64,000 nt of DNA from Natrinema versiforme (GTDB taxonomy: Archaea > Halobacteriota > Halobacteria > Halobacteriales > Natrialbaceae), in NCBI RefSeq assembly GCF_005576615.1, contig NZ_CP040331.1:62001-126000 (forward strand), in the 5' to 3' direction. The notes under the pieces are model-generated. The model was not told where the DNA came from. It was given only the letters and a program-made list of their open reading frames with translations, and did no database searches. A program made the translations under genes and the position numbers. The number at the start of each line of letters is the position of its first letter. The first letter of the stretch is position 1. Positions 1 to 64,000 of this stretch are shown in pieces.

Positions 1-178
1 ACTCGAATCCGCTTGGACTGTGGTTAACGAGGTCGAGACTGCGTTCGAGGGAGAGCCGCCGATGCTCCGAGAGGTTCAGCACGACGGCTTGGCCGTCGAC
101 GCGGAAGCCGACGTACTCGACTGCGTCTCGGTGAGACTGACCGGGCGATGCAACTGGAACCGATTCCGAACTGGCCAT
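1..178 (-). CDS. partial haloarchaeal hypothetical protein (N-terminus only)
   Basis: An open frame reads leftward off the window edge, starting at ATG 178 with MASSESVPVASPGQSHRD and continuing without a stop for 59 residues. The family is not recognised; the segment is short and has no visible membrane helix. Support for it being a gene comes from its upstream region, which carries the same stem-loop (222-245) that precedes five other genes in this window at 20-55 nt from the start codon. The C-terminus lies outside the window. Confidence 0.55.
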   Translation of the reverse strand, partial: MASSESVPVASPGQSHRDAVEYVGFRVDGQAVVLNLSEHRRLSLERSLDLVNHSPSGFE

Positions 179-221
179 AGGTACATTCCTGTTCATTCGT
201 TGCTCGGGGGCGGTTCGGTGA

Positions 222-245
222 CCCCCGCACCCCTCTCGGGGGCAA
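222..245 (-). promoter_or_regulatory. conserved 5' stem-loop, copy 1
   Basis: Read on the minus strand, an AT-rich TTTATTG is followed directly by CCCCCG, a loop containing GGGGT, and CGGGGG. It lies 43 nt before the start of the partial gene at 178. Five other copies occur in the window (8185, 19973, 27565, 31048, 34758), all in the same orientation relative to a gene. The position suggests a 5' UTR or transcription-start element; its function is not known to me. Confidence 0.6.
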
Positions 246-510
246 TAAACACTACCGCCCCGGAATGGAACATGAATTCTAGGCCAATTACTGACCGTAG
301 AAGGCACCGAAACACCTGCTCAATAGACCTGCATAGCACATGGTAAGCTCCGGGTTCGAATGTGACAGTTTCCCCGCCAAGCGGGCTTGGTTATGCTAGT
401 TGAACAAAACAAATCATCCGTCGCTACATAACCCTCCTCAAGGCCGTTGATGGGGGGTAACCAACACGCCTTCCGACTATTCAGTAGGGTAGATCCATTC
501 CGGGATTGTG
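246..510. other. intergenic region with no convincing gene
   Basis: I see no gene in this stretch. A GGTTCGAAT string near 347 resembles a tRNA T-loop, but the flanking stem does not pair, so it is not a tRNA gene. Confidence 0.5.
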
Positions 511-1275
511 TTAGGGCTGGACTTGATCGGTCGGACGGATGAGGACTTCGTTGATATCGACATGGGGTGGTTGCGAGACGACGAACGTGATCGTTCGAGC
601 GATGTCGTCCGGCTGAAGGGGACGCAGCCCCGCTGCGTATTCCTCGATACCCTCTTTGATTTCGTCGTCAGGGATGTGTTCGAGGAGTTCTGTCGCGACC
701 GAGCCCGGTTCGATTGTCGCCACCCTGATCCCGTCTGCCGCAACGTCCAACCGGAGTGAATCGCCGAACATCTTCACACCGGCCTTTGCCGCGTTGTAGT
801 GCGACCCGTTCTCCATGAGGAACCGTCCGACGACCGAGGAGAGATTGACGATGTGACCGCTCTCTTGCTCCAGCATCGTCGGAATGACTGCGTGGGTGAG
901 TGTGATTAGGCCAGTTAGATTGACGTCGATAGTGGTCTGAAGCGTCTCCCGATCCGCATCAGCGATGTGGGTGAGAGGCATGTATCCCGCGTTGTTCACG
1001 AGAATGTCGATTCGACCGTATTCTTCGGTCGTCGCGTCGACGAGCGCGTCGATGTCGTCGTCGTTCGTAATATCGGTCGGTACGACGAGTGCATCGCCAT
1101 CGTCCGCTTCGATCTGTGTTTGGAGTGCCTCCAATTCACCTTCCCGTCGTGCAGCGAGGACAACACTGGCGCCACGGGATGCGAGTGACTTTGCCGTCGC
1201 CTCACCGATCCCGGAGGACGCTCCAGTGACAATCGCAACCTTTCCATCCAGTTCGGAGCCGAAATCGTCTGACAT
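511..1275 (-). CDS. short-chain dehydrogenase/reductase (SDR)
   Basis: A 254-residue classical SDR, a cytosolic NAD(P)-dependent oxidoreductase. The cofactor glycine motif TGASSGIG is at about residues 17-24, NNAG at 94-97, the catalytic serine near 147 and YxxxK as Tyr160/Lys164, so the active site is complete. I chose ATG 1275 over the TTG one codon upstream. The promoter on the minus strand (1309-1336) has a TATA-like box and the TTTCCAGATAGCATC element also seen before the cupin gene at 3988 and, in variant form, the aldo/keto reductase at 2980. This ties the gene to the neighbouring redox regulon. The substrate cannot be read from sequence. Confidence 0.9.
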   Translation of the reverse strand: MSDDFGSELDGKVAIVTGASSGIGEATAKSLASRGASVVLAARREGELEALQTQIEADDGDALVVPTDITNDDDIDALVDATTEEYGRIDILVNNAGYMPLTHIADADRETLQTTIDVNLTGLITLTHAVIPTMLEQESGHIVNLSSVVGRFLMENGSHYNAAKAGVKMFGDSLRLDVAADGIRVATIEPGSVATELLEHIPDDEIKEGIEEYAAGLRPLQPDDIARTITFVVSQPPHVDINEVLIRPTDQVQP

Positions 1276-1308
1276 CAACTGGAAGGAGGAGCATGACGGC
1301 GTTGAGGG

Positions 1309-1336
1309 TGATGCTATCTGGAAAGGGGGTTTATAT
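1309..1336 (-). promoter_or_regulatory. shared redox-module promoter element, copy 1 (SDR)
   Basis: On the minus strand ATATAAACC (TATA-like) is followed by TTTCCAGATAGCATC, 15 nt identical to the copy at 3929-3943. It ends 34 nt before the SDR start codon and overlaps the last codons of the HTH_10 gene at 1331-1990. The block sits where an operator between TATA box and transcription start would be expected. Confidence 0.65.
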
Positions 1337-1990
1337 GGCCGGCTCGCCGAGCGAGGAAGTGAGGAGTCGACGCTCGCCGCGTCGGAGGAGAGCTGACAGT
1401 GAGGGTTGTGAAATATCTAGTTCCTCAGCGAGTTCCTCGGCTGTGACTTGGCGCGGACTCTCGTAGTACCCACGGGAGATGGCGAGCCTCAGTGCCTCAC
1501 GTTGCCGGTCGGTTAACCCATCCTGTAGCTGGTTCTCAGAGCTGGACGGGTCAGGCGTGATAGAGATGAGCTCGAATGAAATCCCGTTGTCTTCACACGT
1601 CATACGGAATTCGTTGAACGTCTCGTGGTCTTTGAAAACCTTCGTCTCACGCCAGCCCTCTGGTGTGATGGTCGTCGATTCCATTTTGGCTACCCCAGAG
1701 CGACTGTTGTCGAACGACTCGAAGGGAGTATCATCAAGATCGACATGGAGTTCGTAGACGGTCTTGTCGTCTGTTTCTCCGAGTAGGGTTACTTCTTCGA
1801 CTTCGTCGAGCGCAGCCAGTTCCTTTTCGGAGACGTCGTCGTCGATGTCGATTTCGACGACAAACGCTTGGACATCTGGCTGGAGACAAAGCGCATGCGT
1901 ACATGTGATTTCGTCCGGCTGGAGTTCCGTCGTGATACTGACGAGTGGAAGAGACGATGATCGGAGGTAAAATTCTGTAGTGACGGTCAT
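1331..1990 (-). CDS. HTH_10 family transcriptional regulator (bacterio-opsin activator type)
   Basis: 219 residues. The C-terminus carries the haloarchaeal HTH_10 signature: LTDRQREAL, then GYYESPR, then the recognition helix with SQPSLSALLRRGERRL. The N-terminal 150 residues form the usual sensory or dimerisation region and start MTVTTEF, as does the divergent paralogue at 2250-2927. The two genes are head to head across 259 nt. Such regulators commonly control adjacent genes, so this one probably acts on the SDR, aldo/keto reductase and cupin promoters. Ligand unknown. Confidence 0.88.
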   Translation of the reverse strand: MTVTTEFYLRSSSLPLVSITTELQPDEITCTHALCLQPDVQAFVVEIDIDDDVSEKELAALDEVEEVTLLGETDDKTVYELHVDLDDTPFESFDNSRSGVAKMESTTITPEGWRETKVFKDHETFNEFRMTCEDNGISFELISITPDPSSSENQLQDGLTDRQREALRLAISRGYYESPRQVTAEELAEELDISQPSLSALLRRGERRLLTSSLGEPAI

Positions 1991-2249
1991 TACACAGTAT
2001 TAGGCGCCTCTGTCAGTTAAGTTCCTGTGTCTACCGGACCAATTTCGATCTCTGAGGTCACAACGGATCAGCTACCCACCAGAGCTGCCGAGATCCCTTC
2101 ATCCATCAGCCGTACCCAACGCGCCAAGCGTCGGATCTGCTGATTTGCTTTACGGGAAGTTGGGGGTTACATAGACCATTTCCTGTCGGAGGAGTCCCTG
2201 TAAACACGGAGTCCCGAACGTTAACTACCGGTGAAGCATACGTCCATGT

Positions 2250-2927
2250 ATGACAATTACGACTGAGTTCTCCCTCAGTTCACCGTCTCTCCCACTGGTC
2301 AGCATCACTGAGAAACTCCCGCCAGACCAAATTGAGTGCGTTCACGGACTCTGTTTCGAACAGGACGCCCGGATGTTCATCGTCAAAATTGATTCCGAGA
2401 TCAACGTCTCAGAAGCCGACTTGGAATCGCTGGACGAAGTCCAAGAGGCGACAACAATCGGCTACGCGGGCGAACAAACCGTCCACAACCTTACGATAGA
2501 CCTCGACGACGCGATCTCGGAAGTATTCAGTGGGGGCAGTTCCGTAGCGGCCAAACTCGAGCCGACCGTCGTCACACCGGACGGATGGTACGAGAGGAAA
2601 GTGTACAAGGACCGTGATGCGTTCATGGAGTCCCGGACCCGCTGTGAGAACTACGGGATCTCGCTCGACCTCATCTCGATGACCTCCACTTCCGCTGCAT
2701 CGGACGATGCTATCCCGTTTGGGTTGACTGAACGGCAATATGAGGCGCTGACACTCGCGCTCTCTCGTGGCTACTACGAGAGCCCACGCCAGACCTCGAC
2801 CGAGGAGCTCGCTGCGGAACTCGGCATCTCACAACCCTCGCTCTCGAGACTCCTCAGGCGGGGTGAGCGGCAGCTACTTTCTTCGGCGCTCCAAACACAG
2901 GAGCACTTAAACACGGTTTCCAATTAG
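2250..2927 (+). CDS. HTH_10 family transcriptional regulator, paralogue of the gene at 1331-1990
   Basis: 225 residues, starting MTITTEFSLSSPSLPLVS, closely matching its divergent neighbour along the whole length, with GYYESPRQ and SQPSLSRLLRRGER in the C-terminal HTH. ATG 2250 is the first start and matches the paralogue's N-terminus. The promoter of the following aldo/keto reductase overlaps the 3' end of this gene (2907-2932). The pair looks like a local duplication that kept both copies; they may bind the same repeated promoter element. Confidence 0.88.
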   Translation: MTITTEFSLSSPSLPLVSITEKLPPDQIECVHGLCFEQDARMFIVKIDSEINVSEADLESLDEVQEATTIGYAGEQTVHNLTIDLDDAISEVFSGGSSVAAKLEPTVVTPDGWYERKVYKDRDAFMESRTRCENYGISLDLISMTSTSAASDDAIPFGLTERQYEALTLALSRGYYESPRQTSTEELAAELGISQPSLSRLLRRGERQLLSSALQTQEHLNTVSN

Positions 2928-2932
2928 CACCG
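2907..2932 (+). promoter_or_regulatory. shared redox-module promoter element, copy 2 (aldo/keto reductase)
   Basis: TTAAACACGG followed by TTTCCAATTAGCACC, matching the copy at 3920-3945 at most positions. It starts 73 nt before the aldo/keto reductase start codon, against 68 nt for the cupin copy. Confidence 0.6.
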
Positions 2933-2979
2933 TCGCTATCTGACCGTAGTCCCTCTGATCTGGTAGACAGAAACCTACT

Positions 2980-3831
2980 ATGAAGACAGTCGAGCTCAAC
3001 AACGGCGTGGAGATGCCGATTCTCGGGTTTGGAACGTATCAAATTGAGGATCTCGACGAGTGTGAACGCAGTGTCTCGGAAGCACTCGATACGGGGTATC
3101 GACTCATCGATACCGCGGCGTCGTATGAGAACGAGGAGGCGGTCGGGCGGGCAATCCAGAAGAGCGACGTGCCGCGAGACGAGGTGTTCGTGACGTCGAA
3201 GCTCTGGGTACAGGACACTGGCTACGAAGCCACCTTGGACGCGTTCGAGCGGTCGCTGGACCGACTGGGCCTCGACTACCTCGACCTGTTTCTGATTCAT
3301 CAGCCCTACGGCGACGTCCACTGTTCGTGGCAGGCTATGGAAGACCTCTACGAGGACGGTAAGATCAGGGCGATCGGGGTCAGCAACTTCCATCCCGACC
3401 GCGTGATGGACCTTATGGTCCACAACGATGTCGTCCCAGCCGTCAATCAGATCGAGACACATCCTTTCTACCAGCGAATCGAGGATGCAGCATTCCTCGA
3501 GGAACAGGACATCCAACACGAGTCGTGGGGGCCGTTCGCCGAAGGGCAGAACGACATCTTCGAACACGACGTGTTGACCACGATCGGAGACCGCCACGGC
3601 AAATCCGCTGCACAGGTAGTGCTTCGATGGCTCATCCAGCGCGAAATCGTCGCTATTCCGAAGTCGGTTCACGCCGACCGGATCGCCGAGAATTTCGATG
3701 TCTTCGACTTCGAACTCACCACGGAGGAAATGGAGACGATTTCGGAACTAGACGACGGAGAAAGCCAGTTCTTCGACCACCGAGACCCGGAGATGGTGAA
3801 GTGGTTGGGGGAGGCTGAACGGGACACGTGA
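2980..3831 (+). CDS. aldo/keto reductase
   Basis: 283 residues, close to the usual AKR length. It reduces aldehydes or ketones with NADPH in the cytosol. The full catalytic tetrad is visible: Asp44, Tyr49, Lys74 and His107 in LIHQP. GVSNF and the C-terminal IPKS cofactor segment are also present. It resembles the 2,5-diketo-gluconate reductase/prostaglandin-F-synthase type. It follows the HTH_10 gene with its own promoter element (2907-2932). A role in detoxifying reactive aldehydes is inferred from the neighbourhood. Confidence 0.92.
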
Positions 3832-3919
3832 GCTGATCTGAGCGCTCTCTCTACGTGACCTATCCGTCTCTCAGACGCGATCTCCGGTATCCCCTTCGCC
3901 ACTTCAGAGACGACGGGAG

Positions 3920-3945
3920 TTAAATACGGTTTCCAGATAGCATCG
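3920..3945 (+). promoter_or_regulatory. shared redox-module promoter element, copy 3 (cupin/aldo-keto reductase operon)
   Basis: TTAAATACGG followed by TTTCCAGATAGCATC, ending 42 nt before the cupin start. The 15-nt block is identical to that before the SDR gene on the other strand. Confidence 0.65.
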
Positions 3946-3987
3946 AAGTCTTGGATATCAAACCCGCAATTCGCATACGTACAAAAT

Positions 3988-4368
3988 ATGGATGTGACAA
4001 ACGTTCCGTCCGCTGATAGAGAAGAATCCGATCACCCGGCCCAAGTGACGACGGCGCTCGTTTCGGATGGTGTTTCGAGCGAGTTCGACGGGAATACCGT
4101 CCGCTCGGTGGAAGTTACGTTCCGACCGGGAGAACGAACCAAATTCCACACGCATGCTGGCGTACAGGTGTTGTACGTCACTGAAGGCGAAGGAATCGTC
4201 GCGACCCGCAACGGAGAACGTGAGGTCTCGGAGGGCGACCTGATCGTCTTCGAGCCTGATGAAGAGCACTGGCACGGGAACACACGGAATGCCGATTCGC
4301 CGTTCAGCCACCTCGCCTTCATGGCTGAACCGGACGGATCTGAAGTAACTGCCCTCGAAGAACCATAA
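3988..4368 (+). CDS. small cupin-domain protein
   Basis: 126 residues forming a single cupin barrel. Metal ligands of motif 1 are visible as His54 and His56 (FHTH) with the later glutamate, and motif 2 gives His94/His96 in EEHWHG. The stop is 2 nt before the next aldo/keto reductase start, so they are co-transcribed. Small cupins of this type accompany reductases and may bind metal or quench reactive compounds; the reaction is unknown. Confidence 0.85.
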   Translation: MDVTNVPSADREESDHPAQVTTALVSDGVSSEFDGNTVRSVEVTFRPGERTKFHTHAGVQVLYVTEGEGIVATRNGEREVSEGDLIVFEPDEEHWHGNTRNADSPFSHLAFMAEPDGSEVTALEEP

Positions 4369-4370
4369 CC

Positions 4371-5384
4371 ATGGAATACACTACTCTCGGTTCGACCGGA
4401 ATGGAGGTCAGCCGCATCTGTCTCGGCGGGATGAGTTTCGGCGTGAGCGACTTGCACGACTGGACGCTCGACGAGGAGGGCTCGCGCGAGATCATCGAAC
4501 GCGCGATTGACCTCGGTATCAACTTCTTCGACACGGCCAACGCGTACTCGAACGGGGAGTCCGAGGAGATCATCGGGGACGTTCTCGGAGAGTACGACCG
4601 CGACGAACACGTCGTCGCCACGAAATGCTACTTCTCCACGAACCTCTTCTCCGATGCAGACGAACCACACCCGAACGCGTCGGGACTCTCCCGGAAGACT
4701 GTCGAACAGGAACTGGAGAATTCGTTAGACCGACTGGGGATGGATACCGTTGACCTCTACCAGATCCACCGGTGGGACTACGAGACACCCATCGAGCAAA
4801 CGCTGCGTGCCCTTGATGACGCAGTACGACGCGGGAAGGTTCGATACATCGGCGCGTCGTCGATGTGGACTCACCAGTTCGCCGAGGCACTGTACACCAG
4901 CGAGCTCCTGGATCTCGAACAGTTCGTGACGATGCAGGACCACTACAACCTCGCCTACCGCGAAGGCGAGCGGGAGATGTTCCCCTTCTGCGAGAAAGAA
5001 GACATCGGCGTCATCCCATGGAGTCCGCTCGCACAAGGATACCTCACCCGTCCCCACGAAGAGATGACGGCAACGACCCGCGGCGAAGAGCTCACCGAGA
5101 CGCACGAGGAGTACCGGATGGGCGGCGGACCGGCCGTCAACGAGCGCGTCGAGGAACTCGCTGCGGAGAAGGGGGTGACGATGGCACAGCTCTCGCTGGC
5201 GTGGTTACTCCACCAGGACGTCGTTGATGCGCCGATCATCGGCACCACGAGCGTCGAACATCTCGAACAAGCCGTCGAAGCACTCGATATCGACCTGACG
5301 GATTCAGAGATAGAGTACTTGGAAGAACCGTACGAGCCCCTGCCGATTGCTGGCGCTCCTGTCCCTGGGTCGGAAGCCAACTAG
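4371..5384 (+). CDS. aldo/keto reductase (second, YajO/Kv-beta-like)
   Basis: 337 residues with the AKR tetrad Asp54, Tyr59, Lys85 and His133, then YIGASS and a long C-terminal region ending in IIGTTSVEHL. This longer form belongs to the AKR group related to YajO/potassium channel beta subunits, distinct from the 283-residue enzyme at 2980. It is translationally close to the cupin gene (2-nt gap) and is followed by the flavodoxin gene 33 nt later, suggesting a three-gene operon. Confidence 0.92.
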   Translation: MEYTTLGSTGMEVSRICLGGMSFGVSDLHDWTLDEEGSREIIERAIDLGINFFDTANAYSNGESEEIIGDVLGEYDRDEHVVATKCYFSTNLFSDADEPHPNASGLSRKTVEQELENSLDRLGMDTVDLYQIHRWDYETPIEQTLRALDDAVRRGKVRYIGASSMWTHQFAEALYTSELLDLEQFVTMQDHYNLAYREGEREMFPFCEKEDIGVIPWSPLAQGYLTRPHEEMTATTRGEELTETHEEYRMGGGPAVNERVEELAAEKGVTMAQLSLAWLLHQDVVDAPIIGTTSVEHLEQAVEALDIDLTDSEIEYLEEPYEPLPIAGAPVPGSEAN

Positions 5385-5417
5385 AGCTCGGTGATCTGAG
5401 GACTCAGTCACTCCACA

Positions 5418-6101
5418 ATGAGAGAGAATACCCTAAGCACTTCGAACGATTCAGAGATCGATAGAACGAGTCGTCGAAAACTGCTAGGGGCAGCTGCAGT
5501 GGCAGGAGGGGGCTTCCTTGCGGGATGCATACACCAGAGCGGGTCCGAGACGGAAGAGCAGAATACCCCCTCCCAGACTGCGGATGAGAACAGCGTGCTG
5601 ATCGTGTTTTTCTCTCGTACGGAAAACACCCAGGCTGTCGCTGAAATCATTCAGCAAGAAGTGGGTGGAGAGATGTTCGAAGTGTTGCCGGCAGAACCGT
5701 ACCCCGTAGATTACGACACGCTCGTATCCCAGGTAGACGAAGAGAACGAAGCCGGCTATACACCGCCTCTCCAATGTAACATGGAGAATATCGAGGCGTA
5801 TGACACCGTGTTCTTCGGTGCCCCGACGTGGGATATGCAATTGCCACCGCCAATGAAGACCTTTCTGAGTGAACACGATTTAGGCGGGAAAACTGTGGTC
5901 CCGTTCAATACGAATGGTGGGTATGGCGTCGGGAGTAGTTTTCAAACGATCGAAGATCGCTGTCCCGATGCCGACGTACGGGAGGGATTCTCTACTCGGG
6001 GTGGGTTGGAGAGAGATGGTGTGTACCTGGCAATCCGAGACGATCGGAGAGAGGAAGTCAGGGCGGAAGTGACTGACTGGTTCCAGAGGATTCAGATGTA
6101 A
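5418..6101 (+). CDS. Tat-exported flavodoxin-like lipoprotein
   Basis: 227 residues. The N-terminus has a twin-arginine signal (SRRKLLG, Arg19-Arg20) ending in a lipobox with Cys37 (FLAGC), so the protein is probably folded in the cytoplasm, exported by Tat and lipid-anchored outside. The mature part is a flavodoxin fold: FFSRTENTQ for the phosphate loop and GAPTWDMQLPPPMKTFL for the second FMN loop. It lies last in the cupin/reductase operon and could carry electrons for surface redox repair. This partner role is inference. Confidence 0.85.
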   Translation: MRENTLSTSNDSEIDRTSRRKLLGAAAVAGGGFLAGCIHQSGSETEEQNTPSQTADENSVLIVFFSRTENTQAVAEIIQQEVGGEMFEVLPAEPYPVDYDTLVSQVDEENEAGYTPPLQCNMENIEAYDTVFFGAPTWDMQLPPPMKTFLSEHDLGGKTVVPFNTNGGYGVGSSFQTIEDRCPDADVREGFSTRGGLERDGVYLAIRDDRREEVRAEVTDWFQRIQM

Positions 6102-6213
6102 CCTCTGCCTTGCCGGTACCGTGGCCGCACCCTCTCAGGGATTCACCAAACAGGACGGCGTAGCGTTCGGCAACGTATTTGGCAGTTGCAACGTACTGTC
6201 CACATAATTGAGG

Positions 6214-7578
6214 ATGGCTGTACTGGACGATCTCTCGGGGTTCGAGTTCGAGGACGTGATGGAGGACGTGTTCCGCAACCTCGGCTACGAGAACGTCCGC
6301 CAGGCCGACCGCACGGCTGACGAGGGTCGCGACGTCATCATGGAGGAGGTCGTCGACGGCACGCGGCGTGCGATCATCGTCGAGTGCAAGCACACGGGGA
6401 CGGTCGGACGGCCGGTCGTCCAGAAGCTTCACTCGGCGATCGCGACGTTCGACTTCGACGGCCCGAAACGCGGAATGGTCGTCACGACCGGCCGGTTTAC
6501 GAACCCTGCTCAGGAGTACGCCGACCGCCTCCAGCAGAACGACGACCCTCATCCAATCGAGCTGCTCGACGGCGAGGACCTCCGGGAGATCGCCGACGAG
6601 ATCGGCCTCGACCTCTACAACGGGCGCATCGAGATACTCTGCGACGAGACGCTCCGTCCGTACGACCCGGCCGCCGACGTCGACGCGGCCGTCACGGAGG
6701 CGTTCCGCGACATCGAGAACATTGAAGTCGCCGACCTTCCAGAACCGCATTCGTCGGTGACGTTCCGCCCGGTGGTCGCGGTCACCGCGGACACGAACGC
6801 TGTCTTCGAGACGTCGGTGGGCGTCATTCACCGGATCAACGATCGGACCCGATTCGTTGCCCACGCCGAACGCGGGCAGCCACAGGTCGTCGACGAAGAC
6901 GTCGCGACGCTGGTCACCGAGAATCTCCACGCGACGGTCGATCTCGACGCCGAGCAGTTCGGAGAGGTGTTCGACGACGTCGAGGAGCGCCGGTTCGGCC
7001 AGACGCAAACGGAGTACAAGGAGTGGGCCGTCGAGCGACTCCAGCAGCACCACACGACGACGGTGACCTACACCGGCGACAACAACGTCACGTACAACAA
7101 AACCTGTGAGCCGAACCGCTCGGATATCTCCGTCCAATCAATTGAATCAGTGTACCTCCCCGAGGTTCGACAGACGACCGACATCCAGGAGTACACATAT
7201 CCCTACGAGTACTACGCGGCAGGCCCGTCACGAGTAACCGCCGAGGGCGGCGTCCATCGGTGCGTCCACTGTGACACGAGCGGCGTCGACGAGACGTACA
7301 CCTACTGTCCGAACTGCGGGGCCATCGCCTGCACCAGCCACATCAAAACGGAGCGGCTGGAAGGCGAGCCGATCTGTACCGGCTGTGCGGTGACGGAACG
7401 GTTTGCGCTGAAGACGAAGTACTTCTACAACGAGGAAAATCTCGAGGCGTTCCGCGAGGAGTACGCCGAGATGCCGCTTCACGAGAAGGCGATGGAGAAC
7501 AAGTGGCTGGCCGGGGGAAGCGTTGTCGCGACGCTGCTGGTCGTCGTCGGACTACTCGTCATCGGCGGCATCATCTGA
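6214..7578 (+). CDS. Mrr-like restriction endonuclease with zinc ribbon and C-terminal membrane helix
   Basis: 454 residues from ATG 6214 (a TTG two codons earlier is less likely). The N-terminal 110 residues match the Mrr_cat nuclease: FEDVMEDVFRNLGY, GRD with Asp40, then E57-C-K59 in VECKH, which gives the D-ExK catalytic core. The middle 220 residues are unrecognised. Around residues 350-395 are CVHC, CPNC and CTGC pairs that would form zinc ribbons, and the last 24 residues are a hydrophobic helix. A membrane-anchored DNA nuclease is unusual. There is no methyltransferase nearby, so a role in modified-DNA restriction or invader defence is inference. Confidence 0.8.
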   Translation: MAVLDDLSGFEFEDVMEDVFRNLGYENVRQADRTADEGRDVIMEEVVDGTRRAIIVECKHTGTVGRPVVQKLHSAIATFDFDGPKRGMVVTTGRFTNPAQEYADRLQQNDDPHPIELLDGEDLREIADEIGLDLYNGRIEILCDETLRPYDPAADVDAAVTEAFRDIENIEVADLPEPHSSVTFRPVVAVTADTNAVFETSVGVIHRINDRTRFVAHAERGQPQVVDEDVATLVTENLHATVDLDAEQFGEVFDDVEERRFGQTQTEYKEWAVERLQQHHTTTVTYTGDNNVTYNKTCEPNRSDISVQSIESVYLPEVRQTTDIQEYTYPYEYYAAGPSRVTAEGGVHRCVHCDTSGVDETYTYCPNCGAIACTSHIKTERLEGEPICTGCAVTERFALKTKYFYNEENLEAFREEYAEMPLHEKAMENKWLAGGSVVATLLVVVGLLVIGGII

Positions 7579-7591
7579 GCGGGCTAAGCGT

Positions 7592-8164
7592 TCACGCCGG
7601 CTCAGCGACCAGCTCTTCGAGCGCCTGCTCAAGCGGGCCGTGGAACTGCCAGCTAGCCCGATCGAAGGCTTCCTCGGTCGGACCATCCCAGCGCGGGAAG
7701 GCGGAGTGACCACTCACCTTGACGGTCCACTCGGACGGCTCCTCGAACGGGTTCCGGGTCGGGAGCTCGACGACGTAGAGGTACTCCTCGTCGCCGTGAA
7801 TGCCGTCGGCTGGGTTCTCGACGCCGTGTCCGAGCAGGAACATCGGCTGGTCGAGGTGCTCCATATTGTCCGGCTCGAGGAGATCCGAGGGTTGGTCAGC
7901 GTGGATGCTCCGATCACGCCCTTCGTCAACGTAGAGGGTCATCGTCGAGAGCGTGTCGAGGAACAGGAACTGGGCAGCGGCGTATGCAGGCCCGCGCTCT
8001 GTTCGTGTCTCGTCGAGCAGCTGCTTCAGCTGGACAAGGTCACGGAGGACGCTATCGGGATACCCGTCCGAGTGGCGGTAGATTTGTGCGATGCGGTCGG
8101 TTTCCGACTGTTCGTCTGCCGTCTCGCTCCGTTGGATGAATCGGAGTTGACTTCGTGTCGACAT
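7592..8164 (-). CDS. conserved haloarchaeal accessory protein of unknown function
   Basis: 190 residues with no membrane segment and no catalytic motif that I recognise. It begins MSTRSQLRFIQRSE and ends in an acidic, aromatic-rich C-terminus. It is convergent with the Mrr-like gene, the stops being 13 nt apart. The conserved stem-loop (8185-8207) ends 20 nt before its start, which groups it with the zinc-ribbon, DUF6735, TnpB and TFB genes elsewhere in the window. Confidence 0.75.
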   Translation of the reverse strand: MSTRSQLRFIQRSETADEQSETDRIAQIYRHSDGYPDSVLRDLVQLKQLLDETRTERGPAYAAAQFLFLDTLSTMTLYVDEGRDRSIHADQPSDLLEPDNMEHLDQPMFLLGHGVENPADGIHGDEEYLYVVELPTRNPFEEPSEWTVKVSGHSAFPRWDGPTEEAFDRASWQFHGPLEQALEELVAEPA

Positions 8165-8184
8165 CGATCACCTCCGACGCGTGT

Positions 8185-8207
8185 GCGCCGGCACCCATCG
8201 CCGGCGC
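8185..8207 (-). promoter_or_regulatory. conserved 5' stem-loop, copy 2
   Basis: On the minus strand GTTTTT is followed by a perfect 8-bp stem GCGCCGGC / GCCGGCGC with loop GATGGGT. It lies 20 nt before the start codon at 8164. The stem sequence differs from copy 1 but pairing and the GGGT loop are kept, the pattern expected of a selected RNA or protein-binding hairpin. Confidence 0.7.
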
Positions 8208-8228
8208 AAAAACAACATAACTCGGATA

Positions 8229-9320
8229 TTACACTTGTTCTGCGACTGGGCCGTCGTAATCGTGACTGACGTCGGTCGGATTGGATAGCAGGCAGACCAT
8301 CATCCCGTCCCGGGTGTACGCCAATCGATGGTCCGTCCGGACGCGTGAGCCATCCTTCCGCCATTTCACCGTTTGGCCGGTCCAGACCCCGTCTGAACAC
8401 ATGTTTGGGACGTTGGGGAACACCTCTTGTTCGAGGACCGTCCTTTCCTCTTCGTCCTCGTACAGGATCGTCCAGCGTCTCCCCGTCATCTCCTCCCGAT
8501 CGTAGCCCAGGATCTCGGCATACCGCTGATTCACGTAGACGAATCGGCCGTCAGCGTCGATGAGGCCGATTCCCTCGTCGACGACGTCGATCGCCTCGTA
8601 CACGTCTTGCACACGTTGTTCCGATCGAGACTTCTGGACAAGGTTCCGGATTCGGTTGGCCAAGATCTCGAACTGGTCGATGGAGCCCGATTTCTGGAAG
8701 TAGTCAGACGCTCCGACGCTGATGGCCTCGCTGGCGATCTCCTCTGAGCCCTTCCCGGTCAGGAGGACGAATGGACGTTCGAGCCCGCGGGCTCGCATTT
8801 GCTCTAGGAACTTCAGGCCGTCCATATCTGGCATGTCGTAGTCGCTCAGGACGCAGTCGATGTCCTCCGACTCTAGGTGAAGCAATCCCTCTTTTACCGA
8901 ATTACGTGTTACGACTTCGATGTCAGGATCGATCTGTTCCAAGATATCATTCACCAGGTCGGTGAACTGCGGGTCGTCATCGATGTGCAGGACGTCGATC
9001 GAATCAGCGTCCTCGGCAGGTCTCTCTTGGAGTTCCCGTTGCGACGTGAGGTCACTCGGAGGGTTGATCTCCTCCTCCATCTCCGCCGTCTGATCTCGGC
9101 GGACGATGACTTCGTCTGTGTCCACACTCACAGTACACCCTACCCAACTGAACGTCACACAACCGTCGTCGGGGCGCTGCGGTCGGAGCAGGGCATTCAG
9201 CGCGTCGGGATCGACGGTGTCGTAGAGTGGTGATAACGAACACTCGTCCACATCCAAGGCTTCGGCAACCGCCGTGACGACGGCTTCACTTGGTGAGCCT
9301 TCTATCTGTTTCCGTATCAT
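8229..9320 (-). CDS. HalOD1-REC-PAS signalling protein
   Basis: 363 residues. Domains in order: HalOD1 output domain (about 1-80), response-regulator receiver (about 108-225, with DDD acidic pocket, phospho-acceptor in VLSDYDMPDMDG and the later LTGKGS), then a PAS domain (about 240-350, YEAIDVVDEGIGLIDADG). There is no histidine kinase domain, so it must receive phosphate from a kinase elsewhere. HalOD1 is a haloarchaeal domain usually at the output end; here it precedes the receiver. Confidence 0.85.
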   Translation of the reverse strand: MIRKQIEGSPSEAVVTAVAEALDVDECSLSPLYDTVDPDALNALLRPQRPDDGCVTFSWVGCTVSVDTDEVIVRRDQTAEMEEEINPPSDLTSQRELQERPAEDADSIDVLHIDDDPQFTDLVNDILEQIDPDIEVVTRNSVKEGLLHLESEDIDCVLSDYDMPDMDGLKFLEQMRARGLERPFVLLTGKGSEEIASEAISVGASDYFQKSGSIDQFEILANRIRNLVQKSRSEQRVQDVYEAIDVVDEGIGLIDADGRFVYVNQRYAEILGYDREEMTGRRWTILYEDEEERTVLEQEVFPNVPNMCSDGVWTGQTVKWRKDGSRVRTDHRLAYTRDGMMVCLLSNPTDVSHDYDGPVAEQV

Positions 9321-9533
9321 CGTTCGGTTGTGACTGTAGAAGCGTGAATCGTCGTAGCTATCTCTTTGGCGCGCATCTTCATTCTCTCATTCGTTGACCG
9401 AGGGGATGGTTATTGCTCTCGATTTCGGCACCGTTTAAAAGAGTGCTCCGGCGACACCGACACTGGGTGCGTCATCTGCCCCGTCGATACGGTGCCCTCT
9501 CGATAGATCTGGACGCTTTGTCTCGCGTCCCCG

Positions 9534-10187
9534 TCAGGTACGGAGTCGCCCTCCTTCGTAGAGATCTTGGACGATGCGGGCGGTCCCTCGGCGGAGGCGT
9601 TGAGAGAGTGAGCTGTCGCTGATCCCGAGGAGGGCCGCTAGTTCGGCTTGGTCGATTCCTCGTGGGACCTCGAAGTATCCCTCCTTGTACGCCGTTACGA
9701 GCGCATCTGACTGCTCGGCGGTGAGCAACTGCTCTTCATCGACCACGGTCGGATTAGAGATTTTGTGGAGTGTGAGGGGAATGCCTTCGGCCCGGAGGAC
9801 CCGCCGAAATGCGGCCAGATCTGCATGGTCCTTGAACTGGATTCGGAAGTCCCAGTCCTCGTCGGCCCCCTCAGCCTGCAGGAGATCCGCGCCGACATCA
9901 ACGAGGGACTGGACGAGACCGTTCACGTCAGAGGCCCATTGCACCTCGTACAAGGTCGATTCCGTAGACCCGGAAAGCCGCTCGAACCCCCCAACCAGTG
10001 GGCTCTCCTCAAACGAAGCCTCGATCGCGGTTTCCTCGACACCAGTGACCCAGAACTGCGGGATGACGGTCCCCTCCCCGAGCGGCACCCGCCGTTCGAG
10101 TTCGACAGTCGCGTCTGGGTGCTCGCGGAGGAGTTGCCCGAGTGCGAATGATTCTGCGGGTACGGAAACGTCAACCTCTGTTATCAT
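9534..10187 (-). CDS. HTH_10 family transcriptional regulator
   Basis: 217 residues from ATG 10187 (MITEVDVSVPAESFALG, the usual N-terminus of this family). The frame stays open upstream to 10364 but that extension has no family character. The C-terminal HTH is GYFEVPRG followed by SDSSLSQRLRRGTARI. It is the first of two HTH_10 genes flanking the stress island and lies downstream of two membrane-protein genes on the same strand. Confidence 0.87.
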   Translation of the reverse strand: MITEVDVSVPAESFALGQLLREHPDATVELERRVPLGEGTVIPQFWVTGVEETAIEASFEESPLVGGFERLSGSTESTLYEVQWASDVNGLVQSLVDVGADLLQAEGADEDWDFRIQFKDHADLAAFRRVLRAEGIPLTLHKISNPTVVDEEQLLTAEQSDALVTAYKEGYFEVPRGIDQAELAALLGISDSSLSQRLRRGTARIVQDLYEGGRLRT

Positions 10188-10326
10188 GGATCCACGACCT
10201 CGCGTCGGATTCTCCTTGGATTCCTCGGCTTTCCACCACCGGTACAGTACAGGTAGTAGTTCGTCTTGTTCTTTGCTAGCATAGGTAAAAGTGATTGGGG
10301 TCGCTACTAGCGGAGCTAGCGATTCC

Positions 10327-10749
10327 TCAGCCCTGTCCGAGAATCGTGTCGGCGGTCGCGGCACCGATCATACTAAAGATCGCACATATGCTGACGGCCC
10401 TGAGCGTCTCAAGAGGCGTTTCCTCGAACGTCGAGGGAGCGGCGAAGGCGAATGCGAGGAGTCCGACCGACAGGTACGCCACAAGCATGAGCGAGACGAA
10501 TCGGCGAGGGATCACTCCGCCGATGCCAGCGTCACTATCCGACCCGATGTTGTGCTGGCTATCAGTCTCGTAGAGGAGCGCGTAGCCGACCACGAACACG
10601 ATGGCGGTCGTCAGCATAATATGCTGAATTTGCATCCCATCCGCGAGGCGCCACGTCTCTTCGGTTAGCACGAGTGGGCTAGCGACGAAGAGACCGCCGA
10701 CGATCTGCTGAACGAAGTCGCTGATTCTGAACGGGTGTGATCTCGGCAT
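10327..10749 (-). CDS. DUF2391-like integral membrane protein
   Basis: 140 residues from ATG 10749 (MPRSHPFRISDFVQQIVGG). Four hydrophobic segments are visible, with the conserved C-terminal signature SMIGAATADTILGQG. The family (DUF2391, integral membrane) is recalled from its typical N- and C-termini. A second, truncated copy of the 3' half lies in opposite orientation at 11791-11943, on the other side of the TrkA-C gene. Function unknown; the context is stress and ion homeostasis. Confidence 0.75.
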   Translation of the reverse strand: MPRSHPFRISDFVQQIVGGLFVASPLVLTEETWRLADGMQIQHIMLTTAIVFVVGYALLYETDSQHNIGSDSDAGIGGVIPRRFVSLMLVAYLSVGLLAFAFAAPSTFEETPLETLRAVSICAIFSMIGAATADTILGQG

Positions 10750-10927
10750 AGTGCTCCCTTCGTGGAGTGTAGAGATAAGGAACGACTCGTCTCCGTGGGT
10801 GGAGTCCGGTTTGGAGGAGGCAATCAGTCGATCAGCGTTATGTCGAAGGGAGATCCCAATCGATTGAATCACGGATGACGCGGGTGATCAACGGTAGCGA
10901 GGACACAGGAAGGGGGCTCGGGGATAA

Positions 10928-11686
10928 TCAGCCGTTCGTCCGTCGCTCCTGCTCTTCCAACTCTTCTTCGTGGTCTTCGATGGCCTCTTGGTGGGCTGCC
11001 TCGTCACCCGCGACGCGCTCTGAGAGCTCCATCAATCGATCTTCCTTTCCGTAGAGAATGACCGTGTCCCCGGGCTCGATCTCGGTGTCTGGACCGGGTG
11101 CTCCAATGTACGCCCCCTCCCGTAAGATGCCGAGCAGGAGGACACCTTCATCGTTGAGGTCACACGAATCAGGTGTTTCGTAGGCGAGCCAGTCGTCCTC
11201 CTCTACGTCGATTTCCGCAACCCGGTACTCTTGCTGGAAACCGAGCATTTCTGTATAATCTCGAAGTTCAAGGTCCGTCGTCCGTTCGAGTGACCATTCG
11301 ATGAACGGAGTCAGCAATCGATTCAACCACTCGCTACGCGCGGCGAGGACGAGTAGAATGACCCCGGTAAGGATGTAGACGAGGTTGAAAGCATTTCCCC
11401 CCTGAGCATCGGTGAACGAGAGGACAAGTGACGCGATGACGCTTACTAACCCCACGCTCCCGAGCCGGATGAGCGCCTTGATGATTTTCCGCCGTTCCGG
11501 TGTCGCCACTGTCTGTTCCGCCTCTTCTGTCGTATATCCCGCACCGGAGAACGCCGACGTCGATTGAAACGAGGCGATATCCGGAGACAGCCCCGTCATC
11601 CGAAGTGCGATCGACCCGATCCGGACGATCAGCAGTGACAGGGCAAAGATGACCAGCAACGAGACAACCGATTCCGTGGCGACCAT
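10928..11686 (-). CDS. membrane protein with TrkA-C (RCK_C) domain
   Basis: 252 residues. Three to four membrane helices occupy residues 1-120 (LLVIFALSLLIVRIGSIAL and VGLVSVIASLVLSF among them), followed by a TrkA-C domain at about 150-225 (GVLLLGILREGAYIGAPG ... IEPGDTVILYG) and a charged coiled tail. TrkA-C domains bind regulatory ligands in potassium transport systems. The protein may gate or regulate an ion channel in the membrane. Confidence 0.85.
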   Translation of the reverse strand: MVATESVVSLLVIFALSLLIVRIGSIALRMTGLSPDIASFQSTSAFSGAGYTTEEAEQTVATPERRKIIKALIRLGSVGLVSVIASLVLSFTDAQGGNAFNLVYILTGVILLVLAARSEWLNRLLTPFIEWSLERTTDLELRDYTEMLGFQQEYRVAEIDVEEDDWLAYETPDSCDLNDEGVLLLGILREGAYIGAPGPDTEIEPGDTVILYGKEDRLMELSERVAGDEAAHQEAIEDHEEELEEQERRTNG

Positions 11687-11790
11687 AACCTGTAGACGTT
11701 GGCCGCGATACTAGGTAAAACATCCCCCAGAAGGCGTCGTAGGCCGATTACATCGGAGCTCCTCCCATTTACGTTTGGTCGTGCTCACCG

Positions 11791-11943
11791 CCTATTCGTG
11801 GAATACAGAGAATAGCGCTGTCCGTCGCTGCTCCGACAACATTCGGTATGACGAACGCAGTGGCCCTCAGAGCCATCAGTATGAGCGCCAACTTCTGCAT
11901 GATCGGCGCTGCAACCCCCGATACAATTCTTGGTCAACGGTGA
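11791..11943 (+). pseudogene. 3' remnant of a second DUF2391 gene
   Basis: The frame ending at 11943 reads APTTFGMTNAVALRAIS and then CMIGAATPDTILGQR before the stop. This aligns residue by residue with the end of the intact gene at 10327 (TLRAVS ... SMIGAATADTILGQG). Nothing of the first half remains. The remnant is inverted relative to the intact copy, so the two flank the TrkA-C gene as inverted repeats. Confidence 0.75.
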
Positions 11944-12135
11944 GCAATTTCCGTGACTTAGATGGAAGAAATAGTGCACCGGTGAACGGCTGGACAAAAC
12001 ATCTTATATTACTGGTTTGGCGAGTTCGATCAGCATACCCCAAAGCGGGGGCATTTAAACGGTAAAAATAGGTTGTCTCAGCAACTTCGCGCTTTTTGCG
12101 CTTGCAAGCCGTTACCATGGATAGGTGCAGGTCAA

Positions 12136-12744
12136 ATGAGCCACGCTACAGAGAGCCACACTCCAGAAAGTATACTCACTGTCACGGGAGAGAACTGGTG
12201 GCTGGTTGCGCTCCGAGGAGCCCTGGCGATTGTATTTGGTATACTGGCGTTCATCTGGCCGGGTCTCACACTATTCGTACTAGTGGTCCTGTTCGGGGCG
12301 TACGCCATCGTGGATGGTGTGTTCGCCTTTGTAAGTGCGTACCGGGCCTCCAAAAATCGCGATACTGCGTGGCCGTTTCTGCTTGAAGGAATTCTCGGCG
12401 TCATCGCGGGGATCGTTGCCTTTCTGTGGCCAAATATTACGGCAGTGGCACTATTGTACGTTATCGCTGCGTGGGCCCTGATAAGTGGAGCCCTTGAGCT
12501 GTACGCGGCGGTTAAACTCCGCCGGGAACTCGAAAGCGAGTGGTGGCTTGCACTGAGCGGCGTCGCGTCCGTGATCTTCGGGCTTCTCCTCGTCTTCTTT
12601 CCTGTCCCCGGGGCCCTCGCGGTAGTCTGGCTGATTGCCGCCTACGCGATCATCTTTGGCGTGTTATTGCTCGCGCTCGCAATCCGACTGCGTCGCTGGC
12701 AGAGTAGTGATCGAACACCCAGCGAATCTACGACACCCACCTAG
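12136..12744 (+). CDS. HdeD family acid-resistance/stress membrane protein (DUF308)
   Basis: 202 residues from ATG 12136 (MSHATESHTPESI), with six membrane helices in the DUF308 repeat pattern (LRGALAIVFGILAFIWPG, then LLEGILGVIAGIVAFLWP, then LSGVASVIFGLLLVFFP). The three similar helical hairpins are characteristic of HdeD, an inner-membrane protein of acid and general stress islands in bacteria. A TTTAAA box lies at about 12053. It sits with HTH_10, Hsp20 and CDC48 genes. Confidence 0.88.
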   Translation: MSHATESHTPESILTVTGENWWLVALRGALAIVFGILAFIWPGLTLFVLVVLFGAYAIVDGVFAFVSAYRASKNRDTAWPFLLEGILGVIAGIVAFLWPNITAVALLYVIAAWALISGALELYAAVKLRRELESEWWLALSGVASVIFGLLLVFFPVPGALAVVWLIAAYAIIFGVLLLALAIRLRRWQSSDRTPSESTTPT

Positions 12745-12856
12745 TAGTGGGATTGTTCCTTGTCATGGTCCTCATCACGGAATGTACGACTTGGATGGTG
12801 TTTCATCTCAGAGAAGCTATACGAACCTATTATCGTCACAGCCACCAAGGTAGACT

Positions 12857-13501
12857 ATGAGCGTCTTGGCCGAGTTCACACTTTCGTCGGAGGAGTTTCA
12901 CTTCGGGGAAGTTCTCTCTCGAAACTCCCCAAGGCACGTCGAACTCAAACAGGTAGTCCCGATACAGAAGGGTGCCGCTCCATATTTTTGGGCTGAAGAC
13001 GACGATGCAGTCCGATTCGAGGAGACACTCCGAGGGTACCAGTGTATCAAGAGTCTCAAACGGATCGATCAGATCGGGGACCACGTTCTCTATCGAATTC
13101 AGTCGAGCGAAGAGACAAACATATTCTCCGGTATTCTCGAATCAGATGGGGTTTTGCTCCAAGCGAGTGGGGATACTACGTGGAAGCTTCAAACGCTCTT
13201 CAGCGACAGAAAGGAGTTGGGAAAATTCTTTGACTTCTGTGTAGACAACGAAATTAACATTCAAGTCAGACATGTTTATCATCTTTCTAGTACGAACGAG
13301 GATGGCGGGGATTTTGGATTAACTTCGAAACAGCGTACGGCTCTCGCAGTAGCTGCCGACCACGGGTACTTCAAGTCACCGAGCGATGTCACGCTTGATG
13401 AGATCGGGGACGAACTCGGAATCAGCTCGCAGGCGTGCTCGAAACGCATTCGGAGCGGCGTCGAAAAACTCGTCACAAACGCCTTGGAGACCACGAGGTG
13501 A
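12857..13501 (+). CDS. HTH_10 family transcriptional regulator
   Basis: 214 residues, starting MSVLAEFTLSSEEFHFGEV. The C-terminal HTH contains LTSKQRTALAVAADHGYFK, then SPSDV and SSQACSKRIRSGVEKL. It stands 158 nt upstream of the Hsp20 gene on the same strand and is a good candidate regulator of the repeated element at 13528 and 14165. Confidence 0.87.
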   Translation: MSVLAEFTLSSEEFHFGEVLSRNSPRHVELKQVVPIQKGAAPYFWAEDDDAVRFEETLRGYQCIKSLKRIDQIGDHVLYRIQSSEETNIFSGILESDGVLLQASGDTTWKLQTLFSDRKELGKFFDFCVDNEINIQVRHVYHLSSTNEDGGDFGLTSKQRTALAVAADHGYFKSPSDVTLDEIGDELGISSQACSKRIRSGVEKLVTNALETTR

Positions 13502-13527
13502 CCTCGTCACCGATGATCATATCGGCG

Positions 13528-13551
13528 GATAACTGGGTAGTCAGAGCAACC
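13528..13551 (+). promoter_or_regulatory. stress-gene upstream element, copy 1 (Hsp20)
   Basis: GATAACTGGGTAG followed by TCAGAGCAACC. The copy at 14165-14188 before CDC48 matches at 22 of 24 positions. Here it ends 108 nt before the Hsp20 start. A shared operator or promoter element for heat-shock genes is inferred. Confidence 0.55.
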
Positions 13552-13658
13552 CGCAATGCTAACTATTCACACGGGGAATAGTGCATGGGGAGCATGCCCC
13601 ACGAGAAGCAATGAACACACGGAGTACCGAACGCGTCCGGCCAATCGAGGTGAATTGA

Positions 13659-14012
13659 ATGCTTGACCGACTGACTCGCCAGTTACGGGAGGCGGATATC
13701 GATCTCGTTGACAAGGGGGATGAGTACGAAGTATCTGCAGATGTTCCCGGGTTCGACAAGGAGGAGATTACCCTTCGCGTCCGGGATAACGTTCTCTTCA
13801 TTACGGCCCGGCATGAGGAGTACGAGGGTGAAGGGGAGGGGAGTTACCTTCGGAGTGAACGCGAGCAACGAGCGTTAGTCGAATCCGTCCGATTTCCGGA
13901 AGAGATCGATGCCGATCGGGTTACTGCGAACTATCGAAACGGGGTACTCACAGTCACCCTGCCAAAATCTGAGACGCCAGAGATGGAAAGCAGGGAAATA
14001 GAAATCGAGTAA
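13659..14012 (+). CDS. small heat-shock protein Hsp20 (alpha-crystallin domain)
   Basis: 117 residues. The alpha-crystallin domain spans about 17-110, with YEVSADVPGFDKEEI at its start and the conserved A-x-x-x-N-G-V-L motif as ANYRNGVLTV near the end; an acidic tail follows. It is a holdase chaperone binding unfolding proteins in the cytoplasm. It has the shared upstream element at 13528 and is followed by the CDC48 ATPase gene. Confidence 0.93.
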   Translation: MLDRLTRQLREADIDLVDKGDEYEVSADVPGFDKEEITLRVRDNVLFITARHEEYEGEGEGSYLRSEREQRALVESVRFPEEIDADRVTANYRNGVLTVTLPKSETPEMESREIEIE

Positions 14013-14164
14013 CTCTCCATATCCGCGAATCGAAGGACCACAAGGGCACCCATGAAGGTGTGCCATCAAATCATCTTTCCGACAACCGGGCGGGCATGCT
14101 GTGGCTACTAGGTTCCGAGCGTTGAACGTCTCTGGCAACGCTTCGGAGCGTTCACTGTCTTCTT

Positions 14165-14188
14165 GATAACTGGGTAGCCACAGCAACC
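14165..14188 (+). promoter_or_regulatory. stress-gene upstream element, copy 2 (CDC48)
   Basis: GATAACTGGGTAG followed by CCACAGCAACC, 22 of 24 identical to the copy before Hsp20. It ends 77 nt before the CDC48 start codon. Confidence 0.55.
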
Positions 14189-14265
14189 TCTACCGCTATC
14201 TACCCCTGTGACAAACACTAACATGGGGTTCTGATTGCAGAACCATACAGACCCCGAAACCAATC

Positions 14266-16506
14266 ATGCCTATTGAGCTCCGTGTCCAGGGATTAGCGCC
14301 GGAAGATACCGGCCGTGGAATTGCCCGCCTCGGCCAACAGACCCGTGACGAATTAGGCGTTCAACCGGATGACGTCGTCCAGATAACCGGTCGTCGACGC
14401 ACCGTTGCGACGGTCCGACCAGCATACGAAACCGATCCCGAGGACGTTATCCGAATCGACGGAAACACTCGGGCAAACGCGGACGTAGATATCGACGACT
14501 ACGTCGAAGTGACAGAGGTAGATCCGGAAGAAGCTACTTCGATCACGGTTGCGCTCCCCGAGCGCATCATTCTGCGTGGGGCAGAGCCGTATCTGAAGCG
14601 TCATCTCCTCAACCGACCCGTCGTTCGTGGCGACACGATCCACCTTCGATTGCTCGGCCAACCGTTCGTCTTTATCGTCACGCAGACGACTCCAACGGGT
14701 CCCGTTCTCGTGACCAAACAAACGACCTTGGAGGTTCGCGACCAGCCAATTACCGAGGAAGATCTCGAGGGGGAGCGCTCCGAACTCCCGGATGTCACCT
14801 ACGAGGACGTGGGTGGACTCGAGCGGGAGCTCGGACTCATCCGGGAGATGATCGAACTGCCGATGCGGCATCCGGAACTGTTCCGTCGCCTCGGCATTGT
14901 CCCGCCCAAGGGTGTATTACTCCATGGGCCGCCCGGAACTGGCAAGACTCTGATTGCGAAGGCCGTCGCGAATGAAATCGACGCCAGCTTCTTTTCGTTG
15001 TCGGGGCCGGAGATCATGTCGCGGTACTACGGCGAATCCGAAGAACAACTCCGCGAAATTTTCGACGAAGCGCAAGAGGACACGCCTGCGATTGTCTTCA
15101 TCGACGAACTCGACTCGATTGCGCCGTCGAGGGACGAAGTCACCGGAGAGACGGAGCGACGCGTCGTGGCGCAACTGCTTTCGTTGATGGACGGCCTCGA
15201 AGCCCGCGGTGACGTCATCGTCATCGGCGCGACCAATCGTGTCGATGCGATCGACCCAGCACTCAGACGCGGCGGGCGCTTCGACCGCGAGATCGAGATC
15301 GGCGCTCCCGACCGGGATGGACGCCTCGAAATCCTTCAGATTCACACGCGGGATATGCCGATTGCGGACGATGTTGACCTGGAAGGGTATGCTGACCGGA
15401 CGTACGGATTTGTGGGGGCCGACATCGAATCGTTCGCAAAGGAAGCCGCGATGCACGCGTTGCGGCGTGTCCAGGAGGAGATCGACATCGAAACCGACCA
15501 CATCGAACCGGACGTTCTCGAGGAGATCGAGGTCGCGAGGGACGACTTCGAGGCGGCCTTACAGAACGTCGAACCGAGCGCGATGCGGGAGGTGTTCGTG
15601 GAGGTCCCGGACGTCACCTACGAGGATGTCGGCGGGCTCGAGTCGGTCCAACACGAGCTCGTCCGGTCGGTCGAGTGGCCGCTCTCGTACCCGCGGATGT
15701 TCGAGAAGATTCACACCGAGGCACCGAGAGGAATTCTTCTGTACGGGCCGCCCGGGACGGGGAAGACGCTCCTCGCACGGGCAGTTGCGAACGCGAGTAA
15801 CGTGAATTTCATCTCGGTCAAAGGACCTGAGCTCCTCAACAAGTACGTCGGCGAATCGGAACGAGGCGTTCGAGAGGTCTTCCAGCGGGCCCGACAGAAC
15901 GCCCCGACGATTATCTTCTTCGACGAGGTCGATGCAATCGCCCCCGAACGCGGCGAGTCGTTCGACTCGTAGGTGACCGAACGAGTCGTCTCACAGCTGC
16001 TGACCGAACTCGACGGGATCGAGGAGTTACGGGGCGTCTTCGTCCTGGGTGCAACCAACCGGCCAGACATTATCGATAGGGCACTCCTTCGGCCCGGTCG
16101 ATTGGAGAAAAACATCTATGTCCCAATTCCAGACGACGAGGCCAGGCGAGAAATTTTCGGCGTGCACACACGAGAGATGCCGCTCGCTGACGATGTCGAT
16201 CTGGACACTCTTGCGGAGAACACAGAAGGGTACACGGGCGGCGATATCGAGGGTATCGTTCGAGAAGCGAGCATGCTTGCGCTGGACGAGGCCGTGACGG
16301 CAATCGAACGCGACGGGGTCGAATCGCCCGAAGAACTCGACGAGGCCGCTGACGAGATCATAATCGAAGCGGAGCACTTCGAACAAGCTGTTCGGAAAGT
16401 CAAACCATCGGTCACGAAAGACATGCACGAGTTCTACGAGGAACTCGTCGACGATCTGGGTGGCGAATCGTCTGACGAACAGACTGCTCCAGCGGAGTTC
16501 CAGTAG
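14266..16506 (+). pseudogene. CDC48/VCP-type AAA+ ATPase interrupted by an in-frame amber codon
   Basis: The frame encodes a full two-ring unfoldase: double-psi barrel N domain (1-185), D1 with Walker A GPPGTGKT (about 222-229) and Walker [10 protein letters not shown]2 with Walker A (about 495-502) and Walker B IIFFDEVD (about 549-556). A TAG at 15970-15972 falls just after D2 Walker B (GESFDS stop VTERVVSQ), then the same frame continues to 16506 with the rest of D2. Without the stop it would be 746 residues, normal for the family. The first part (14266-15972) could be made as a 568-residue protein lacking the D2 sensor and arginine-finger region; a GTG directly follows the stop. Point mutation, sequencing error or readthrough are all possible. 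Confidence 0.85.
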
Positions 16507-16508
16507 CC

Positions 16509-17711
16509 ATGCGCAGCAAATACAGGATCGCGACGGTGATGGGCATCCCAATCGAGATTCACGTCTCACTGCTCGTGATCCTCCCGTTCCTCGCGTGGCA
16601 ACTCACTAGTCCCCAGTATATCGAAGCGTGGACGGGGATAATTAACGCCATCTCGCCACTGTCGATAACGCCGGACACGTTGCTGTCGGGTTCGACACCC
16701 TGGCTGATCGGAATTGCTGGGCCGGTGAGCCTGTTCGTGGGCGTCGCAATCCACGAACTCGGCCATGCGTGGGTCGCGCTCCGATACGATCTCACGATCC
16801 GCTCGATCACGCTGTGGCTGTTCGGAGGGGTCGCTCATATCGAGGATCTTCCCACGGAATGGCGCAAGGAGTTCTGGATCGCTATCGCCGGCCCAATCAC
16901 GAGCCTGCTGCTCGGCGCTCTTGGATACGTGCTCCTTCAGGTGATGCCACCGTCGGCCCCCGTGGCCGGCTTTGTCTTCGGCTGGTTCGGACTGACGAAC
17001 GTGGGGCTGGCGCTGTTCAATCTGCTGCCGGCGTTCCCAATGGACGGCGGGCGCATCCTGCGGGCCCTGCTTGCTCGCTCGCGGCCGTTCGTGGAGGCAA
17101 CCCAGCGTGCAGTGCAAGTCGCGACGGTCGTGGCGATCCTCCTCGCCCTCGTCGGTATCTTTACCCTGGATATTCTGCTGCTGCTGATTGCCGGATTCGT
17201 CTTCCTCGCTGCTCGCTCCGAGGCGACGATCGTCATGACGCAGGAATTACTGAGTGGTGTCCGAGTCCGCGATCTGATTCGCCCAGAACTGCCAACTGTG
17301 CGTGCCGGAACATCGGTCCAGGCACTGATTGATCGGATGTTGCGCGACCGCCGAACCGAATACGTGGTCGTCGATCAGTCCGGGACGGTGCTAGGCGTCG
17401 TCACGCTCGCGAACATCCAGACGCTCCCGGAGATGATCAGTCCGGAGACGAAGGTTGATGACGTGATGACCGAGGACCCACCGACGATCTCCAGCGACGA
17501 TGATGCGTTCAAGCTGTTTCGGAAGCTCGGTGAATCCGACGCACATTGCGTGCTGGTCGAGTACTTAGGGCAGGTTCTCGGACTCGTCTCTGGAGACGAC
17601 TTCCTGCAGATTCTCGCGCTGATGCAGGGCTCGGCGAGGTTGGATAACGCCCTTCCGCGGGCTCCCACCGGAGAACCGTCACATGCGTTCCGACGAAGTC
17701 GGGCTGATTGA
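16509..17711 (+). CDS. site-2 protease family (M50) metalloprotease with CBS domain pair
   Basis: 400 residues. About six membrane helices hold the zinc site: HELGH (His82, Glu83, His86) and NLLPAFPMDGG with Asp179. Residues about 252-375 form two CBS repeats (VRDLIRPELPTVRAG and VDDVMTEDPPTISSD), which bind adenosyl ligands. It cleaves membrane-embedded substrates. It starts 2 nt after the CDC48 stop, so the two are in one operon and may act together in membrane protein quality control. Confidence 0.92.
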   Translation: MRSKYRIATVMGIPIEIHVSLLVILPFLAWQLTSPQYIEAWTGIINAISPLSITPDTLLSGSTPWLIGIAGPVSLFVGVAIHELGHAWVALRYDLTIRSITLWLFGGVAHIEDLPTEWRKEFWIAIAGPITSLLLGALGYVLLQVMPPSAPVAGFVFGWFGLTNVGLALFNLLPAFPMDGGRILRALLARSRPFVEATQRAVQVATVVAILLALVGIFTLDILLLLIAGFVFLAARSEATIVMTQELLSGVRVRDLIRPELPTVRAGTSVQALIDRMLRDRRTEYVVVDQSGTVLGVVTLANIQTLPEMISPETKVDDVMTEDPPTISSDDDAFKLFRKLGESDAHCVLVEYLGQVLGLVSGDDFLQILALMQGSARLDNALPRAPTGEPSHAFRRSRAD

Positions 17712-17832
17712 GGCGATATCGTTCCCCGTTGGAGGGATGGTGGGCGGCGGTATCTTTGCTGTTCTCGACGTCGGTGCGACTATCGCTGGCGGGTTCGTCT
17801 AGGCTACGTTCGTCGTCGCAGGAATCACGGAA
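17683..17832 (+). pseudogene. truncated amino-acid permease (APC family) N-terminus
   Basis: From ATG 17683 the frame reads MRSDEVGLIEAISFPVGGMV and continues GGGIFAVL, the first helix of haloarchaeal APC permeases. It stops at TAG 17800-17802, where the frame resumes ATFVVAGI. The rest of the gene is replaced by the insertion-sequence remnant that follows. The start overlaps the end of the M50 gene by 29 nt. Confidence 0.7.
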
Positions 17833-18455
17833 TGGCGCGGCTACGCCATTTTCTTGGAAGGCAGCAGATTCAAGATGTAGTCGATGACCTCTCGCGGACG
17901 TACATCGACGTGGAGGTTGAAGCCGAGTTTACGCGTGGGTCGTAAAATGGGACCCGGTCGCTGGATACGAAGCGGTTCCGCGTCGTCGATGTCCTTGTCG
18001 CGGACACCGATGACTGCCATTTGTAATCACAATTCTGACGCGAGAGGAGTTTCTATCGACGGATCTAGCAACGCTCTACCGGTGTCGATTGGAGAGGGAA
18101 TTGCTATTCCGTGAGCTGCAGACGCAGTACGTATTGGACGAGTTCGATACGAGCAATCAGGATGTTGTGGAAATCCTGCTGTACGCACCGTTGCTGTCGC
18201 TGATGGTGAGTTGTGATCTGTTGGATCTAGCCACCGAACAGACGGACGATGAGATCGTGTTTCTGCCAGAACGGTGGGCGGCGACCTTCCGGTCAAATGC
18301 CCAGTTCCCCTCCACGAATCCGGCGAGTACCTCGATTACTCGCCATCGTCACTATTGGAACGACGGCTCAAAGGGGTACAGAGGATCTACACGCAACAAT
18401 CGAGCCTGCAAGAGACACTTGCTACCGCTACGCAATCGGGTTGTGTGTCTTATCT
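17832..18455 (+). mobile_element. decayed IS4-family (ISH8-like) transposase remnant
   Basis: On the plus strand, fragments in different frames follow the C-terminal half of an IS4 DDE transposase: DVEVEAEFTRGS, NGTRSLDTKRFRVVDV, REEFLSTDLATLYRCR, ELLFRELQTQYVLDEFDTS, DEIVFLPERWAATFRS and LQETLATATQ. Several stops and at least one frameshift near 18295 separate them. I see no terminal inverted repeat. The ISH8-like label is from recall of the C-terminal motif. It has erased most of the adjacent permease gene. Confidence 0.7.
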
Positions 18456-18583
18456 AAAGACGAATGACACGACAACTATTCCGCGACGGACTAATTGACC
18501 GAATAGTGGCTGAGACAGCGTATACGACCTCTTCGACAACGGAGTTCACCCGATCGACTACCGAGCTGAATTCTGGGGAGTCC

Positions 18584-18979
18584 CTACGCTAAATGCCCCA
18601 CCTCGTCAGGTTCCTCGACGTCGTCGAACTCGCCGCGCTCGACAGGCTCCCAGTCCTCACCCGGCTCTGGACTCCACCAGTCGACCTTGTAGGCACCCGG
18701 TGCGCCGAGAATCTTCACGCGTGCCGACCCATCAGGCAGGTCGCGCCGCAGTTTCTCGTCGACGTGGAGGTTCCAGGTGGTGGTAGAATCGAAGCAGGCG
18801 AGCACGGCCTCCTCGTAGCCGCGTGTCTCGCGGGATTCCTGGAGTTCGACCTGGGTGTTGCAGTTCTTGCAGAACACCCCCTCGAAGGGGATGTGCGTGA
18901 AGACCTCCTTCCCGCAGACGGGACACCAGAGGAACTCGAACAGTGCCTCACTGTGTCGGTCACGTACTTCGAGACTCAT
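18584..18979 (-). CDS. haloarchaeal zinc-ribbon protein (DUF7567-like)
   Basis: 131 residues from ATG 18979 (MSLEVRDRHSEALFEFLW). One zinc ribbon is visible: CPVC followed by CKNC. The remainder is acidic with tryptophans in the C-terminal third. A longer open frame upstream lacks family character. It is the last gene of a three-gene operon (19917 to 18584) headed by the conserved stem-loop. DUF7567 is my recollection of the family; function unknown. Confidence 0.75.
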   Translation of the reverse strand: MSLEVRDRHSEALFEFLWCPVCGKEVFTHIPFEGVFCKNCNTQVELQESRETRGYEEAVLACFDSTTTWNLHVDEKLRRDLPDGSARVKILGAPGAYKVDWWSPEPGEDWEPVERGEFDDVEEPDEVGHLA

Positions 18980-19056
18980 TGTTGGACTGACCCGGTCGTA
19001 CCGGGCCACCCCTCGTGCCCGGCCGAAAAACAGCACACAATGCGGATTCACCCCGC

Positions 19057-19422
19057 TCACCGCTCGGCGCCGTAAACGATGCGGGAAGGAGCTTCGTATC
19101 CACAGTCGGGGCAGTCGTACCACCGCTGGACCTTCGCCCCGTCTGCCGCCTTCTCGCCGACGCGAACGTCGTCGTTCGGACACTCCGGGCAGTTAAGGTC
19201 CGGTGCGGGCCGCTCCCGGAGCTCGTCACGGAACGATGTCGCATCCTTCGTCTCGTATCCCCGCGACCAGACCGGGTAGCCGTCGACGAGAATCACCCCG
19301 CGCCACTTGTGCCGGTAGGAGTCCGGCGCACGATGCAGCACGGCTCGCGCACCGGTCTCGGTGTTCCGATACGCAAGCGTCGGCGAGCGGCTCTCGCGTC
19401 GCCAGTTGGTGATGGGAGGCAT
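19057..19422 (-). CDS. haloarchaeal zinc-ribbon protein (DUF7568-like)
   Basis: 121 residues. The N-terminal half is basic (MPPITNWRRESRSPTLAYRN) and the C-terminal half contains CPEC ... CPDC, one zinc ribbon. It starts 3 nt after the stop of the upstream gene, hence is co-transcribed with both neighbours. The family name is recalled, not searched. Binding to nucleic acid is possible given the ribbon and basic patch but is not shown. Confidence 0.75.
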   Translation of the reverse strand: MPPITNWRRESRSPTLAYRNTETGARAVLHRAPDSYRHKWRGVILVDGYPVWSRGYETKDATSFRDELRERPAPDLNCPECPNDDVRVGEKAADGAKVQRWYDCPDCGYEAPSRIVYGAER

Positions 19423-19425
19423 TGG

Positions 19426-19917
19426 TTAGAAGTGGACGTCAGCGGGCACGATCCAGAGCTCTTCACTCTCCTCGAGGAGTCGATCCAGCTGTCCACGGTG
19501 GCGAATGCCGGTTCCGTGTTTGGTGTACAGGAAGATCGTCGGGCCGTCGTACGCACCGACCTTGTGGAAGGCGTGCCGGGCGAGGTCCTCGTCACGCATG
19601 ATCTCCTCGTCGGAGAGCTCGTCGATGGCCTCTTTCACCCGGTTGAGATTGCGCTCGAACTCTTCCTTCGTCGCCTCCCAGCCACGCTCGAGGAGATCCT
19701 GGCCGTCGTCGGAGTCGACGGGGGCTGCAGTCGGGAGCTCACCCCATCGCGCCTTCCCCGCAACGGACGTGTCCTCCTCGTCGAACGTGACGTAGTAGTC
19801 GAAGACGGCGCCGGCATGTGGGTCCGCGCCGACCAGGCGGTCGAACACCGAATTTCCGGTGGCCAGTGCGTCGTCGTGGGTCGATTCTTCTACCAGAGCG
19901 TAAATTACCATGTGCAT
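19426..19917 (-). CDS. conserved haloarchaeal protein heading the zinc-ribbon operon
   Basis: 163 residues from ATG 19917 (MHMVIYALVEESTHDDALAT). GAGGTG stands 6 nt before this ATG, a good ribosome-binding site; the frame further upstream runs through the stem-loop and is not coding. The protein is soluble, with no recognisable catalytic motif. It is the first gene of an operon with two zinc-ribbon proteins. Function unknown. Confidence 0.75.
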   Translation of the reverse strand: MHMVIYALVEESTHDDALATGNSVFDRLVGADPHAGAVFDYYVTFDEEDTSVAGKARWGELPTAAPVDSDDGQDLLERGWEATKEEFERNLNRVKEAIDELSDEEIMRDEDLARHAFHKVGAYDGPTIFLYTKHGTGIRHRGQLDRLLEESEELWIVPADVHF

Positions 19918-19972
19918 CTCGAACACCTCGAAACGCCGACGCACCGGGAGTGATTGCTCGCTCGCTCCAGCT

Positions 19973-19995
19973 GCGCCGGCACCCATCGCCGGTGC
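19973..19995 (-). promoter_or_regulatory. conserved 5' stem-loop, copy 3
   Basis: On the minus strand TGTTTGTTATT precedes GCACCGGC, loop GATGGGT, GCCGGCGC. The stem is as in copy 2 with one G-U-type change (A opposite C would be mispaired in DNA; G-T on the other strand). It is 55 nt before the start at 19917. Confidence 0.7.
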
Positions 19996-20277
19996 AATAA
20001 CAAACACGGCTCTCATGAGAACTCATAACTGATGATTGGCATCTGAGGCTGTGTGAATGGCTGAACGTAGTATGAGTGGCTTGAGCTATATTGGGTGTGT
20101 GATTGATTAGAACAGAAGGGAACTTTTACGGCTGAATGTGTTTGGAATGAAATGAGGATCGCAACCAAATCGGACTTCTCCTCAACACAGTACTGCTGTT
20201 TTCGATTCTAAGTAGTTCCAAATACAAAACCAGATACCTGAAAGCAGTCGATCCTACGCGATTTCACCCGGAACGCG

Positions 20278-23094
20278 TCACGAGTCGGTCAGAAGTTGCC
20301 GAAGCACGTAGTGCAGGATACCGCCGTGTTCAACATATCGCACACCGGCGGGCGTCCCGACCTGGGCCGTCACCGGGAACTCGACCGACGACCCGTCCGA
20401 CCGCTCCGCAGTCACCGTCAACTCGGCCATCGGCTCCAGCCCGTCGTCCAACCCGTAGATAGCGAAGACTTCTGACCCGTCTAGTCCGAGCGCTTCACAC
20501 GAGTCGCCGTCCTGGAACTGCAACGGCAGCACGCCCATCCCGACGAGATTGTCCCGGTAGATGCGCTCGTAGCTCTCGGCGATGGTTGCGCGAACGCCGA
20601 GGAGGTCGGTTCCCTTCGCCGCCCAGTCACGACTCGAGCCGGTTCCGAACTCCTCGCCCGCCATCACGACGAGGGGCGTCCCCTCCTCGTGGTAGCGCTG
20701 GCTGGCCTCGAACACGGTCGTCTGCTCGTCCGTCGGCTGGTGAATCGTGTAGCCGCCTTCGACGTCGTCGAGCATCTGGTTCTCGATGCGGACGTTGGCG
20801 AACGTCCCCCGCATCATCACCTCGTGGTTGCCCCGGCGGGCACCGTACGTGTTGAACTCGTGAGGCTCGACACCGTGGTCCATCAGCCACTGCCCGGCGG
20901 GGAGGTCCGAGCCGAACGGTCCTGCGGGGCTGATGTGGTCGGTCGTCACCGTATCACCCAGTGTCAACAGACACCGTGCATCCTCGACGTTGGAGACGCT
21001 AGGTTTCTCCAGTGGGAAGTCCTTGAAAAACGGCGGTTCCCGGATGTACGTCGAGTCCTCGTCCCACTCGTAGACCTCGCCAGTCGGCGCATCCAACGCC
21101 TCCCATCGTTCGTCGCCCTCGAACACGGAGGCGTACTTCTCCTCGAACATCGACGGGTCGACGAAGTCGTGGACGGCTTCGTGGATCTCGTCGCTGTCCG
21201 GCCAGAGGTCCGACAGATAGACCGGGTTGCCGTCCTCGTCGTACCCCAGCGGGTCGTGCTCCAGATCGATGTCCATCCGACCGGCCAGCCCGTATGCCAC
21301 CACCAGCGGTGGGCTGGCGAGGTAGTTCGCCCGCACTTTTGGATGGATGCGTGCCTCGAAGTTCCGATTCCCGGAGAGTACGCTCGTCGTCCAGAGGTCG
21401 TGTTCGTCGATCGCGGTCTCAATCGGTTCGGGGAGTGGCCCTGCGTTTCCGATGCAGGTCGTACAGCCGTAGCCCACGACGTTGTAACCCAGGTCTTCGA
21501 GGTACGGCAAGAGTCCCGATGCTTCGAGGTACTGGGTGACGACGCGGCTGCCGGGTGCGAGGCTGGTCTTGACGTAGTCCGGGACGTCGAGGCCGCGCTC
21601 GACGGCGTTCTTCGCCAGGAGCCCGGCTGCCAGCATCACGGACGGATTTGACGTGTTCGTACAGCTGGTGATGGCGCTAACGACGACGCTCCCGTGCCCG
21701 ATCTCGATTTCGTTGCCGTCGAGGTTCACTGTAGCGCGCTTCGTGAGGGGTCCCAGATTCTGTTTTTCAGTGTCGCCCGCTTGTTGAACGCCGCCGTCAG
21801 TTCGTTCGGCGTCGGTTGGTTCTCCGGTCAACTCGGCCTGGGTGTTGCCGCCCTCTCCGAGCCACCGGGCCAGCGCCTCCTCATCGATTTCATCGAGGGC
21901 TTCTTCGAACTCGCCGTGGAGTAACTCCCGGAAGTGGCCCCGCATGTCACCCATCTCGACGCGGGACTGGGGCTTCTTGGGGCCGGCGAGGCTTGGAGTG
22001 ACTGTCGAGAGGTCCAGTTCGACTGTCTCGGTGTATTCGGGATTCTGCTCGCCGAACAACCCCTGGGCGTCCAGGTAGTTCCGGACGAGTTCGATGTGTT
22101 TCTCGTCGCGGCCCGTCAGTTCGAGGTAGTCGAGGGTGGCCTCGTCGACGGGGAACATGCTGATGGTCGAGCCCTGCTCGGGGGCCATATTGGCGATGGT
22201 CGCCCGGTCAGGGACGGTCAGCGTCTCCACGGCGGGGCCGTAGAACTCGACGAATCGGTCGACGACGCCGACGTCCCGGAGCAGTTCGGTGACGTGCAGT
22301 ACGAGGTCGGTCGCTGTCGCACCCTCGGGGAGTTCACCCGTAAGTTTGACGCCGACGACTTCGGGGAGGTTCATCGTGATGGGCTGGCCGAGCATCGCGG
22401 CTTCGGCCTCGATGCCACCGACGCCCCAGCCGACGACGCCGATGCCGCCGATCATCGGCGTGTGACTGTCCGTGCCGACGAGCGTGTCCGGAAGCAGCCA
22501 GTTCTCGCCGTTCTGCTCGCGTTCGTGGACGACCTGCCCGAGATACTCTAGGTTCACCTGGTGAACAATTCCCGTTCCAGGTGGGACGACGCTGAAGTCG
22601 TCGAAGGCGTTTTGCGCCCACTTCAGTGCCCGGTACCGTTCGCTGTTGCGCTCGTACTCCAGTTCGACGTTCTTCTCGTAGGCGTCCTCGCTACCGAAGT
22701 AGTCCACTTGGACGCTGTGGTCGATCACGAGGTCGATGGGCACCTCGGGTTCGACGAGAGTTGGGTCGCGGTCCTTGCGGTCGACGGCCGACCGGAGCGC
22801 CGCGAGGTCTACGACGGCAGGGACGCCTGTGAGGTCCTGGAGGATGACCCGGGACGGCTGGAACGGAATGTCGGCGTCGGAAACGTCCGGTTGCCAGCCA
22901 GCGAGGTCACGGATGTCGTCCTCGGTAATGTCCTCCCCATCGGCGTTTCGGAGGACGGATTCGAGCATGACACGGATGCTAACCGGGAGTTTATCAAGTT
23001 CACAGAGGCCTTCCTCTTCGAGGACGGTGAGGTCGGCCATCTTGTAGGTCGTTCCATCGGCTTCGAACTCGCGGATCGCATTGAAGGGGTTCAT
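20278..23094 (-). CDS. acnA: aconitate hydratase
   Basis: 938 residues from ATG 23094 (MNPFNAIREFEADG); a TTG six codons upstream is less likely. It isomerises citrate and isocitrate in the TCA cycle. The three 4Fe-4S cysteines are visible in SAITSCTNTSNP and GYGCTTCIGN. The C-terminal swivel domain has EFGTGSSRDWAAKG. The length fits the bacterial AcnA/IRP1 type. A low-complexity acidic insert (about residues 425-450) lies between the domains, a typical haloarchaeal addition. GTGGAATACTTCAA just upstream resembles the palindrome before the metal ATPase. Confidence 0.96.
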   Translation of the reverse strand: MNPFNAIREFEADGTTYKMADLTVLEEEGLCELDKLPVSIRVMLESVLRNADGEDITEDDIRDLAGWQPDVSDADIPFQPSRVILQDLTGVPAVVDLAALRSAVDRKDRDPTLVEPEVPIDLVIDHSVQVDYFGSEDAYEKNVELEYERNSERYRALKWAQNAFDDFSVVPPGTGIVHQVNLEYLGQVVHEREQNGENWLLPDTLVGTDSHTPMIGGIGVVGWGVGGIEAEAAMLGQPITMNLPEVVGVKLTGELPEGATATDLVLHVTELLRDVGVVDRFVEFYGPAVETLTVPDRATIANMAPEQGSTISMFPVDEATLDYLELTGRDEKHIELVRNYLDAQGLFGEQNPEYTETVELDLSTVTPSLAGPKKPQSRVEMGDMRGHFRELLHGEFEEALDEIDEEALARWLGEGGNTQAELTGEPTDAERTDGGVQQAGDTEKQNLGPLTKRATVNLDGNEIEIGHGSVVVSAITSCTNTSNPSVMLAAGLLAKNAVERGLDVPDYVKTSLAPGSRVVTQYLEASGLLPYLEDLGYNVVGYGCTTCIGNAGPLPEPIETAIDEHDLWTTSVLSGNRNFEARIHPKVRANYLASPPLVVAYGLAGRMDIDLEHDPLGYDEDGNPVYLSDLWPDSDEIHEAVHDFVDPSMFEEKYASVFEGDERWEALDAPTGEVYEWDEDSTYIREPPFFKDFPLEKPSVSNVEDARCLLTLGDTVTTDHISPAGPFGSDLPAGQWLMDHGVEPHEFNTYGARRGNHEVMMRGTFANVRIENQMLDDVEGGYTIHQPTDEQTTVFEASQRYHEEGTPLVVMAGEEFGTGSSRDWAAKGTDLLGVRATIAESYERIYRDNLVGMGVLPLQFQDGDSCEALGLDGSEVFAIYGLDDGLEPMAELTVTAERSDGSSVEFPVTAQVGTPAGVRYVEHGGILHYVLRQLLTDS

Positions 23095-23268
23095 TATTGT
23101 GGAATACTTCAAACGGAGTAACGGTTATTCTTGTCCCCGTTCTCGGGAGACGGGATTCGAGCAGTTGGACCTGCCCGAAGGGGTTCAGAGAGCTCGTTGC
23201 TCTCGCGTTCGACGAGTGGTACAGTTCTGCATAAGGTGGCACTGCCTTCCTCGCTAGTGTTCATGGGT

Positions 23269-25674
23269 TCAGGCACCCGTTTCTTGGCCAGTCTTACTGT
23301 CCATGCGTTCAGGCGCGATTCGTGACAACCGCATCGCGTTCCCGGTGACGCCGAGGCTCATCCCCATGTCGCCGACGATGACCGCGACCGCGACGCTCAC
23401 CAGTCCCAGCGGGACGCCGAGTGCAAGCAGGGCCTTCACGCCGAGGCTCGACCAGATGTTCTGGCGGATCACGCCGTTCGCCGTGTGCGACAGCCCGTAG
23501 AGATACGGCAGCTTGCTGATGTCGTCGCCCATCAGCGCGATGTCGGCGGTCTCGATTGCGGTGTCCGTTCCGGCCGCGCCCATCGCGATGCCGACCTCAG
23601 CGGTCGCCAGCGCGGGCGCGTCGTTGATGCCGTCGCCGACCATCGCCACGTCGCCGTACTCCGCCTGTAACGCCTCCACGGCATCGACCTTCTCGTCGGG
23701 CAATAGTTCTGCGCGATACTCGTCGACGCCGACCTGTTCGGCGATCGCACGGGCCGTCCCCTCGTTGTCGCCGGTCAGCATCACGACGTGCGCGACGCCG
23801 AGTTCGTGCAGCCGTGCGACCGCCCGTTCGGCGGCCGGCCGCACCTCGTCGGCAATGGCGATAATGCCGATCAATTCGGTATCCGTGCCGACGAGGACGA
23901 CCGTCTTCCCCTCATTCTCGAACCGCGAGATCGCGCCGTCCTCGAGGTCGGCACAGTCCTCGCGTTCGCACTGCTCGTGGGCCACTTCGGCGACTGCGCC
24001 GCCGTCGGCACGGAGGTGGGCGTGCGACAGGTCGAAACCCAACTCCTCGAAGAGGGCGGGCTTGCCTGCATAGTACGTCTCGCCGTCGATGTCTGCGCTG
24101 ATCCCCTTTCCGGTGATGCTCTCGAATTTCTCGATACTCGGCACGTCATCGCCGGCATCCTTTTCGGCGCGTTCGAGTATCGCCTCGGCGATTGGGTGTT
24201 CGCTTCGCTGCTCGAGTGCAGCCGCGTGCTGGAGTACCGTCTCGTCGTTCGTACCGCCAAGCGCTACGACGTCCGTGACCGCGAGTTCGCCCTTGGTGAG
24301 GGTACCAGTCTTGTCGAGGGCGATGGCGTCCACCTCGCCCATCGCTTCGAGGTGGTTGCCGCCTTTGATGAGGACACCGTTCTTCGCGGCACTGGTGATC
24401 CCCGACACCACGGAGACTGGGGTCGAGATGACAAACGCACACGGGCAGGCGATCACCAGCAGAGTAAGCCCCCGAATGAACCACGCCTGCCAGTCGCCCG
24501 CGAAGGTGAACCCGTAACCGGCTAGGTCCACCGACACCGGATCAGCGATAACCAGCGGCGGGATAGCGGCGGTCAGGATTGCCAGCACGACGACGAGGGG
24601 TGTGTAGTAGCCGGAGAAGCGGTCGACGAACTGCTCAGACTCGGTCTTATTCGCCTGTGCGCCCTGGACCATCTCGATGATCTGCGAGAGCGTCGACTCC
24701 GAGGCGGCCGAAGTGGCCTCGAACTCGAGGTATCCTTCCTCGTTGATGCTGCCCGCGTACACTTCGTCGCCGGCAGCCTTGTCGACGGGGACGCTCTCGC
24801 CCGTGATCGGCGACTGGTCGACTGCACTCTCGCCTTCGATGACCGTCCCGTCGAGCGGAATCTTGTCACCGGGGCGAACAACCACGGTCTCGCCCACCTC
24901 CACCTCCTCGGCGGGCACCGTGACTTCCTCACCATCGCGAAGGACGGTCGCCTCGTCGGGCGAGAGTTCCATCAGCTCGCGCAGGGAGTCCCGTGCCCTG
25001 TCCATCGCATAGTCCTCGAGCAGCTCGGCGATGCTGAACAGGACGGCCAGCGTGGCGGCCTCGACGAAGTAGCCGATACCGGTCGCGGCGATGATGGCCG
25101 TCCCCATTAGCAGGTCGATGTCCAGACTCCGGTTCTTCGCGGAGTAGTACCCGCTACGGACGACCGGGATGCCACTGGCCGCGACGGCGCCGAGGAACAG
25201 GACATCTGCGATGTGGAGCGGGTACTCGAGGACACTTGCGATGGCGATGTTCTGTCCTGCGAGGAAGAACTCGAAGAGGAGCCCGACGGTGAGGAACGCC
25301 GCGCCGAGCCACGTCTTCTTCGCGCGAGGACTCGTCCAGACCTCCGATGGTGGCGCGATGTCGGCGCCGTCGGTCGCTTGGTTGTCCTCATCATCGCCCT
25401 CAGCGTCCGAGCCCCCGACGACCTCGTAGCCGGCGCCTTCAATCGCCTTGATTACGTCGGCTTCGCTAGTCCGATTAGGGTCGTACGTGACGTTGGCCGT
25501 GCCGGTGGTCGGCTGGAGCGTGGCGTCAGTAATGCCGTCGACACGCTGGAGGCTCTTGTCCACCTTTTGGGCGCAAGAGGGACAGTCCATCTCGGGAACG
25601 GCGAGGCGGGCGGTCAGCTCACGTCGCTGTCCGCCGCCGCTCGTTCCTCCTGCTGCGTCCGGATTCTCTGTCAT
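23269..25674 (-). CDS. heavy-metal translocating P1B-type ATPase (Zn/Cd/Co-type)
   Basis: 801 residues from ATG 25674. An HMA domain at about 20-90 has MDCPSCAQK (Cys31, Cys34). Then come paired helices, TGES (about 291), the membrane metal site CPC (about 411-413, IACPCAF), the phosphorylated DKTGTLT (about 455) and GDGINDAP. A Cys/His-rich insert (HEQCEREDC) in the N domain could bind metal. Absence of a second HMA and the CPC motif fit zinc/cadmium export, but copper cannot be excluded. It is divergent from nothing: its regulator lies upstream on the same strand, with a 16-bp palindrome between. Confidence 0.94.
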   Translation of the reverse strand: MTENPDAAGGTSGGGQRRELTARLAVPEMDCPSCAQKVDKSLQRVDGITDATLQPTTGTANVTYDPNRTSEADVIKAIEGAGYEVVGGSDAEGDDEDNQATDGADIAPPSEVWTSPRAKKTWLGAAFLTVGLLFEFFLAGQNIAIASVLEYPLHIADVLFLGAVAASGIPVVRSGYYSAKNRSLDIDLLMGTAIIAATGIGYFVEAATLAVLFSIAELLEDYAMDRARDSLRELMELSPDEATVLRDGEEVTVPAEEVEVGETVVVRPGDKIPLDGTVIEGESAVDQSPITGESVPVDKAAGDEVYAGSINEEGYLEFEATSAASESTLSQIIEMVQGAQANKTESEQFVDRFSGYYTPLVVVLAILTAAIPPLVIADPVSVDLAGYGFTFAGDWQAWFIRGLTLLVIACPCAFVISTPVSVVSGITSAAKNGVLIKGGNHLEAMGEVDAIALDKTGTLTKGELAVTDVVALGGTNDETVLQHAAALEQRSEHPIAEAILERAEKDAGDDVPSIEKFESITGKGISADIDGETYYAGKPALFEELGFDLSHAHLRADGGAVAEVAHEQCEREDCADLEDGAISRFENEGKTVVLVGTDTELIGIIAIADEVRPAAERAVARLHELGVAHVVMLTGDNEGTARAIAEQVGVDEYRAELLPDEKVDAVEALQAEYGDVAMVGDGINDAPALATAEVGIAMGAAGTDTAIETADIALMGDDISKLPYLYGLSHTANGVIRQNIWSSLGVKALLALGVPLGLVSVAVAVIVGDMGMSLGVTGNAMRLSRIAPERMDSKTGQETGA

Positions 25675-25710
25675 CACGTCACGGTAGGAGCGGGAGTTCG
25701 ATATGTCTTT

Positions 25711-25726
25711 GTTGGAATATTCCAAC
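25711..25726. promoter_or_regulatory. 16-bp perfect palindrome, likely operator of the metal ATPase
   Basis: GTTGGAATATTCCAAC is a perfect inverted repeat 37 nt before the ATPase start and 9 nt after the stop of the HTH_10 regulator. It occupies the core promoter position and is probably bound by a dimeric regulator. Confidence 0.65.
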
Positions 25727-25734
25727 TACGGCCC

Positions 25735-26481
25735 TCAGTGGGATGCCAGCCGTTCTTCCGCTACCCGCTCTCCGGCGACATGTTGCTTCGCCAAATGTTC
25801 TTCCGCCCGACGGAGTCGGTAGGTGAGTGTTGACCGTGGCACGTCGAGATGCTCGGCGAGCTCGCCGACATCGACCTCGCGGGGTGATTCGTAGTAGCCG
25901 TGTTCGACGGCGGCCTGGAGAGCAGCCTCTTGGGCTGGAGGCAATCCACTCGGTGTTCCGTCGCTTCCCCTAGCTGATGTTGTGTCCGCTGTGCGGAGCA
26001 TCTCCATCTGGGCGCACTCCCCGACGGCGACTTTGAGAGCGTCGAAGAACGCCGCCACGTCGCCATCGCCGGAGTGGATGAGTCGCCACGTGTAGTGGCG
26101 GCCCTCGTGACGGGTCTCGAACAAGACGCCGTCGCCGAGGTGGTCGCGAGCGATGTGGGGGACTGAGGCGCAGGTCGGAGTGCGCTCCCAATCTGAGTAG
26201 AGGATGAGCGCGTCGTCCGTGCGGTCGAGGACGCGGGTGGTCTGTGTGGCGTTGCAGTCCTCGGTGGCGAGACAGTCAGCGTAGTAGTCGCCGTTGAGAA
26301 AGGCGTCCTCGATGGCGTTGAGCGCCTCAGGCGTACCGGTGGCATGGTCGACTCGCCAGAGACGCTCGGCAGTGGCGTGCAGCGAGAGCGAGCGAACGCG
26401 AGCGTCGGGGTGGTCGGCGAGGGCGTCCGCCACCCTGTTGCAGCCGGGCTCGTATTCGAGAGCGAAGACGAGTTCGCGCAT
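25735..26481 (-). CDS. HTH_10 family regulator, probable metal-responsive activator
   Basis: 248 residues from ATG 26481 (MRELVFALEYEPGCNRVAD). The N-terminal part has Cys at EPGC, DCLATEDC and TCASVP and several histidines, and the HTH is at the C-terminus (GYYESPREVD ... RSTLTYRLRRAEEH). It lies directly upstream of the heavy-metal ATPase, so the cysteines may sense the exported metal. That link is inference from position and composition. Confidence 0.85.
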   Translation of the reverse strand: MRELVFALEYEPGCNRVADALADHPDARVRSLSLHATAERLWRVDHATGTPEALNAIEDAFLNGDYYADCLATEDCNATQTTRVLDRTDDALILYSDWERTPTCASVPHIARDHLGDGVLFETRHEGRHYTWRLIHSGDGDVAAFFDALKVAVGECAQMEMLRTADTTSARGSDGTPSGLPPAQEAALQAAVEHGYYESPREVDVGELAEHLDVPRSTLTYRLRRAEEHLAKQHVAGERVAEERLASH

Positions 26482-26542
26482 ACCCCGTCTAAGGCCTGCT
26501 ACGACATAACCCATGGCCTGCAGCGTTGTCGACCAGTAGACC

Positions 26543-26827
26543 TCAGATTACGTCGTCAGGATCGTGAACTTCCTGCATTCGCTGTGCTTCGGCCGCGTAT
26601 TGCTCCTGGAGGTCGGGGTCATCGACCATGCCAAGATTGCCGGGTTCAGCATCCACTGCTGCTGTCGTATCTCGGACGTCGGTGAAGGACGTGAGTGCGC
26701 GTTCCTTCCGATAGTACTGTTCTCCATCGGGTGTTGCGTAGGTGAGGATGATCAGGTTCTGCTCGTCATCGGAGTACGTCCGTTCGACAAGCCAAACACG
26801 AACGTCATCTTCAGACTGATTTGACAT
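26543..26827 (-). CDS. small haloarchaeal hypothetical protein
   Basis: 94 residues from ATG 26827 (MSNQSEDDVRVWLVERTYSD), very acidic, with aromatic-rich strands and no membrane segment. It lies 37 nt after the DUF6735-like gene on the same strand and is probably in its operon. Family not recognised. Confidence 0.65.
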   Translation of the reverse strand: MSNQSEDDVRVWLVERTYSDDEQNLIILTYATPDGEQYYRKERALTSFTDVRDTTAAVDAEPGNLGMVDDPDLQEQYAAEAQRMQEVHDPDDVI

Positions 26828-26864
26828 ACTTAGACGTCCCCCGACATCCACTAAGGGATTGGTG

Positions 26865-27527
26865 TTACGGCTTGCCGAGACTCGCTGTCTCGAAGGGTGA
26901 CTCTCCGGTCGGAATGAGCAGCTCCTGTCGGTCTCCGACTCGCGCGGCCAGCTTCCGTTTCAGGTACTGTCTCGCCGTCGACGGTGTGAAGACGCCTTTG
27001 TCGAGCATGTCGCCAACGACGTCTTTGAGGGCCGCGAACTGTCCCTGGAGGGTGCCGTCGCCGACCGGCTCGCCGTCGTACCAACGCACCGTCGCGAGCG
27101 CACCGTTCCCGACCGTCTCTCCCTGTTCGACTGTCTCCGAATCGTACTGCAGGCCGAACCACAGCGTCCGATAGGCGGTCACCTCGAACGTCGTCGACAC
27201 CACGAAGAACGCCTCGTGGTGGAGGTAGTCGAGATGGTCAGCGACGATCTCGTCGAGGGTGAGCCCGGTGGCACGAGGCTTCGGCTCGACGACCGTCGAC
27301 GGTCGAATCTCGTCAGCGAGGTAGCCGTCGACGGCATCTGCCTCGAGGCCATCGGCCAGCTCTGCGACGAGCTGTTTCGCCGACTTGGACTCGGTGTCTT
27401 CGCCACCGAACGGAGATTCAGCCGAAATTCGGTGCTTGAGCTTGAGGTTCGCTGCGCCCCAATGGCTGTAGTGGAGCGTGTACTGTCCGTCTGTGCGTTC
27501 GTACGCAACGAGTGCGCGGTGTCCCAT
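26865..27527 (-). CDS. DUF6735-like haloarchaeal protein
   Basis: 220 residues starting MGHRALVAYERTDGQYTLHY, the N-terminal pattern I recall for DUF6735. It is soluble with no evident catalytic residues. The conserved stem-loop (27565-27584) stands 37 nt upstream. It leads a probable two-gene operon with the 94-residue gene. Function unknown. Confidence 0.78.
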   Translation of the reverse strand: MGHRALVAYERTDGQYTLHYSHWGAANLKLKHRISAESPFGGEDTESKSAKQLVAELADGLEADAVDGYLADEIRPSTVVEPKPRATGLTLDEIVADHLDYLHHEAFFVVSTTFEVTAYRTLWFGLQYDSETVEQGETVGNGALATVRWYDGEPVGDGTLQGQFAALKDVVGDMLDKGVFTPSTARQYLKRKLAARVGDRQELLIPTGESPFETASLGKP

Positions 27528-27564
27528 CGAGCAATCACCTCACGGGGCGATCGCGACTGGATCT

Positions 27565-27584
27565 CCCCGCACCCCTCCCGGGGG
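27565..27584 (-). promoter_or_regulatory. conserved 5' stem-loop, copy 4
   Basis: On the minus strand TGTTTGTTTTTCTTC is followed by CCCCG, a loop with GAGGGGT, and CGGGG. It is 37 nt before the DUF6735-like start codon. Confidence 0.65.
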
Positions 27585-27676
27585 AAGAAAAACAAACAGC
27601 TGTGACCGGTTCGAACAGCCTACTGGGTTAGTTCTGTCCCGGCGATTATTCATAGTCCTGTACTAATAGTGGGGCA

Positions 27677-29059
27677 ATGTCATTAGAGTCGGAAGAAATT
27701 CACCAGCTGCTAGAATGGGCAATTGACTGGCAACACGATATCAGCCGTAATTCGACACCTGATGCGTTTGAAGCAAGCGAACGCTCGTCGTCACCGTGGG
27801 CTCGCCATCGTTCAAATTATGCGTTCGAGAAACTAGCACAGGAGACTTTCCCGCTCTATGACTTGGGAATTGCTCCATCTGATATAATGTCAGATGTGAT
27901 GGGCATCATCCAAGACCTGGCATTCGAATCGGACGCTGAGGTAGACTGGGACGAATATCACTATCCCGTTGAGGAATCGATTGAAGAAGATGGACTGGTA
28001 TCGACGTACGAGGCAAAAGTCAATCAGGTCATTGCTGAAATCGGGCAGGGTGAGCAACTGGAAACTATCTTCTATTTCCCGTTGAATATACAATGGGCTG
28101 GCTCTCCGCCAGAAATTGAGATTTTCGATATTACCTTCCAGCCAATCTCTGAGTCTGAATGGTCTGAGCAGCTTTCAGAATTTAGAAGGTATCCCGACAC
28201 ATTCGGAACTGGGACGGTGGAGTCGCTGTGTGAGGATACAGATTATAGCTATTGGACGACGACTATTCAGTCGAAAGGACGTAGCTATGCAGCGAATAAG
28301 CTCAATACTGCTCTGAATCTGTTGTGTGCGAAGATCAATCATACACTCTATTGTTGGGAAATTCAGCGATTGAGCGAGCGGGACCAGTCCTCGCCAGGGA
28401 ACCCACGGTGGTCATGGATACAAGAACCGATGGCTGTCCTTACAGCTGGCACTGACCATCCATTAGAGGTCGCCATCACCAATAGGAGTTCACCTCGCAC
28501 TGTGGACTTGGATTGGACTAATGGAGATCTGCCGGAGCGGTTTGAGGAGATCCCGTCCTTCAATTATGGCGCTGATGGACTTGCAGGGATATTCCAAGAT
28601 GCTCTTTTAGAGTATCAGCGAGCAATGCTCGAGACAGAACGTCAGAATGCATTTTTCGGATTTTGGCGGTGTATTGAAGAACTCACATTAGCTGGGCACG
28701 GTGAAAAAAGCGAAATCGTTGACCGGGCGATGTGGGCATATAGTGTCAGTGCCAGTGAGGCCCACGAAATATTTTTCAAAACCATCACTGAGCAGCTCTA
28801 TGACACACGGAACAAATGGGTCCACGAAGCAAACTGGGGGGACATCTGGGAAATCCATGAACGCGTGGCCAAGTACTTAGCTGATTCATTGATTCAATTA
28901 TATATAGACGATTTCTATGGGCTGGATCAAAACGTGGTGGCAGAGGCCTTCCGATATGCCCGTATGGAAGAGCCCCAGCGAGAAAAGAAGCAACGCCAGG
29001 CCAAACAACGTCTGGAGGCACTAAATGAACTCAATAATATCGAGCAAGACTGTCCATAG
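27677..29059 (+). CDS. HEPN-domain protein (ApeA-like), possible defence RNase
   Basis: 460 residues with visibly lower G+C than its neighbours. The C-terminal third carries the HEPN ribonuclease signature R-x4-H as RNKWVH (Arg378, His383) in a helical context (FFGFWRCIEELTL ... FFKTITEQLYDTRNKWVHE). The N-terminal 250 residues are unrecognised and could be a sensor, as in ApeA-type abortive-infection proteins. It has its own promoter region and stands alone between two stem-loop genes. Base composition and position suggest recent transfer. Confidence 0.7.
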   Translation: MSLESEEIHQLLEWAIDWQHDISRNSTPDAFEASERSSSPWARHRSNYAFEKLAQETFPLYDLGIAPSDIMSDVMGIIQDLAFESDAEVDWDEYHYPVEESIEEDGLVSTYEAKVNQVIAEIGQGEQLETIFYFPLNIQWAGSPPEIEIFDITFQPISESEWSEQLSEFRRYPDTFGTGTVESLCEDTDYSYWTTTIQSKGRSYAANKLNTALNLLCAKINHTLYCWEIQRLSERDQSSPGNPRWSWIQEPMAVLTAGTDHPLEVAITNRSSPRTVDLDWTNGDLPERFEEIPSFNYGADGLAGIFQDALLEYQRAMLETERQNAFFGFWRCIEELTLAGHGEKSEIVDRAMWAYSVSASEAHEIFFKTITEQLYDTRNKWVHEANWGDIWEIHERVAKYLADSLIQLYIDDFYGLDQNVVAEAFRYARMEEPQREKKQRQAKQRLEALNELNNIEQDCP

Positions 29060-29217
29060 TTGATTTGGCGGTTTACAGGTTGGGCAAGTAGTGTGCGAAG
29101 CTCTCCGGCGGAGTCCTGAGCTAGCGAAGGTCTCGGAGAACTTCGACCCTCGCGATTCCGATGTCGTGGTCCGTAAGGTCCTAAACTTTCGTAGACCTCA
29201 AAGTCATCGTAGCCGTT

Positions 29218-31026
29218 CTAATTTTCGGCAGGATTTGGAAGCACCTCGTGGGAATCGTTCGTGCTGACGAGCAAACACTGCCTCGTAATGCTCCCGCTGG
29301 GACACCGCAGTCCCGTCTTCCTGCTCTGATTTTGTTGCAGTCCTCCCTCTGCCCGGCTTCGTGTCGTAGTGAGGGACGAAGAACGGTACTCGGACAATCG
29401 GGTCTGACGGCCACTCGCCGGGTCCTGTTCACTGTTGGCCGCGGACTGAACGCCAGGCACCGACACGGTTTCTGAATCCTCCGTGCCGGCCTCAGAACGG
29501 ACACGCTCGCAGGTGGGGCGTGATGGAAAGCTGGCGTGATTTCCCCGCGCCGTGTAGACACAGGGATTCGCCGTTTCCATCCGACTCCCAGAGAGGTGTT
29601 TTCGTCCGACATTGACCGCGCCGACCACATCTCGGTCGCACTCATACTCACAGCTGGGACAGTAGAAGTGGCCGCCGTTGCGTAACTCGGTGTGATCTGT
29701 CGGGGCCTTCACGGTCTTGCCGCGTTCGCCACATCGCGGACAGTAGCGTGATGTCCCCCAGGGATTCACCGTCTCGACGTCGAGCCCGAGGAGGTCACCC
29801 TTGTACCGGAGCCGCTCAAGTAACTTCCCATGGGCCCACGTCGAGATGCTCCATGCCGTCACGCCACCCGTCTCTTCGGCCTCAAACTGCCCTAGCGACT
29901 CGAGGACGATCGTCTCGCACTCGTGAACGGCCGCGAGCCACACCAGCTGATTTGCTACATCGTGCTGGATCTGGTCGCGGAGACGTCGCTCCTTCCGTCG
30001 CGTCCGGCGATATTCGCTGAGGAGGTGAGCGAACTGCTCGGTATGGCTCTTGCCCTGTTGGCGGAGTTCGGCAAGGCGGCTGTCTATGCCCTCGGCGTCG
30101 GCTTTCACTCGAAACAGTTTGTCCTTCGCGTGGTGGTCGACGAAGTTGGGTGGCGCGATCTGGGATTCATCTTTCCCGTCTTCAGATCCGTCTAACACAA
30201 CCGCAGTTGCCTGCTTTTTCACGCCGAGGTCCACAGCGAGAACACGGTCGGAAGTGGTGTCTACGGAGGTCTCGGGAACATCCACTGGCACGTCCAGCGT
30301 ATAGCCGTATTCGGAGGAATGCAGTGTCGGCGCTTTCAGCTCCCCTGCCTCAAGCATCTCGTTGAACCGTTGGTGGGCTGGGAACCGTATTTCGTGCTCT
30401 GTCCAGTCGGCATACGAGTTGGGCGATAGCGAATCCGGCGCCTTCAGCATCACCACGACTTCTCCGTCCGCGGCTTGGACCTCGTGGATGTCTCCACGAC
30501 TGTCCGGGCCGAAGGGAACCGTGTCGTCGGGCTGGGGACAGTCGACGAGGTCCGTGTATGCTTCAGGAAATCGGCCATTCCGGTCGTAATGATTGTTTAG
30601 CTGCTCGACGACGGTTTCGATATTGCTCCACTGGATGTACGGTGAGTCTCCACTATCGAATAGGCGGCTTCGAAGCTGCTGCCATCCAACCCGCCTGATT
30701 TTTCGTTCCTCGACAGTTTCGACGATGAACTGGAAGGCACGGTACTTCTCACGATGAGCTTTTAGAATCCGAGTAACACGATGGTAGATACATCGCTTGA
30801 ATCGGTTGTAGAGGTATGCGTCTGTGTCCTCGAACGGCTCGTACTCGTCGTCTCGGACGTAGGTGTGGTCGTTGCTATCGCGGGACTGAATCGCTTCGAG
30901 GTGCCTGTCTCGCCAGTATTCTTCCTTGAGCAATCGACGGAGATGGCGTTGCCCGAGCTCTAGGATTCGGGAACAGGCAGCGTGATACTCTCGGGGAATA
31001 TGGAATTGTTCAGTGAGGTGGGTCAT
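29218..31026 (-). CDS. large TnpB-family protein (RNA-guided nuclease/IS200-IS605 accessory)
   Basis: 602 residues, longer than ordinary TnpB (about 400). The RuvC-like core is complete: RuvC-I Asp in VLAVDLGVKK (about 265), RuvC-II Glu in TIVLESLGQF (about 373), a CPRC/CPSC zinc ribbon (about 428-460) and RuvC-III Asp in DRDVVGAVN (about 465). The last 120 residues are low-complexity and polar. No TnpA lies nearby. The conserved stem-loop of host-type genes precedes it by 21 nt, so it may be under cellular control. The 158 nt downstream would be the place for an omega-RNA. Confidence 0.85.
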   Translation of the reverse strand: MTHLTEQFHIPREYHAACSRILELGQRHLRRLLKEEYWRDRHLEAIQSRDSNDHTYVRDDEYEPFEDTDAYLYNRFKRCIYHRVTRILKAHREKYRAFQFIVETVEERKIRRVGWQQLRSRLFDSGDSPYIQWSNIETVVEQLNNHYDRNGRFPEAYTDLVDCPQPDDTVPFGPDSRGDIHEVQAADGEVVVMLKAPDSLSPNSYADWTEHEIRFPAHQRFNEMLEAGELKAPTLHSSEYGYTLDVPVDVPETSVDTTSDRVLAVDLGVKKQATAVVLDGSEDGKDESQIAPPNFVDHHAKDKLFRVKADAEGIDSRLAELRQQGKSHTEQFAHLLSEYRRTRRKERRLRDQIQHDVANQLVWLAAVHECETIVLESLGQFEAEETGGVTAWSISTWAHGKLLERLRYKGDLLGLDVETVNPWGTSRYCPRCGERGKTVKAPTDHTELRNGGHFYCPSCEYECDRDVVGAVNVGRKHLSGSRMETANPCVYTARGNHASFPSRPTCERVRSEAGTEDSETVSVPGVQSAANSEQDPASGRQTRLSEYRSSSLTTTRSRAEGGLQQNQSRKTGLRCPSGSITRQCLLVSTNDSHEVLPNPAEN

Positions 31027-31047
31027 TTGTTGGCCTCGTGGTTCTCT

Positions 31048-31069
31048 CCCCCGCACCCCTTCTGGGGGG
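31048..31069 (-). promoter_or_regulatory. conserved 5' stem-loop, copy 5
   Basis: On the minus strand TGTTTATTG is followed by CCCCC, a loop containing AGAAGGGGTG, and GGGGG. It is 21 nt before the TnpB start codon. Confidence 0.65.
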
Positions 31070-31120
31070 CAATAAACAGCCTCAGGAGCGAGACATCCGG
31101 ATTCATCGTTATACCGCCGC

Positions 31121-31309
31121 TCAGGACTCGATCTGTGTTCCGGCGTCCCCGCTGTCTTCCGGCTGGGAGAGCAGACTCACGTCTTGCAGGAGAGCTCTCG
31201 CTGCCTCTATCCGCTCCTGATCTGCGTTGTCGAGTCCGGCCGTCTCGATGCGTTTGAGATTGGTGAGTGAGCGATGCAGTCGATATCCGGGTGTGTTGCG
31301 TGGGTCCAT
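31121..31309 (-). CDS. small haloarchaeal protein
   Basis: 62 residues, MDPRNTPGYRLHRSLTNLKR onward, mostly helical with a basic N-terminus and acidic C-terminus. It precedes the TnpB gene on the same strand with the stem-loop between them. A long inverted repeat (31384-31425) lies 75 nt upstream, in promoter position. Function unknown. Confidence 0.6.
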   Translation of the reverse strand: MDPRNTPGYRLHRSLTNLKRIETAGLDNADQERIEAARALLQDVSLLSQPEDSGDAGTQIES

Positions 31310-31383
31310 TTGAAGCGCCTCGCCGATTCACGGCGCAGAGAAACCTCTCCGGCTGCGGGTAGCTGTCGGACGGGGCCTGCTCG

Positions 31384-31425
31384 TTAACCAACATTGGTGT
31401 GTTTCTGTGTCGCTATGTTGGTTAA
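31384..31425. promoter_or_regulatory. TTAACCAAC dyad, copy 1
   Basis: TTAACCAACAT and its exact reverse complement ATGTTGGTTAA are separated by 20 nt. It lies 75 nt upstream of the 62-residue gene and overlaps the stop codon of the next gene. A matching dyad of nearly equal total length occurs at 40693-40733, also upstream of a small minus-strand gene. Confidence 0.6.
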
Positions 31426-32330
31426 GGCGAGTCCTGACCCGCTTTGCTGGGTCCGTAGCGAGCTGAGCCACACACCCGGCACTCCCAGATCGGTTGCCCC
31501 GTCCACGCCGCATCCGGAACCGACTCATGGGTCTTGAACCGATGGTTGGTCGCGCGTCCACAGGTTTGACACTCGAGTTCCTGCGTCGTCGGTACCGACG
31601 ACGCCTGGCGATCAGCCGCAGCCTCGCCAGTGGATTCGGTCAGCGCCATCGCTGGAACCAGCCACACCGCATCGTCGGCGTCGTCGAGGACCGCGTCGAG
31701 ACGCGACACGTCGCGGATGCCGTCCCCACGCTGGTCGTAGAGGCGCGTCGGGGCCTGCTCCGGACGTTCCGACGCTCCCTGCCCGTGCCACCCAGTCCGG
31801 TCACGGGCGGCACTGAGAAGCCGCTCTCCCTCCGCTGCCGACACCTGTACTGCGTCGGGGAGTGAGGGCCATTGCTCGGCCAGCTGGCGCGCCGGCGCCT
31901 CGTCGAGATCATAGATGAGCGTGTAGTCGTCGACGGCCGGCTCCGCCTCGTTGGCAGAGAGGAGGTTCGCAGCGGCGCCGCCCTTCGCGACGGCGCCGTA
32001 GAACGTGGTCGACTCGACGACCAGGTGGACGATGCCGAGGCACGTCGTCGACGCTGCCTCGTTCGTGCTAGTGGCGTCACTCCCGAGATGGTTAGTGAGA
32101 CAGAACCGGCATTTCGTCTGGCCGTCTGGGACTGACGCCCCACAGGACCGGCACTCCGTGTTTGATTCAGTCGCGTCGCTCGGATACCCTTTCTCGGTTG
32201 TGGCAACGCGCTGCCGATGGGTTGCACTGTCACCGCATTCGCTAAGTTTCTCATCCGGAATATGCGATGCTTCGCCGATCGGTCGGAGTTCTTCGAAGTC
32301 CGTGTAGTAGTCGTTCATCGATTGGCTCAT
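31422..32330 (-). CDS. accessory zinc-ribbon protein
   Basis: 302 residues. An N-terminal ribbon (CRSCGASVPDGQTKCRFC) and a C-terminal ribbon (CQTCGRATNHRF ... CRVC) flank a central region with DYTLIYDLDEAPARQLAEQW. It has no catalytic motif I recognise. Paired ribbons suggest binding of nucleic acid or a protein partner. It is a single gene with start ATG 32330. Confidence 0.75.
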   Translation of the reverse strand: MSQSMNDYYTDFEELRPIGEASHIPDEKLSECGDSATHRQRVATTEKGYPSDATESNTECRSCGASVPDGQTKCRFCLTNHLGSDATSTNEAASTTCLGIVHLVVESTTFYGAVAKGGAAANLLSANEAEPAVDDYTLIYDLDEAPARQLAEQWPSLPDAVQVSAAEGERLLSAARDRTGWHGQGASERPEQAPTRLYDQRGDGIRDVSRLDAVLDDADDAVWLVPAMALTESTGEAAADRQASSVPTTQELECQTCGRATNHRFKTHESVPDAAWTGQPIWECRVCGSARYGPSKAGQDSP

Positions 32331-32464
32331 GGATTCGTCCGTAATGGTACTTCAACCTGAGGGGGTGGCAATCCTCCTTGAACGGTGTTGTATTCAGGGA
32401 TGACGCCTCCGCTGAAGGTAACTAGCCCCTCGCACGGCAATTGGAGACAGTCGGTGGTAGTCCT

Positions 32465-33328
32465 CTATTGCACGCACATCGACCACGTTCCGTCCTCGTC
32501 AATTTCGAGAACGGCATCGAATAACGGTCGGAGGGTCTCAACCGTCTTCTCGTCATACGCCTCGGGATCTAGATGGAAGTGCGCTATCGCTCCTGCCGAC
32601 GAGAGACGCCTGGTAAGGAGATGGAGAAATCTGAACGCCCGATTGAGTTCTGTGGCTTCGAGAAGATCTGTGAGTGAATGGAAGCAGACGACGGGTTGCT
32701 CATCGGTACTTTCCCACTCCGAAAGCTGTTCACTAATTCGTATTCCGAGGGTCGTCAGATCCGATGGGTCGAGAACGGTGTTAACCTCTATCCGTTCAGG
32801 TGGAAGCGCATTCTTGGAAGGCCGTGATGCAGATGATCGTGTGAAGTCTCCAACATTGATGAGTGAAATACGTGCGGGGGTCTCTTCCTCGAACTCCCAT
32901 GCGTTGAGTCGGTTCGTGCCTTGGGACTCGTACGTTACCCCGAGCACATTTGCCCGACTGGTTGGGACGGCGGACAACAAGTCGTCGCATCCCTCCTCTT
33001 CAGAGTGACTGCTGCTTGGCGCGAGAAACAGCACGTTTGTCTCTTGATCAAGTTCTCTGGACCCAGCGTCCGATGCTCCTCGAATCGTTATCGTGCCATC
33101 GTTAGTAACCTCCACTACACACTCATCGTATTCGAACGACACCGAGAGATCTGTCTCCTCTGGCTTGTCGAACAGGGCGTTCAATGCGTCCACATCGATT
33201 ACGTCTTGTAATGGCGTGAGTGCGGTCGGTTCAACACCTTTGAACCATGCCACTGCTCGAATCACTCCTGTACTCGGACTATCTCCGTAGTTGAAGGATG
33301 GGGGGTTGGTCTCGTTGTTTGGTCCCAT
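32465..33328 (-). CDS. HalOD1 domain plus DUF7504-like signalling protein
   Basis: 287 residues. The first 85 are a HalOD1 output domain (VIDVDALNALFDKPEETD). Residues about 90-285 resemble the RecA-like DUF7504 module (TNVLFLAPSSSHSEEEGCDDLL ends there; later VVCFHSLTDLLEATELN and HFHLDPEAYDEKTVETL) without an obvious Walker A lysine. Haloarchaea use this pair in signalling. Partner unknown; it is divergent from the small HTH gene at 33518. Confidence 0.75.
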   Translation of the reverse strand: MGPNNETNPPSFNYGDSPSTGVIRAVAWFKGVEPTALTPLQDVIDVDALNALFDKPEETDLSVSFEYDECVVEVTNDGTITIRGASDAGSRELDQETNVLFLAPSSSHSEEEGCDDLLSAVPTSRANVLGVTYESQGTNRLNAWEFEEETPARISLINVGDFTRSSASRPSKNALPPERIEVNTVLDPSDLTTLGIRISEQLSEWESTDEQPVVCFHSLTDLLEATELNRAFRFLHLLTRRLSSAGAIAHFHLDPEAYDEKTVETLRPLFDAVLEIDEDGTWSMCVQ

Positions 33329-33454
33329 TGATAGTTACACCGTTGAGTACGATTCTCCCGCCGGGGCCTGTTCGGTGGACCGGAAACGTAATTTGGGGTG
33401 GTACATAGATTCCAATTCTCCTGGTCCAATAGGTCTTTTGACTTGTTTGCTTTT

Positions 33455-33504
33455 TCTGACCGGTCAGAGATATCTATTCTATGAGTTTCCCCAGACCGGT
33501 CAGA
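33455..33504 (+). promoter_or_regulatory. two TCTGACCGGTCAGA-type operator sites
   Basis: A perfect 14-bp palindrome TCTGACCGGTCAGA (33455-33468) and a near copy CCAGACCGGTCAGA (33491-33504) have centres 36 bp apart. They sit just before the small winged-helix gene, which probably represses itself, and may also serve the divergent HalOD1 gene. Confidence 0.65.
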
Positions 33505-33517
33505 ATACCCTGTGGTA

Positions 33518-33751
33518 ATGGGCGGTCTCATCAGCGATACCAAATTGGATATCCTCCGACAGCTACGTTCTGAACCACTTCACGGCTATGGGCTTGCCGC
33601 TGAACTGAACCTGAGTCATGGGTATATCTACACACATCTCGGCGAGCTACAGGAGGCAGGGATGATCGAAGTAGCGGAGGAACGCGACGGGAAGAAGATC
33701 TACCGACTTACCCAGAACGGTCAATATTTGGTGAAAGCCTTCGACGATTAA
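33518..33751 (+). CDS. small winged-helix transcriptional regulator (PadR-like)
   Basis: 77 residues from ATG 33518 (MGGLISDTKLDILRQLRSEP); a GTG two codons earlier is possible. The whole protein is one winged helix: LHGYGLAAELNLSHGYIYTHL is the recognition region and the wing follows (DGKKIYRLTQNG). PadR-like proteins bind palindromes as dimers, and two such palindromes lie directly upstream. Confidence 0.85.
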   Translation: MGGLISDTKLDILRQLRSEPLHGYGLAAELNLSHGYIYTHLGELQEAGMIEVAEERDGKKIYRLTQNGQYLVKAFDD

Positions 33752-33773
33752 CCAAGGTTTCAGAGCCTTCGCG

Positions 33774-34718
33774 CTACGCGGGGGCTGACGTCGAATCGTC
33801 GACCTCCTCTAGTTCGTTCCATCGTGTGCGTATCGTTACTGGCGTTGTCTCCGCCACCTCTGCGAGATCTGTTTGCGTGAGAAATTGTCCCTGCTCTCGA
33901 GCAGCCTTATAGAGGCAGGCCGCTGCGACACCTGTCGGTTGGCATCCATTCGAGATAATTGTCTCTTCAGCGCTCTTTGCGAGTTCAAACGCCCGCTGTC
34001 GGACCGTGTCAGCGACGTCCAATTCTGACGCAAAGCGCGGAATGAACGACTGCGGCCTCCTCGGTGGGGTGGGAAGCCCTAATTCTGTATTCAGCGTTTT
34101 GTACGCGTTTCTCACTCGAGACAGTTCGACGCGTGCTGAATCAGCGACCTCATCGAGTATCACTGCTTGACCGTTACACCGGCAGGCCCCGTAGACGCTG
34201 GCCGCGGCGATGGCCTCGATGGATCTGCCACGAAGCAGATCCTCGTTCTGGGCGCTCCGGAAGAGCTGACACGCCTGGTCACGGACCGAATCTGAGAGTT
34301 CGAGCGCACTCGCCAGCCGGCGGACTTCGCCCAGCCCGTGTGCGAGATTCCGTTCCGCTTTCGACCGCCAGCGCCCACGGGTCTGCTCACGGCGCATCCG
34401 CGCGAGTCGCCGTCGCTTCTTCCCGGAGAGTTCGTTTCCCTTCGCGTCGGTGCCGCGACCGATTTCCGTCGACAGGCCGCGATCGTGGCGAGCCGCAGTA
34501 AGTGGGGCGCCTGTCCGCTCGCGCTCCTCGTCGTCGTACGCCCGCCACTCCGGCCCGTGATCGATGCGCTGTTCGTCGATGACCAGCCCACAGTCTTCGC
34601 AGATTGTTTCGACCGCGTTCGTGGTGACTCGGCCGTCACATTCGGGGCATTGGTTCGTGCTCGATTCTGTTCGGACGTCTTCGTCGAAGCCAGTTTCGTA
34701 GATGTCTCTGGTTGCCAT
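33774..34718 (-). CDS. tfb: transcription initiation factor IIB (TFB paralogue)
   Basis: 314 residues from ATG 34718 (MATRDIYETGFDEDV). A zinc ribbon (CPECDG ... CEDCG) is followed by the B-finger region and two cyclin-like repeats (SDSVRDQACQLFRSAQ and ADTVRQRAFELAKSAE). It recruits RNA polymerase to TBP-bound promoters. Haloarchaea carry many TFB copies with different target sets. A longer frame upstream runs through the stem-loop (34758-34776) and is not coding. It is divergent from the zinc-ribbon microprotein operon. Confidence 0.95.
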   Translation of the reverse strand: MATRDIYETGFDEDVRTESSTNQCPECDGRVTTNAVETICEDCGLVIDEQRIDHGPEWRAYDDEERERTGAPLTAARHDRGLSTEIGRGTDAKGNELSGKKRRRLARMRREQTRGRWRSKAERNLAHGLGEVRRLASALELSDSVRDQACQLFRSAQNEDLLRGRSIEAIAAASVYGACRCNGQAVILDEVADSARVELSRVRNAYKTLNTELGLPTPPRRPQSFIPRFASELDVADTVRQRAFELAKSAEETIISNGCQPTGVAAACLYKAAREQGQFLTQTDLAEVAETTPVTIRTRWNELEEVDDSTSAPA

Positions 34719-34757
34719 CGTTCTCACCGTGATCGGGGAACTCGCCAGTACAGTGAG

Positions 34758-34776
34758 CCCCTCACCCATTGAGGGG
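34758..34776 (-). promoter_or_regulatory. conserved 5' stem-loop, copy 6
   Basis: On the minus strand TCTATTGTC is followed by CCCCTC, loop AATGGGT, GAGGGG. The stem is a perfect 6 bp with a third sequence type while the GGGT loop is kept. It is 39 nt before the TFB start codon. Confidence 0.7.
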
Positions 34777-34870
34777 GACAATAGACTCTATGCGGGACTG
34801 CAGCTCCTTCAGGGGGACCGATGCCGCCAAATCCTTATTAACTGTAAATGGGTACTACCCGGTACAAAGA

Positions 34871-34963
34871 ATGCCTCTCTGCCCTGATTGTCGAGATGAC
34901 GCGATGAAAGGCCTGATCCAGAACGCAGAACAGGTGTGTGACGAGTGCGGGGAGACGTTCTAA
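34871..34963 (+). CDS. 30-residue zinc-ribbon microprotein 1
   Basis: A complete ORF from ATG 34871 to TAA 34963 encoding 30 residues: MPLCPDC near the start and CDECGETF at the end. The CxxC ... CxxCG spacing is a minimal zinc ribbon. TTATTA at 34835-34840 is placed for a TATA box of a nearly leaderless transcript. The next microprotein starts 4 nt after the stop. It is too short for routine gene finding, but two tandem homologues with the same ends support it. Confidence 0.75.
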   Translation: MPLCPDCRDDAMKGLIQNAEQVCDECGETF

Positions 34964-34967
34964 AACG

Positions 34968-35078
34968 ATGCCGTTGTGCCCTGACTGTAAAGACGGAGCA
35001 CTGACCTACAGCGCCCAGCTTGCGGACGGAGAAGAGAAAGACGACCGAACGTGCGACGACTGCGGAGAATCCTTCTAA
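34968..35078 (+). CDS. 36-residue zinc-ribbon microprotein 2
   Basis: ATG 34968 to TAA 35078. It starts MPLCPDCKDGALTY and ends CDDCGESF, matching microproteins 1 and 3 at both cysteine pairs, with a longer charged middle (DGEEKDDRT). It begins 4 nt after the stop of microprotein 1. All sequence that varies lies between the two cysteine pairs. Confidence 0.75.
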   Translation: MPLCPDCKDGALTYSAQLADGEEKDDRTCDDCGESF

Positions 35079-35088
35079 CAACAAAACC

Positions 35089-35187
35089 ATGCCTGTATGC
35101 CCCCGATGCAAGGACGAGTCCAGCTTCAATACCATCTCGAAAGGCGACGGCGACCGGACCTGTGACGAGTGCGGCAGAAAGTTTTGA
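35089..35187 (+). CDS. 32-residue zinc-ribbon microprotein 3
   Basis: ATG 35089 to TGA 35187: MPVCPRCKDESSF at the start and CDECGRKF at the end. The stop is immediately followed by the ATG of the membrane protein gene (TGAATG), so the two are translationally linked. Three consecutive paralogues of this size are unusual. Confidence 0.75.
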   Translation: MPVCPRCKDESSFNTISKGDGDRTCDECGRKF

Positions 35188-35766
35188 ATGACAAACGACG
35201 AGGGTAGCGACGAACAGCAAGACGGCAACAGCGATGGGGACCGTAATAGCGATGACGTAGATCTTTCTCAGCTGGCCCTCGAAGAAATCCGGCTTCGATA
35301 CCAGGAAGAAGCAGAACGGCGAACCTCTGTCGAATCCAAAATCGGTACCGTACTGACAGTCGACGCAATCATCGTCTCTGTAGTCAGCATCTTTTCCCAC
35401 CTGAACATTATGCACTACGCGGCGATGGCCGTCGCACTGATTTCAGTCTTCAATGGCATTACTGCTCTCTGGGTCCGAGACTACCACAGTCCGGGCCTCA
35501 ATATCGAAGACTATCTGCAGTACATCGATGATCCGCCGGAACCAGTTCGTCGGGAACTTGTTAAATCGTATCTCACCGTGATTACGGGGAACGAGGAAAC
35601 TGATGGCCCAGATATGTTCTTCAAAGGGAACCGGACCAGAAACGACGAGAAAATGGCGAAACTGGATCAGTGCTTGAAATTGACTGCTGTCTCCTTGACG
35701 TTGATTCTATTACATCCTATTCCGAGACTAATACAGAGTACTGGGTTATTGGAGTACCTACTTTGA
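35188..35766 (+). CDS. membrane protein coupled to the zinc-ribbon microproteins
   Basis: 192 residues. After 30 acidic residues comes an amphipathic helix (LEEIRLRYQEEAERR), a pair of membrane helices (about 53-71 and 78-97) and a third near 163-185 (LTAVSLTLILLHPI). The order of cytosolic helix plus two helices plus one recalls small pore-forming effectors of the SLATT/Pycsar kind, but I cannot assign it. ATG directly abuts the stop of microprotein 3. Confidence 0.7.
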   Translation: MTNDEGSDEQQDGNSDGDRNSDDVDLSQLALEEIRLRYQEEAERRTSVESKIGTVLTVDAIIVSVVSIFSHLNIMHYAAMAVALISVFNGITALWVRDYHSPGLNIEDYLQYIDDPPEPVRRELVKSYLTVITGNEETDGPDMFFKGNRTRNDEKMAKLDQCLKLTAVSLTLILLHPIPRLIQSTGLLEYLL

Positions 35767-35906
35767 GGGTAGTCAGTGACCTTAGTACCATCATTAAACA
35801 ACCCTTGCCTCTGATTCTGTTGGTTTCGAGCAAACAGTTGGCGAGGATTTTCAGTCCAAACGTTGATGCCCACCGATTCTGAAATCTTTGACAACGTGAC
35901 TCAGCT

Positions 35907-36356
35907 ATGGTCGGTGCAACAATCAACTCGGTATTCGTAAAAACCGCCCCTTCAGAACTCGAAGACGACGACAACTTAGGGTACGAACTGCAGAAAACCA
36001 AAGACGATTACGACAGTCCAGTCATTATCCAGGAAGCCGATATGCGGAACGCACGAGGAAGAAGGTATACTCTGGTGAGCGGCGCACATGTCTTCCCAGA
36101 AGATGTCCAAGCCACGATGAAACCGTATTTTGAAAGAGCAAATTTCTCTCATCATCTCAATCCAGGCACCACCGACACCGTCGAAGAACAAGAGGTGCGA
36201 GTCATGGTCGAAACGGCGGATGGGGAAAATTACCATATTCAGAAGCTCGATGAAGGACGATACTACGTATCACACGACAATAAACCAGTCAAACCACCAG
36301 AGGCCGTCAACAAAAAGGCAGAGAACGTTTTCCCAGACTACGAACCAATGCTCTGA
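35907..36356 (+). CDS. unrecognised 149-residue protein downstream of the microprotein operon
   Basis: Begins MVGATINSVFVKTAPSELED. It is soluble and mixed alpha/beta in appearance, with lower G+C than the flanks. It lies 140 nt after the membrane protein on the same strand and may belong to the same unit or have its own promoter. No family recognised. Confidence 0.6.
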   Translation: MVGATINSVFVKTAPSELEDDDNLGYELQKTKDDYDSPVIIQEADMRNARGRRYTLVSGAHVFPEDVQATMKPYFERANFSHHLNPGTTDTVEEQEVRVMVETADGENYHIQKLDEGRYYVSHDNKPVKPPEAVNKKAENVFPDYEPML

Positions 36357-36575
36357 TGACTAATCTTGGTATCACTCTCTGAGTTCTCTTACGAGGGTCA
36401 AATGGTACCACTCCGGTCGCCAGCTCAATCGTTGGATCTCCGGGGGACATGTGATTCGTTGTCGAGGTCGTGGCTGCGCGCGCAGCGACGTTAGGAGCGA
36501 GCACGGAGCGGAGGGTGGGGCGGCGGGGTTAGGGTTGGTCCGGCACACAGCAAAAAAGAACGGCGTCGCGCTCGC

Positions 36576-37442
36576 CTACTCTTCCCACCACCGACCGCGC
36601 TCTGGGAATTCGATCCTGCTCCAGCCCGTAATGGCGATGCTGCACCGCCCCTGGTACCAGTTCTTCTTGACGGCCCGGAACCGGACCGTCTCACCTTCGC
36701 TCACGACCGTCTGCCCGGATTTCTCCCAGCAGGTGAACTTGATTTTCCCGCTATCATCCGCTATCAGCCCAACTTGCTGAATCGCGCTACTACTGGGAGA
36801 CCAGAGTTCGATTATCTCGCCTTCGACCGTCACCTCGCCGACCGGGACGTCCGGCACGTCCGCGATGGGCACGATTGCCCCCGGCGCCGCCTTCAGTTCT
36901 TCGAGGGTTTCCAGCACCGCCTTCGTGACGTCCCGCCCGCGCTGCACCTTCTCGGCCAGCTGCTTCGCGACGACCGCTCTCGACCAGCCGCCCTTCACTT
37001 CGTCGCTGATCCGCATCGCTTGCTTGTTGACCTCCGCGAGTTCCTCTTGCGTCAGCCTCTCTCGGGGATCCGTGCGCTCCGTCGGCGCCGGCTCGTCACG
37101 ACCACACTGCTCGCTGACGGCCTCTCGCGTGCGCTGCTCGCGACCCTCCTGCGTTCCCAGCTCGGCCTGGGCACTGATGCGCTCCAATTCGGCTTCCCGC
37201 GCTCGAATGCGCTCCTCCTGTTCGAGGGTGACACCGTGAATCCGATCCTCGCTCGTGTCCGCGATCCCCTCCGGGTGGTTCGCATCCACCTTTGCCTGCG
37301 TCTCCTGCTCGACCGCCGCCTCGAACTCCGGCGTCTCGTCGACGACCGGGAAGCCGTCCTCATCGACTGCCTGACCGCCCGCTTTCTCGAATGCCTGTTC
37401 ATCGACCGTAACGACCTTTCCGCTAGCGTTGTTACTTGACAT
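36576..37442 (-). CDS. OB-fold single-strand DNA-binding protein (RPA-like)
   Basis: 288 residues. The C-terminal third is an OB fold of the haloarchaeal RPA type (VPVGEVTVEGEIIELWSPSS, then KIKFTCWEKSGQTVVSEGE, then WYQGRCSIAITGWSRIEF). The first 130 residues are acidic and helical (EQEERIRAREAELERIS). Such proteins occur on haloarchaeal plasmids and assist replication or repair. A GC-rich non-coding stretch with a long inverted repeat lies upstream. Confidence 0.82.
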   Translation of the reverse strand: MSSNNASGKVVTVDEQAFEKAGGQAVDEDGFPVVDETPEFEAAVEQETQAKVDANHPEGIADTSEDRIHGVTLEQEERIRAREAELERISAQAELGTQEGREQRTREAVSEQCGRDEPAPTERTDPRERLTQEELAEVNKQAMRISDEVKGGWSRAVVAKQLAEKVQRGRDVTKAVLETLEELKAAPGAIVPIADVPDVPVGEVTVEGEIIELWSPSSSAIQQVGLIADDSGKIKFTCWEKSGQTVVSEGETVRFRAVKKNWYQGRCSIAITGWSRIEFPERGRWWEE

Positions 37443-38024
37443 TGGAGTTCACCAACTCCGAAGGCGCTCACGCGCCGACTCCGCGATGCTCCTACATCGC
37501 GGTTTTCCGACGACAACGACCGACAGAACCATCTGCGCGCTCTCGCTCGCGCCTTCGCGAGCGCCCTACCGGGCGCGAGCGAGAGCGCGCCTGCATGAGG
37601 TGGCCCCAACCAGCACCGCGCGCCGACCCGCCCGGAGCGAGCGGCCAGCGGAGTAAGCGTGGGGGGTGAGCAGCCACGCCGCGCAACCCCTCGCGCTTAC
37701 CCGCTGGCGTCGAGACCAGATTCATTTTAGCCCGGAACGGGCGCGGGCAGTGCGGAGAGCGCCCGCACGCCCGGAATGGTCGGTCGCGAGCGACGCGGAG
37801 GGCGGCAGCGGCGAGCGGGGCGGGCCGATACGTACACACCTGTCCAGCCGGCTATGTCGCTCGGTGAGCCAATCACCGCCCTGGCGGACTCAGAAAGGGC
37901 GAGGCCGCCTCGGCCGTCCCCCGACCCCGCAAGCACCGCAGGGACGAGGCGCGCAGCGGCGGTCGCGGGACGTCGAGCGGCCGAGGGCTTTCGGGTGCCA
38001 TTCCCGATGTCGACCGCGATTTAG
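37443..38024. other. 582-nt GC-rich intergenic region
   Basis: Very high G+C gives open frames in most frames, none with family character, so I regard it as non-coding. It contains the inverted repeat at 37535-37590 and a further self-complementary stretch near 37735-37775 (GCGGGC ... GCCCGC). Between an ssDNA-binding gene and a HalOD1 gene it could hold an RNA gene or a replication-related structure; nothing decisive is visible. Confidence 0.4.
37535..37590. repeat. 19-bp perfect inverted repeat
   Basis: The left arm GCGCGCTCTCGCTCGCGCC (37535-37553) is exactly complementary to the right arm (37572-37590), with an 18-nt spacer. It lies 93 nt upstream of the ssDNA-binding gene. It would form a strong hairpin in RNA or a cruciform in supercoiled DNA. 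Confidence 0.7.
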
Positions 38025-38288
38025 CTACTGACCCGTAGAATTCGAGTCTTCGTCGTCGATCAGGACGTCGACGCTCTCTGGTGTCACCGCAAGGCGGATT
38101 CCTTCCACCGTGAACTGTACTTCCACGTTCCCACTCGACGAGTTCAAGATCTGCTCGAGTGCTTCGACGTCGACAGCGTCGTACAGCTGGTACTCGTCCC
38201 GATCCAACCCACACGCTTCGAGCGTCTCGATAATCTCGACGACGAGGTTCGGCGATGCCCCGGGTCCCGTCCTTGAAGAGCAATTCAT
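38025..38288 (-). CDS. stand-alone HalOD1 domain protein
   Basis: 87 residues consisting of one HalOD1 domain (LYDAVDVEALEQILNSSSGN, then VQFTVEGIRLAVTPESVDV). Haloarchaea encode many such single-domain proteins; the family is thought to act in signal output. It is divergent from the winged-helix gene at 38410. Confidence 0.8.
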   Translation of the reverse strand: MNCSSRTGPGASPNLVVEIIETLEACGLDRDEYQLYDAVDVEALEQILNSSSGNVEVQFTVEGIRLAVTPESVDVLIDDEDSNSTGQ

Positions 38289-38409
38289 CTCAACGTTCGA
38301 CGCTTAGGACGGCCGGCATTTAAAGACCAATGAGTCAATTGTAGTTGCTTGAAGATTTTCTGGTTGACTTAGCGCGTTCGGGATAGCGTCGGCGCAACCA
38401 CAAGCGATT

Positions 38410-38670
38410 ATGCGCTTTGACGCCGACTGGATGTCTCGCGCTGATGACCGCATTCTAGAGCATCTCTCCGAAGCCGGCCCCGATACCCCAAAGGAAATGG
38501 CGGACAGTGACCGGGTTCGCTTCTCCCGCCAACACATCAATGCCCGCTGCAAAACGCTGGTCGAATACGGCCTCCTCGTCCACCTCGGCAACGGCGTCTA
38601 CGACATCACGCGATCGGGAGAGCAGTATCTCGCCGGCGACCTCGACGCTCGTGACCTCGATCCTGAATAG
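38410..38670 (+). CDS. winged-helix repressor (phiH1-repressor-like)
   Basis: 86 residues: MSRADDRILEHLSEAGPDTP, then FSRQHINARCKTLVEYGLLV as recognition helix, then the wing GNGVYDITRSGEQYL. The arrangement matches haloarchaeal phage-type repressors of the PhiH1 family. It is convergent with the PIN gene, the stops being 2 nt apart. Target unknown. Confidence 0.82.
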   Translation: MRFDADWMSRADDRILEHLSEAGPDTPKEMADSDRVRFSRQHINARCKTLVEYGLLVHLGNGVYDITRSGEQYLAGDLDARDLDPE

Positions 38671-38672
38671 CG

Positions 38673-39182
38673 TCAGCTGTCGCCGGCGACTAGGTCCTCG
38701 ATGAACCGGAACCCGTTCACGAACGTCATCGAGTCACCGTACCCCTCACTCGCGAGCACGGTTTCGGCTCCCTCGCCGGCCGCGATATCGGTCGTGTAGA
38801 TGTACACATCGGTCGCCGTTCCCGCGCTGAGGTGTTGGGCAGCTAGGGCAGCAAGGGCGGCGTCCGCACGCTCGACCTCGTCGGCGGGTCGGTCGTCGGC
38901 GTTCGCGATGTACCGCTGGACGCCGTCCATCACCCGCGAGACGACCGGCTTGGAGAACTCGAGCGGCGCCGCAACCGTCGCCCAGCCCTCGTCGATAGCA
39001 GCGTCGATAGGTGGCGCCTCGACGTCGGGGTCGTCGACGGTTAGCTCCTCGTACACCCGTTCGGGCAGGACGAAGGTGACGTTGTTCCGGCGAGCGAAGC
39101 GCCGCACTGCCTGGTAGCGACTGTTCGACGGCTGTCCCATCGCGACGAACAGGCCGGTGTCAGCGATGTGGAGCCGGCTCAC
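38673..39182 (-). CDS. PIN-like nuclease domain protein
   Basis: 169 residues. HIADTGLFVAMGQP carries the first acidic residue of the PIN fold, with further acidic residues at ERADAALAALAAQ and YTTDIAAGEGA. PIN proteins cleave RNA and are often toxins. Its start overlaps the stop of the upstream HTH gene by 4 nt (ATGA), so they are co-translated and may form a toxin-regulator pair. Confidence 0.75.
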   Translation of the reverse strand: MSRLHIADTGLFVAMGQPSNSRYQAVRRFARRNNVTFVLPERVYEELTVDDPDVEAPPIDAAIDEGWATVAAPLEFSKPVVSRVMDGVQRYIANADDRPADEVERADAALAALAAQHLSAGTATDVYIYTTDIAAGEGAETVLASEGYGDSMTFVNGFRFIEDLVAGDS

Positions 39183-39775
39183 GCGTCGTCAGCCGCGTCG
39201 CCGTCGATGGCCAACTCCTCGAGCCCTGCCCCGGCCTCCTCTATCTCGTAATGTTCGTGGACGACGGGCCGGAGCGCCTGCAAGATCATCTCCGCCGCCA
39301 GCGGCGAGATGTCCAGATCCTCCGCCATCAGCCGGTGGGTCACCTCACCGCGTTCGCGGGCGACAGCGTAGGTGAGCGCGGTCGCGAGGCCGGCGACGCC
39401 ATGTCGGTCGATGTAGGTGTCGATGTCGGCGTCCGTCTCGCGGCGGCCGACGGCGTCGATGAGCGCCGGCGTGATCGTGTACTCGCGGTCGCCCGCGGCG
39501 GTCGTCACGGTCAGGTCGATCTCACGGGCGGCGTACCGGCGGGGCTGCTCGTCGTCGGTGACGTCGACGACGCCGGCGTCGACGAGCCGGTTGACGTAGC
39601 TGTAGGCCGTCCCTTGGGCGAGTTCGAGGTCGTCCATCACGTCCTGGACGGTCGCCTCGCCCTCCCGGGCGAGATACGCGTACAACTGGGCCAGCTGTGG
39701 CTCCTTGAGGAGGTCAGCGACCGAGAGGAAGTCCTGGACGATGTCGCCGTCCGCGCGGTTTGAGGTGCGTGACAC
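39179..39775 (-). CDS. HTH regulator partnered with the PIN protein
   Basis: 198 residues from GTG 39775 (VSRTSNRADGDIVQDFLS). A winged helix spans about 30-90 (EATVQDVMDDLELAQGTAYS, YVNRLVDAGVVDVT) and a second helical region follows. The frame further upstream passes through the operator-like dyad and is not coding. It shares an operon with the PIN gene through a 4-nt overlap, and probably binds the dyad at 39788-39813. Confidence 0.75.
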   Translation of the reverse strand: MSRTSNRADGDIVQDFLSVADLLKEPQLAQLYAYLAREGEATVQDVMDDLELAQGTAYSYVNRLVDAGVVDVTDDEQPRRYAAREIDLTVTTAAGDREYTITPALIDAVGRRETDADIDTYIDRHGVAGLATALTYAVARERGEVTHRLMAEDLDISPLAAEMILQALRPVVHEHYEIEEAGAGLEELAIDGDAADDA

Positions 39776-39787
39776 GGTTCGTTCTTG

Positions 39788-39813
39788 ATTACAGTTTACA
39801 GTGAACCAGTAAT
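39788..39813. promoter_or_regulatory. operator-like dyad before the HTH/PIN operon
   Basis: ATTACAGTT, 7 nt, then AACCAGTAAT form an imperfect inverted repeat 13 nt upstream of the GTG start. In this position it would cover the transcription start, as expected for autorepression. Confidence 0.5.
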
Positions 39814-39824
39814 GAGTGTTGGGG

Positions 39825-40163
39825 TCACTCCACCGGCGCCGTATCGAGGTGGTCCTCAAGGTTGCGCGTCCAGTAGGCGGCTAGGCCACTGGGGTTACAG
39901 CGAGCGCAGAGTTGGAGCGTCCCCTTGAGATGCCCGAGTTCAACACAGAACCGCGTCAGTTCCGCAAGCGTGTCGACGACGAGACCGCAGCCGTCACAGG
40001 TGACGTAATCGCGCTCGTCGGGATCCGGCCGCGTCTGGGTGGCGCAGTCGACACAGATCGGGTGGGTGACCCGCTCATCCTGGCCCCAGGTGTGCGCCTC
40101 GCCAGTCTCGGCGCCGGACGGAGCATCACAGAAGGCACAGTCGACGAGGGTTTGCTGCGTCAC
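39825..40163 (-). CDS. zinc-finger protein (DUF7558-like)
   Basis: 112 residues from GTG 40163. CAFC ... CVDC, CDGCG and CARC give four cysteine pairs, enough for two zinc sites. The start overlaps the stop of the split gene upstream (GTGA). I recall the family as DUF7558, common on haloarchaeal integrative elements. Function unknown. Confidence 0.75.
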   Translation of the reverse strand: MTQQTLVDCAFCDAPSGAETGEAHTWGQDERVTHPICVDCATQTRPDPDERDYVTCDGCGLVVDTLAELTRFCVELGHLKGTLQLCARCNPSGLAAYWTRNLEDHLDTAPVE

Positions 40164-40583
40164 TCGGCCTCCGCGTCGGCGTCACGGGCAGCCGTCCAGC
40201 CACGATGGCAGACAGCCAGTTGAGTGATCGAGTCGAAGGCGGTACCGCTCGGTTCGTGGACGAGGACTCGGCCCTCAGGAATGGGTGTGACGACATCCGT
40301 GCCAACGATATCACTGACCGGCTTTGTTGAAACCCTCTCGCCGTCTTGCGGTTTGCTGAGAAGCCAGTTTCGCATCGAATCCGTGTAATCCGGTGGGAAG
40401 AGTCGCTCTTCTCAATGTCAACGCTGAAGGGTTTCAACAGAGCCCACTGACCAGATTGCGGGCCGTCGCGTCGTCGATGTCCGCCGTCACAACGCTGACG
40501 GCATCATGATCTTGGGTGAGAAGCGCTTTCTTAAACTGTTCGTAGTCGGCACTTGTGTCATTGCGAGGATTTGAATCAGGCAT
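40160..40583 (-). pseudogene. small haloarchaeal gene split by a MITE
   Basis: From ATG 40583 the frame reads MPDSNPRNDTSADYEQFKKA to NLVSG and runs into a stop inside the MITE at 40434-40436. Beyond the MITE the frame resumes as SDIVGTDVVTPIPEGRVLVH and ends at 40160. Removing the MITE and one copy of the 8-bp duplication joins NLVS to DIVG in frame and restores a 96-residue protein. The chimeric 71-codon frame starting at 40375 uses MITE sequence for its N-terminus and is an artefact. Confidence 0.8.
40320..40444. mobile_element. 125-bp MITE with IS6-like ends and 8-bp target duplication
   Basis: Ends are GGCTTTGTTGAAACCCT and AGGGTTTCAACAGAGCC, inverted repeats matching at 16 of 17. CACTGACC flanks both sides (40312-40319 and 40445-40452), an 8-bp target duplication as made by the IS6 family, whose ends resemble GGCTCTGTTGAAA. 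It codes for nothing. The intact duplication shows a recent insertion. Confidence 0.88.
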
Positions 40584-40692
40584 AGTGAATCGCGCTAGGC
40601 GCCTGAGAGCGCGCCTCGCGCCTCATGGCGCCGACAGACTCATCGTCAGTAGCTGGTGGGATAGTGAAGCAGGCCCCCAAGCTTCGGGAGTG

Positions 40693-40733
40693 TTAACCAA
40701 CAATTTGAGGTCACTCCCGGGACCGTTGGTTAA
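40693..40733. promoter_or_regulatory. TTAACCAAC dyad, copy 2
   Basis: TTAACCAAC and GTTGGTTAA are separated by 23 nt, total 41 nt against 42 nt for the copy at 31384. It lies 110 nt before the split gene. The sequence outside the right arm is also similar in both copies (AAGGMRAGTYC). Confidence 0.6.
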
Positions 40734-40901
40734 GGAAAGTTCCCGACTGTAGAACTGCAGAAGAGAGCACAAATCCGGGGAAAGACGAGATCTGCCTCTG
40801 GTGAGCGGCTACCTAGGGACGGTGACTTGTCCCTCTTGCGGTGCTCAGAATCGCTCGAGAAGTTGTTCGTCGATCTCTCTCAGTGCCTATTCGGTCTTAA
40901 T
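40734..40901. other. short intergenic stretch
   Basis: I see no gene here. A small frame with CPSCG near 40830 suggests a zinc-finger relic but is too short to support. Confidence 0.3.
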
Positions 40902-41324
40902 GGCTCTATTGAAATATTCAGATAGTGACATATTCACAACCCCCGCGTTCAGTACAGATAGACTACTGAACGTCTCTTGGATGGAGATATGAGCCTTCCT
41001 TAGCAAGAATCCACGTCGTCTGTAGCTCGTCGTCGGTTGCAGTCTCTGGAAATAGTATGCATTCGTCAGATTCTCGTGAGTTTTCGATTACAACCTGATT
41101 GAGTTCAGAGTGACTTGAAATATGGTTTGGAGTATCTTTCATGGGCAATTCAGACATATACGTCGTCCGACACCCGCCCTATAGAAAAATGTTACACCTG
41201 ATCAATTGATTATAGACGTTAAAAGCAACAATAGTAGGTACCCTTGATAGTCGATACGCACTCTTCAGCAATCAGCTGTTTCAGACCGTGTTGTGTGTGT
41301 GAAGAAGGGGATTTCAACAGATCC
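40902..41324. mobile_element. region bounded by two IS6-like ends
   Basis: GGCTCTATTGAAAT at 40902 faces GGGGATTTCAACAGATCC ending at 41324. The ends match each other at about 11 of 14 positions and resemble the MITE ends. No target duplication is visible, so these may be unrelated solo ends. A small gene lies between. Confidence 0.4.
40963..41157 (-). CDS. small haloarchaeal protein (DUF7511-like)
   Basis: 64 residues: MSELPMKDTPNHIS at the start, then SDECILFPETATDDELQTTW and ILAKEGSYLHP. The pattern of ECxLFP followed by ELxTTW is what I recall for DUF7511. Function unknown. It sits between two IS6-like ends. Confidence 0.55.
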   Translation of the reverse strand: MSELPMKDTPNHISSHSELNQVVIENSRESDECILFPETATDDELQTTWILAKEGSYLHPRDVQ

Positions 41325-41386
41325 AACCGAGCGTTAGCCATTGAGACTGGTAAAGAGTAGAAGGCATAGCCGCACTGCGTGAGTAG

Positions 41387-41779
41387 ATGCCGTCGGAATT
41401 TCGTGGTATATCCTCGCTCGCCGGGTTGTTTGAAATCGGGTGGGCGATCGGTCTCGAATACTCTGACGGACTCTCGAAGCCAGTACCCACGGTCGGAACC
41501 GTTATCGACCTTGTCATCAGTATGGTACTGTTGGCACAGGCGGTCAAAGACCTCCCCGTGGGTACAGCGTACGCTGTCTGGACTGGGATCGGAGCGGTTG
41601 GAACAGCTTCGCTTGGAATTGTCCTGTTCGATGAACCAGCACTCGTTCGGATCGCGTGTATCGGTGTGATCGTCGTTGGAATCGTTCGGCTCCACCTTGC
41701 ATCTGGTGGATACGGATTTCATGTTGTTGAACCGCAGGCACTTCGAACTGGTGGCTGTTCAATTCACGTGACAGGATGA
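41387..41779 (+). CDS. SMR-family small multidrug efflux protein, probably damaged at both ends
   Basis: 130 residues. Helices 1-4 of an EmrE/SugE-type pump are visible, with GLFEIGWAIGLEYSDG containing the essential membrane glutamate, then TAYAVWTGIGAVGTASLG and the last helix. The first residues (MPSEFRGISS) lack the usual hydrophobic start, and the C-terminus runs 30 residues beyond the normal end. An IS6-like end lies 60 nt upstream. It may be a pseudogene. Confidence 0.65.
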   Translation: MPSEFRGISSLAGLFEIGWAIGLEYSDGLSKPVPTVGTVIDLVISMVLLAQAVKDLPVGTAYAVWTGIGAVGTASLGIVLFDEPALVRIACIGVIVVGIVRLHLASGGYGFHVVEPQALRTGGCSIHVTG

Positions 41780-41833
41780 GAATTTCTTCGTTACCGCCAA
41801 GCGCTTATAGGCACACAGTGATAGTCGGAACCA

Positions 41834-44281
41834 ATGGGATCCCCTGGACCAGCATCCGACATTACGATCGACGAGATCAGGGGGTTCTTCAGCCGAACCG
41901 GCCAACCATCTACCCCGTTTTTCACTGAAGAGGTCGCCGACGCGCTGGAGTGCCCTCGCCAGACTGCCCGTCGCCATTTGGAGGAACTCGCGGAACGAGA
42001 CGAGATACGAACCAAGGGAGGGACCGACTCAACACGGGTCTGGTGGAACCCCGAACAGCGTCGATCGGGTGGCCAGCAGGCAGATGAGGAACAGTTTCGT
42101 GCTTTCGTTAGTGCTGTGGAGGATTACGCGATCTTCATGCTTGATCCCGAGGGCACGGTCGCCTCCTGGAACGAGGGGGCCGAGCGGATCAAAGGGTATT
42201 CAGAAGACGAGATCATCGGCAAGCACTTCTCAACGTTTTACACTGACGACGACGTCGCTGACGGTGCCCCCGAGCGGAACCTCGAAGTCGCTGCGGCCGA
42301 GGGTCGCGTTGAAGACGAGGGATGGCGAGTTCGCAAGGACGGATCGAACTTCTGGGCGAATGTGACGATCACCGCCATCCGGGACGACGACGGGACGCTC
42401 CAAGGGTTCACGAAGGTCACTCGGGATATGACCGAGCGTCGTGAGTACGAACAACAACTGAAAGAACAGGCGGAACGCCTTGAACGGCAGCGCGACGACC
42501 TCGAAGCGGAACTGGACGATATCTTCGAGCGAATTGACGACGCGTTCTACGCCCTCGACGAAGACCTCAAGTTCGAGTACGTAAACGAGCGCACCGAGGA
42601 GTATCTCGGTAGATCGGCCGGTGAGCTTCTCGGGCGGAAACCGTGGGAGGCACTCGACGTCGATCGATCGGACTCGATCTTCGAACGGTTCGAAACGGCG
42701 CTAGCTACGCAAGAGCCGACGAGTTTCGAGCGGTACTCGGAACCATTGGAGATGTGGGCGATGGTTCGGGTGTATCCCTCCGAGTCAGGCTTCTCTGTGT
42801 ATTTCCGGGATGTAACTGACCGCAAGGAGCGCGAGCGGGAGCTGAAACGGACGCACGAACTATTAGAACACGCAGAACGCATCGCGGACGTCGGTGGTTG
42901 GGCAATCGATACGGCCACGAGAGAGCTGGAGGTGTTCTGGACCGATCACCTCTTCGAGATGTTAGACGTGCCGCGCGACAAGGAACCGTCGCTGGAGGAA
43001 GCCCTCGAGATTTACCACGAAGACGACCGACTAATCCTTGAAAATGCCATTGAAGAGGCACTCAACTCCGGTGAGCCATTTGACGTAGAGATCAAGTTCA
43101 GTACGTCAAGCGGCGAAATGCACTGGCTCCGCATCAAAGGTGCCCCCGACGTCGTGGATGGGGAGGTCGTATCACTCCGCGGAGCAGTTCAGGACGTCAC
43201 AGAGCGGAAAGAGCGCGAGCGGAAACTGCAGCGGGTTCGAGAGCGGATGGAATTCGCCCTCAACGCGACCGATGCGGTCGTCTGGGATTGGAATGCTGAT
43301 GCTGACGAGGCCTCATTTTATCCCTCGGCAGAGTCGCTCTACGGAACCACTGTCGAAACTTGGGAGGAGTTCCTTGATGTCATTCATCCTGAGGATAGAC
43401 AGCAGGTCCAGCAAGCGATCGAGAACGCTCTCGAAATGGACGAATCGAAGAGCGAGGAAGTTCGTATCGTTCGAGACGGAGAGGTGCGGTGGATCGAAGC
43501 CCCGGGCCACCCTGTCGAAGATGATGACGGGACGACGCGGATGGTTGGGGTAGCGCGTGATATAACCGAACGGAAGACATTCGAACAGAAGCTCAAGGAG
43601 TCGAACGAGCGCCTCCAGCAGTTCGCGTACGCTGCCTCGCACGACCTGCAGGAGCCGTTACGCATGGTGTCGAGCTACCTCCAACTCATCGAAGATCGCT
43701 ACGGCGACGTGCTCGATTCTGATGGCGAGGAGTTCATCGAATTCGCCGTCGATGGGGCCGACCGGATGCGCGACATGATCGACGGACTGCTCGACTATTC
43801 GCGCGTCGAAACGGAGGGCGACCCGTTGGAACCCGTGGATTTGAACGCTGTCGTCGAGGGCGTGCTTGCTGATCTCCAGTTCGAGATCGAAGACCACGAC
43901 GCCGAGATAACGGTCGAGAAACTCCCGTCGGTTCGGGGTGACGCCAGCCAACTCCGACAGGTACTCCAGAATTTGCTGGAGAATGCCATCGAATACAGCG
44001 GTGACGAACCCCCGCGTGTCCATGTTTCGGCGACACAGACTGGCGACGAATGGGTCCTGTCAGTCAGCGATGAAGGGATCGGCATCGATCCTGACGACCA
44101 GGATCGGATCTTCGAGATCTTCCAGCGACTTCACACGCAGGATGAACGTGACGGTACGGGGATTGGACTCGCGCTATGCAAGCGAATCGTCGAGCGTCAC
44201 GACGGCGACATCCGGGTCGATTCGGAGCCCGGTGAGGGAGCCACGTTCTCGGTATCGCTCCCAGCTCCAGAGGATACCTAA
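41834..44281 (+). CDS. multi-PAS sensor histidine kinase with N-terminal winged-helix domain
   Basis: 815 residues. Residues 1-75 form a DNA-binding-type winged helix (FTEEVADALECPRQTARRHL). Four PAS domains follow (starting near 85, 225, 345 and 465), with PAC segments such as GFTKVTRDMTERREYE. HisKA has the phospho-accepting His603 in AASHDLQEPLR, and the HATPase has NLLENAIEY, DEGIGID and GTGIGLAL. No membrane helix, so it is a cytosolic sensor. The DNA-binding start is unusual for a kinase. Confidence 0.9.
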   Translation: MGSPGPASDITIDEIRGFFSRTGQPSTPFFTEEVADALECPRQTARRHLEELAERDEIRTKGGTDSTRVWWNPEQRRSGGQQADEEQFRAFVSAVEDYAIFMLDPEGTVASWNEGAERIKGYSEDEIIGKHFSTFYTDDDVADGAPERNLEVAAAEGRVEDEGWRVRKDGSNFWANVTITAIRDDDGTLQGFTKVTRDMTERREYEQQLKEQAERLERQRDDLEAELDDIFERIDDAFYALDEDLKFEYVNERTEEYLGRSAGELLGRKPWEALDVDRSDSIFERFETALATQEPTSFERYSEPLEMWAMVRVYPSESGFSVYFRDVTDRKERERELKRTHELLEHAERIADVGGWAIDTATRELEVFWTDHLFEMLDVPRDKEPSLEEALEIYHEDDRLILENAIEEALNSGEPFDVEIKFSTSSGEMHWLRIKGAPDVVDGEVVSLRGAVQDVTERKERERKLQRVRERMEFALNATDAVVWDWNADADEASFYPSAESLYGTTVETWEEFLDVIHPEDRQQVQQAIENALEMDESKSEEVRIVRDGEVRWIEAPGHPVEDDDGTTRMVGVARDITERKTFEQKLKESNERLQQFAYAASHDLQEPLRMVSSYLQLIEDRYGDVLDSDGEEFIEFAVDGADRMRDMIDGLLDYSRVETEGDPLEPVDLNAVVEGVLADLQFEIEDHDAEITVEKLPSVRGDASQLRQVLQNLLENAIEYSGDEPPRVHVSATQTGDEWVLSVSDEGIGIDPDDQDRIFEIFQRLHTQDERDGTGIGLALCKRIVERHDGDIRVDSEPGEGATFSVSLPAPEDT

Positions 44282-44282
44282 C

Positions 44283-44930
44283 TTGTCCGTCGACGCACTG
44301 TTCGTTGATCCATTCGCCGTGATGAACACGATTGGGCTCGTCGCGTTCGCGCTGGTTGGTGCGACCAAGGCGATACGCGAGGAGTTCGACATGTTCGGAG
44401 TCACTGTGGTTGGCCTCGCTACGGCATTCGCTGGCGGGATGGCCCGTGACATCCTCGTCAATCGGGTTCCGCTTGCACTCAACTCACCCATCGAGATCGG
44501 TCTCGGCCTGTTCGGTGTTGGACTGGCCATAGGGGTGAGTGCTGCACTCAAGTCAGCCGACACTCATCTAGTGACTTTGCTCTCGGATGCGATCGGGCTC
44601 GCCGCGTTTACCACGACAGGTGCCATCGTCGCAACGCAGGCTGACATCCCGGCCTTCGGCGTTGTCGCAATCGCGACGATCAACGCGGCCGGGGGTGGTG
44701 CTGTCGCGGATATCCTGTTGGATCGCTCGCCGTTTATTCTGCTCGATGACTTCTACGCCAGTTGCGCGGTCCTGGGTGGCAGCACATACTGGATTGTCGC
44801 CACTGCCGGCGGCTCGAATGGAACCGCTGCAGCGGTGTGTGCAGCAGTAGTCGTTGGAACACGAATTGCTGCCCTTATCTACGGCTGGTCGATCCCAACA
44901 GCACAAGTACTGGGGTTAACACGCGAATAG
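44283..44930 (+). CDS. TRIC-type (UPF0126) cation channel family protein
   Basis: 215 residues from TTG 44283, or 202 from ATG 44322. Two repeats of three helices each carry the family signature: VGATKAIREEFDMFGV ... AGGMARDILVNR and DIPAFGVVAIATINAAGGGA, then VADILLDRSP. Members conduct potassium across the membrane as trimers. The TTG follows the kinase stop by 1 nt, implying translational coupling, so the kinase may control it. Confidence 0.85.
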   Translation: MSVDALFVDPFAVMNTIGLVAFALVGATKAIREEFDMFGVTVVGLATAFAGGMARDILVNRVPLALNSPIEIGLGLFGVGLAIGVSAALKSADTHLVTLLSDAIGLAAFTTTGAIVATQADIPAFGVVAIATINAAGGGAVADILLDRSPFILLDDFYASCAVLGGSTYWIVATAGGSNGTAAAVCAAVVVGTRIAALIYGWSIPTAQVLGLTRE

Positions 44931-45138
44931 CACCATTCGTGATTCGTGAACCCAGTATAACTCCGGCAGCGTCTCCCCTATAGAATCAATCGAATGCGGT
45001 ACCCATCTCCAGAGGGAGATTGGTTCGTCGATAGGGTCCTGACGGCGGAGCACCATTATTGCCGAGCGATGATCCAACCAGCCGATAGCGGTAGTTTGAT
45101 GTATCCAAGCGTCCCCTGTGCTGCTACAGTATACACTA

Positions 45139-46143
45139 ATGGACAAAGTTGTACACTACACTGCTCGCGTCTGTGAGGGAGCGGACCTTGATGCCGAGAC
45201 AACTCGGGAGGTGACACACCTCCTCTTCGAGGAGGCAACCGAGACACAGATCGGTGCATTGCTCGCTGCCCTCCGTACGAAGGGTGAAACGGGAGCCGAG
45301 ATTGCGGGGTTCGCGCGGGGGATGTGCGACGTAATGCGGACGATTGACCCCGACCGGTCCCCGCTGGTCGACACCTGTGGGACGGGCGGGGATAACTACG
45401 ATACAATCAATATCTCGACGACGAGCGCAATCGTCGCAGCCGGTGCAGGTGCGGCGGTCGCGAAGCATGGAAATTACTCGGTATCATCATCCTCTGGCAG
45501 TGCCGATGTCCTCCAAGCCGCGGGGGTCGAAATCGATGCCGAACCACGAGAGGTAGAGGCACAGATTGATTCAGACGGGATCGGATTTCTGCTCGCACCA
45601 AAGTTTAATCCGGCGATGAGGCAAGTGATCGGTCCCCGTCAGGAACTCGGTATTCGTACGGTTTTCAACGTCCTCGGCCCGCTAACAAATCCCGCTGGTG
45701 CGGAGGCACAGTTGGTCGGTGTTTACGACCCGGATCTTGTACCAGTCGTTGCTGATGTGCTTGCTCGATTGGCCGTCGACCGTGCTCTGGTCGTACACGG
45801 AGCGGGGCTGGACGAAATTGCTGTACACGACGAAACGATCGTCGCCGAAGTGTCGGGTAGCCGTATCGACCGATATCGAATCGAACCCGAAGATCTCGGT
45901 GTCGAAGCGCACGATATTGAGGCGCTCGCTGGCGGGACGCCCGAAGAAAATGCGGCCGATCTCGAGCGTATCGTCACCGGCGCCAGGGCGGGCGCAAAAC
46001 AAGACGTGATCCTCGCAAACGCGGGGGCGACGATATACGTTGCCGGTCTCGCCGAGTCGCTGGAAGCAGGTGTCGCTCAAGCCCGCACAGCAATTGACTC
46101 AGGCGCCGCAGCCGCCAAGCTTGACGACTTGCGTGCCGATTAG
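45139..46143 (+). CDS. trpD: anthranilate phosphoribosyltransferase
   Basis: 334 residues from ATG 45139. It joins anthranilate and PRPP in tryptophan synthesis. The signature DTCGTGGDNYDTINIST binds phosphoribosyl pyrophosphate, followed by AKHGNYSVSSSSGSADVL. It is alone, without other trp genes, as some haloarchaea have extra TrpD copies. A pheA gene lies 2.6 kb downstream. Confidence 0.94.
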   Translation: MDKVVHYTARVCEGADLDAETTREVTHLLFEEATETQIGALLAALRTKGETGAEIAGFARGMCDVMRTIDPDRSPLVDTCGTGGDNYDTINISTTSAIVAAGAGAAVAKHGNYSVSSSSGSADVLQAAGVEIDAEPREVEAQIDSDGIGFLLAPKFNPAMRQVIGPRQELGIRTVFNVLGPLTNPAGAEAQLVGVYDPDLVPVVADVLARLAVDRALVVHGAGLDEIAVHDETIVAEVSGSRIDRYRIEPEDLGVEAHDIEALAGGTPEENAADLERIVTGARAGAKQDVILANAGATIYVAGLAESLEAGVAQARTAIDSGAAAAKLDDLRAD

Positions 46144-46280
46144 CTACTGTGTGTCTATCTCTCGATCTACAGATGGGAGGTCGTTAACCGCCCTATGTCA
46201 TATACATTCTGAGGCTGTCTGAACATCGTCCCGAACCAGTCGTAAGCGGCAGACCAAACGATCGCCGGAATCCCCGCTGC
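46144..46280. other. intergenic stretch
   Basis: No gene seen; probably older decay of the gene whose 3' end remains at 46281. Confidence 0.3.
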
Positions 46281-46395
46281 CGACTCGGCCACCCGGAAGA
46301 GATCGCCTCTGCGGTGGTGTGGCTCTGTTCCGAGGACACGTCGTATGTGACCCGGCCAGCCACTCCCCGTCGATGGCAGATACTCGATCCAGTAA
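46281..46395 (+). pseudogene. C-terminal remnant of an SDR oxidoreductase
   Basis: RLGHPEEIASAVVWLCSEDT continues SYVT, then one frameshift leads to GQPLPVDGRYSIQ and a stop at 46395. This is the standard SDR ending (HPLGRPEEIA ... VTG ... PVDGG). The remainder of the gene is gone. Confidence 0.7.
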
Positions 46396-46589
46396 CTCCG
46401 CATGTGGGTTCCCGGGACTCCAGACACGACCGGGGTAACGCCGCTTAATCAGTAGTCCACTTGGCCGATGGTATGGGACTGCCCGTGTCCGAAAGTGGAG
46501 AACTCGGAATCATAGTCGTGGGATCGCCTACGATTGAGATTCAAAACATCGTCAGCAGTGTTGACTTTTGACATCAGCTTAACCTCAAC

Positions 46590-46613
46590 GGCTCTGTTGA
46601 AATCCTATTCTTC
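46590..46613 (+). mobile_element. solo IS6-like end
   Basis: GGCTCTGTTGAAATCC then TATTCTTC, resembling the reverse complement of 41301-41324 and of 48555-48578. No transposase remains. Confidence 0.5.
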
Positions 46614-46709
46614 ATATATATTTCAGCGTGAAACACATGCTCACTACACGTGCGAACTGAACACTTCAACTCCAGAAAACACTTACCAGTTGTACCAGAA
46701 GTCGGATTC

Positions 46710-47376
46710 ATGAATCGGCGAACACTTCTTACTTCGATTTCTGTGGGCGCGGCTACAGTCGCTGGTTGTACTGGGAGGGATGAGAACGATGAAACTGGGA
46801 GGAAATATGAGGAGTGTGACCTCAGCATCATTTACTATAGGGAGTTGCCCGAGGATGTCAAGACTGAGGTTGATACTGCCTTCTGAGGGTCAGTACGAGA
46901 GCGACGAGGAGTTGCTCTGGCAGCAGGTTGCTGGACCGGATGTGGAAGCGCTCAAGCGGGGAGAAACGTACTATGCCCCGCAGGTAGACGTTGAAAACGG
47001 TGTTCACACCCTCCAGTTTGAGGAGACAACGCCACAGTATGATTCAACGAAGCATCTTACTGTACCTGACGTGTCTGAAGTACCGCTAAATATCTCGTTC
47101 ACTATCAAAGATACAGAGGGAACAGTTCTGAAAGAGGTGGATCGAACTATCGAGGAGAAAGATAATGACCGGAAAGTGCCGGTTGCTACCGAACTTGGAA
47201 CATATCTGGTAGAGGTTACAGTTGAAGGCTGGGGAACCGTCACTGAGTCGGTGACACTTGAATATACTACTCACCAAGTTTTGTTGAATACCCAAGAAAA
47301 CGACGAAGCAGAATCATCGTTTTCCGTATCCATAACTCAAAATCCAGCCACCACCCCGGCCAAATGTCAATGGTGA
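46710..47376 (+). pseudogene. frameshifted lipoprotein gene
   Basis: From ATG 46710 the frame gives MNRRTLLTSISVGAATVAGC, a signal with lipobox cysteine, then about 40 residues ending in VDTAF and a TGA at 46882-46884. One base out of frame the protein continues EGQYESDEELLWQQVAGPDV to 47376 and contains beta-strand-rich repeats ending in a long extracellular domain. A single extra T near 46882 explains the break. Low G+C. Family unknown. Confidence 0.7.
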
Positions 47377-47454
47377 AATTCTATGGCGGGGAGAGAATAC
47401 CACTCAAATGATTAAGATGCGTGCTTGGCCTTTACTTACCGTAGCAAATGATTA

Positions 47455-47512
47455 TTCCAGCGGTGTGGTGCCGTGGGATCCCGCGTCTTCAGGCGCGAGA
47501 GGATGTCAACTG
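47455..47512 (+). mobile_element. 3' end relic of a TnpB/IS200-IS605-type element
   Basis: The frame reads SSGVVPWDPASSGARGCQLN, and the DNA holds a GCGTC-TTCA-GGCGC hairpin. This ending, with hairpin inside the last codons, is typical of haloarchaeal TnpB genes and their omega-RNA region. Nothing of the catalytic part remains. It abuts an IS6-like end. Confidence 0.5.
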
Positions 47513-47535
47513 AACAGCACCGTTTCAACAGAACC
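47510..47535 (-). mobile_element. solo IS6-like end
   Basis: CTGAACAGCACCGTTTCAAC then AGAACC; its reverse complement starts GGTTCTGTTGAAACGGTGC, the form I recall for haloarchaeal IS6 ends. Confidence 0.5.
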
Positions 47536-47621
47536 GATCTATGTGAATATTTTGGCGCATAGTGATCCCATAGAGAGACCACCACCTATTTCGTATATAA
47601 ATGCTTATTCTCCACGTAGGC

Positions 47622-48182
47622 ATGATTACTTCAGAACACTCTCCAACGATAGAGAACGTCGTCGCTTCAACTGGGGTGGATCGAGAACTCAACCTCGATG
47701 CGGTCGCTGAAGACCTCGACGGAACGGACTATGACCAAGAGAAGTTCCCCGGGGCAGTTTACCGGACCCAAAACCCGAAATCCGCCGCATTGATCTTCCG
47801 GTCGGGCAAAATCGTCTGCACAGGTGCGAAAAGCACCGACGACGTCTACAAAAGTCTCGACATTGTATTCGATGAACTCCGTGACCTAGGTATCGACGTT
47901 CCGTCTAATCCAGAGATCACCATCCAAAATATCGTTTCGAGTGGCGACCTCGGATCTACAGTCAATCTAAACGCTATCGCCATCGGCTTCGGTCTCGAAA
48001 ACATCGAATACGAACCCGAGCAATTCCCGGGCTTGGTCTATCGCATGGACGACCCCAGCGTGGTCACCCTTATCTTCGCTAGCGGCAAAGTCGTCGTCAC
48101 AGGAGCAAAAGAACCGGCGGACGCTGGCCGCGCACTCGACGTTATCTCGTCACGTCTCGATGAACTCGGCCTGTTAGACTGA
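47622..48182 (+). CDS. tbp: TATA-box-binding protein (TBP paralogue)
   Basis: 186 residues from ATG 47622 (MITSEHSPTIENVVAST); an ATG seven codons upstream is less consistent with the family. Two direct repeats of the saddle are clear: SAALIFRSGKIVCTGAKS and VVTLIFASGKVVVTGAKE. It binds TATA boxes and recruits TFB. As an extra copy in an accessory, low-G+C area it may serve a special gene set, as the TFB at 33774 may. Confidence 0.95.
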   Translation: MITSEHSPTIENVVASTGVDRELNLDAVAEDLDGTDYDQEKFPGAVYRTQNPKSAALIFRSGKIVCTGAKSTDDVYKSLDIVFDELRDLGIDVPSNPEITIQNIVSSGDLGSTVNLNAIAIGFGLENIEYEPEQFPGLVYRMDDPSVVTLIFASGKVVVTGAKEPADAGRALDVISSRLDELGLLD

Positions 48183-48695
48183 CTGATCTCGATCCACTTC
48201 CGTTCGTCAGTTGCCGCAGTTGTTTAGATAACGTCACTTTGCTTTGCACGTTGAGGGAAGTCACAATTTGAATGGTCGAAAAGGGCAAACGAAGCGCCGT
48301 TAGACAGGTATTCCAGAGCTAGTTAAATATCAGCTCACTTCGCTGGAGTACTGACGACAGGAAACGCAGTAACTGACCACGATCACCAAGTTTGCGGACT
48401 GTACTGAGCAATTCAGCCACCCAAATCTGTCCCCTCTGTGAGAGATACAAGTCTTCCATTCAGCATGGTTCCACCAACATCACCGGCATCTGATAGAAGT
48501 ATCGACGTTAGATTCGCACGTAGAGTGAACAGTAGTTTCATAAGATTATATAGCTAAAGAAGAGGATTTCATCAGAGCAAGCAGGTTGTGTACTAGCGTC
48601 TCGGTCATCCCGTCGAATTGAGCGAATCGAATAGTATTAAATTACACCCATCAAGCGACAAATTCCGAGATGGCGGGTCAGAAGGACGTGATCCC
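48183..48695. other. AT-rich intergenic region with an insertion-sequence end
   Basis: No gene is visible. AGAAGAGGATTTCATCAGAGC at 48557-48577 resembles, as a variant, the IS6-like ends at 41301 and 46590. Confidence 0.4.
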
Positions 48696-48711
48696 ATGTA
48701 CATATGTACAT
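48696..48711. promoter_or_regulatory. TGTACA palindrome before pheA
   Basis: ATGTACATATGTACAT is a 16-bp perfect palindrome, holding two TGTACA boxes, 29 nt before the pheA start. TGTACA is the box of the archaeal tryptophan regulator TrpY, so aromatic amino-acid control is a reasonable guess. Confidence 0.6.
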
Positions 48712-48740
48712 CTACAGTCTTGAGTTAGGTAGAGACCGCA

Positions 48741-49529
48741 ATGAAAGTCGCACTACTCGGTCCTGAAGGGACTTATACCCAGCAAGCAGCAGATGAATTT
48801 TTCTCCGACTACGACTACACACCGATCTTTTATTCGACAATCACAGACATCTTTGACTCAGACATCGAGACGGCGATCATCCCCTTCGAGAACTCCCTCG
48901 GCGGCGGCGTCGAAGGAATGATCGACCTACTCTGGGAGCGAAATATGACAATCACTGGGGAGCAGGTCCTCGAGATCAATCACTGTCTGCTCTCTAGAGA
49001 GAGTGACCTCGAGGCGATTGAACGAGTTCTCTCTCATCCACAGGCACTGACTCAGTGTGAATCGCTCATTCAAGAACACGGCTGGGAGACTGTCGAAGCC
49101 CCTTCGACTGCGAAAGCAGCTAACGAGGTCGGACCAAACGAGGCCGCGCTTGCATCGGCGCTTGCTGGAACCATTCACGGTCTGAACGTCCTCGGGGAAG
49201 GCGTCCAGGACACGAAATCAAATGCTACCCGATTCCTGATCCTGAATGGACCGATGAACGAAGAAGCTGACAAGACGTCACTGACACTTGACCCAAGTGA
49301 AGATCGCCCAGGCTTGCTCCACAGCATTCTCGGCTGTTTCAGTGGGCATGAAATTAACCTCTCATACATTCAATCACGGCCAACGAAACGCGAACTCGGT
49401 GACTATTACTTCTACATTGAGGCGGAAACTAATCAGGGGAGCGACACGTTCGAGAAGGCCCATCAGTGTCTAGAGACGTACGCTGCAGTGGATATCTTAG
49501 GTTCGTATCGAAGTGCGAACCATCTATAG
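48741..49529 (+). CDS. pheA: prephenate dehydratase
   Basis: 262 residues. It converts prephenate to phenylpyruvate in phenylalanine synthesis. The catalytic domain starts MKVALLGPEGTYTQQAADEF with IIPFENSLGGGVEG, then NATRFLIL, and a C-terminal ACT domain (from about 180, RPGLLHSILGCFSGHEINLS) senses phenylalanine, including the ESRP-like IQSRPTKRELGDYYFYIE. No chorismate mutase domain is fused. Confidence 0.95.
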   Translation: MKVALLGPEGTYTQQAADEFFSDYDYTPIFYSTITDIFDSDIETAIIPFENSLGGGVEGMIDLLWERNMTITGEQVLEINHCLLSRESDLEAIERVLSHPQALTQCESLIQEHGWETVEAPSTAKAANEVGPNEAALASALAGTIHGLNVLGEGVQDTKSNATRFLILNGPMNEEADKTSLTLDPSEDRPGLLHSILGCFSGHEINLSYIQSRPTKRELGDYYFYIEAETNQGSDTFEKAHQCLETYAAVDILGSYRSANHL

Positions 49530-49664
49530 CAGAGTTAGAAGCTCGTCTCGAATCTCACTCTCTGCTAAACTGCAGTCAGCTTGACTGCTAGATCTGCCAG
49601 CATATTTCTTATACTTACCGATTCGGGGAGTAAAGCAAGAATTCAGATCATTTCCGATCTCGAT

Positions 49665-49852
49665 TTAGTCGATGTATTGTGATTCCCATTCACGGCGTTC
49701 CTCGATTATTTGCTCTCCCTCGTCTGTAATCGCGTAATAGTTTATGCGTAGGATATCCGTTCGGTCCTCCCCGAGGACGTCTGCGAGGGCGTCGGTCCGG
49801 TCGATGAGTCGGTGGGCGCCCGGAACTGGACGCGCTTTTTGTCGCTACTCAT
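49665..49852 (-). pseudogene. frameshifted ribbon-helix-helix regulator joined to a wHTH tail
   Basis: The frame from 49852 starts MSSDKKRVQFRAP, a haloarchaeal RHH start, then a frameshift leads to RLIDRTDALADVLGEDRTDI, the RHH helices. The frame continues RINYYAITDEGEQIIEERRE to a stop at 49665, which looks like the end of a winged-helix (PadR-like) protein. Two decayed regulator genes appear fused. Confidence 0.6.
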
Positions 49853-50096
49853 TATGTGTACATTGTGAGCTACGCTCGCCTCATGTCGACGACCGATCGG
49901 CCGATTGTCAGTCAGACACAGTATCAGTACCCACAAAGCGTCTCTGCTCACTCGGACTGAAGCCGCAGTTTCATCCTGACCGGTAGTAATTGACGGTAGT
50001 TCTGACCAAAGATCGAGCAGAGTCGTCGCTGTCGGTGGCGGTCAGCCGCCGACGCGACGGCGTTGCCACTCGCAGGAAGGCTGGCTCGGTCGGGCG

Positions 50097-50300
50097 TTAG
50101 CGGTGGAACCGATCGTCCGGTGGCCGATTTGCAGGGACGGCCCGAGGCACCGCGAGGGCCGTCCATGCTGCTCGGCACAGCATCTTGATGAACTCCTTGA
50201 ACGACCACGACCAGAGGCGACGCCCGCCACGGCGGGGCGTCGCCACGTATTCCCAATGCAGATACCGCCAAGCGTTCTGTAAATCCGCCGCCCCGAACGG
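50097..50300 (-). mobile_element. C-terminal remnant of a DDE transposase
   Basis: The frame reads LQNAWRYLHWEYVATPRRGG and then RRLWSWSFKEFIKMLCRAAW, ending RAVPANRPPDDRFHR. I recall this as the conserved end of a large haloarchaeal transposase family (probably ISH3-like). Only the last 60 residues remain. The surrounding 49853-50542 has no other gene. Confidence 0.6.
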
Positions 50301-50542
50301 TGATGGATCCGCTTCGATCACCAACAGCACTTTTAGCCAACGTCACCACTTTCCCAGTGAATCGGGAAATTTTAAATATGAACCATCCGCCGTTTCCCGT
50401 CTCAGTTTTCTAGTTCTGATGGATCAAGTCGGTACTGTATCATGAGTTCCCAGAACCAACTGATTTGACTTCGGTAGCGACGAACAATGCAGCGAATAGT
50501 CCGAACGTCCGGTTTCGAACGAGGGAAAGCGAAACGTCCATG

Positions 50543-53011
50543 CTACATGAGGTAGAACAGCGGGAAGAGAATTACCCAAACGATATCGACGAAGTGCCAG
50601 TAGAGCCCGAAGAACTCCACCGGACGGTTGTCCTCAAGGTAAGCGTCGATGCTCACGATTCGGTAGATCATGAACGCTGCGATGAGTAGGCCAAAGATGA
50701 CGTGCAGCGCGTGTAATCCGGTCGTCACGAAGTACAGCGAGTATTGGAGTTCGGTGAACCAGTAAATACCGTGAGCGAACTCCTGGCTCCACTCGTAGCC
50801 CTTGATGGCGAGGAACGTGAGTCCGAGCAGCAGCGTGACCCCCATCGACGCCAGCAGCCCGCGCTTGTTTTCGCGTTCGGCCATCACCAGACCGAGGATG
50901 ACCGTGAAACTCGAGGTCAACAGGACGTAAGTATTGATGAGCCCGATCGTCGACGACGGCGGCACGGTCTCGAAGTTACCCCAACCAGCGTGGAGCCGCA
51001 TGAACACGTATGCCCCGATGACGGCACCGAAGACGACGACGTCCGAAGCCAAGAAGAACCAGATACCGGTCTTCGTCGTGCCGACCCCTTCGAACGGCCA
51101 GCGCTCGGCGATGGCCATCTCGGGTGCATTGAACTCCTCACGCCCGTACTGGAACAGCGCGATCCCCAAGATGCCGACGCCGACGAGCGAGATTATTGGA
51201 TAGAGAATACTCTCCGATCCAGCGGCCGTACCGGGGAGCTCCGCCCCGCGTGCGGTCGCGAAGTCGGCGACGTAGGGAGTCAGTCCCGACAGCCCGAGGA
51301 ACATGACAAACATACCGAGCCCGATCCCGAACGGCCAGATACTCGCGTGATCTTCGTGGTCAGCCTCAAGCGACTCAGCCTCACCGGTTCGCTCATGGGC
51401 GACCGCACCGCCGTCGGCCGCCGTCGCATCGTCGACGAACTCGAGTTCCCCGCTCGCATAGCTGGGCCGGTTCGGCCAGTTCTCGAGCGGCGGCGGCGAG
51501 GGAATCGCCCACTCGGCGGTCCGCGAGTATGCCCATGGGTTATCGGGCGCATCGGGCCCCGAGATAAAACTCTTCGCGAGTGTGATGAAAACGAGCAGAA
51601 CCCCCGTACCGATGACGAAGGCCCCGACGGTCGCCAGTTGGTGATAGAGTTCCGTCCCCTCGGGATAGTGGAAGACACGCCTTGGTGTCTCCCATGCGAG
51701 GAACATCGGGAAGTACAGCAGATTGAAGCCGAGGAAGTAGACGGCAAAGCTGAGCTTTCCGAGCCGTTCATCGTACATTTTGCCGGAGATCTTTGGCCAC
51801 CAGTAGTAGAGGCCGCCGATCAGTGCGGTAACGCCCGCCACCATCACGTAGTGGAAGTGTGCGACCACCCAGTAGGTGCCCCGGAACTCGTAGTCGAGGA
51901 CCACTGCACCGAGGAAGACGCCCGTGATGCCGCCGATGATAAACAGGATAAGTGCGCCAAGAGTGAACAGGAACGGCGTCGTAAAGCGCACGCGGCCCTT
52001 GACCATCGTGTAGATCAGCGCGAAGACTATCAAGTCGAAGGGTAACGAGATACCGATCGTCGTCGCCATGAACAGCGTCTTGATCGGGAGATTGATCGTC
52101 GTCAGAAACATGTGGTGCATCCAGACCAAGAAGGACTGCACCGCGACAAGCACCATCGCAATGATAACCCACTTTCGGCCGACGATCCGTCGGCCAGTAA
52201 ACGTTTGGAACGTCTCGAGCATGATTCCTAACGCGGGGAAGAAGACGATGTAGACCTCCGGATGGCCGAAGAACCAGAACAGGTGGGCCCACAACAGGCT
52301 CGAGCCCTGGTCAGTGGCGAAGTACTGTGTGAGCAGGAGGCGGTCGGTCAACATGAGGATCAGTGCGGCCAGCAGTGCCGCGAACGCGAATAGCATCATC
52401 CAGACGGTTAGGAGGATCCCCCACGTGACCAGCGGCATGTTCCACAGACCGAGGCCCTCAGCACGACAGCGGTGGATCGTCGTCAGGAAATTCACCGTAC
52501 TGAGGGTGGTTGACATGACGAACAGGGTCAACGCGAGGATCGTCGTATTGCCGCCCATCGTCAGCGTATAGCCGGGGTTGTAGATCGGCACGTTCAGCGG
52601 CGCGTACATGTACCAACCGTTGGCCCACGTCGTCCCCTGGAAGAACGAGAGCAAGACGAGAAGCCCCGAAAAGAGGAAGAACCAGTAACTCAGCGCGTTC
52701 AGGCGCGGAAACGCCATGTCCGTCGACCCGATCTGGAGCGGAACGATGTAGTTCCCGAAGCCGAATCCGAGCGGCGAGATGAACCAGAACACCATCAACA
52801 GCCCGTGGATCGAGACTGACTGATTGTACTCGGTGTTGGTGAGGAGTCCAGTGCCGCCGAACTCCCAGAGGTGAGCGCGGAACAGCAGTGCGAGGACGCC
52901 GCCGGCGACGAGGAAAAACAGCGCCGTCGCGATGTACAGAATTCCGACGTCCTTGTGGTTGGTTGTTACCAGCCACCGCTTGATACTTGTTTGTGGCGGG
53001 AGCTCGCTCAT
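50543..53011 (-). CDS. coxAC: cytochrome c oxidase subunit I/III fusion
   Basis: 822 residues. Residues 1-560 are the haem-copper oxidase subunit I: haem ligand in SIHGLLMVFWF, HPEVY with the copper histidine and cross-linked tyrosine, MHHMF and the haem pair AHFHYVMV. A charged linker (about 510-575) leads to subunit III (about 580-822; GIWFFLASDVVVFGAVIGAY, GLHALHVIFG, YWHFVDIVWV). It reduces oxygen and pumps protons in the membrane. No other oxidase subunit lies in the window. Confidence 0.94.
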   Translation of the reverse strand: MSELPPQTSIKRWLVTTNHKDVGILYIATALFFLVAGGVLALLFRAHLWEFGGTGLLTNTEYNQSVSIHGLLMVFWFISPLGFGFGNYIVPLQIGSTDMAFPRLNALSYWFFLFSGLLVLLSFFQGTTWANGWYMYAPLNVPIYNPGYTLTMGGNTTILALTLFVMSTTLSTVNFLTTIHRCRAEGLGLWNMPLVTWGILLTVWMMLFAFAALLAALILMLTDRLLLTQYFATDQGSSLLWAHLFWFFGHPEVYIVFFPALGIMLETFQTFTGRRIVGRKWVIIAMVLVAVQSFLVWMHHMFLTTINLPIKTLFMATTIGISLPFDLIVFALIYTMVKGRVRFTTPFLFTLGALILFIIGGITGVFLGAVVLDYEFRGTYWVVAHFHYVMVAGVTALIGGLYYWWPKISGKMYDERLGKLSFAVYFLGFNLLYFPMFLAWETPRRVFHYPEGTELYHQLATVGAFVIGTGVLLVFITLAKSFISGPDAPDNPWAYSRTAEWAIPSPPPLENWPNRPSYASGELEFVDDATAADGGAVAHERTGEAESLEADHEDHASIWPFGIGLGMFVMFLGLSGLTPYVADFATARGAELPGTAAGSESILYPIISLVGVGILGIALFQYGREEFNAPEMAIAERWPFEGVGTTKTGIWFFLASDVVVFGAVIGAYVFMRLHAGWGNFETVPPSSTIGLINTYVLLTSSFTVILGLVMAERENKRGLLASMGVTLLLGLTFLAIKGYEWSQEFAHGIYWFTELQYSLYFVTTGLHALHVIFGLLIAAFMIYRIVSIDAYLEDNRPVEFFGLYWHFVDIVWVILFPLFYLM

Positions 53012-53287
53012 GGAGCACCACCTCCTGACCGGTGTCTCGAGTCGACACCGGTTTGGAGCGTGGTGGGGTCGGTTTCGGCCGCAAAGCTACGGTAGAAACG
53101 GCTTTCGGAACGCGAGATAAGATTCATAGTCAACACTTCCCACTACGATTAAGCACATTATGATATCCGGTGCACTTGCAAGCAATATTTCTCGTGTTTT
53201 GGCCCGGCCGCGATTGAATTTGACTCCATGGAAATCCCGCTAGTATACCTAGGGTGTGAAGTATGTCTTGGAGCCACGAATGTCGTT
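53012..53287. other. intergenic region upstream of coxAC
   Basis: No gene seen. Presumably holds the coxAC promoter on the minus strand. Confidence 0.35.
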
Positions 53288-53662
53288 CTATAACATGCAC
53301 CCTATGTATGGGAAGGTGACGGACCTCAGATGCGACGAAACAGGAGAATTGGGATCGCAGCCCGGCCGATCGAGATTGGCAGCGAACTCCGTATCACCCA
53401 GCCACCTGAAGACATCTGGGTCCATACGTCGCCCCGGCATTATTGACGTGTACATCGCAGGATAGTGTCGCTCGAACTCATCGCTTTTCTCCAGCGACGG
53501 TCCTGCCTCAAGTCGCACTATGTCGATCCGTCGACCGCGGATCCGATAAGCGCCAGCCCGACAGATCGGACAATGTCGATCCTCTCGGATGGCGTCGACG
53601 TGATCGCATGCCGCGCTGTGGACGACCACCAGCTCGGCCGAGCGGCATCGATACTCAACCAT
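53288..53662 (-). CDS. doubtful small protein with one zinc-finger motif
   Basis: 124 codons from ATG 53662. Early residues include CRSAELVVVHSAACDHVDAI and CPIC, which look like a worn zinc finger, while the C-terminal half lacks any pattern. Its ATG overlaps the stop of the preceding broken frame. It may be a decayed gene. Confidence 0.3.
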   Translation of the reverse strand: MVEYRCRSAELVVVHSAACDHVDAIREDRHCPICRAGAYRIRGRRIDIVRLEAGPSLEKSDEFERHYPAMYTSIMPGRRMDPDVFRWLGDTEFAANLDRPGCDPNSPVSSHLRSVTFPYIGCML

Positions 53663-53852
53663 TGTCGTTCACCGTTGAGATCGACGTTGCGTGGACCATG
53701 CCGTACATCCGACAGTACTGGCCCGCCGTGGGTCCGAAGTCGCCCAACTCGATGATCGCTGTTGGTCATCCACAGTGCGGGCAACTACTGCCTCGAGAGC
53801 CAGTTTCTTCGCGATTCGGCTTGTACTGTTGACTGCCTGTATCCCGGGTCAT
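53655..53852 (-). pseudogene. possible decayed zinc-finger gene
   Basis: From ATG 53852 the frame encodes MTRDTGSQQYKPNREETGSR then SSCPHCG, and meets TGA at 53766-53768; the same frame continues as PTAIIELGDFGPTAGQYCRM to a second stop at 53655. A cysteine pair before and a single cysteine after the stop suggest one former zinc finger. Confidence 0.3.
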
Positions 53853-54087
53853 TGTCCTGAGCCGAGATAGGCATCAACCGCGTGTTCCAGCACGCGGTTT
53901 CTCGAAGAACTATCCCCGAGCGTGATTCCTGTCTCCATCTAGACCTTCTACGGCATAAAATACAAATTTCTTTTACCCTTTTAACTTGTAATATCGGCTG
54001 ATTTAATCGCTATTCAACAGGTCAGAAACAGGTACTCGCATTTTCACGGAGCGAACCGCTAACGTGGTGGGTGAGTAAGCGAGGAAA
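53853..54087. other. AT-rich intergenic region
   Basis: No gene seen; 53940-54010 is T- and A-rich and may hold terminators for the flanking minus-strand transporter. Confidence 0.35.
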
Positions 54088-55284
54088 TCACTGGCTCTGT
54101 CTCGAAAGTGTCAAAATTCCGTATCCAGAGACGCCGAAGGCGAGGGCGGCGATACCGGCGATAAGAAGAGTATCGGCGTAGCCGACGACCGAGGCGATAG
54201 CGATGAACACTGGCGGGCCGAGGGTCGTCCCGAACTGCAGAACACTCGTTCGGATACTCATAACTCCACCGCGGAACGCATCGGGTGCGAGCCTATTCAA
54301 CGCCGTATCGGTAATTGGTTCCGCGAACCCCTGACCGATACCGAAAAGGAACAGAGCACCGACCAGAACCGGGATAGAACTGGTGATCGCAGCAAGTGAC
54401 ATACCGACACCGTAGGTCACGAATCCGAGCGTGATGAGCCGCGGCGGCGAGAGATGGCGAATGAGACGGGACGACTGCGAGGATGTTATCCCCATCGTTA
54501 CCGCCGGGAGCCCGAGCAAGAGTCCAATCGCACCTGAAGAGAGGCCGTAGGACTCATCAAGAATGAACGGTACAACTGTGAGCTGTGCGCCATAGAGGAT
54601 GAAGAAAATGCCGAAGATGGCGACGTACAACCCGAGGGCTGCCCATGTTGGCACCGCTCGAACTGCGTTAGTGATGTACGAGATTCCGGTCGAGTTCACA
54701 CTACTCGCAGGTTCGGTGAGAACTGCAGAGCCAACGACGGCGACGACGATTCCGATTCCGAAGCAGACGAACGGGACGGTCCACGAGAGTTGCGCAAGGC
54801 CACCGCCGAGGAGGGGATAGCCCGCTGCACCGATGGCGATGATCGCTGCGTTGAGACCGATAAGCTGACTCTGTTGTTCTCCCGAAAACAGGTCACCGAG
54901 CAACGTCACGGTGAGACTCATGATGGCACTTCCGGCTGTTCCCTGCACGACGCGGAGACCGAGAATCGTCGTGAATCCGTCGACAAATACGACTGCGCTG
55001 CCACTTACGCCAAACAAGAACAGCGAAGGGACCAGCACGCGCTTTCGACCAATCCGGTCAGCGATGAGGCCGACGAAGGGCGTGAATACGACGCCGGGCA
55101 AGGTAAATGCCGAGATGAGGAGACTCGCTTGACTCGGCGAAATATTCCACGCTGCCTGAATCGTCGGTAGTGCTGGACTGATGAGAGAGACGCCCATCAC
55201 ACTTACGAGCGTACTCGCAAAGATCACGAGGACCGTCCGTGATCGCTGAGTATCTGTACGGGAGCTAGAGAGGCGAAATCTCAT
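54088..55284 (-). CDS. major facilitator superfamily transporter
   Basis: 398 residues with twelve predicted helices. The loop 2-3 motif is GLIADRIGRKRVLVPSLFLF. N-terminal SPALPTIQAAWNISPSQASL and the central PALL-type spacing fit drug:proton antiporters of the DHA1 type. A single gene with its own promoter. Substrate unknown. Confidence 0.88.
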   Translation of the reverse strand: MRFRLSSSRTDTQRSRTVLVIFASTLVSVMGVSLISPALPTIQAAWNISPSQASLLISAFTLPGVVFTPFVGLIADRIGRKRVLVPSLFLFGVSGSAVVFVDGFTTILGLRVVQGTAGSAIMSLTVTLLGDLFSGEQQSQLIGLNAAIIAIGAAGYPLLGGGLAQLSWTVPFVCFGIGIVVAVVGSAVLTEPASSVNSTGISYITNAVRAVPTWAALGLYVAIFGIFFILYGAQLTVVPFILDESYGLSSGAIGLLLGLPAVTMGITSSQSSRLIRHLSPPRLITLGFVTYGVGMSLAAITSSIPVLVGALFLFGIGQGFAEPITDTALNRLAPDAFRGGVMSIRTSVLQFGTTLGPPVFIAIASVVGYADTLLIAGIAALAFGVSGYGILTLSRQSQ

Positions 55285-55458
55285 AGATAGTATCCCTAGA
55301 AAGTCGTGCGTCTAAATACCACCGAATAGCGATACAGGGTCCGTTATCGTAGAACGAGGATACCGCTGGACAGGCAGTCGGTTCGACCTCGAGTGGGCAG
55401 TCTGATACGCCTCGGGCGTCCGGTTGATGTCGTTATCAGTGTGGGCGCAGCCACTGAT

Positions 55459-56286
55459 TTAATGGTCGTGTCCACCCGCTGCCGGCGCGTCGATACCGTC
55501 ATAGAACGGGAGTTCCGGGTGCGGTACGTGGATTCCGACGCTCATTAACCCGTGTGCCAGCAGGACGTACCCTAGGATGACGAATGCGAACCCGAGCAGG
55601 CGGTGCACCCGCCGGCGGTGGACGACGTCGACGGCCTCGATAACTGTCCCGTAGGCGAAGACCGCGGGAATCGTTCCGATACCGAGGGCCGCAAGTGCGA
55701 CCGCCCCGCCGGTCGGCGATCCGATCGCGAACGCGTAGAGGTACGCCGGGTAGAGCACCGGACACGGTAACAGACCGTGTAGTGCCCCCAGTCCGACGAT
55801 CCCAGGTCCGCTCGCGAGCCGGTCGACGTGACCCGTCAACCGACCAGTGAGCCGCTCGAGCCCCGGCAAGTGAACGCCGCCGGTTGTCCGACCGAGCAGG
55901 TAGTATACGCCGGTCGCGACGACGAAACCGCCGACGACGATTCCGATCCCGCCACGGACTACGTCGACGATCGGCGTCAACTGGTCAGTCGTCAGGACGA
56001 CAGCGGCTCCAAGCGTCCCGAATGCCGCTCCTAGTACGGTATAACTAGCGGCCCGTCCGAGGTTGAACAACGCGTGCTGAGTCACCTCGTGGACCGTAAG
56101 GTGACCGCGCTGCCCGCTCGCCGATCCGGTCGCCGTTTCGGTCCCTCCGTCGGTCGCGGGCTCGGTCATCCGACTCGAGTAAAGTGTCACAAGCGGCCCG
56201 CACATCCCGATGCAGTGGGCGCCTGCGAGGAGTCCGATGACGACGAAGAGAGCGACGTCGGTGCCAAAGAGCGTGAGGGGATCCAT
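55459..56286 (-). CDS. sulfite exporter TauE/SafE-like membrane protein (CcdA/DsbD-related, metal handling)
   Basis: 275 residues, six or seven helices. LLAGAHCIGMCGPLVTLYSS near the start carries the paired cysteines of the heavy-metal-trafficking TauE/SafE group found beside cytochrome oxidase and copper genes, and LHGLLPCPVLYPAYLYAFA repeats the Cys-Pro pattern. A His-rich tail ends it (GGHDH). It lies just after the CopC-CopD pseudogene on the same strand, consistent with copper handling. Confidence 0.82.
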   Translation of the reverse strand: MDPLTLFGTDVALFVVIGLLAGAHCIGMCGPLVTLYSSRMTEPATDGGTETATGSASGQRGHLTVHEVTQHALFNLGRAASYTVLGAAFGTLGAAVVLTTDQLTPIVDVVRGGIGIVVGGFVVATGVYYLLGRTTGGVHLPGLERLTGRLTGHVDRLASGPGIVGLGALHGLLPCPVLYPAYLYAFAIGSPTGGAVALAALGIGTIPAVFAYGTVIEAVDVVHRRRVHRLLGFAFVILGYVLLAHGLMSVGIHVPHPELPFYDGIDAPAAGGHDH

Positions 56287-56401
56287 CGTGTCTCGTATCT
56301 CGATCGTTCGAAGACGACCTTGTCTCTATCTATACACCTATGGATGTTGTGCGTTTCGGCTTCACCGCTGGCCATCGCCCATGATCATCGACCGGCAGTG
56401 G

Positions 56402-58388
56402 CTACGACCATTTCCGGAACTGTGTCGTTTCGGCGGCGACTGCGACTGAGCCGACCACCCCGACCGCGACGGCCCCGAACTGAAGTAGTGTAGTAAACAC
56501 CGAGTCGTCGCTGTCACTACTGTGGTCTGTTTCATCGTGATCGTGAGTGCCAGCGTCGGATTCCACGTGAGCGTCGACTGTCTGGGCGACGAACTCGTCG
56601 TTAGGCTCACCGGTGATGCGGAGCTCCCAGTCACCGTCCGATGGCAGCGTCTGAACGTCGCATAGGTGCCGTCTTCGGTCTCGGCGAGCTCGACCTGGAA
56701 CCTGTCACCGGCCTCACTCTCGGCAAGCAACCGGACGGTCCGTTCTGACTCGAGGTAGTCGTCGCCGTCTGTGAACGCGGCCTCGAAGACGACCGGTTTC
56801 CCTTGCTGGAGGCGGAGTCGCTCATCGTTCGCGTCACGGTCGGCGGGCGTCGCCATCAGTTCGATATCAACGTCGCCCTCGCGCTCGATAGTCGCCGTTC
56901 CGGGACCGTCGTCACCGCCGACAACGGCTGCCGTCGGGACAGAGGTGAGTAGTCCCGAGAGGAGGACGACCAGGACGAGGATCGCAACCTCGAATCGAAC
57001 AGCGCGGGTGAAGGCGGTGATCGCGCCGTCGTCGGGCTGACCGCCGTCGTCGCGGATCCGCGTCCCGGCGCCGCCCAGCACTCTGCCGACGAATCCGTCG
57101 CAATCCGCGTCGTCGGGCGACTCGAGTCGCCGGAGGAGGACGATCCTGGTGAATCCTCCCAGGCCGAGCCCTAGCAGGACCAGCAGCGTCTTCGGCGAGA
57201 GGGTGGCGCCGTAGACGCTCTCGCCGAGCGCCGCGAGGGACGGGACGTGCCAGGAGGCGAGACCGAGCCCCGTCGCGACCGCGAGGGTCACGCCGGCGAG
57301 CGCCAGCAGCGAGTAACGTCAGATCGCACTCGCGGCAACGGTCGTTCGGTCGGCGGGTGCCGTCTCACGGAGCAGGAGCGGGACGACCAGGGCGAGGACG
57401 ACTAGGCCGCCGACCCACAGCCCCGCGCTGGCGACGTGCGCGAAGTCAAGGATCGCCCCCTGCAGGCGATTGATCGCAGTGGCCGAGTGGCTACTCCAGC
57501 TGACGGCCGCACCGACCCCGATCGCTCCGACCAGCGAGCCGCCGAGCCAGATGCGTCGAGGAATGCCACCGGCGACGACGGCCCCAAAGAGGGCCAGCAC
57601 GGCGGCAGCGAGGCCGAGCTGAACCAGCCACGCTCGGCTGAGGGGCATGCCGGCGAACTCGAGGACAGTCGCCGTCGAGAGCGATCCCACCGCCGTTGCT
57701 CGAGCGACCCGAGTGCGGAGACGGAGACGAACAGCAACGCACTTGCAACGGTGAGCAGCCGCTTCAGTCGTCGGTCGACCGACCGCATCGACGAGCCGAC
57801 ACGATCGGCAATCGGGTAGACGGCGACTCCGGCCGTAATTGGACCACCGACGAGACCGACGAGCGCGACCAGCAATAGTCCCTTGGCGGCGGTCTCACCG
57901 GGCGGTACGCCTTCGTCTGGCTCGTCGTCCGCGTATGCCTCGAGGACGGCATCCCGGTCGAGCGGTTCGTCGCCGACGCTGAAGACGAACGACCCAGTCA
58001 CCGTATGGCCGTCGTCGGCAAGAATCTCCCACTTTACGCTGTACATCCCCTCGGCCGCTTCGCCGTCGGTGGCACTCTCGAGGGGCGTGCGTACGAGCTG
58101 AGGGTCGTCGGAGTCAACCGTGGCGTCGCTGCTGACATCATCGCCGTCAGGACCGCTGACGGTGACATCGGCGGTTTGAACTCCATCGCCGGAGAAGGTG
58201 AGCGTTACCTCTTGGGGAAGTGCCTCGACCTGTTCGCCGTTGGCGGGATCTGAATCGCTCAGGTAGGCGTGGGCCGCAACCGGCGTCGCAACGCTCGCCA
58301 AGACGACGACTACGACCGCGAGTATTGCGAATAGCCACAGCCGGCATCGACTCGCAAAAGCGTGTTCGAGCGATTCGTCCCAACTCAT
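56402..58388 (-). pseudogene. copper-resistance CopC-CopD fusion gene with three lesions
   Basis: From ATG 58388: signal peptide (LWLFAILAVVVVVLASVATP) with cleavage before HAYLSDSDPANGE, whose first histidine is the CopC copper ligand; CopC to about residue 140; then CopD helices. A frameshift near 57690 moves the helices to a frame ending at TGA 57319-57321, in place of an Arg codon. After it the frame continues RYSLLALAGVTLAVATG through more helices and a CopC-like extracellular domain until a second frameshift near 56660. The final frame, QTLPSDGDWELRITGEPNDE to a last helix, stops at 56402. An ancestral protein of about 660 residues is implied. Confidence 0.82.
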
Positions 58389-58389
58389 G

Positions 58390-59586
58390 CTATTCGGGGA
58401 CGTACTGGACGGTGTCGACGTCGTCCTCGACAGGAACGTACTCGATCAGCTCACGGTCCGCCATGTCGATCACCGCGACGGTGCCGTCGGCGCTTGCGGG
58501 CGTGAAGAAGTAGCCGTCGCCCGAGACGCCGGACCGGTGGAGGCTATGCGTGTTTTCTGGGCGTTCGATCTCGCCTGCGTCGATTCGATCGACTACCTCA
58601 AGTTCGTCAACGTCGACGACGGTCGCGTCGGGACTCATCGTGTTTGCGGTGAATCCGTATAGCGTACCGTCAGCTTCGTAGTACTCGAGGGCGTCGGGGC
58701 CGCCCTCGACGCCGACGGTGCCAACTTCATCGCTGTCCTCGCTCGTCGCGTCGAGGAAGCGAATCTCCTCCTCTCCGATGTTCCCCAGCAGTTGCTCGTC
58801 GGGCGTGAGATACATCCCGCCAGCGAGATCGAGTTCGTCGACGACCTCGTTGGACTCGATGTCGACCACGGCGGTCGTGCCGACACCGCCCGAGCGCTCG
58901 AAATAGGCAAGGCTGGCCTGCGGGCTATAGCCCTTGTAGTGGGTGCCGCCCTCGTCGCCGAGTTCGATGGAGTCGATTCGTTCGTAGGCGTCCATGTCGA
59001 TGACGTGCGCCGCTGGGTCGTTGACGTTCGTCGCATACCCCGTCGAGCCGAAGTCTTCGTGATAGAGAAGCTTGCCGTGACCCTCGGCGCCGAGGCCGGC
59101 TTCGACGGTCTCGACGACCTCGTGGTCCGTCGTATCGATGACATAGAACGTTCCCTCGGCGTCTGAGTGAGCCCACATCTCCTCGTCGTTCGGGTGGTAC
59201 ATGTGGGTACCGGCGGGGCCCATCGGGACCTCGGCAGTAATCTCACGGGTCTCGATATGGATCACAAGTACTTGGGAGGCCGATGTCTCGATGACGAAGA
59301 GCTGGCTCCCATCGTTCGTCACGACCGCGTCACCGTGTGCGTAGCCCTCGACGCCGTCGGTGATCTCGTCGACAACCTCGCCCTCGCCCGGATCGATCAG
59401 GCCGATCGTCTCCGGGTCGAACGCGTAGGAGAGTCCGGCACTCCCCTCAGTGTCGGTTCCATTCTCGCTGTTCTCTCCATTCTCTTCAGTCTCATCCTCG
59501 TCGCCGCCGAGACAGCCATCGAGGCCGATCGCGAGGCCGCCGCTCAGTACCTGTACGAACTGTCGTCGGTCGGTGGCTCGGTCCAT
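58390..59586 (-). CDS. beta-propeller (YncE-like) lipoprotein
   Basis: 398 residues. The N-terminus is a Tat-like signal (RATDRRQFVQVLSGG) with a possible lipid cysteine (GLDGCLGG), then a low-complexity acidic linker. The rest is a WD-like seven-bladed propeller: repeated blades such as QLFVIETSASQVLVIHIE and TFYVIDTTDHEVVETVEAG. Several His (GTHMYHP, GTHYKGY) lie on loops and might bind metal. Its stop is 1 nt from the CopC-CopD start, so the two were an operon. Confidence 0.85.
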   Translation of the reverse strand: MDRATDRRQFVQVLSGGLAIGLDGCLGGDEDETEENGENSENGTDTEGSAGLSYAFDPETIGLIDPGEGEVVDEITDGVEGYAHGDAVVTNDGSQLFVIETSASQVLVIHIETREITAEVPMGPAGTHMYHPNDEEMWAHSDAEGTFYVIDTTDHEVVETVEAGLGAEGHGKLLYHEDFGSTGYATNVNDPAAHVIDMDAYERIDSIELGDEGGTHYKGYSPQASLAYFERSGGVGTTAVVDIESNEVVDELDLAGGMYLTPDEQLLGNIGEEEIRFLDATSEDSDEVGTVGVEGGPDALEYYEADGTLYGFTANTMSPDATVVDVDELEVVDRIDAGEIERPENTHSLHRSGVSGDGYFFTPASADGTVAVIDMADRELIEYVPVEDDVDTVQYVPE

Positions 59587-59740
59587 ATCGGGGAGACTGC
59601 CTAGGTAATCGCGATTGTGGTATGATTTTCGAACCTAGTTCAGTCAGTCGTCGAGCTCCGATCACGAACGTTAGTTCATCAAATAATTCATCTATTTAAT
59701 CACTTTCGCACCTATTCGACCGATGGGAGACGGAGTAAAT

Positions 59741-60478
59741 TCACTGCTGGATCCCCCGAATCCGATCGACGGTAACCTCAACAAGTCGGATAAAATTGAC
59801 TGTATCCGGTACGACATCAATAGTACCCCCATTTTCGAGAATGGCACGCTCTGTCGGGCCTCCAATCGCACCGACCACTGTTTCCTCTAACTCATGTTGT
59901 AGTGCAGCGACAGCGTCATGTTCGGACGCAATCTGGAAGAAATGATCGACTGTCTTCGGCGATGTAAACAGGATACCATCCAATTCACCGTCTATAGCGT
60001 GTGAAAGCGAGTGACCAGCAGTCTCTGGTCGTCGCAGGCGATACAAGTGCGTTTCGTGAACGACTGCACCCGCTGCGTTTAGCCCCTCAATCAATACGTT
60101 GCTGCCGTGCGCACTTCGTGCGAGTTCGATGGTTTTTCCGTCGATATCAGCAGATAACTCGTCGACGAGGCCTGTAGACGAGAACGACGATGGAACGACA
60201 CCGACCGAATATCCGTGGTTGCGTAACGCAGTCGCAGTCTGATCCCCCACGGCACAAACTATGGTTTCCCGTTGTTCCCATCCGTCTGCAGCAGCCAGGT
60301 CAACACCGGTTTTGCTCGTGAAAATACAGTAATCTGCGTGCCATGGGCTCTGACCGGTCGGTTCTATCGTAAGCATCGGATCTGGGACCGGCGATACATT
60401 GAGTGACCGGAGATACTTGACCGCTTCGACGATTCGGTTGTCGTCTGGACGGAGGACAGCTACTGTTGGCTGGGTCAT
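59741..60478 (-). CDS. hemD: uroporphyrinogen-III synthase (HemD-like)
   Basis: 245 residues. The fold shows two similar halves: VAVLRPDDNRIVEAVKYLRS and later ILFTSPKTVDHFFQIASEH with GAIGGPTERAILENGGTIDV. It closes hydroxymethylbilane to uroporphyrinogen III on the path to haem and cobamides. No catalytic residue is universally conserved in the family. It is alone here; other hem genes are absent. Confidence 0.85.
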   Translation of the reverse strand: MTQPTVAVLRPDDNRIVEAVKYLRSLNVSPVPDPMLTIEPTGQSPWHADYCIFTSKTGVDLAAADGWEQRETIVCAVGDQTATALRNHGYSVGVVPSSFSSTGLVDELSADIDGKTIELARSAHGSNVLIEGLNAAGAVVHETHLYRLRRPETAGHSLSHAIDGELDGILFTSPKTVDHFFQIASEHDAVAALQHELEETVVGAIGGPTERAILENGGTIDVVPDTVNFIRLVEVTVDRIRGIQQ

Positions 60479-60626
60479 ACTAGTAGGTTAGCTAATGTCG
60501 AACTTGTGTGTATCGAGAATGAACTCCCAGTCTTGACGATTCAACCGCACTCCTGCTAAAAATGAGCCGTCTCCTCTGACAGATAGTAGTAGACTTTAAG
60601 ACAGATACGATCGGCATCTGAACCGT

Positions 60627-61855
60627 ATGAATTCTTCCGACAATGTCCTAGAGTTCTCTCCAGAGGAGCGGTTCCAAATGATAAACGAGGCAACGAATCG
60701 TATCTGGGATCACTTAGAGAATCTACCGGATCAGCCAGCTACTGATACCGAGAAAAGTGATGAATTGGCGAAACAGATCTGCAGTTGCAGACTTGATTTC
60801 GAATTCGGTCAATAGATACATCGGCGCTTGGCTAACTGCACCGGCACTATCCCGTATCGAAGCGAACGTAATAGAGTGGTTCTGTGAGATTATCGGCTAC
60901 CCAGAAGAGGCGTTCGGACTCCTTACGACAGGAGGCTCAATAGCCAATCTCATAGCGACAATCACTGCCCGACACGAAAGCCTGTCAGAGGTGTTTCTTG
61001 ACGGCACTATTTATACAAGCGATCAGTCCCACCACTCGGTAGCCAAAGCCGCAGTATTAGCCGGACTTCCCGCAGAAAACGTCCGTTCAGTCTCAACCGA
61101 TGAAGAGTATCGAATTGAAGTAGATACCCTCGAAGAGATGATAGAGGAGGACCGAGCTGCTGGAAAACGCCCGTTTCTCGTCGTCGGTAGCGCAGGGACG
61201 ACTAATACAGGAGCAGTCGATGATCTCGACGCGCTTGCAGAGGTCTGTAATCGGGAGGACATGTAGATTCACGCTGATGGAGCTACGGCGGCTTCTTTAC
61301 GCTTACCGAGAAGGGGCGCGAGCAACTGGCAGGAATTGAACGATGCGATTCGGTTACCTTAGACCCTCACAAAGGGCTATTTCTTCCTTACGGCACTGGT
61401 GCGTTATTGGTTCGGGACGAGCAGTCGTTGACTCACACTCACGCAATCGATGCGGACTATATTCCAGATTGGGATCCTGACTCCGCGTTCGTTGATTTCA
61501 GCTATCTCAGTCCAGAGCTCAGCCGTGATTTCCGTGGGCTGTGTGTCTGGTTACCGTTGAAAATGCACGGTATCGAGCCGTTCCGGATGAATCTCGGGGA
61601 GAAACTCGAACTCGCGCGCATAGCTACGGCCAAGATCAAAAACATCGATCACGTTCGCGTAGTAGCAGAGCCACAACTTTCTACACTTGCATTCCGTCTC
61701 AATCCGCCAGGCGTGGAGGGAGAAGAACTCGATAAACTCAATCAGGAACTACTTAAAGCGATAATCGTCGACAAGGCTGCCTCCCACGTGAACTTTCTCT
61801 ATCTACATATCGATCCCGCCGAGATAACACGGGACTCACAGCGACAGTCCATATA
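60627..61855 (+). pseudogene. decayed PLP-dependent amino-acid decarboxylase
   Basis: Fragments of an aromatic/group II decarboxylase in order: MNSSDNVLEFSPEERFQMIN, a deletion and frameshift near 60770, ADLISNSVNRYIGAWLTAPA and LTTGGSIANLIATITARHES, then VVGSAGTTNTGAVDDLDALA. At 61264-61266 TAG replaces the Trp of the DMWLHVDG motif, a frameshift follows at about 61280, then the lysine motif LDPHKGLFLPYGTGALLVRD and the C-terminal half to about 61855. It cannot give an active enzyme. Confidence 0.85.
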
Positions 61856-62012
61856 GGGATAGTGAAAACCGGATGAGTCGCTGAAGTGTCTCTCCCCGAA
61901 ACCTGCTCGAGGGAATATTCGCAACACTATTCCGGTATGATGGGTAGAGACCCTGAATCGAACGGTGATAGCGATCGAAGTGAGGTAATCCCATCGGACG
62001 CTGACTGTGCAG

Positions 62013-62990
62013 TTATCGATCCGTGAACGCACTCGCAACTAACAGCGGGAACACGAGCGTTGCTTCGGCCTCGACTTGCGTGTAGTTCGTTTGCTCGTCT
62101 TTGATCTTCCCCCACGACACCGCTTCGTTCGGTGGCGCTCCCGAGAGAGACCCGTCTCCTTCCATCCCCGTAGAAATATAGACGACGTAGTCTGCACCGC
62201 CGCGAAACAGATTCGTCATGATCGCGTGGTGTTTTGGCACACCGCCACCGACAGCTATCAACCCTGTCGTATCTGCGAGCAAACCGTCCTCGATGAGCGA
62301 GTCGTAGTCGTCTAGGATTTCGATCCCAACCTCCGAATCGTATCCTTGTCGGTAATAATAGAGAAAGTTACCGACTTCTGAGTCTGTCAGTGCCGGGCAG
62401 TAGACGGGGATATCGTTGTCCGCGGCCTGTTTCAAGACGGAATCTTCGTCGTCAAGCGTCTCTCCCAGCTCTCGTGCGAATGCTGTCGGCGTGCGCACTT
62501 TGTCGTCCGTGAAAAAGTCGTCGAAAAAATCGTAGAGGTACTCCTCAAGCCACACGTACCGATCAGACGGAACGAAAATATTTCCGAGTCGGTTGATGCC
62601 GCGGTCGCGAAGTCTTGCCTCGTCGGCGTCCCACTCACCAATCTTGAATGGTTTTGCGGTCTTAATTACGTCTTCCGTCAACGACCCAGACGTAGTGATG
62701 AGCACGTCGATATACCCTTCGCGGACCAGATACGCGACGACTTCACGTAATCCGGAAGAGATGATATTCGAGGTGAACGTGAGGTAGATGGTTGCGTTCT
62801 CCTTTTGCATTCGGTCGGCGATATCGACGGCTTCGGCCAATTGTGTCGCTTGAAATCCCGTTGTTTCATAAGCCGCAATAAGGTCGTGAAAGTCGAACTC
62901 CCCATGGAAATCATATCCTCGGACGTCTGCCGTGGTTAGTTCGTCGTCACTACCCGGAACAACATGTTCGTGCGATTCGTCTTCCTCCAT
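62013..62990 (-). CDS. dhs: deoxyhypusine synthase
   Basis: 325 residues. It transfers an aminobutyl group from spermidine (or agmatine-derived chemistry in some archaea) to a lysine of aIF5A. TFTSNIISSGLREVVAYLV and LITTSGSLTEDVIK form the NAD site, GGGVPKHHAIM the active-site wall, and Lys295 in EAVSWGKIK is the catalytic lysine. The N-terminal 20 residues are acidic and variable. It is transcribed alone. Confidence 0.92.
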   Translation of the reverse strand: MEEDESHEHVVPGSDDELTTADVRGYDFHGEFDFHDLIAAYETTGFQATQLAEAVDIADRMQKENATIYLTFTSNIISSGLREVVAYLVREGYIDVLITTSGSLTEDVIKTAKPFKIGEWDADEARLRDRGINRLGNIFVPSDRYVWLEEYLYDFFDDFFTDDKVRTPTAFARELGETLDDEDSVLKQAADNDIPVYCPALTDSEVGNFLYYYRQGYDSEVGIEILDDYDSLIEDGLLADTTGLIAVGGGVPKHHAIMTNLFRGGADYVVYISTGMEGDGSLSGAPPNEAVSWGKIKDEQTNYTQVEAEATLVFPLLVASAFTDR

Positions 62991-63104
62991 ACGATTCCGT
63001 AGCGCGACGACTGATTTGAATGTCTCGAGATGAATCGCTCGCTATTCATTACTAGCGGGAATGTTGGTTAACCTACCAATGGAGGTAATGGTGGGGATAG
63101 GAGT

Positions 63105-63250
63105 AACGGCTGTGTGGCACAACCATCGGTACACCTGTTCAACTGCGAGAGCGGAACGTTTCACATGAGAGAACAGGTCGTGTCGTAGACCAGCAAATAT
63201 CCAACCGCAGTACTGGAAGCCGCGCCCTTCAGGGCGCGGTGGATATCACC
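63105..63250 (+). mobile_element. TnpB C-terminal relic with terminal hairpin
   Basis: The plus frame reads NGCVAQPSVHLFNCESGTFH then MREQVVS, one TAG, and TSKYPTAVLEAAPFRARWIS, the recalled ending of IS1341-type haloarchaeal TnpB. The last codons contain the hairpin CCGCGCCC-TTCA-GGGCGCGG (63221-63240), typical of the element's right end and omega-RNA. The catalytic part is missing. Confidence 0.65.
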
Positions 63251-63380
63251 CAATGGTTCCACTCGTGATCAGTAGAAGTATAATTCCAGCTACTAACACC
63301 AGTGTTAGCCATCCAAAAAATATTATCGCGGCTTGCCGGCCTGTGACCTGGTCACCGTTAAGGATTTCGTCAAGCTCCAT
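63246..63380 (-). CDS. 44-residue membrane microprotein
   Basis: ATG 63380 to TGA 63246: MELDEILNGDQVTGRQAAII then one membrane helix (FFGWLTLVLVAGIILLLI). It is short but has a clean start and hydrophobic segment. It ends at the TnpB hairpin, which could act as its terminator. Function unknown. Confidence 0.5.
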   Translation of the reverse strand: MELDEILNGDQVTGRQAAIIFFGWLTLVLVAGIILLLITSGTIG

Positions 63381-63440
63381 ATGCAGTAGTACTCGTCTGG
63401 TCGAGATAAATCGTTTGATCTGGTCTGTTCTCTAACTCTA

Positions 63441-63620
63441 TCACGATTCGTTTGACTTGATTTTCCGGAGTTTCTCGAGGAGTTCGCCGGTCGAACTGCC
63501 ATCGTCGAACGTTATTTTTCCTCGATACTCGTTCGGCTGGTTGTCCGACTCCGATTCAATCTCAGAGATCGCTCGTTCGTGACGCTCGTACTCACGCTGG
63601 TCATAGTCACCTATTCCCAT
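63441..63620 (-). CDS. small haloarchaeal DUF5786-like protein
   Basis: 59 residues from ATG 63620 (MGIGDYDQREYERHERAISE); the family as I recall begins MGFGSYD and ends in a conserved ELLxRLxxIK, seen here as GELLEKLRKIKSNES. A 15-codon upstream extension is probably not translated. The protein is acidic; function unknown. Confidence 0.7.
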   Translation of the reverse strand: MGIGDYDQREYERHERAISEIESESDNQPNEYRGKITFDDGSSTGELLEKLRKIKSNES

Positions 63621-63913
63621 GTAAATCCGAAGTTCGCGAGGATTCGTAATCAAGGTATCGGTCACCTCCGGAATAGCGGTATAGACGCTCTAGCAAGCTT
63701 CCACTAACATCATATTTAGTAGTACAGTATAATGGGACACAGTCATTTCGCGTTCGATTCCATCCCTATCTATTACAAACGCACGTCTGTAATAGACTCA
63801 TCCATATACTTTATTCTGTGAATACATGTGAGTACCCTATGGGGGGGGGTGGACTCAACTATCATTGGAGGAGTCAACCCAAAATTCTCTTAGGACATAA
63901 TAGTACACACATC

Positions 63914-64000
63914 ATGGACAATTTTGACGTACTCTATAAGTTGCTGAAGAAAGTATCCTTGCGGATCGTGAAATCAGAGATTCTACAGCGAGCCTTCCAA
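63914..64000 (+). CDS. partial unknown protein at the window end
   Basis: An open frame from ATG 63914 (MDNFDVLYKLLKKVSLRIVK) continues past the window edge. 29 residues are visible, basic and helical, in low-G+C DNA. It cannot be identified. Confidence 0.4.
   Translation, partial: MDNFDVLYKLLKKVSLRIVKSEILQRAFQ

Follow-up and report, generated by a model that had tools for sequence, protein, structure and literature searches.

The window analysed here is a 64,000-nucleotide stretch of the Natrinema versiforme genome, and at positions 40320-40444 it holds a non-coding MITE of 125 bp with a G+C content of 53%. The element is delimited by 17-bp terminal inverted repeats, GGCTTTGTTGAAACCCT on the left (40320-40336, plus strand) and GGCTCTGTTGAAACCCT on the right (40428-40444, minus strand, read inward), which agree at 16 of 17 positions, by a perfect 8-bp target site duplication, CACTGACC, lying directly outside each of them (40312-40319 and 40445-40452), and by relatives of ∼125 bp with the same ends. 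It has no transposase gene, the longest frame within its 125 bp being 41 codons, and it occurs once in this 4.67 Mb genome of five contigs, on a 492-kb replicon that also carries the gene it splits. These features bear out an earlier sequence-only reading of the locus, which had described a non-coding 125-bp MITE with near-perfect 17-bp ends and a perfect 8-bp target duplication. The element is a genuine insertion of an ordinary kind, and the event was likely recent.

The interrupted gene is encoded on the minus strand, with its N-terminal ∼46 codons at 40445-40583 and its C-terminal ∼50 codons and stop at 40160-40319, and both parts line up in order with intact homologues and a second copy of the gene in the genome. 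When the flanks are joined without the MITE and one copy of CACTGACC, an open frame of 291 nt and 96 residues runs from 40583 to 40160 with no internal stop, just as the earlier reading had claimed. Its assertion that the pre-insertion state is known also finds support in the second copy, on the same replicon (C3:468249-468536), which is identical at 270 of 291 positions (93% at the DNA level), contains no element and presents an empty site, with a single GGTCAGTG exactly where the MITE entered the split copy; in this second copy a TAG ends the frame three codons early. Homology between the two gene places continues for ∼500 bp on the upstream side of the gene and resumes in a downstream gene, the intervening genes being different. 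Uninterrupted homologues spanning 80% or more of the 96 residues, with identities of up to 72%, were found in 115 haloarchaeal plasmid records; the protein was matched in 41 of 100 genomes (own included), and 13 named loci in genome contigs carry an uninterrupted homologue. The intact gene, which the sequence-only reading had suggested seeking in relatives, is therefore a single continuous gene on more than 100 plasmids, and among the relatives listed the homologues are single genes; the two fragments do not appear there as separate conserved genes, a finding that the same reading had named as grounds against an insertion. The 96-aa protein matched no family in Pfam, NCBIfam or PHROGs.

Next downstream, at 39825-40163 on the minus strand, lies a gene for a 112-aa DUF7558 protein whose GTG start overlaps the end of the interrupted gene, and its expression may therefore be affected by the insertion. 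The same overlap between the DUF7558 start and the end of the 96-aa gene is found on the Natrinema plasmid pJ7-1. The module beside the 96-aa gene (38673-40163) comprises the DUF7558 gene, a TrmB-like HTH regulator with DUF7437 and a 169-aa protein without a Pfam match, and pJ7-1 has a similar gene order. The region C3:467385-468536 (L065, L012) is a partial second copy of this plasmid module on the same replicon, where a 558-bp segment with two GGCTCTGTTGAAA ends (C3:467385-467942) lies upstream of the second gene copy; this segment was rejected as a candidate, as it forms no unit with target duplications. Ends at window positions 40902, 41324 and 46590 were likewise set aside, there being no units with target duplications. 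The end at 40902-40914 is a lone GGCTCTATTGAAATATT-type end without a partner, situated upstream of the split gene and common to the second copy, and that at 46590-46606 is a lone GGCTCTGTTGAAATCCT-type end without a matching partner.

Since the insertion, the frame of the 5′ part stops inside the MITE, leaving an ORF of 49 aa (40434-40583), and an ORF of 71 codons (40160-40375, minus strand) starts inside the MITE and keeps the host frame up to the natural stop. The latter had been described as a false gene made from MITE sequence; the ORF does exist, but its coordinates relative to the MITE borders place only the first ∼19 codons in the element, the remaining ∼52 being the 3′ half of the host gene. 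The split 96-codon gene is presumably inactive. The MITE accounts for one broken gene, and the 71-codon chimera stands as a warning for annotators.

Relatives of the MITE occur in 21 of 149 genomes, this one among them, and in 32 plasmid records, with no match in phage records; the copies of two same-genus genomes share coordinates with Natrinema plasmid records. Full-length relatives are mostly 123-126 bp in length and 70-89% identical. An exact 8-bp repeat flanks 9 of the 26 full-length copies, this copy included, and three more match at 7 of 8 positions, while exact flanking repeats of 4-7 or 9-12 bp were found in none of the 26. As a control, left and right flanks from different copies were paired, which gave an exact 8-bp match in 0 of 650 combinations. 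From these flanks, the family can be taken as established to be mobile, with 8-bp duplications.

Two other accounts of the locus have to be weighed against this background. The insertion could be old and fixed, with the chimeric ORF now a working gene that starts inside the MITE: the ORF is open, ∼52 of its codons are in the host frame and the downstream start still overlaps it. However, the duplication has no mismatch, each half of the gene has kept its open frame, such a protein would lack the conserved N-terminal half, and no other split copy of this layout occurs among the matches listed in 100 genomes, which together make a working chimera highly improbable. That the element is a short repeat that never transposed, or an error of assembly, with inverted ends produced by chance is barely conceivable, because independent 125-bp relatives lie elsewhere between exact 8-bp repeats, although the presence of only one copy in this genome would be in keeping with it.

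On the question of parentage our results depart from the sequence-only reading, which had assigned the ends to the IS6 type and proposed a search for an IS6 parent sharing them. The assignment is understandable because the MITE end GGCTTTGTTGAAA is similar to the IS6/IS26 end consensus GGTTCTGTTGCAAA, a consensus that is bacterial (PMC6807381). IS6 elements are also abundant, with 38 matches in this genome, and they make 8-bp duplications; these are common to IS6 elements and to the IS5 group described below, and do not discriminate between the two. However, in a search of TIR/TSD-defined elements in this genome and 60 relatives, the clearly delimited IS6-family elements that have 8-bp duplications start with GGCACTGTCTAGTT, GGCGGTGTTCAGAT or GGTCGTGTTTAGTT and agree with the MITE end at 6-10 of 17 positions, compared with 11-15 of 17 for IS5 elements and up to 17 of 17 for the closest IS5 group. 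IS6 parentage was rejected on this difference, the best IS6 agreement being 10/17. IS5 elements of the NF033579 type, which make 8-bp duplications too, begin for example with GGCTGTGTTGAATC or GGCTCTGTTGAATC and reach 15/17, and the end of one IS5 subgroup, GGCTCTGTTGAAATCCT, is accompanied by exact 8-bp duplications. The first 13 bases of this end, GGCTYTGTTGAAA, occur within one mismatch next to the transposase at 26 of 28 loci of the subgroup and at 0 of 27 IS6 loci, a sample that covers the haloarchaeal IS6 clades in part, and no IS6 parent with the same ends was found among these loci. The ends of this MITE copy agree with those of IS5-family units at 15-16 of 17 positions, and many other copies of the MITE family have one end that is identical at all 17. 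The two IS6-family MITEs in ISfinder are, furthermore, 227 and 336 bp long (PMC7986276). We therefore consider it very unlikely that the MITE is an IS6-family derivative mobilised by one of the many IS6 transposases of the genome. Sequence shared between the MITE and the presumed IS5-type parent units, from which it may have arisen by deletion, amounts to 17-33 bp, mainly the ends; the longest stretch, ∼33 bp at the right end, is shared with a single unit, L178, which may itself carry an acquired MITE end.

The IS5 elements with the closest ends form a passenger-carrying group, the presumed parent, in which unrelated passenger genes stand between a conserved left end with its IS5 transposase and a right end common to the units. 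Measured from the left end, the distance to the right end, which has the same 17 bp or very nearly, is 1.07-3.1 kb; the passengers begin just after the transposase stop. Units of this type were recognised at L179, L185, L229, L230, L234-L238, several of L244-L251, L257, L258, L260, L263-L265 and L267, and at C3:228363-230015 in the present genome. An exact 8-bp duplication surrounds the whole unit at 21 of the 34 loci with the left end, and swapping flanks between loci gave an exact match in 0 of 4026 control pairings; by this count the transposase and an unrelated passenger appear to move as one, which is what characterises a transporter IS. Over their left 870 bp the units share 75-88% identity with the copy in this genome, and directly after the transposase stop the units diverge completely. 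Their middles are unrelated in DNA, two near-identical units excepted, and common sequence returns, within subsets only, over the last 50-70 bp. Among the passengers are a peroxiredoxin, a TauE/SafE permease, a PAS sensor kinase, a TehB-like methyltransferase and a GNAT protein, as well as bat-type HTH_10 and DUF7344 regulators and membrane proteins. A 1385-bp pair of ends in the relative G026 was not accepted as a unit, as it encloses no transposase frame and its ends resemble fragments of a MITE.

The full-length copy in this genome (C3:228363-230015, equivalent to L066:1364-3016) is 1653 bp long and has perfect ends, and its IS5 transposase (C3:228386-229234) matches NF033579 with 210 bits against a cut-off of 140. 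Its flanks show no target duplication, and, compared with other copies, one additional base stands directly behind the transposase ATG. The passenger of this copy encodes a lipoprotein-like protein of 178 aa, which on inspection by eye is similar to the passenger of L246.

It is very probable, judging by ends and duplications, that the 125-bp MITE was moved in trans by an IS5 transposase of the type with GGCTYTGTTGAAAYCCT ends, inserted at CACTGACC and truncated the 96-codon gene. An IS5-family transposase would recognise the GGCTYTGTTGAAAYCCT ends, make 8-bp staggered cuts and mobilise the MITE in trans, and the element would land at CACTGACC in the 96-codon plasmid gene, truncating it. We infer that this IS5 transposase group acted on the present MITE copy. 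Against such a mechanism stand the single MITE copy here, and hence the lack of a within-genome series, and the small amount of sequence that the MITE and its presumed parent have in common beyond their ends. As the only full-length element of parent type found in this genome is without a target duplication and has the extra base after its ATG, the acting transposase may be elsewhere or may have been lost.

A MITE that splits a gene is ordinary, and the correction of its parentage carries more weight because it leads to IS5-type units that move many different single genes. It is quite possible, if somewhat short of probable, that an undescribed and widespread haloarchaeal IS5 group with a fixed transposase module, an interchangeable passenger and a short fixed right end has the MITE as its satellite, and that this group has repeatedly captured single host genes and spread them among replicons across Halobacteria as a one-gene shuttle. 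We found no description of such a haloarchaeal IS5 passenger group in the open-access literature searched, and the novelty of the group is uncertain. ISH10 (1592 bp, 8-bp duplication; PMC10264941), judged by its description, may be a member of the parent group that already has a name. If confirmed, IS5 passenger units would offer a concrete route of gene flow among haloarchaeal replicons; the group is worth a survey, with 561 plasmid places to cover, and the capture of passengers is directly testable.

Haloarchaeal MITEs have been reported from Haloquadratum walsbyi (PMC3119063) and, as ISH2, MITEHsal1 and MITEHsal2, from Halobacterium salinarum (PMC10264941). Like the element described here, they are short and transposase-less, have the ends of a transposon and a target duplication of the parent's length, and are mobilised in trans. 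Compared by description, the present MITE is much the shorter, at 125 bp, where ISH2 has 531 bp and MITEHsal2 ∼411-413 bp, and ISH2 owes its movement to ISH8, with duplications of 10 bp, whereas those of this MITE are 8 bp. The IS6-family MITEs MITEHarch3 and MITEBth2 (ISfinder, cited in PMC6807381) are also non-autonomous, and IS6 duplications are 8 bp too; however, taking the ISfinder entries by description, they differ in length, and the ends of this MITE fit IS5, not IS6, elements of the same genomes. Haloarchaeal IS5 insertion sequences of the NF033579 type (∼940 bp) have similar ends, beginning GGCTSTGTTGAAT, and the same 8-bp duplications, but they are autonomous, and the exact ends of the MITE belong to the passenger-carrying subgroup. 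The plan of that subgroup, a transposase with a passenger, is known from transporter IS (tIS) and mobile insertion cassettes (PMC3129680): in both tIS and the presumed parent group the passenger genes adjoin the transposase, whereas the MITE itself carries no gene.
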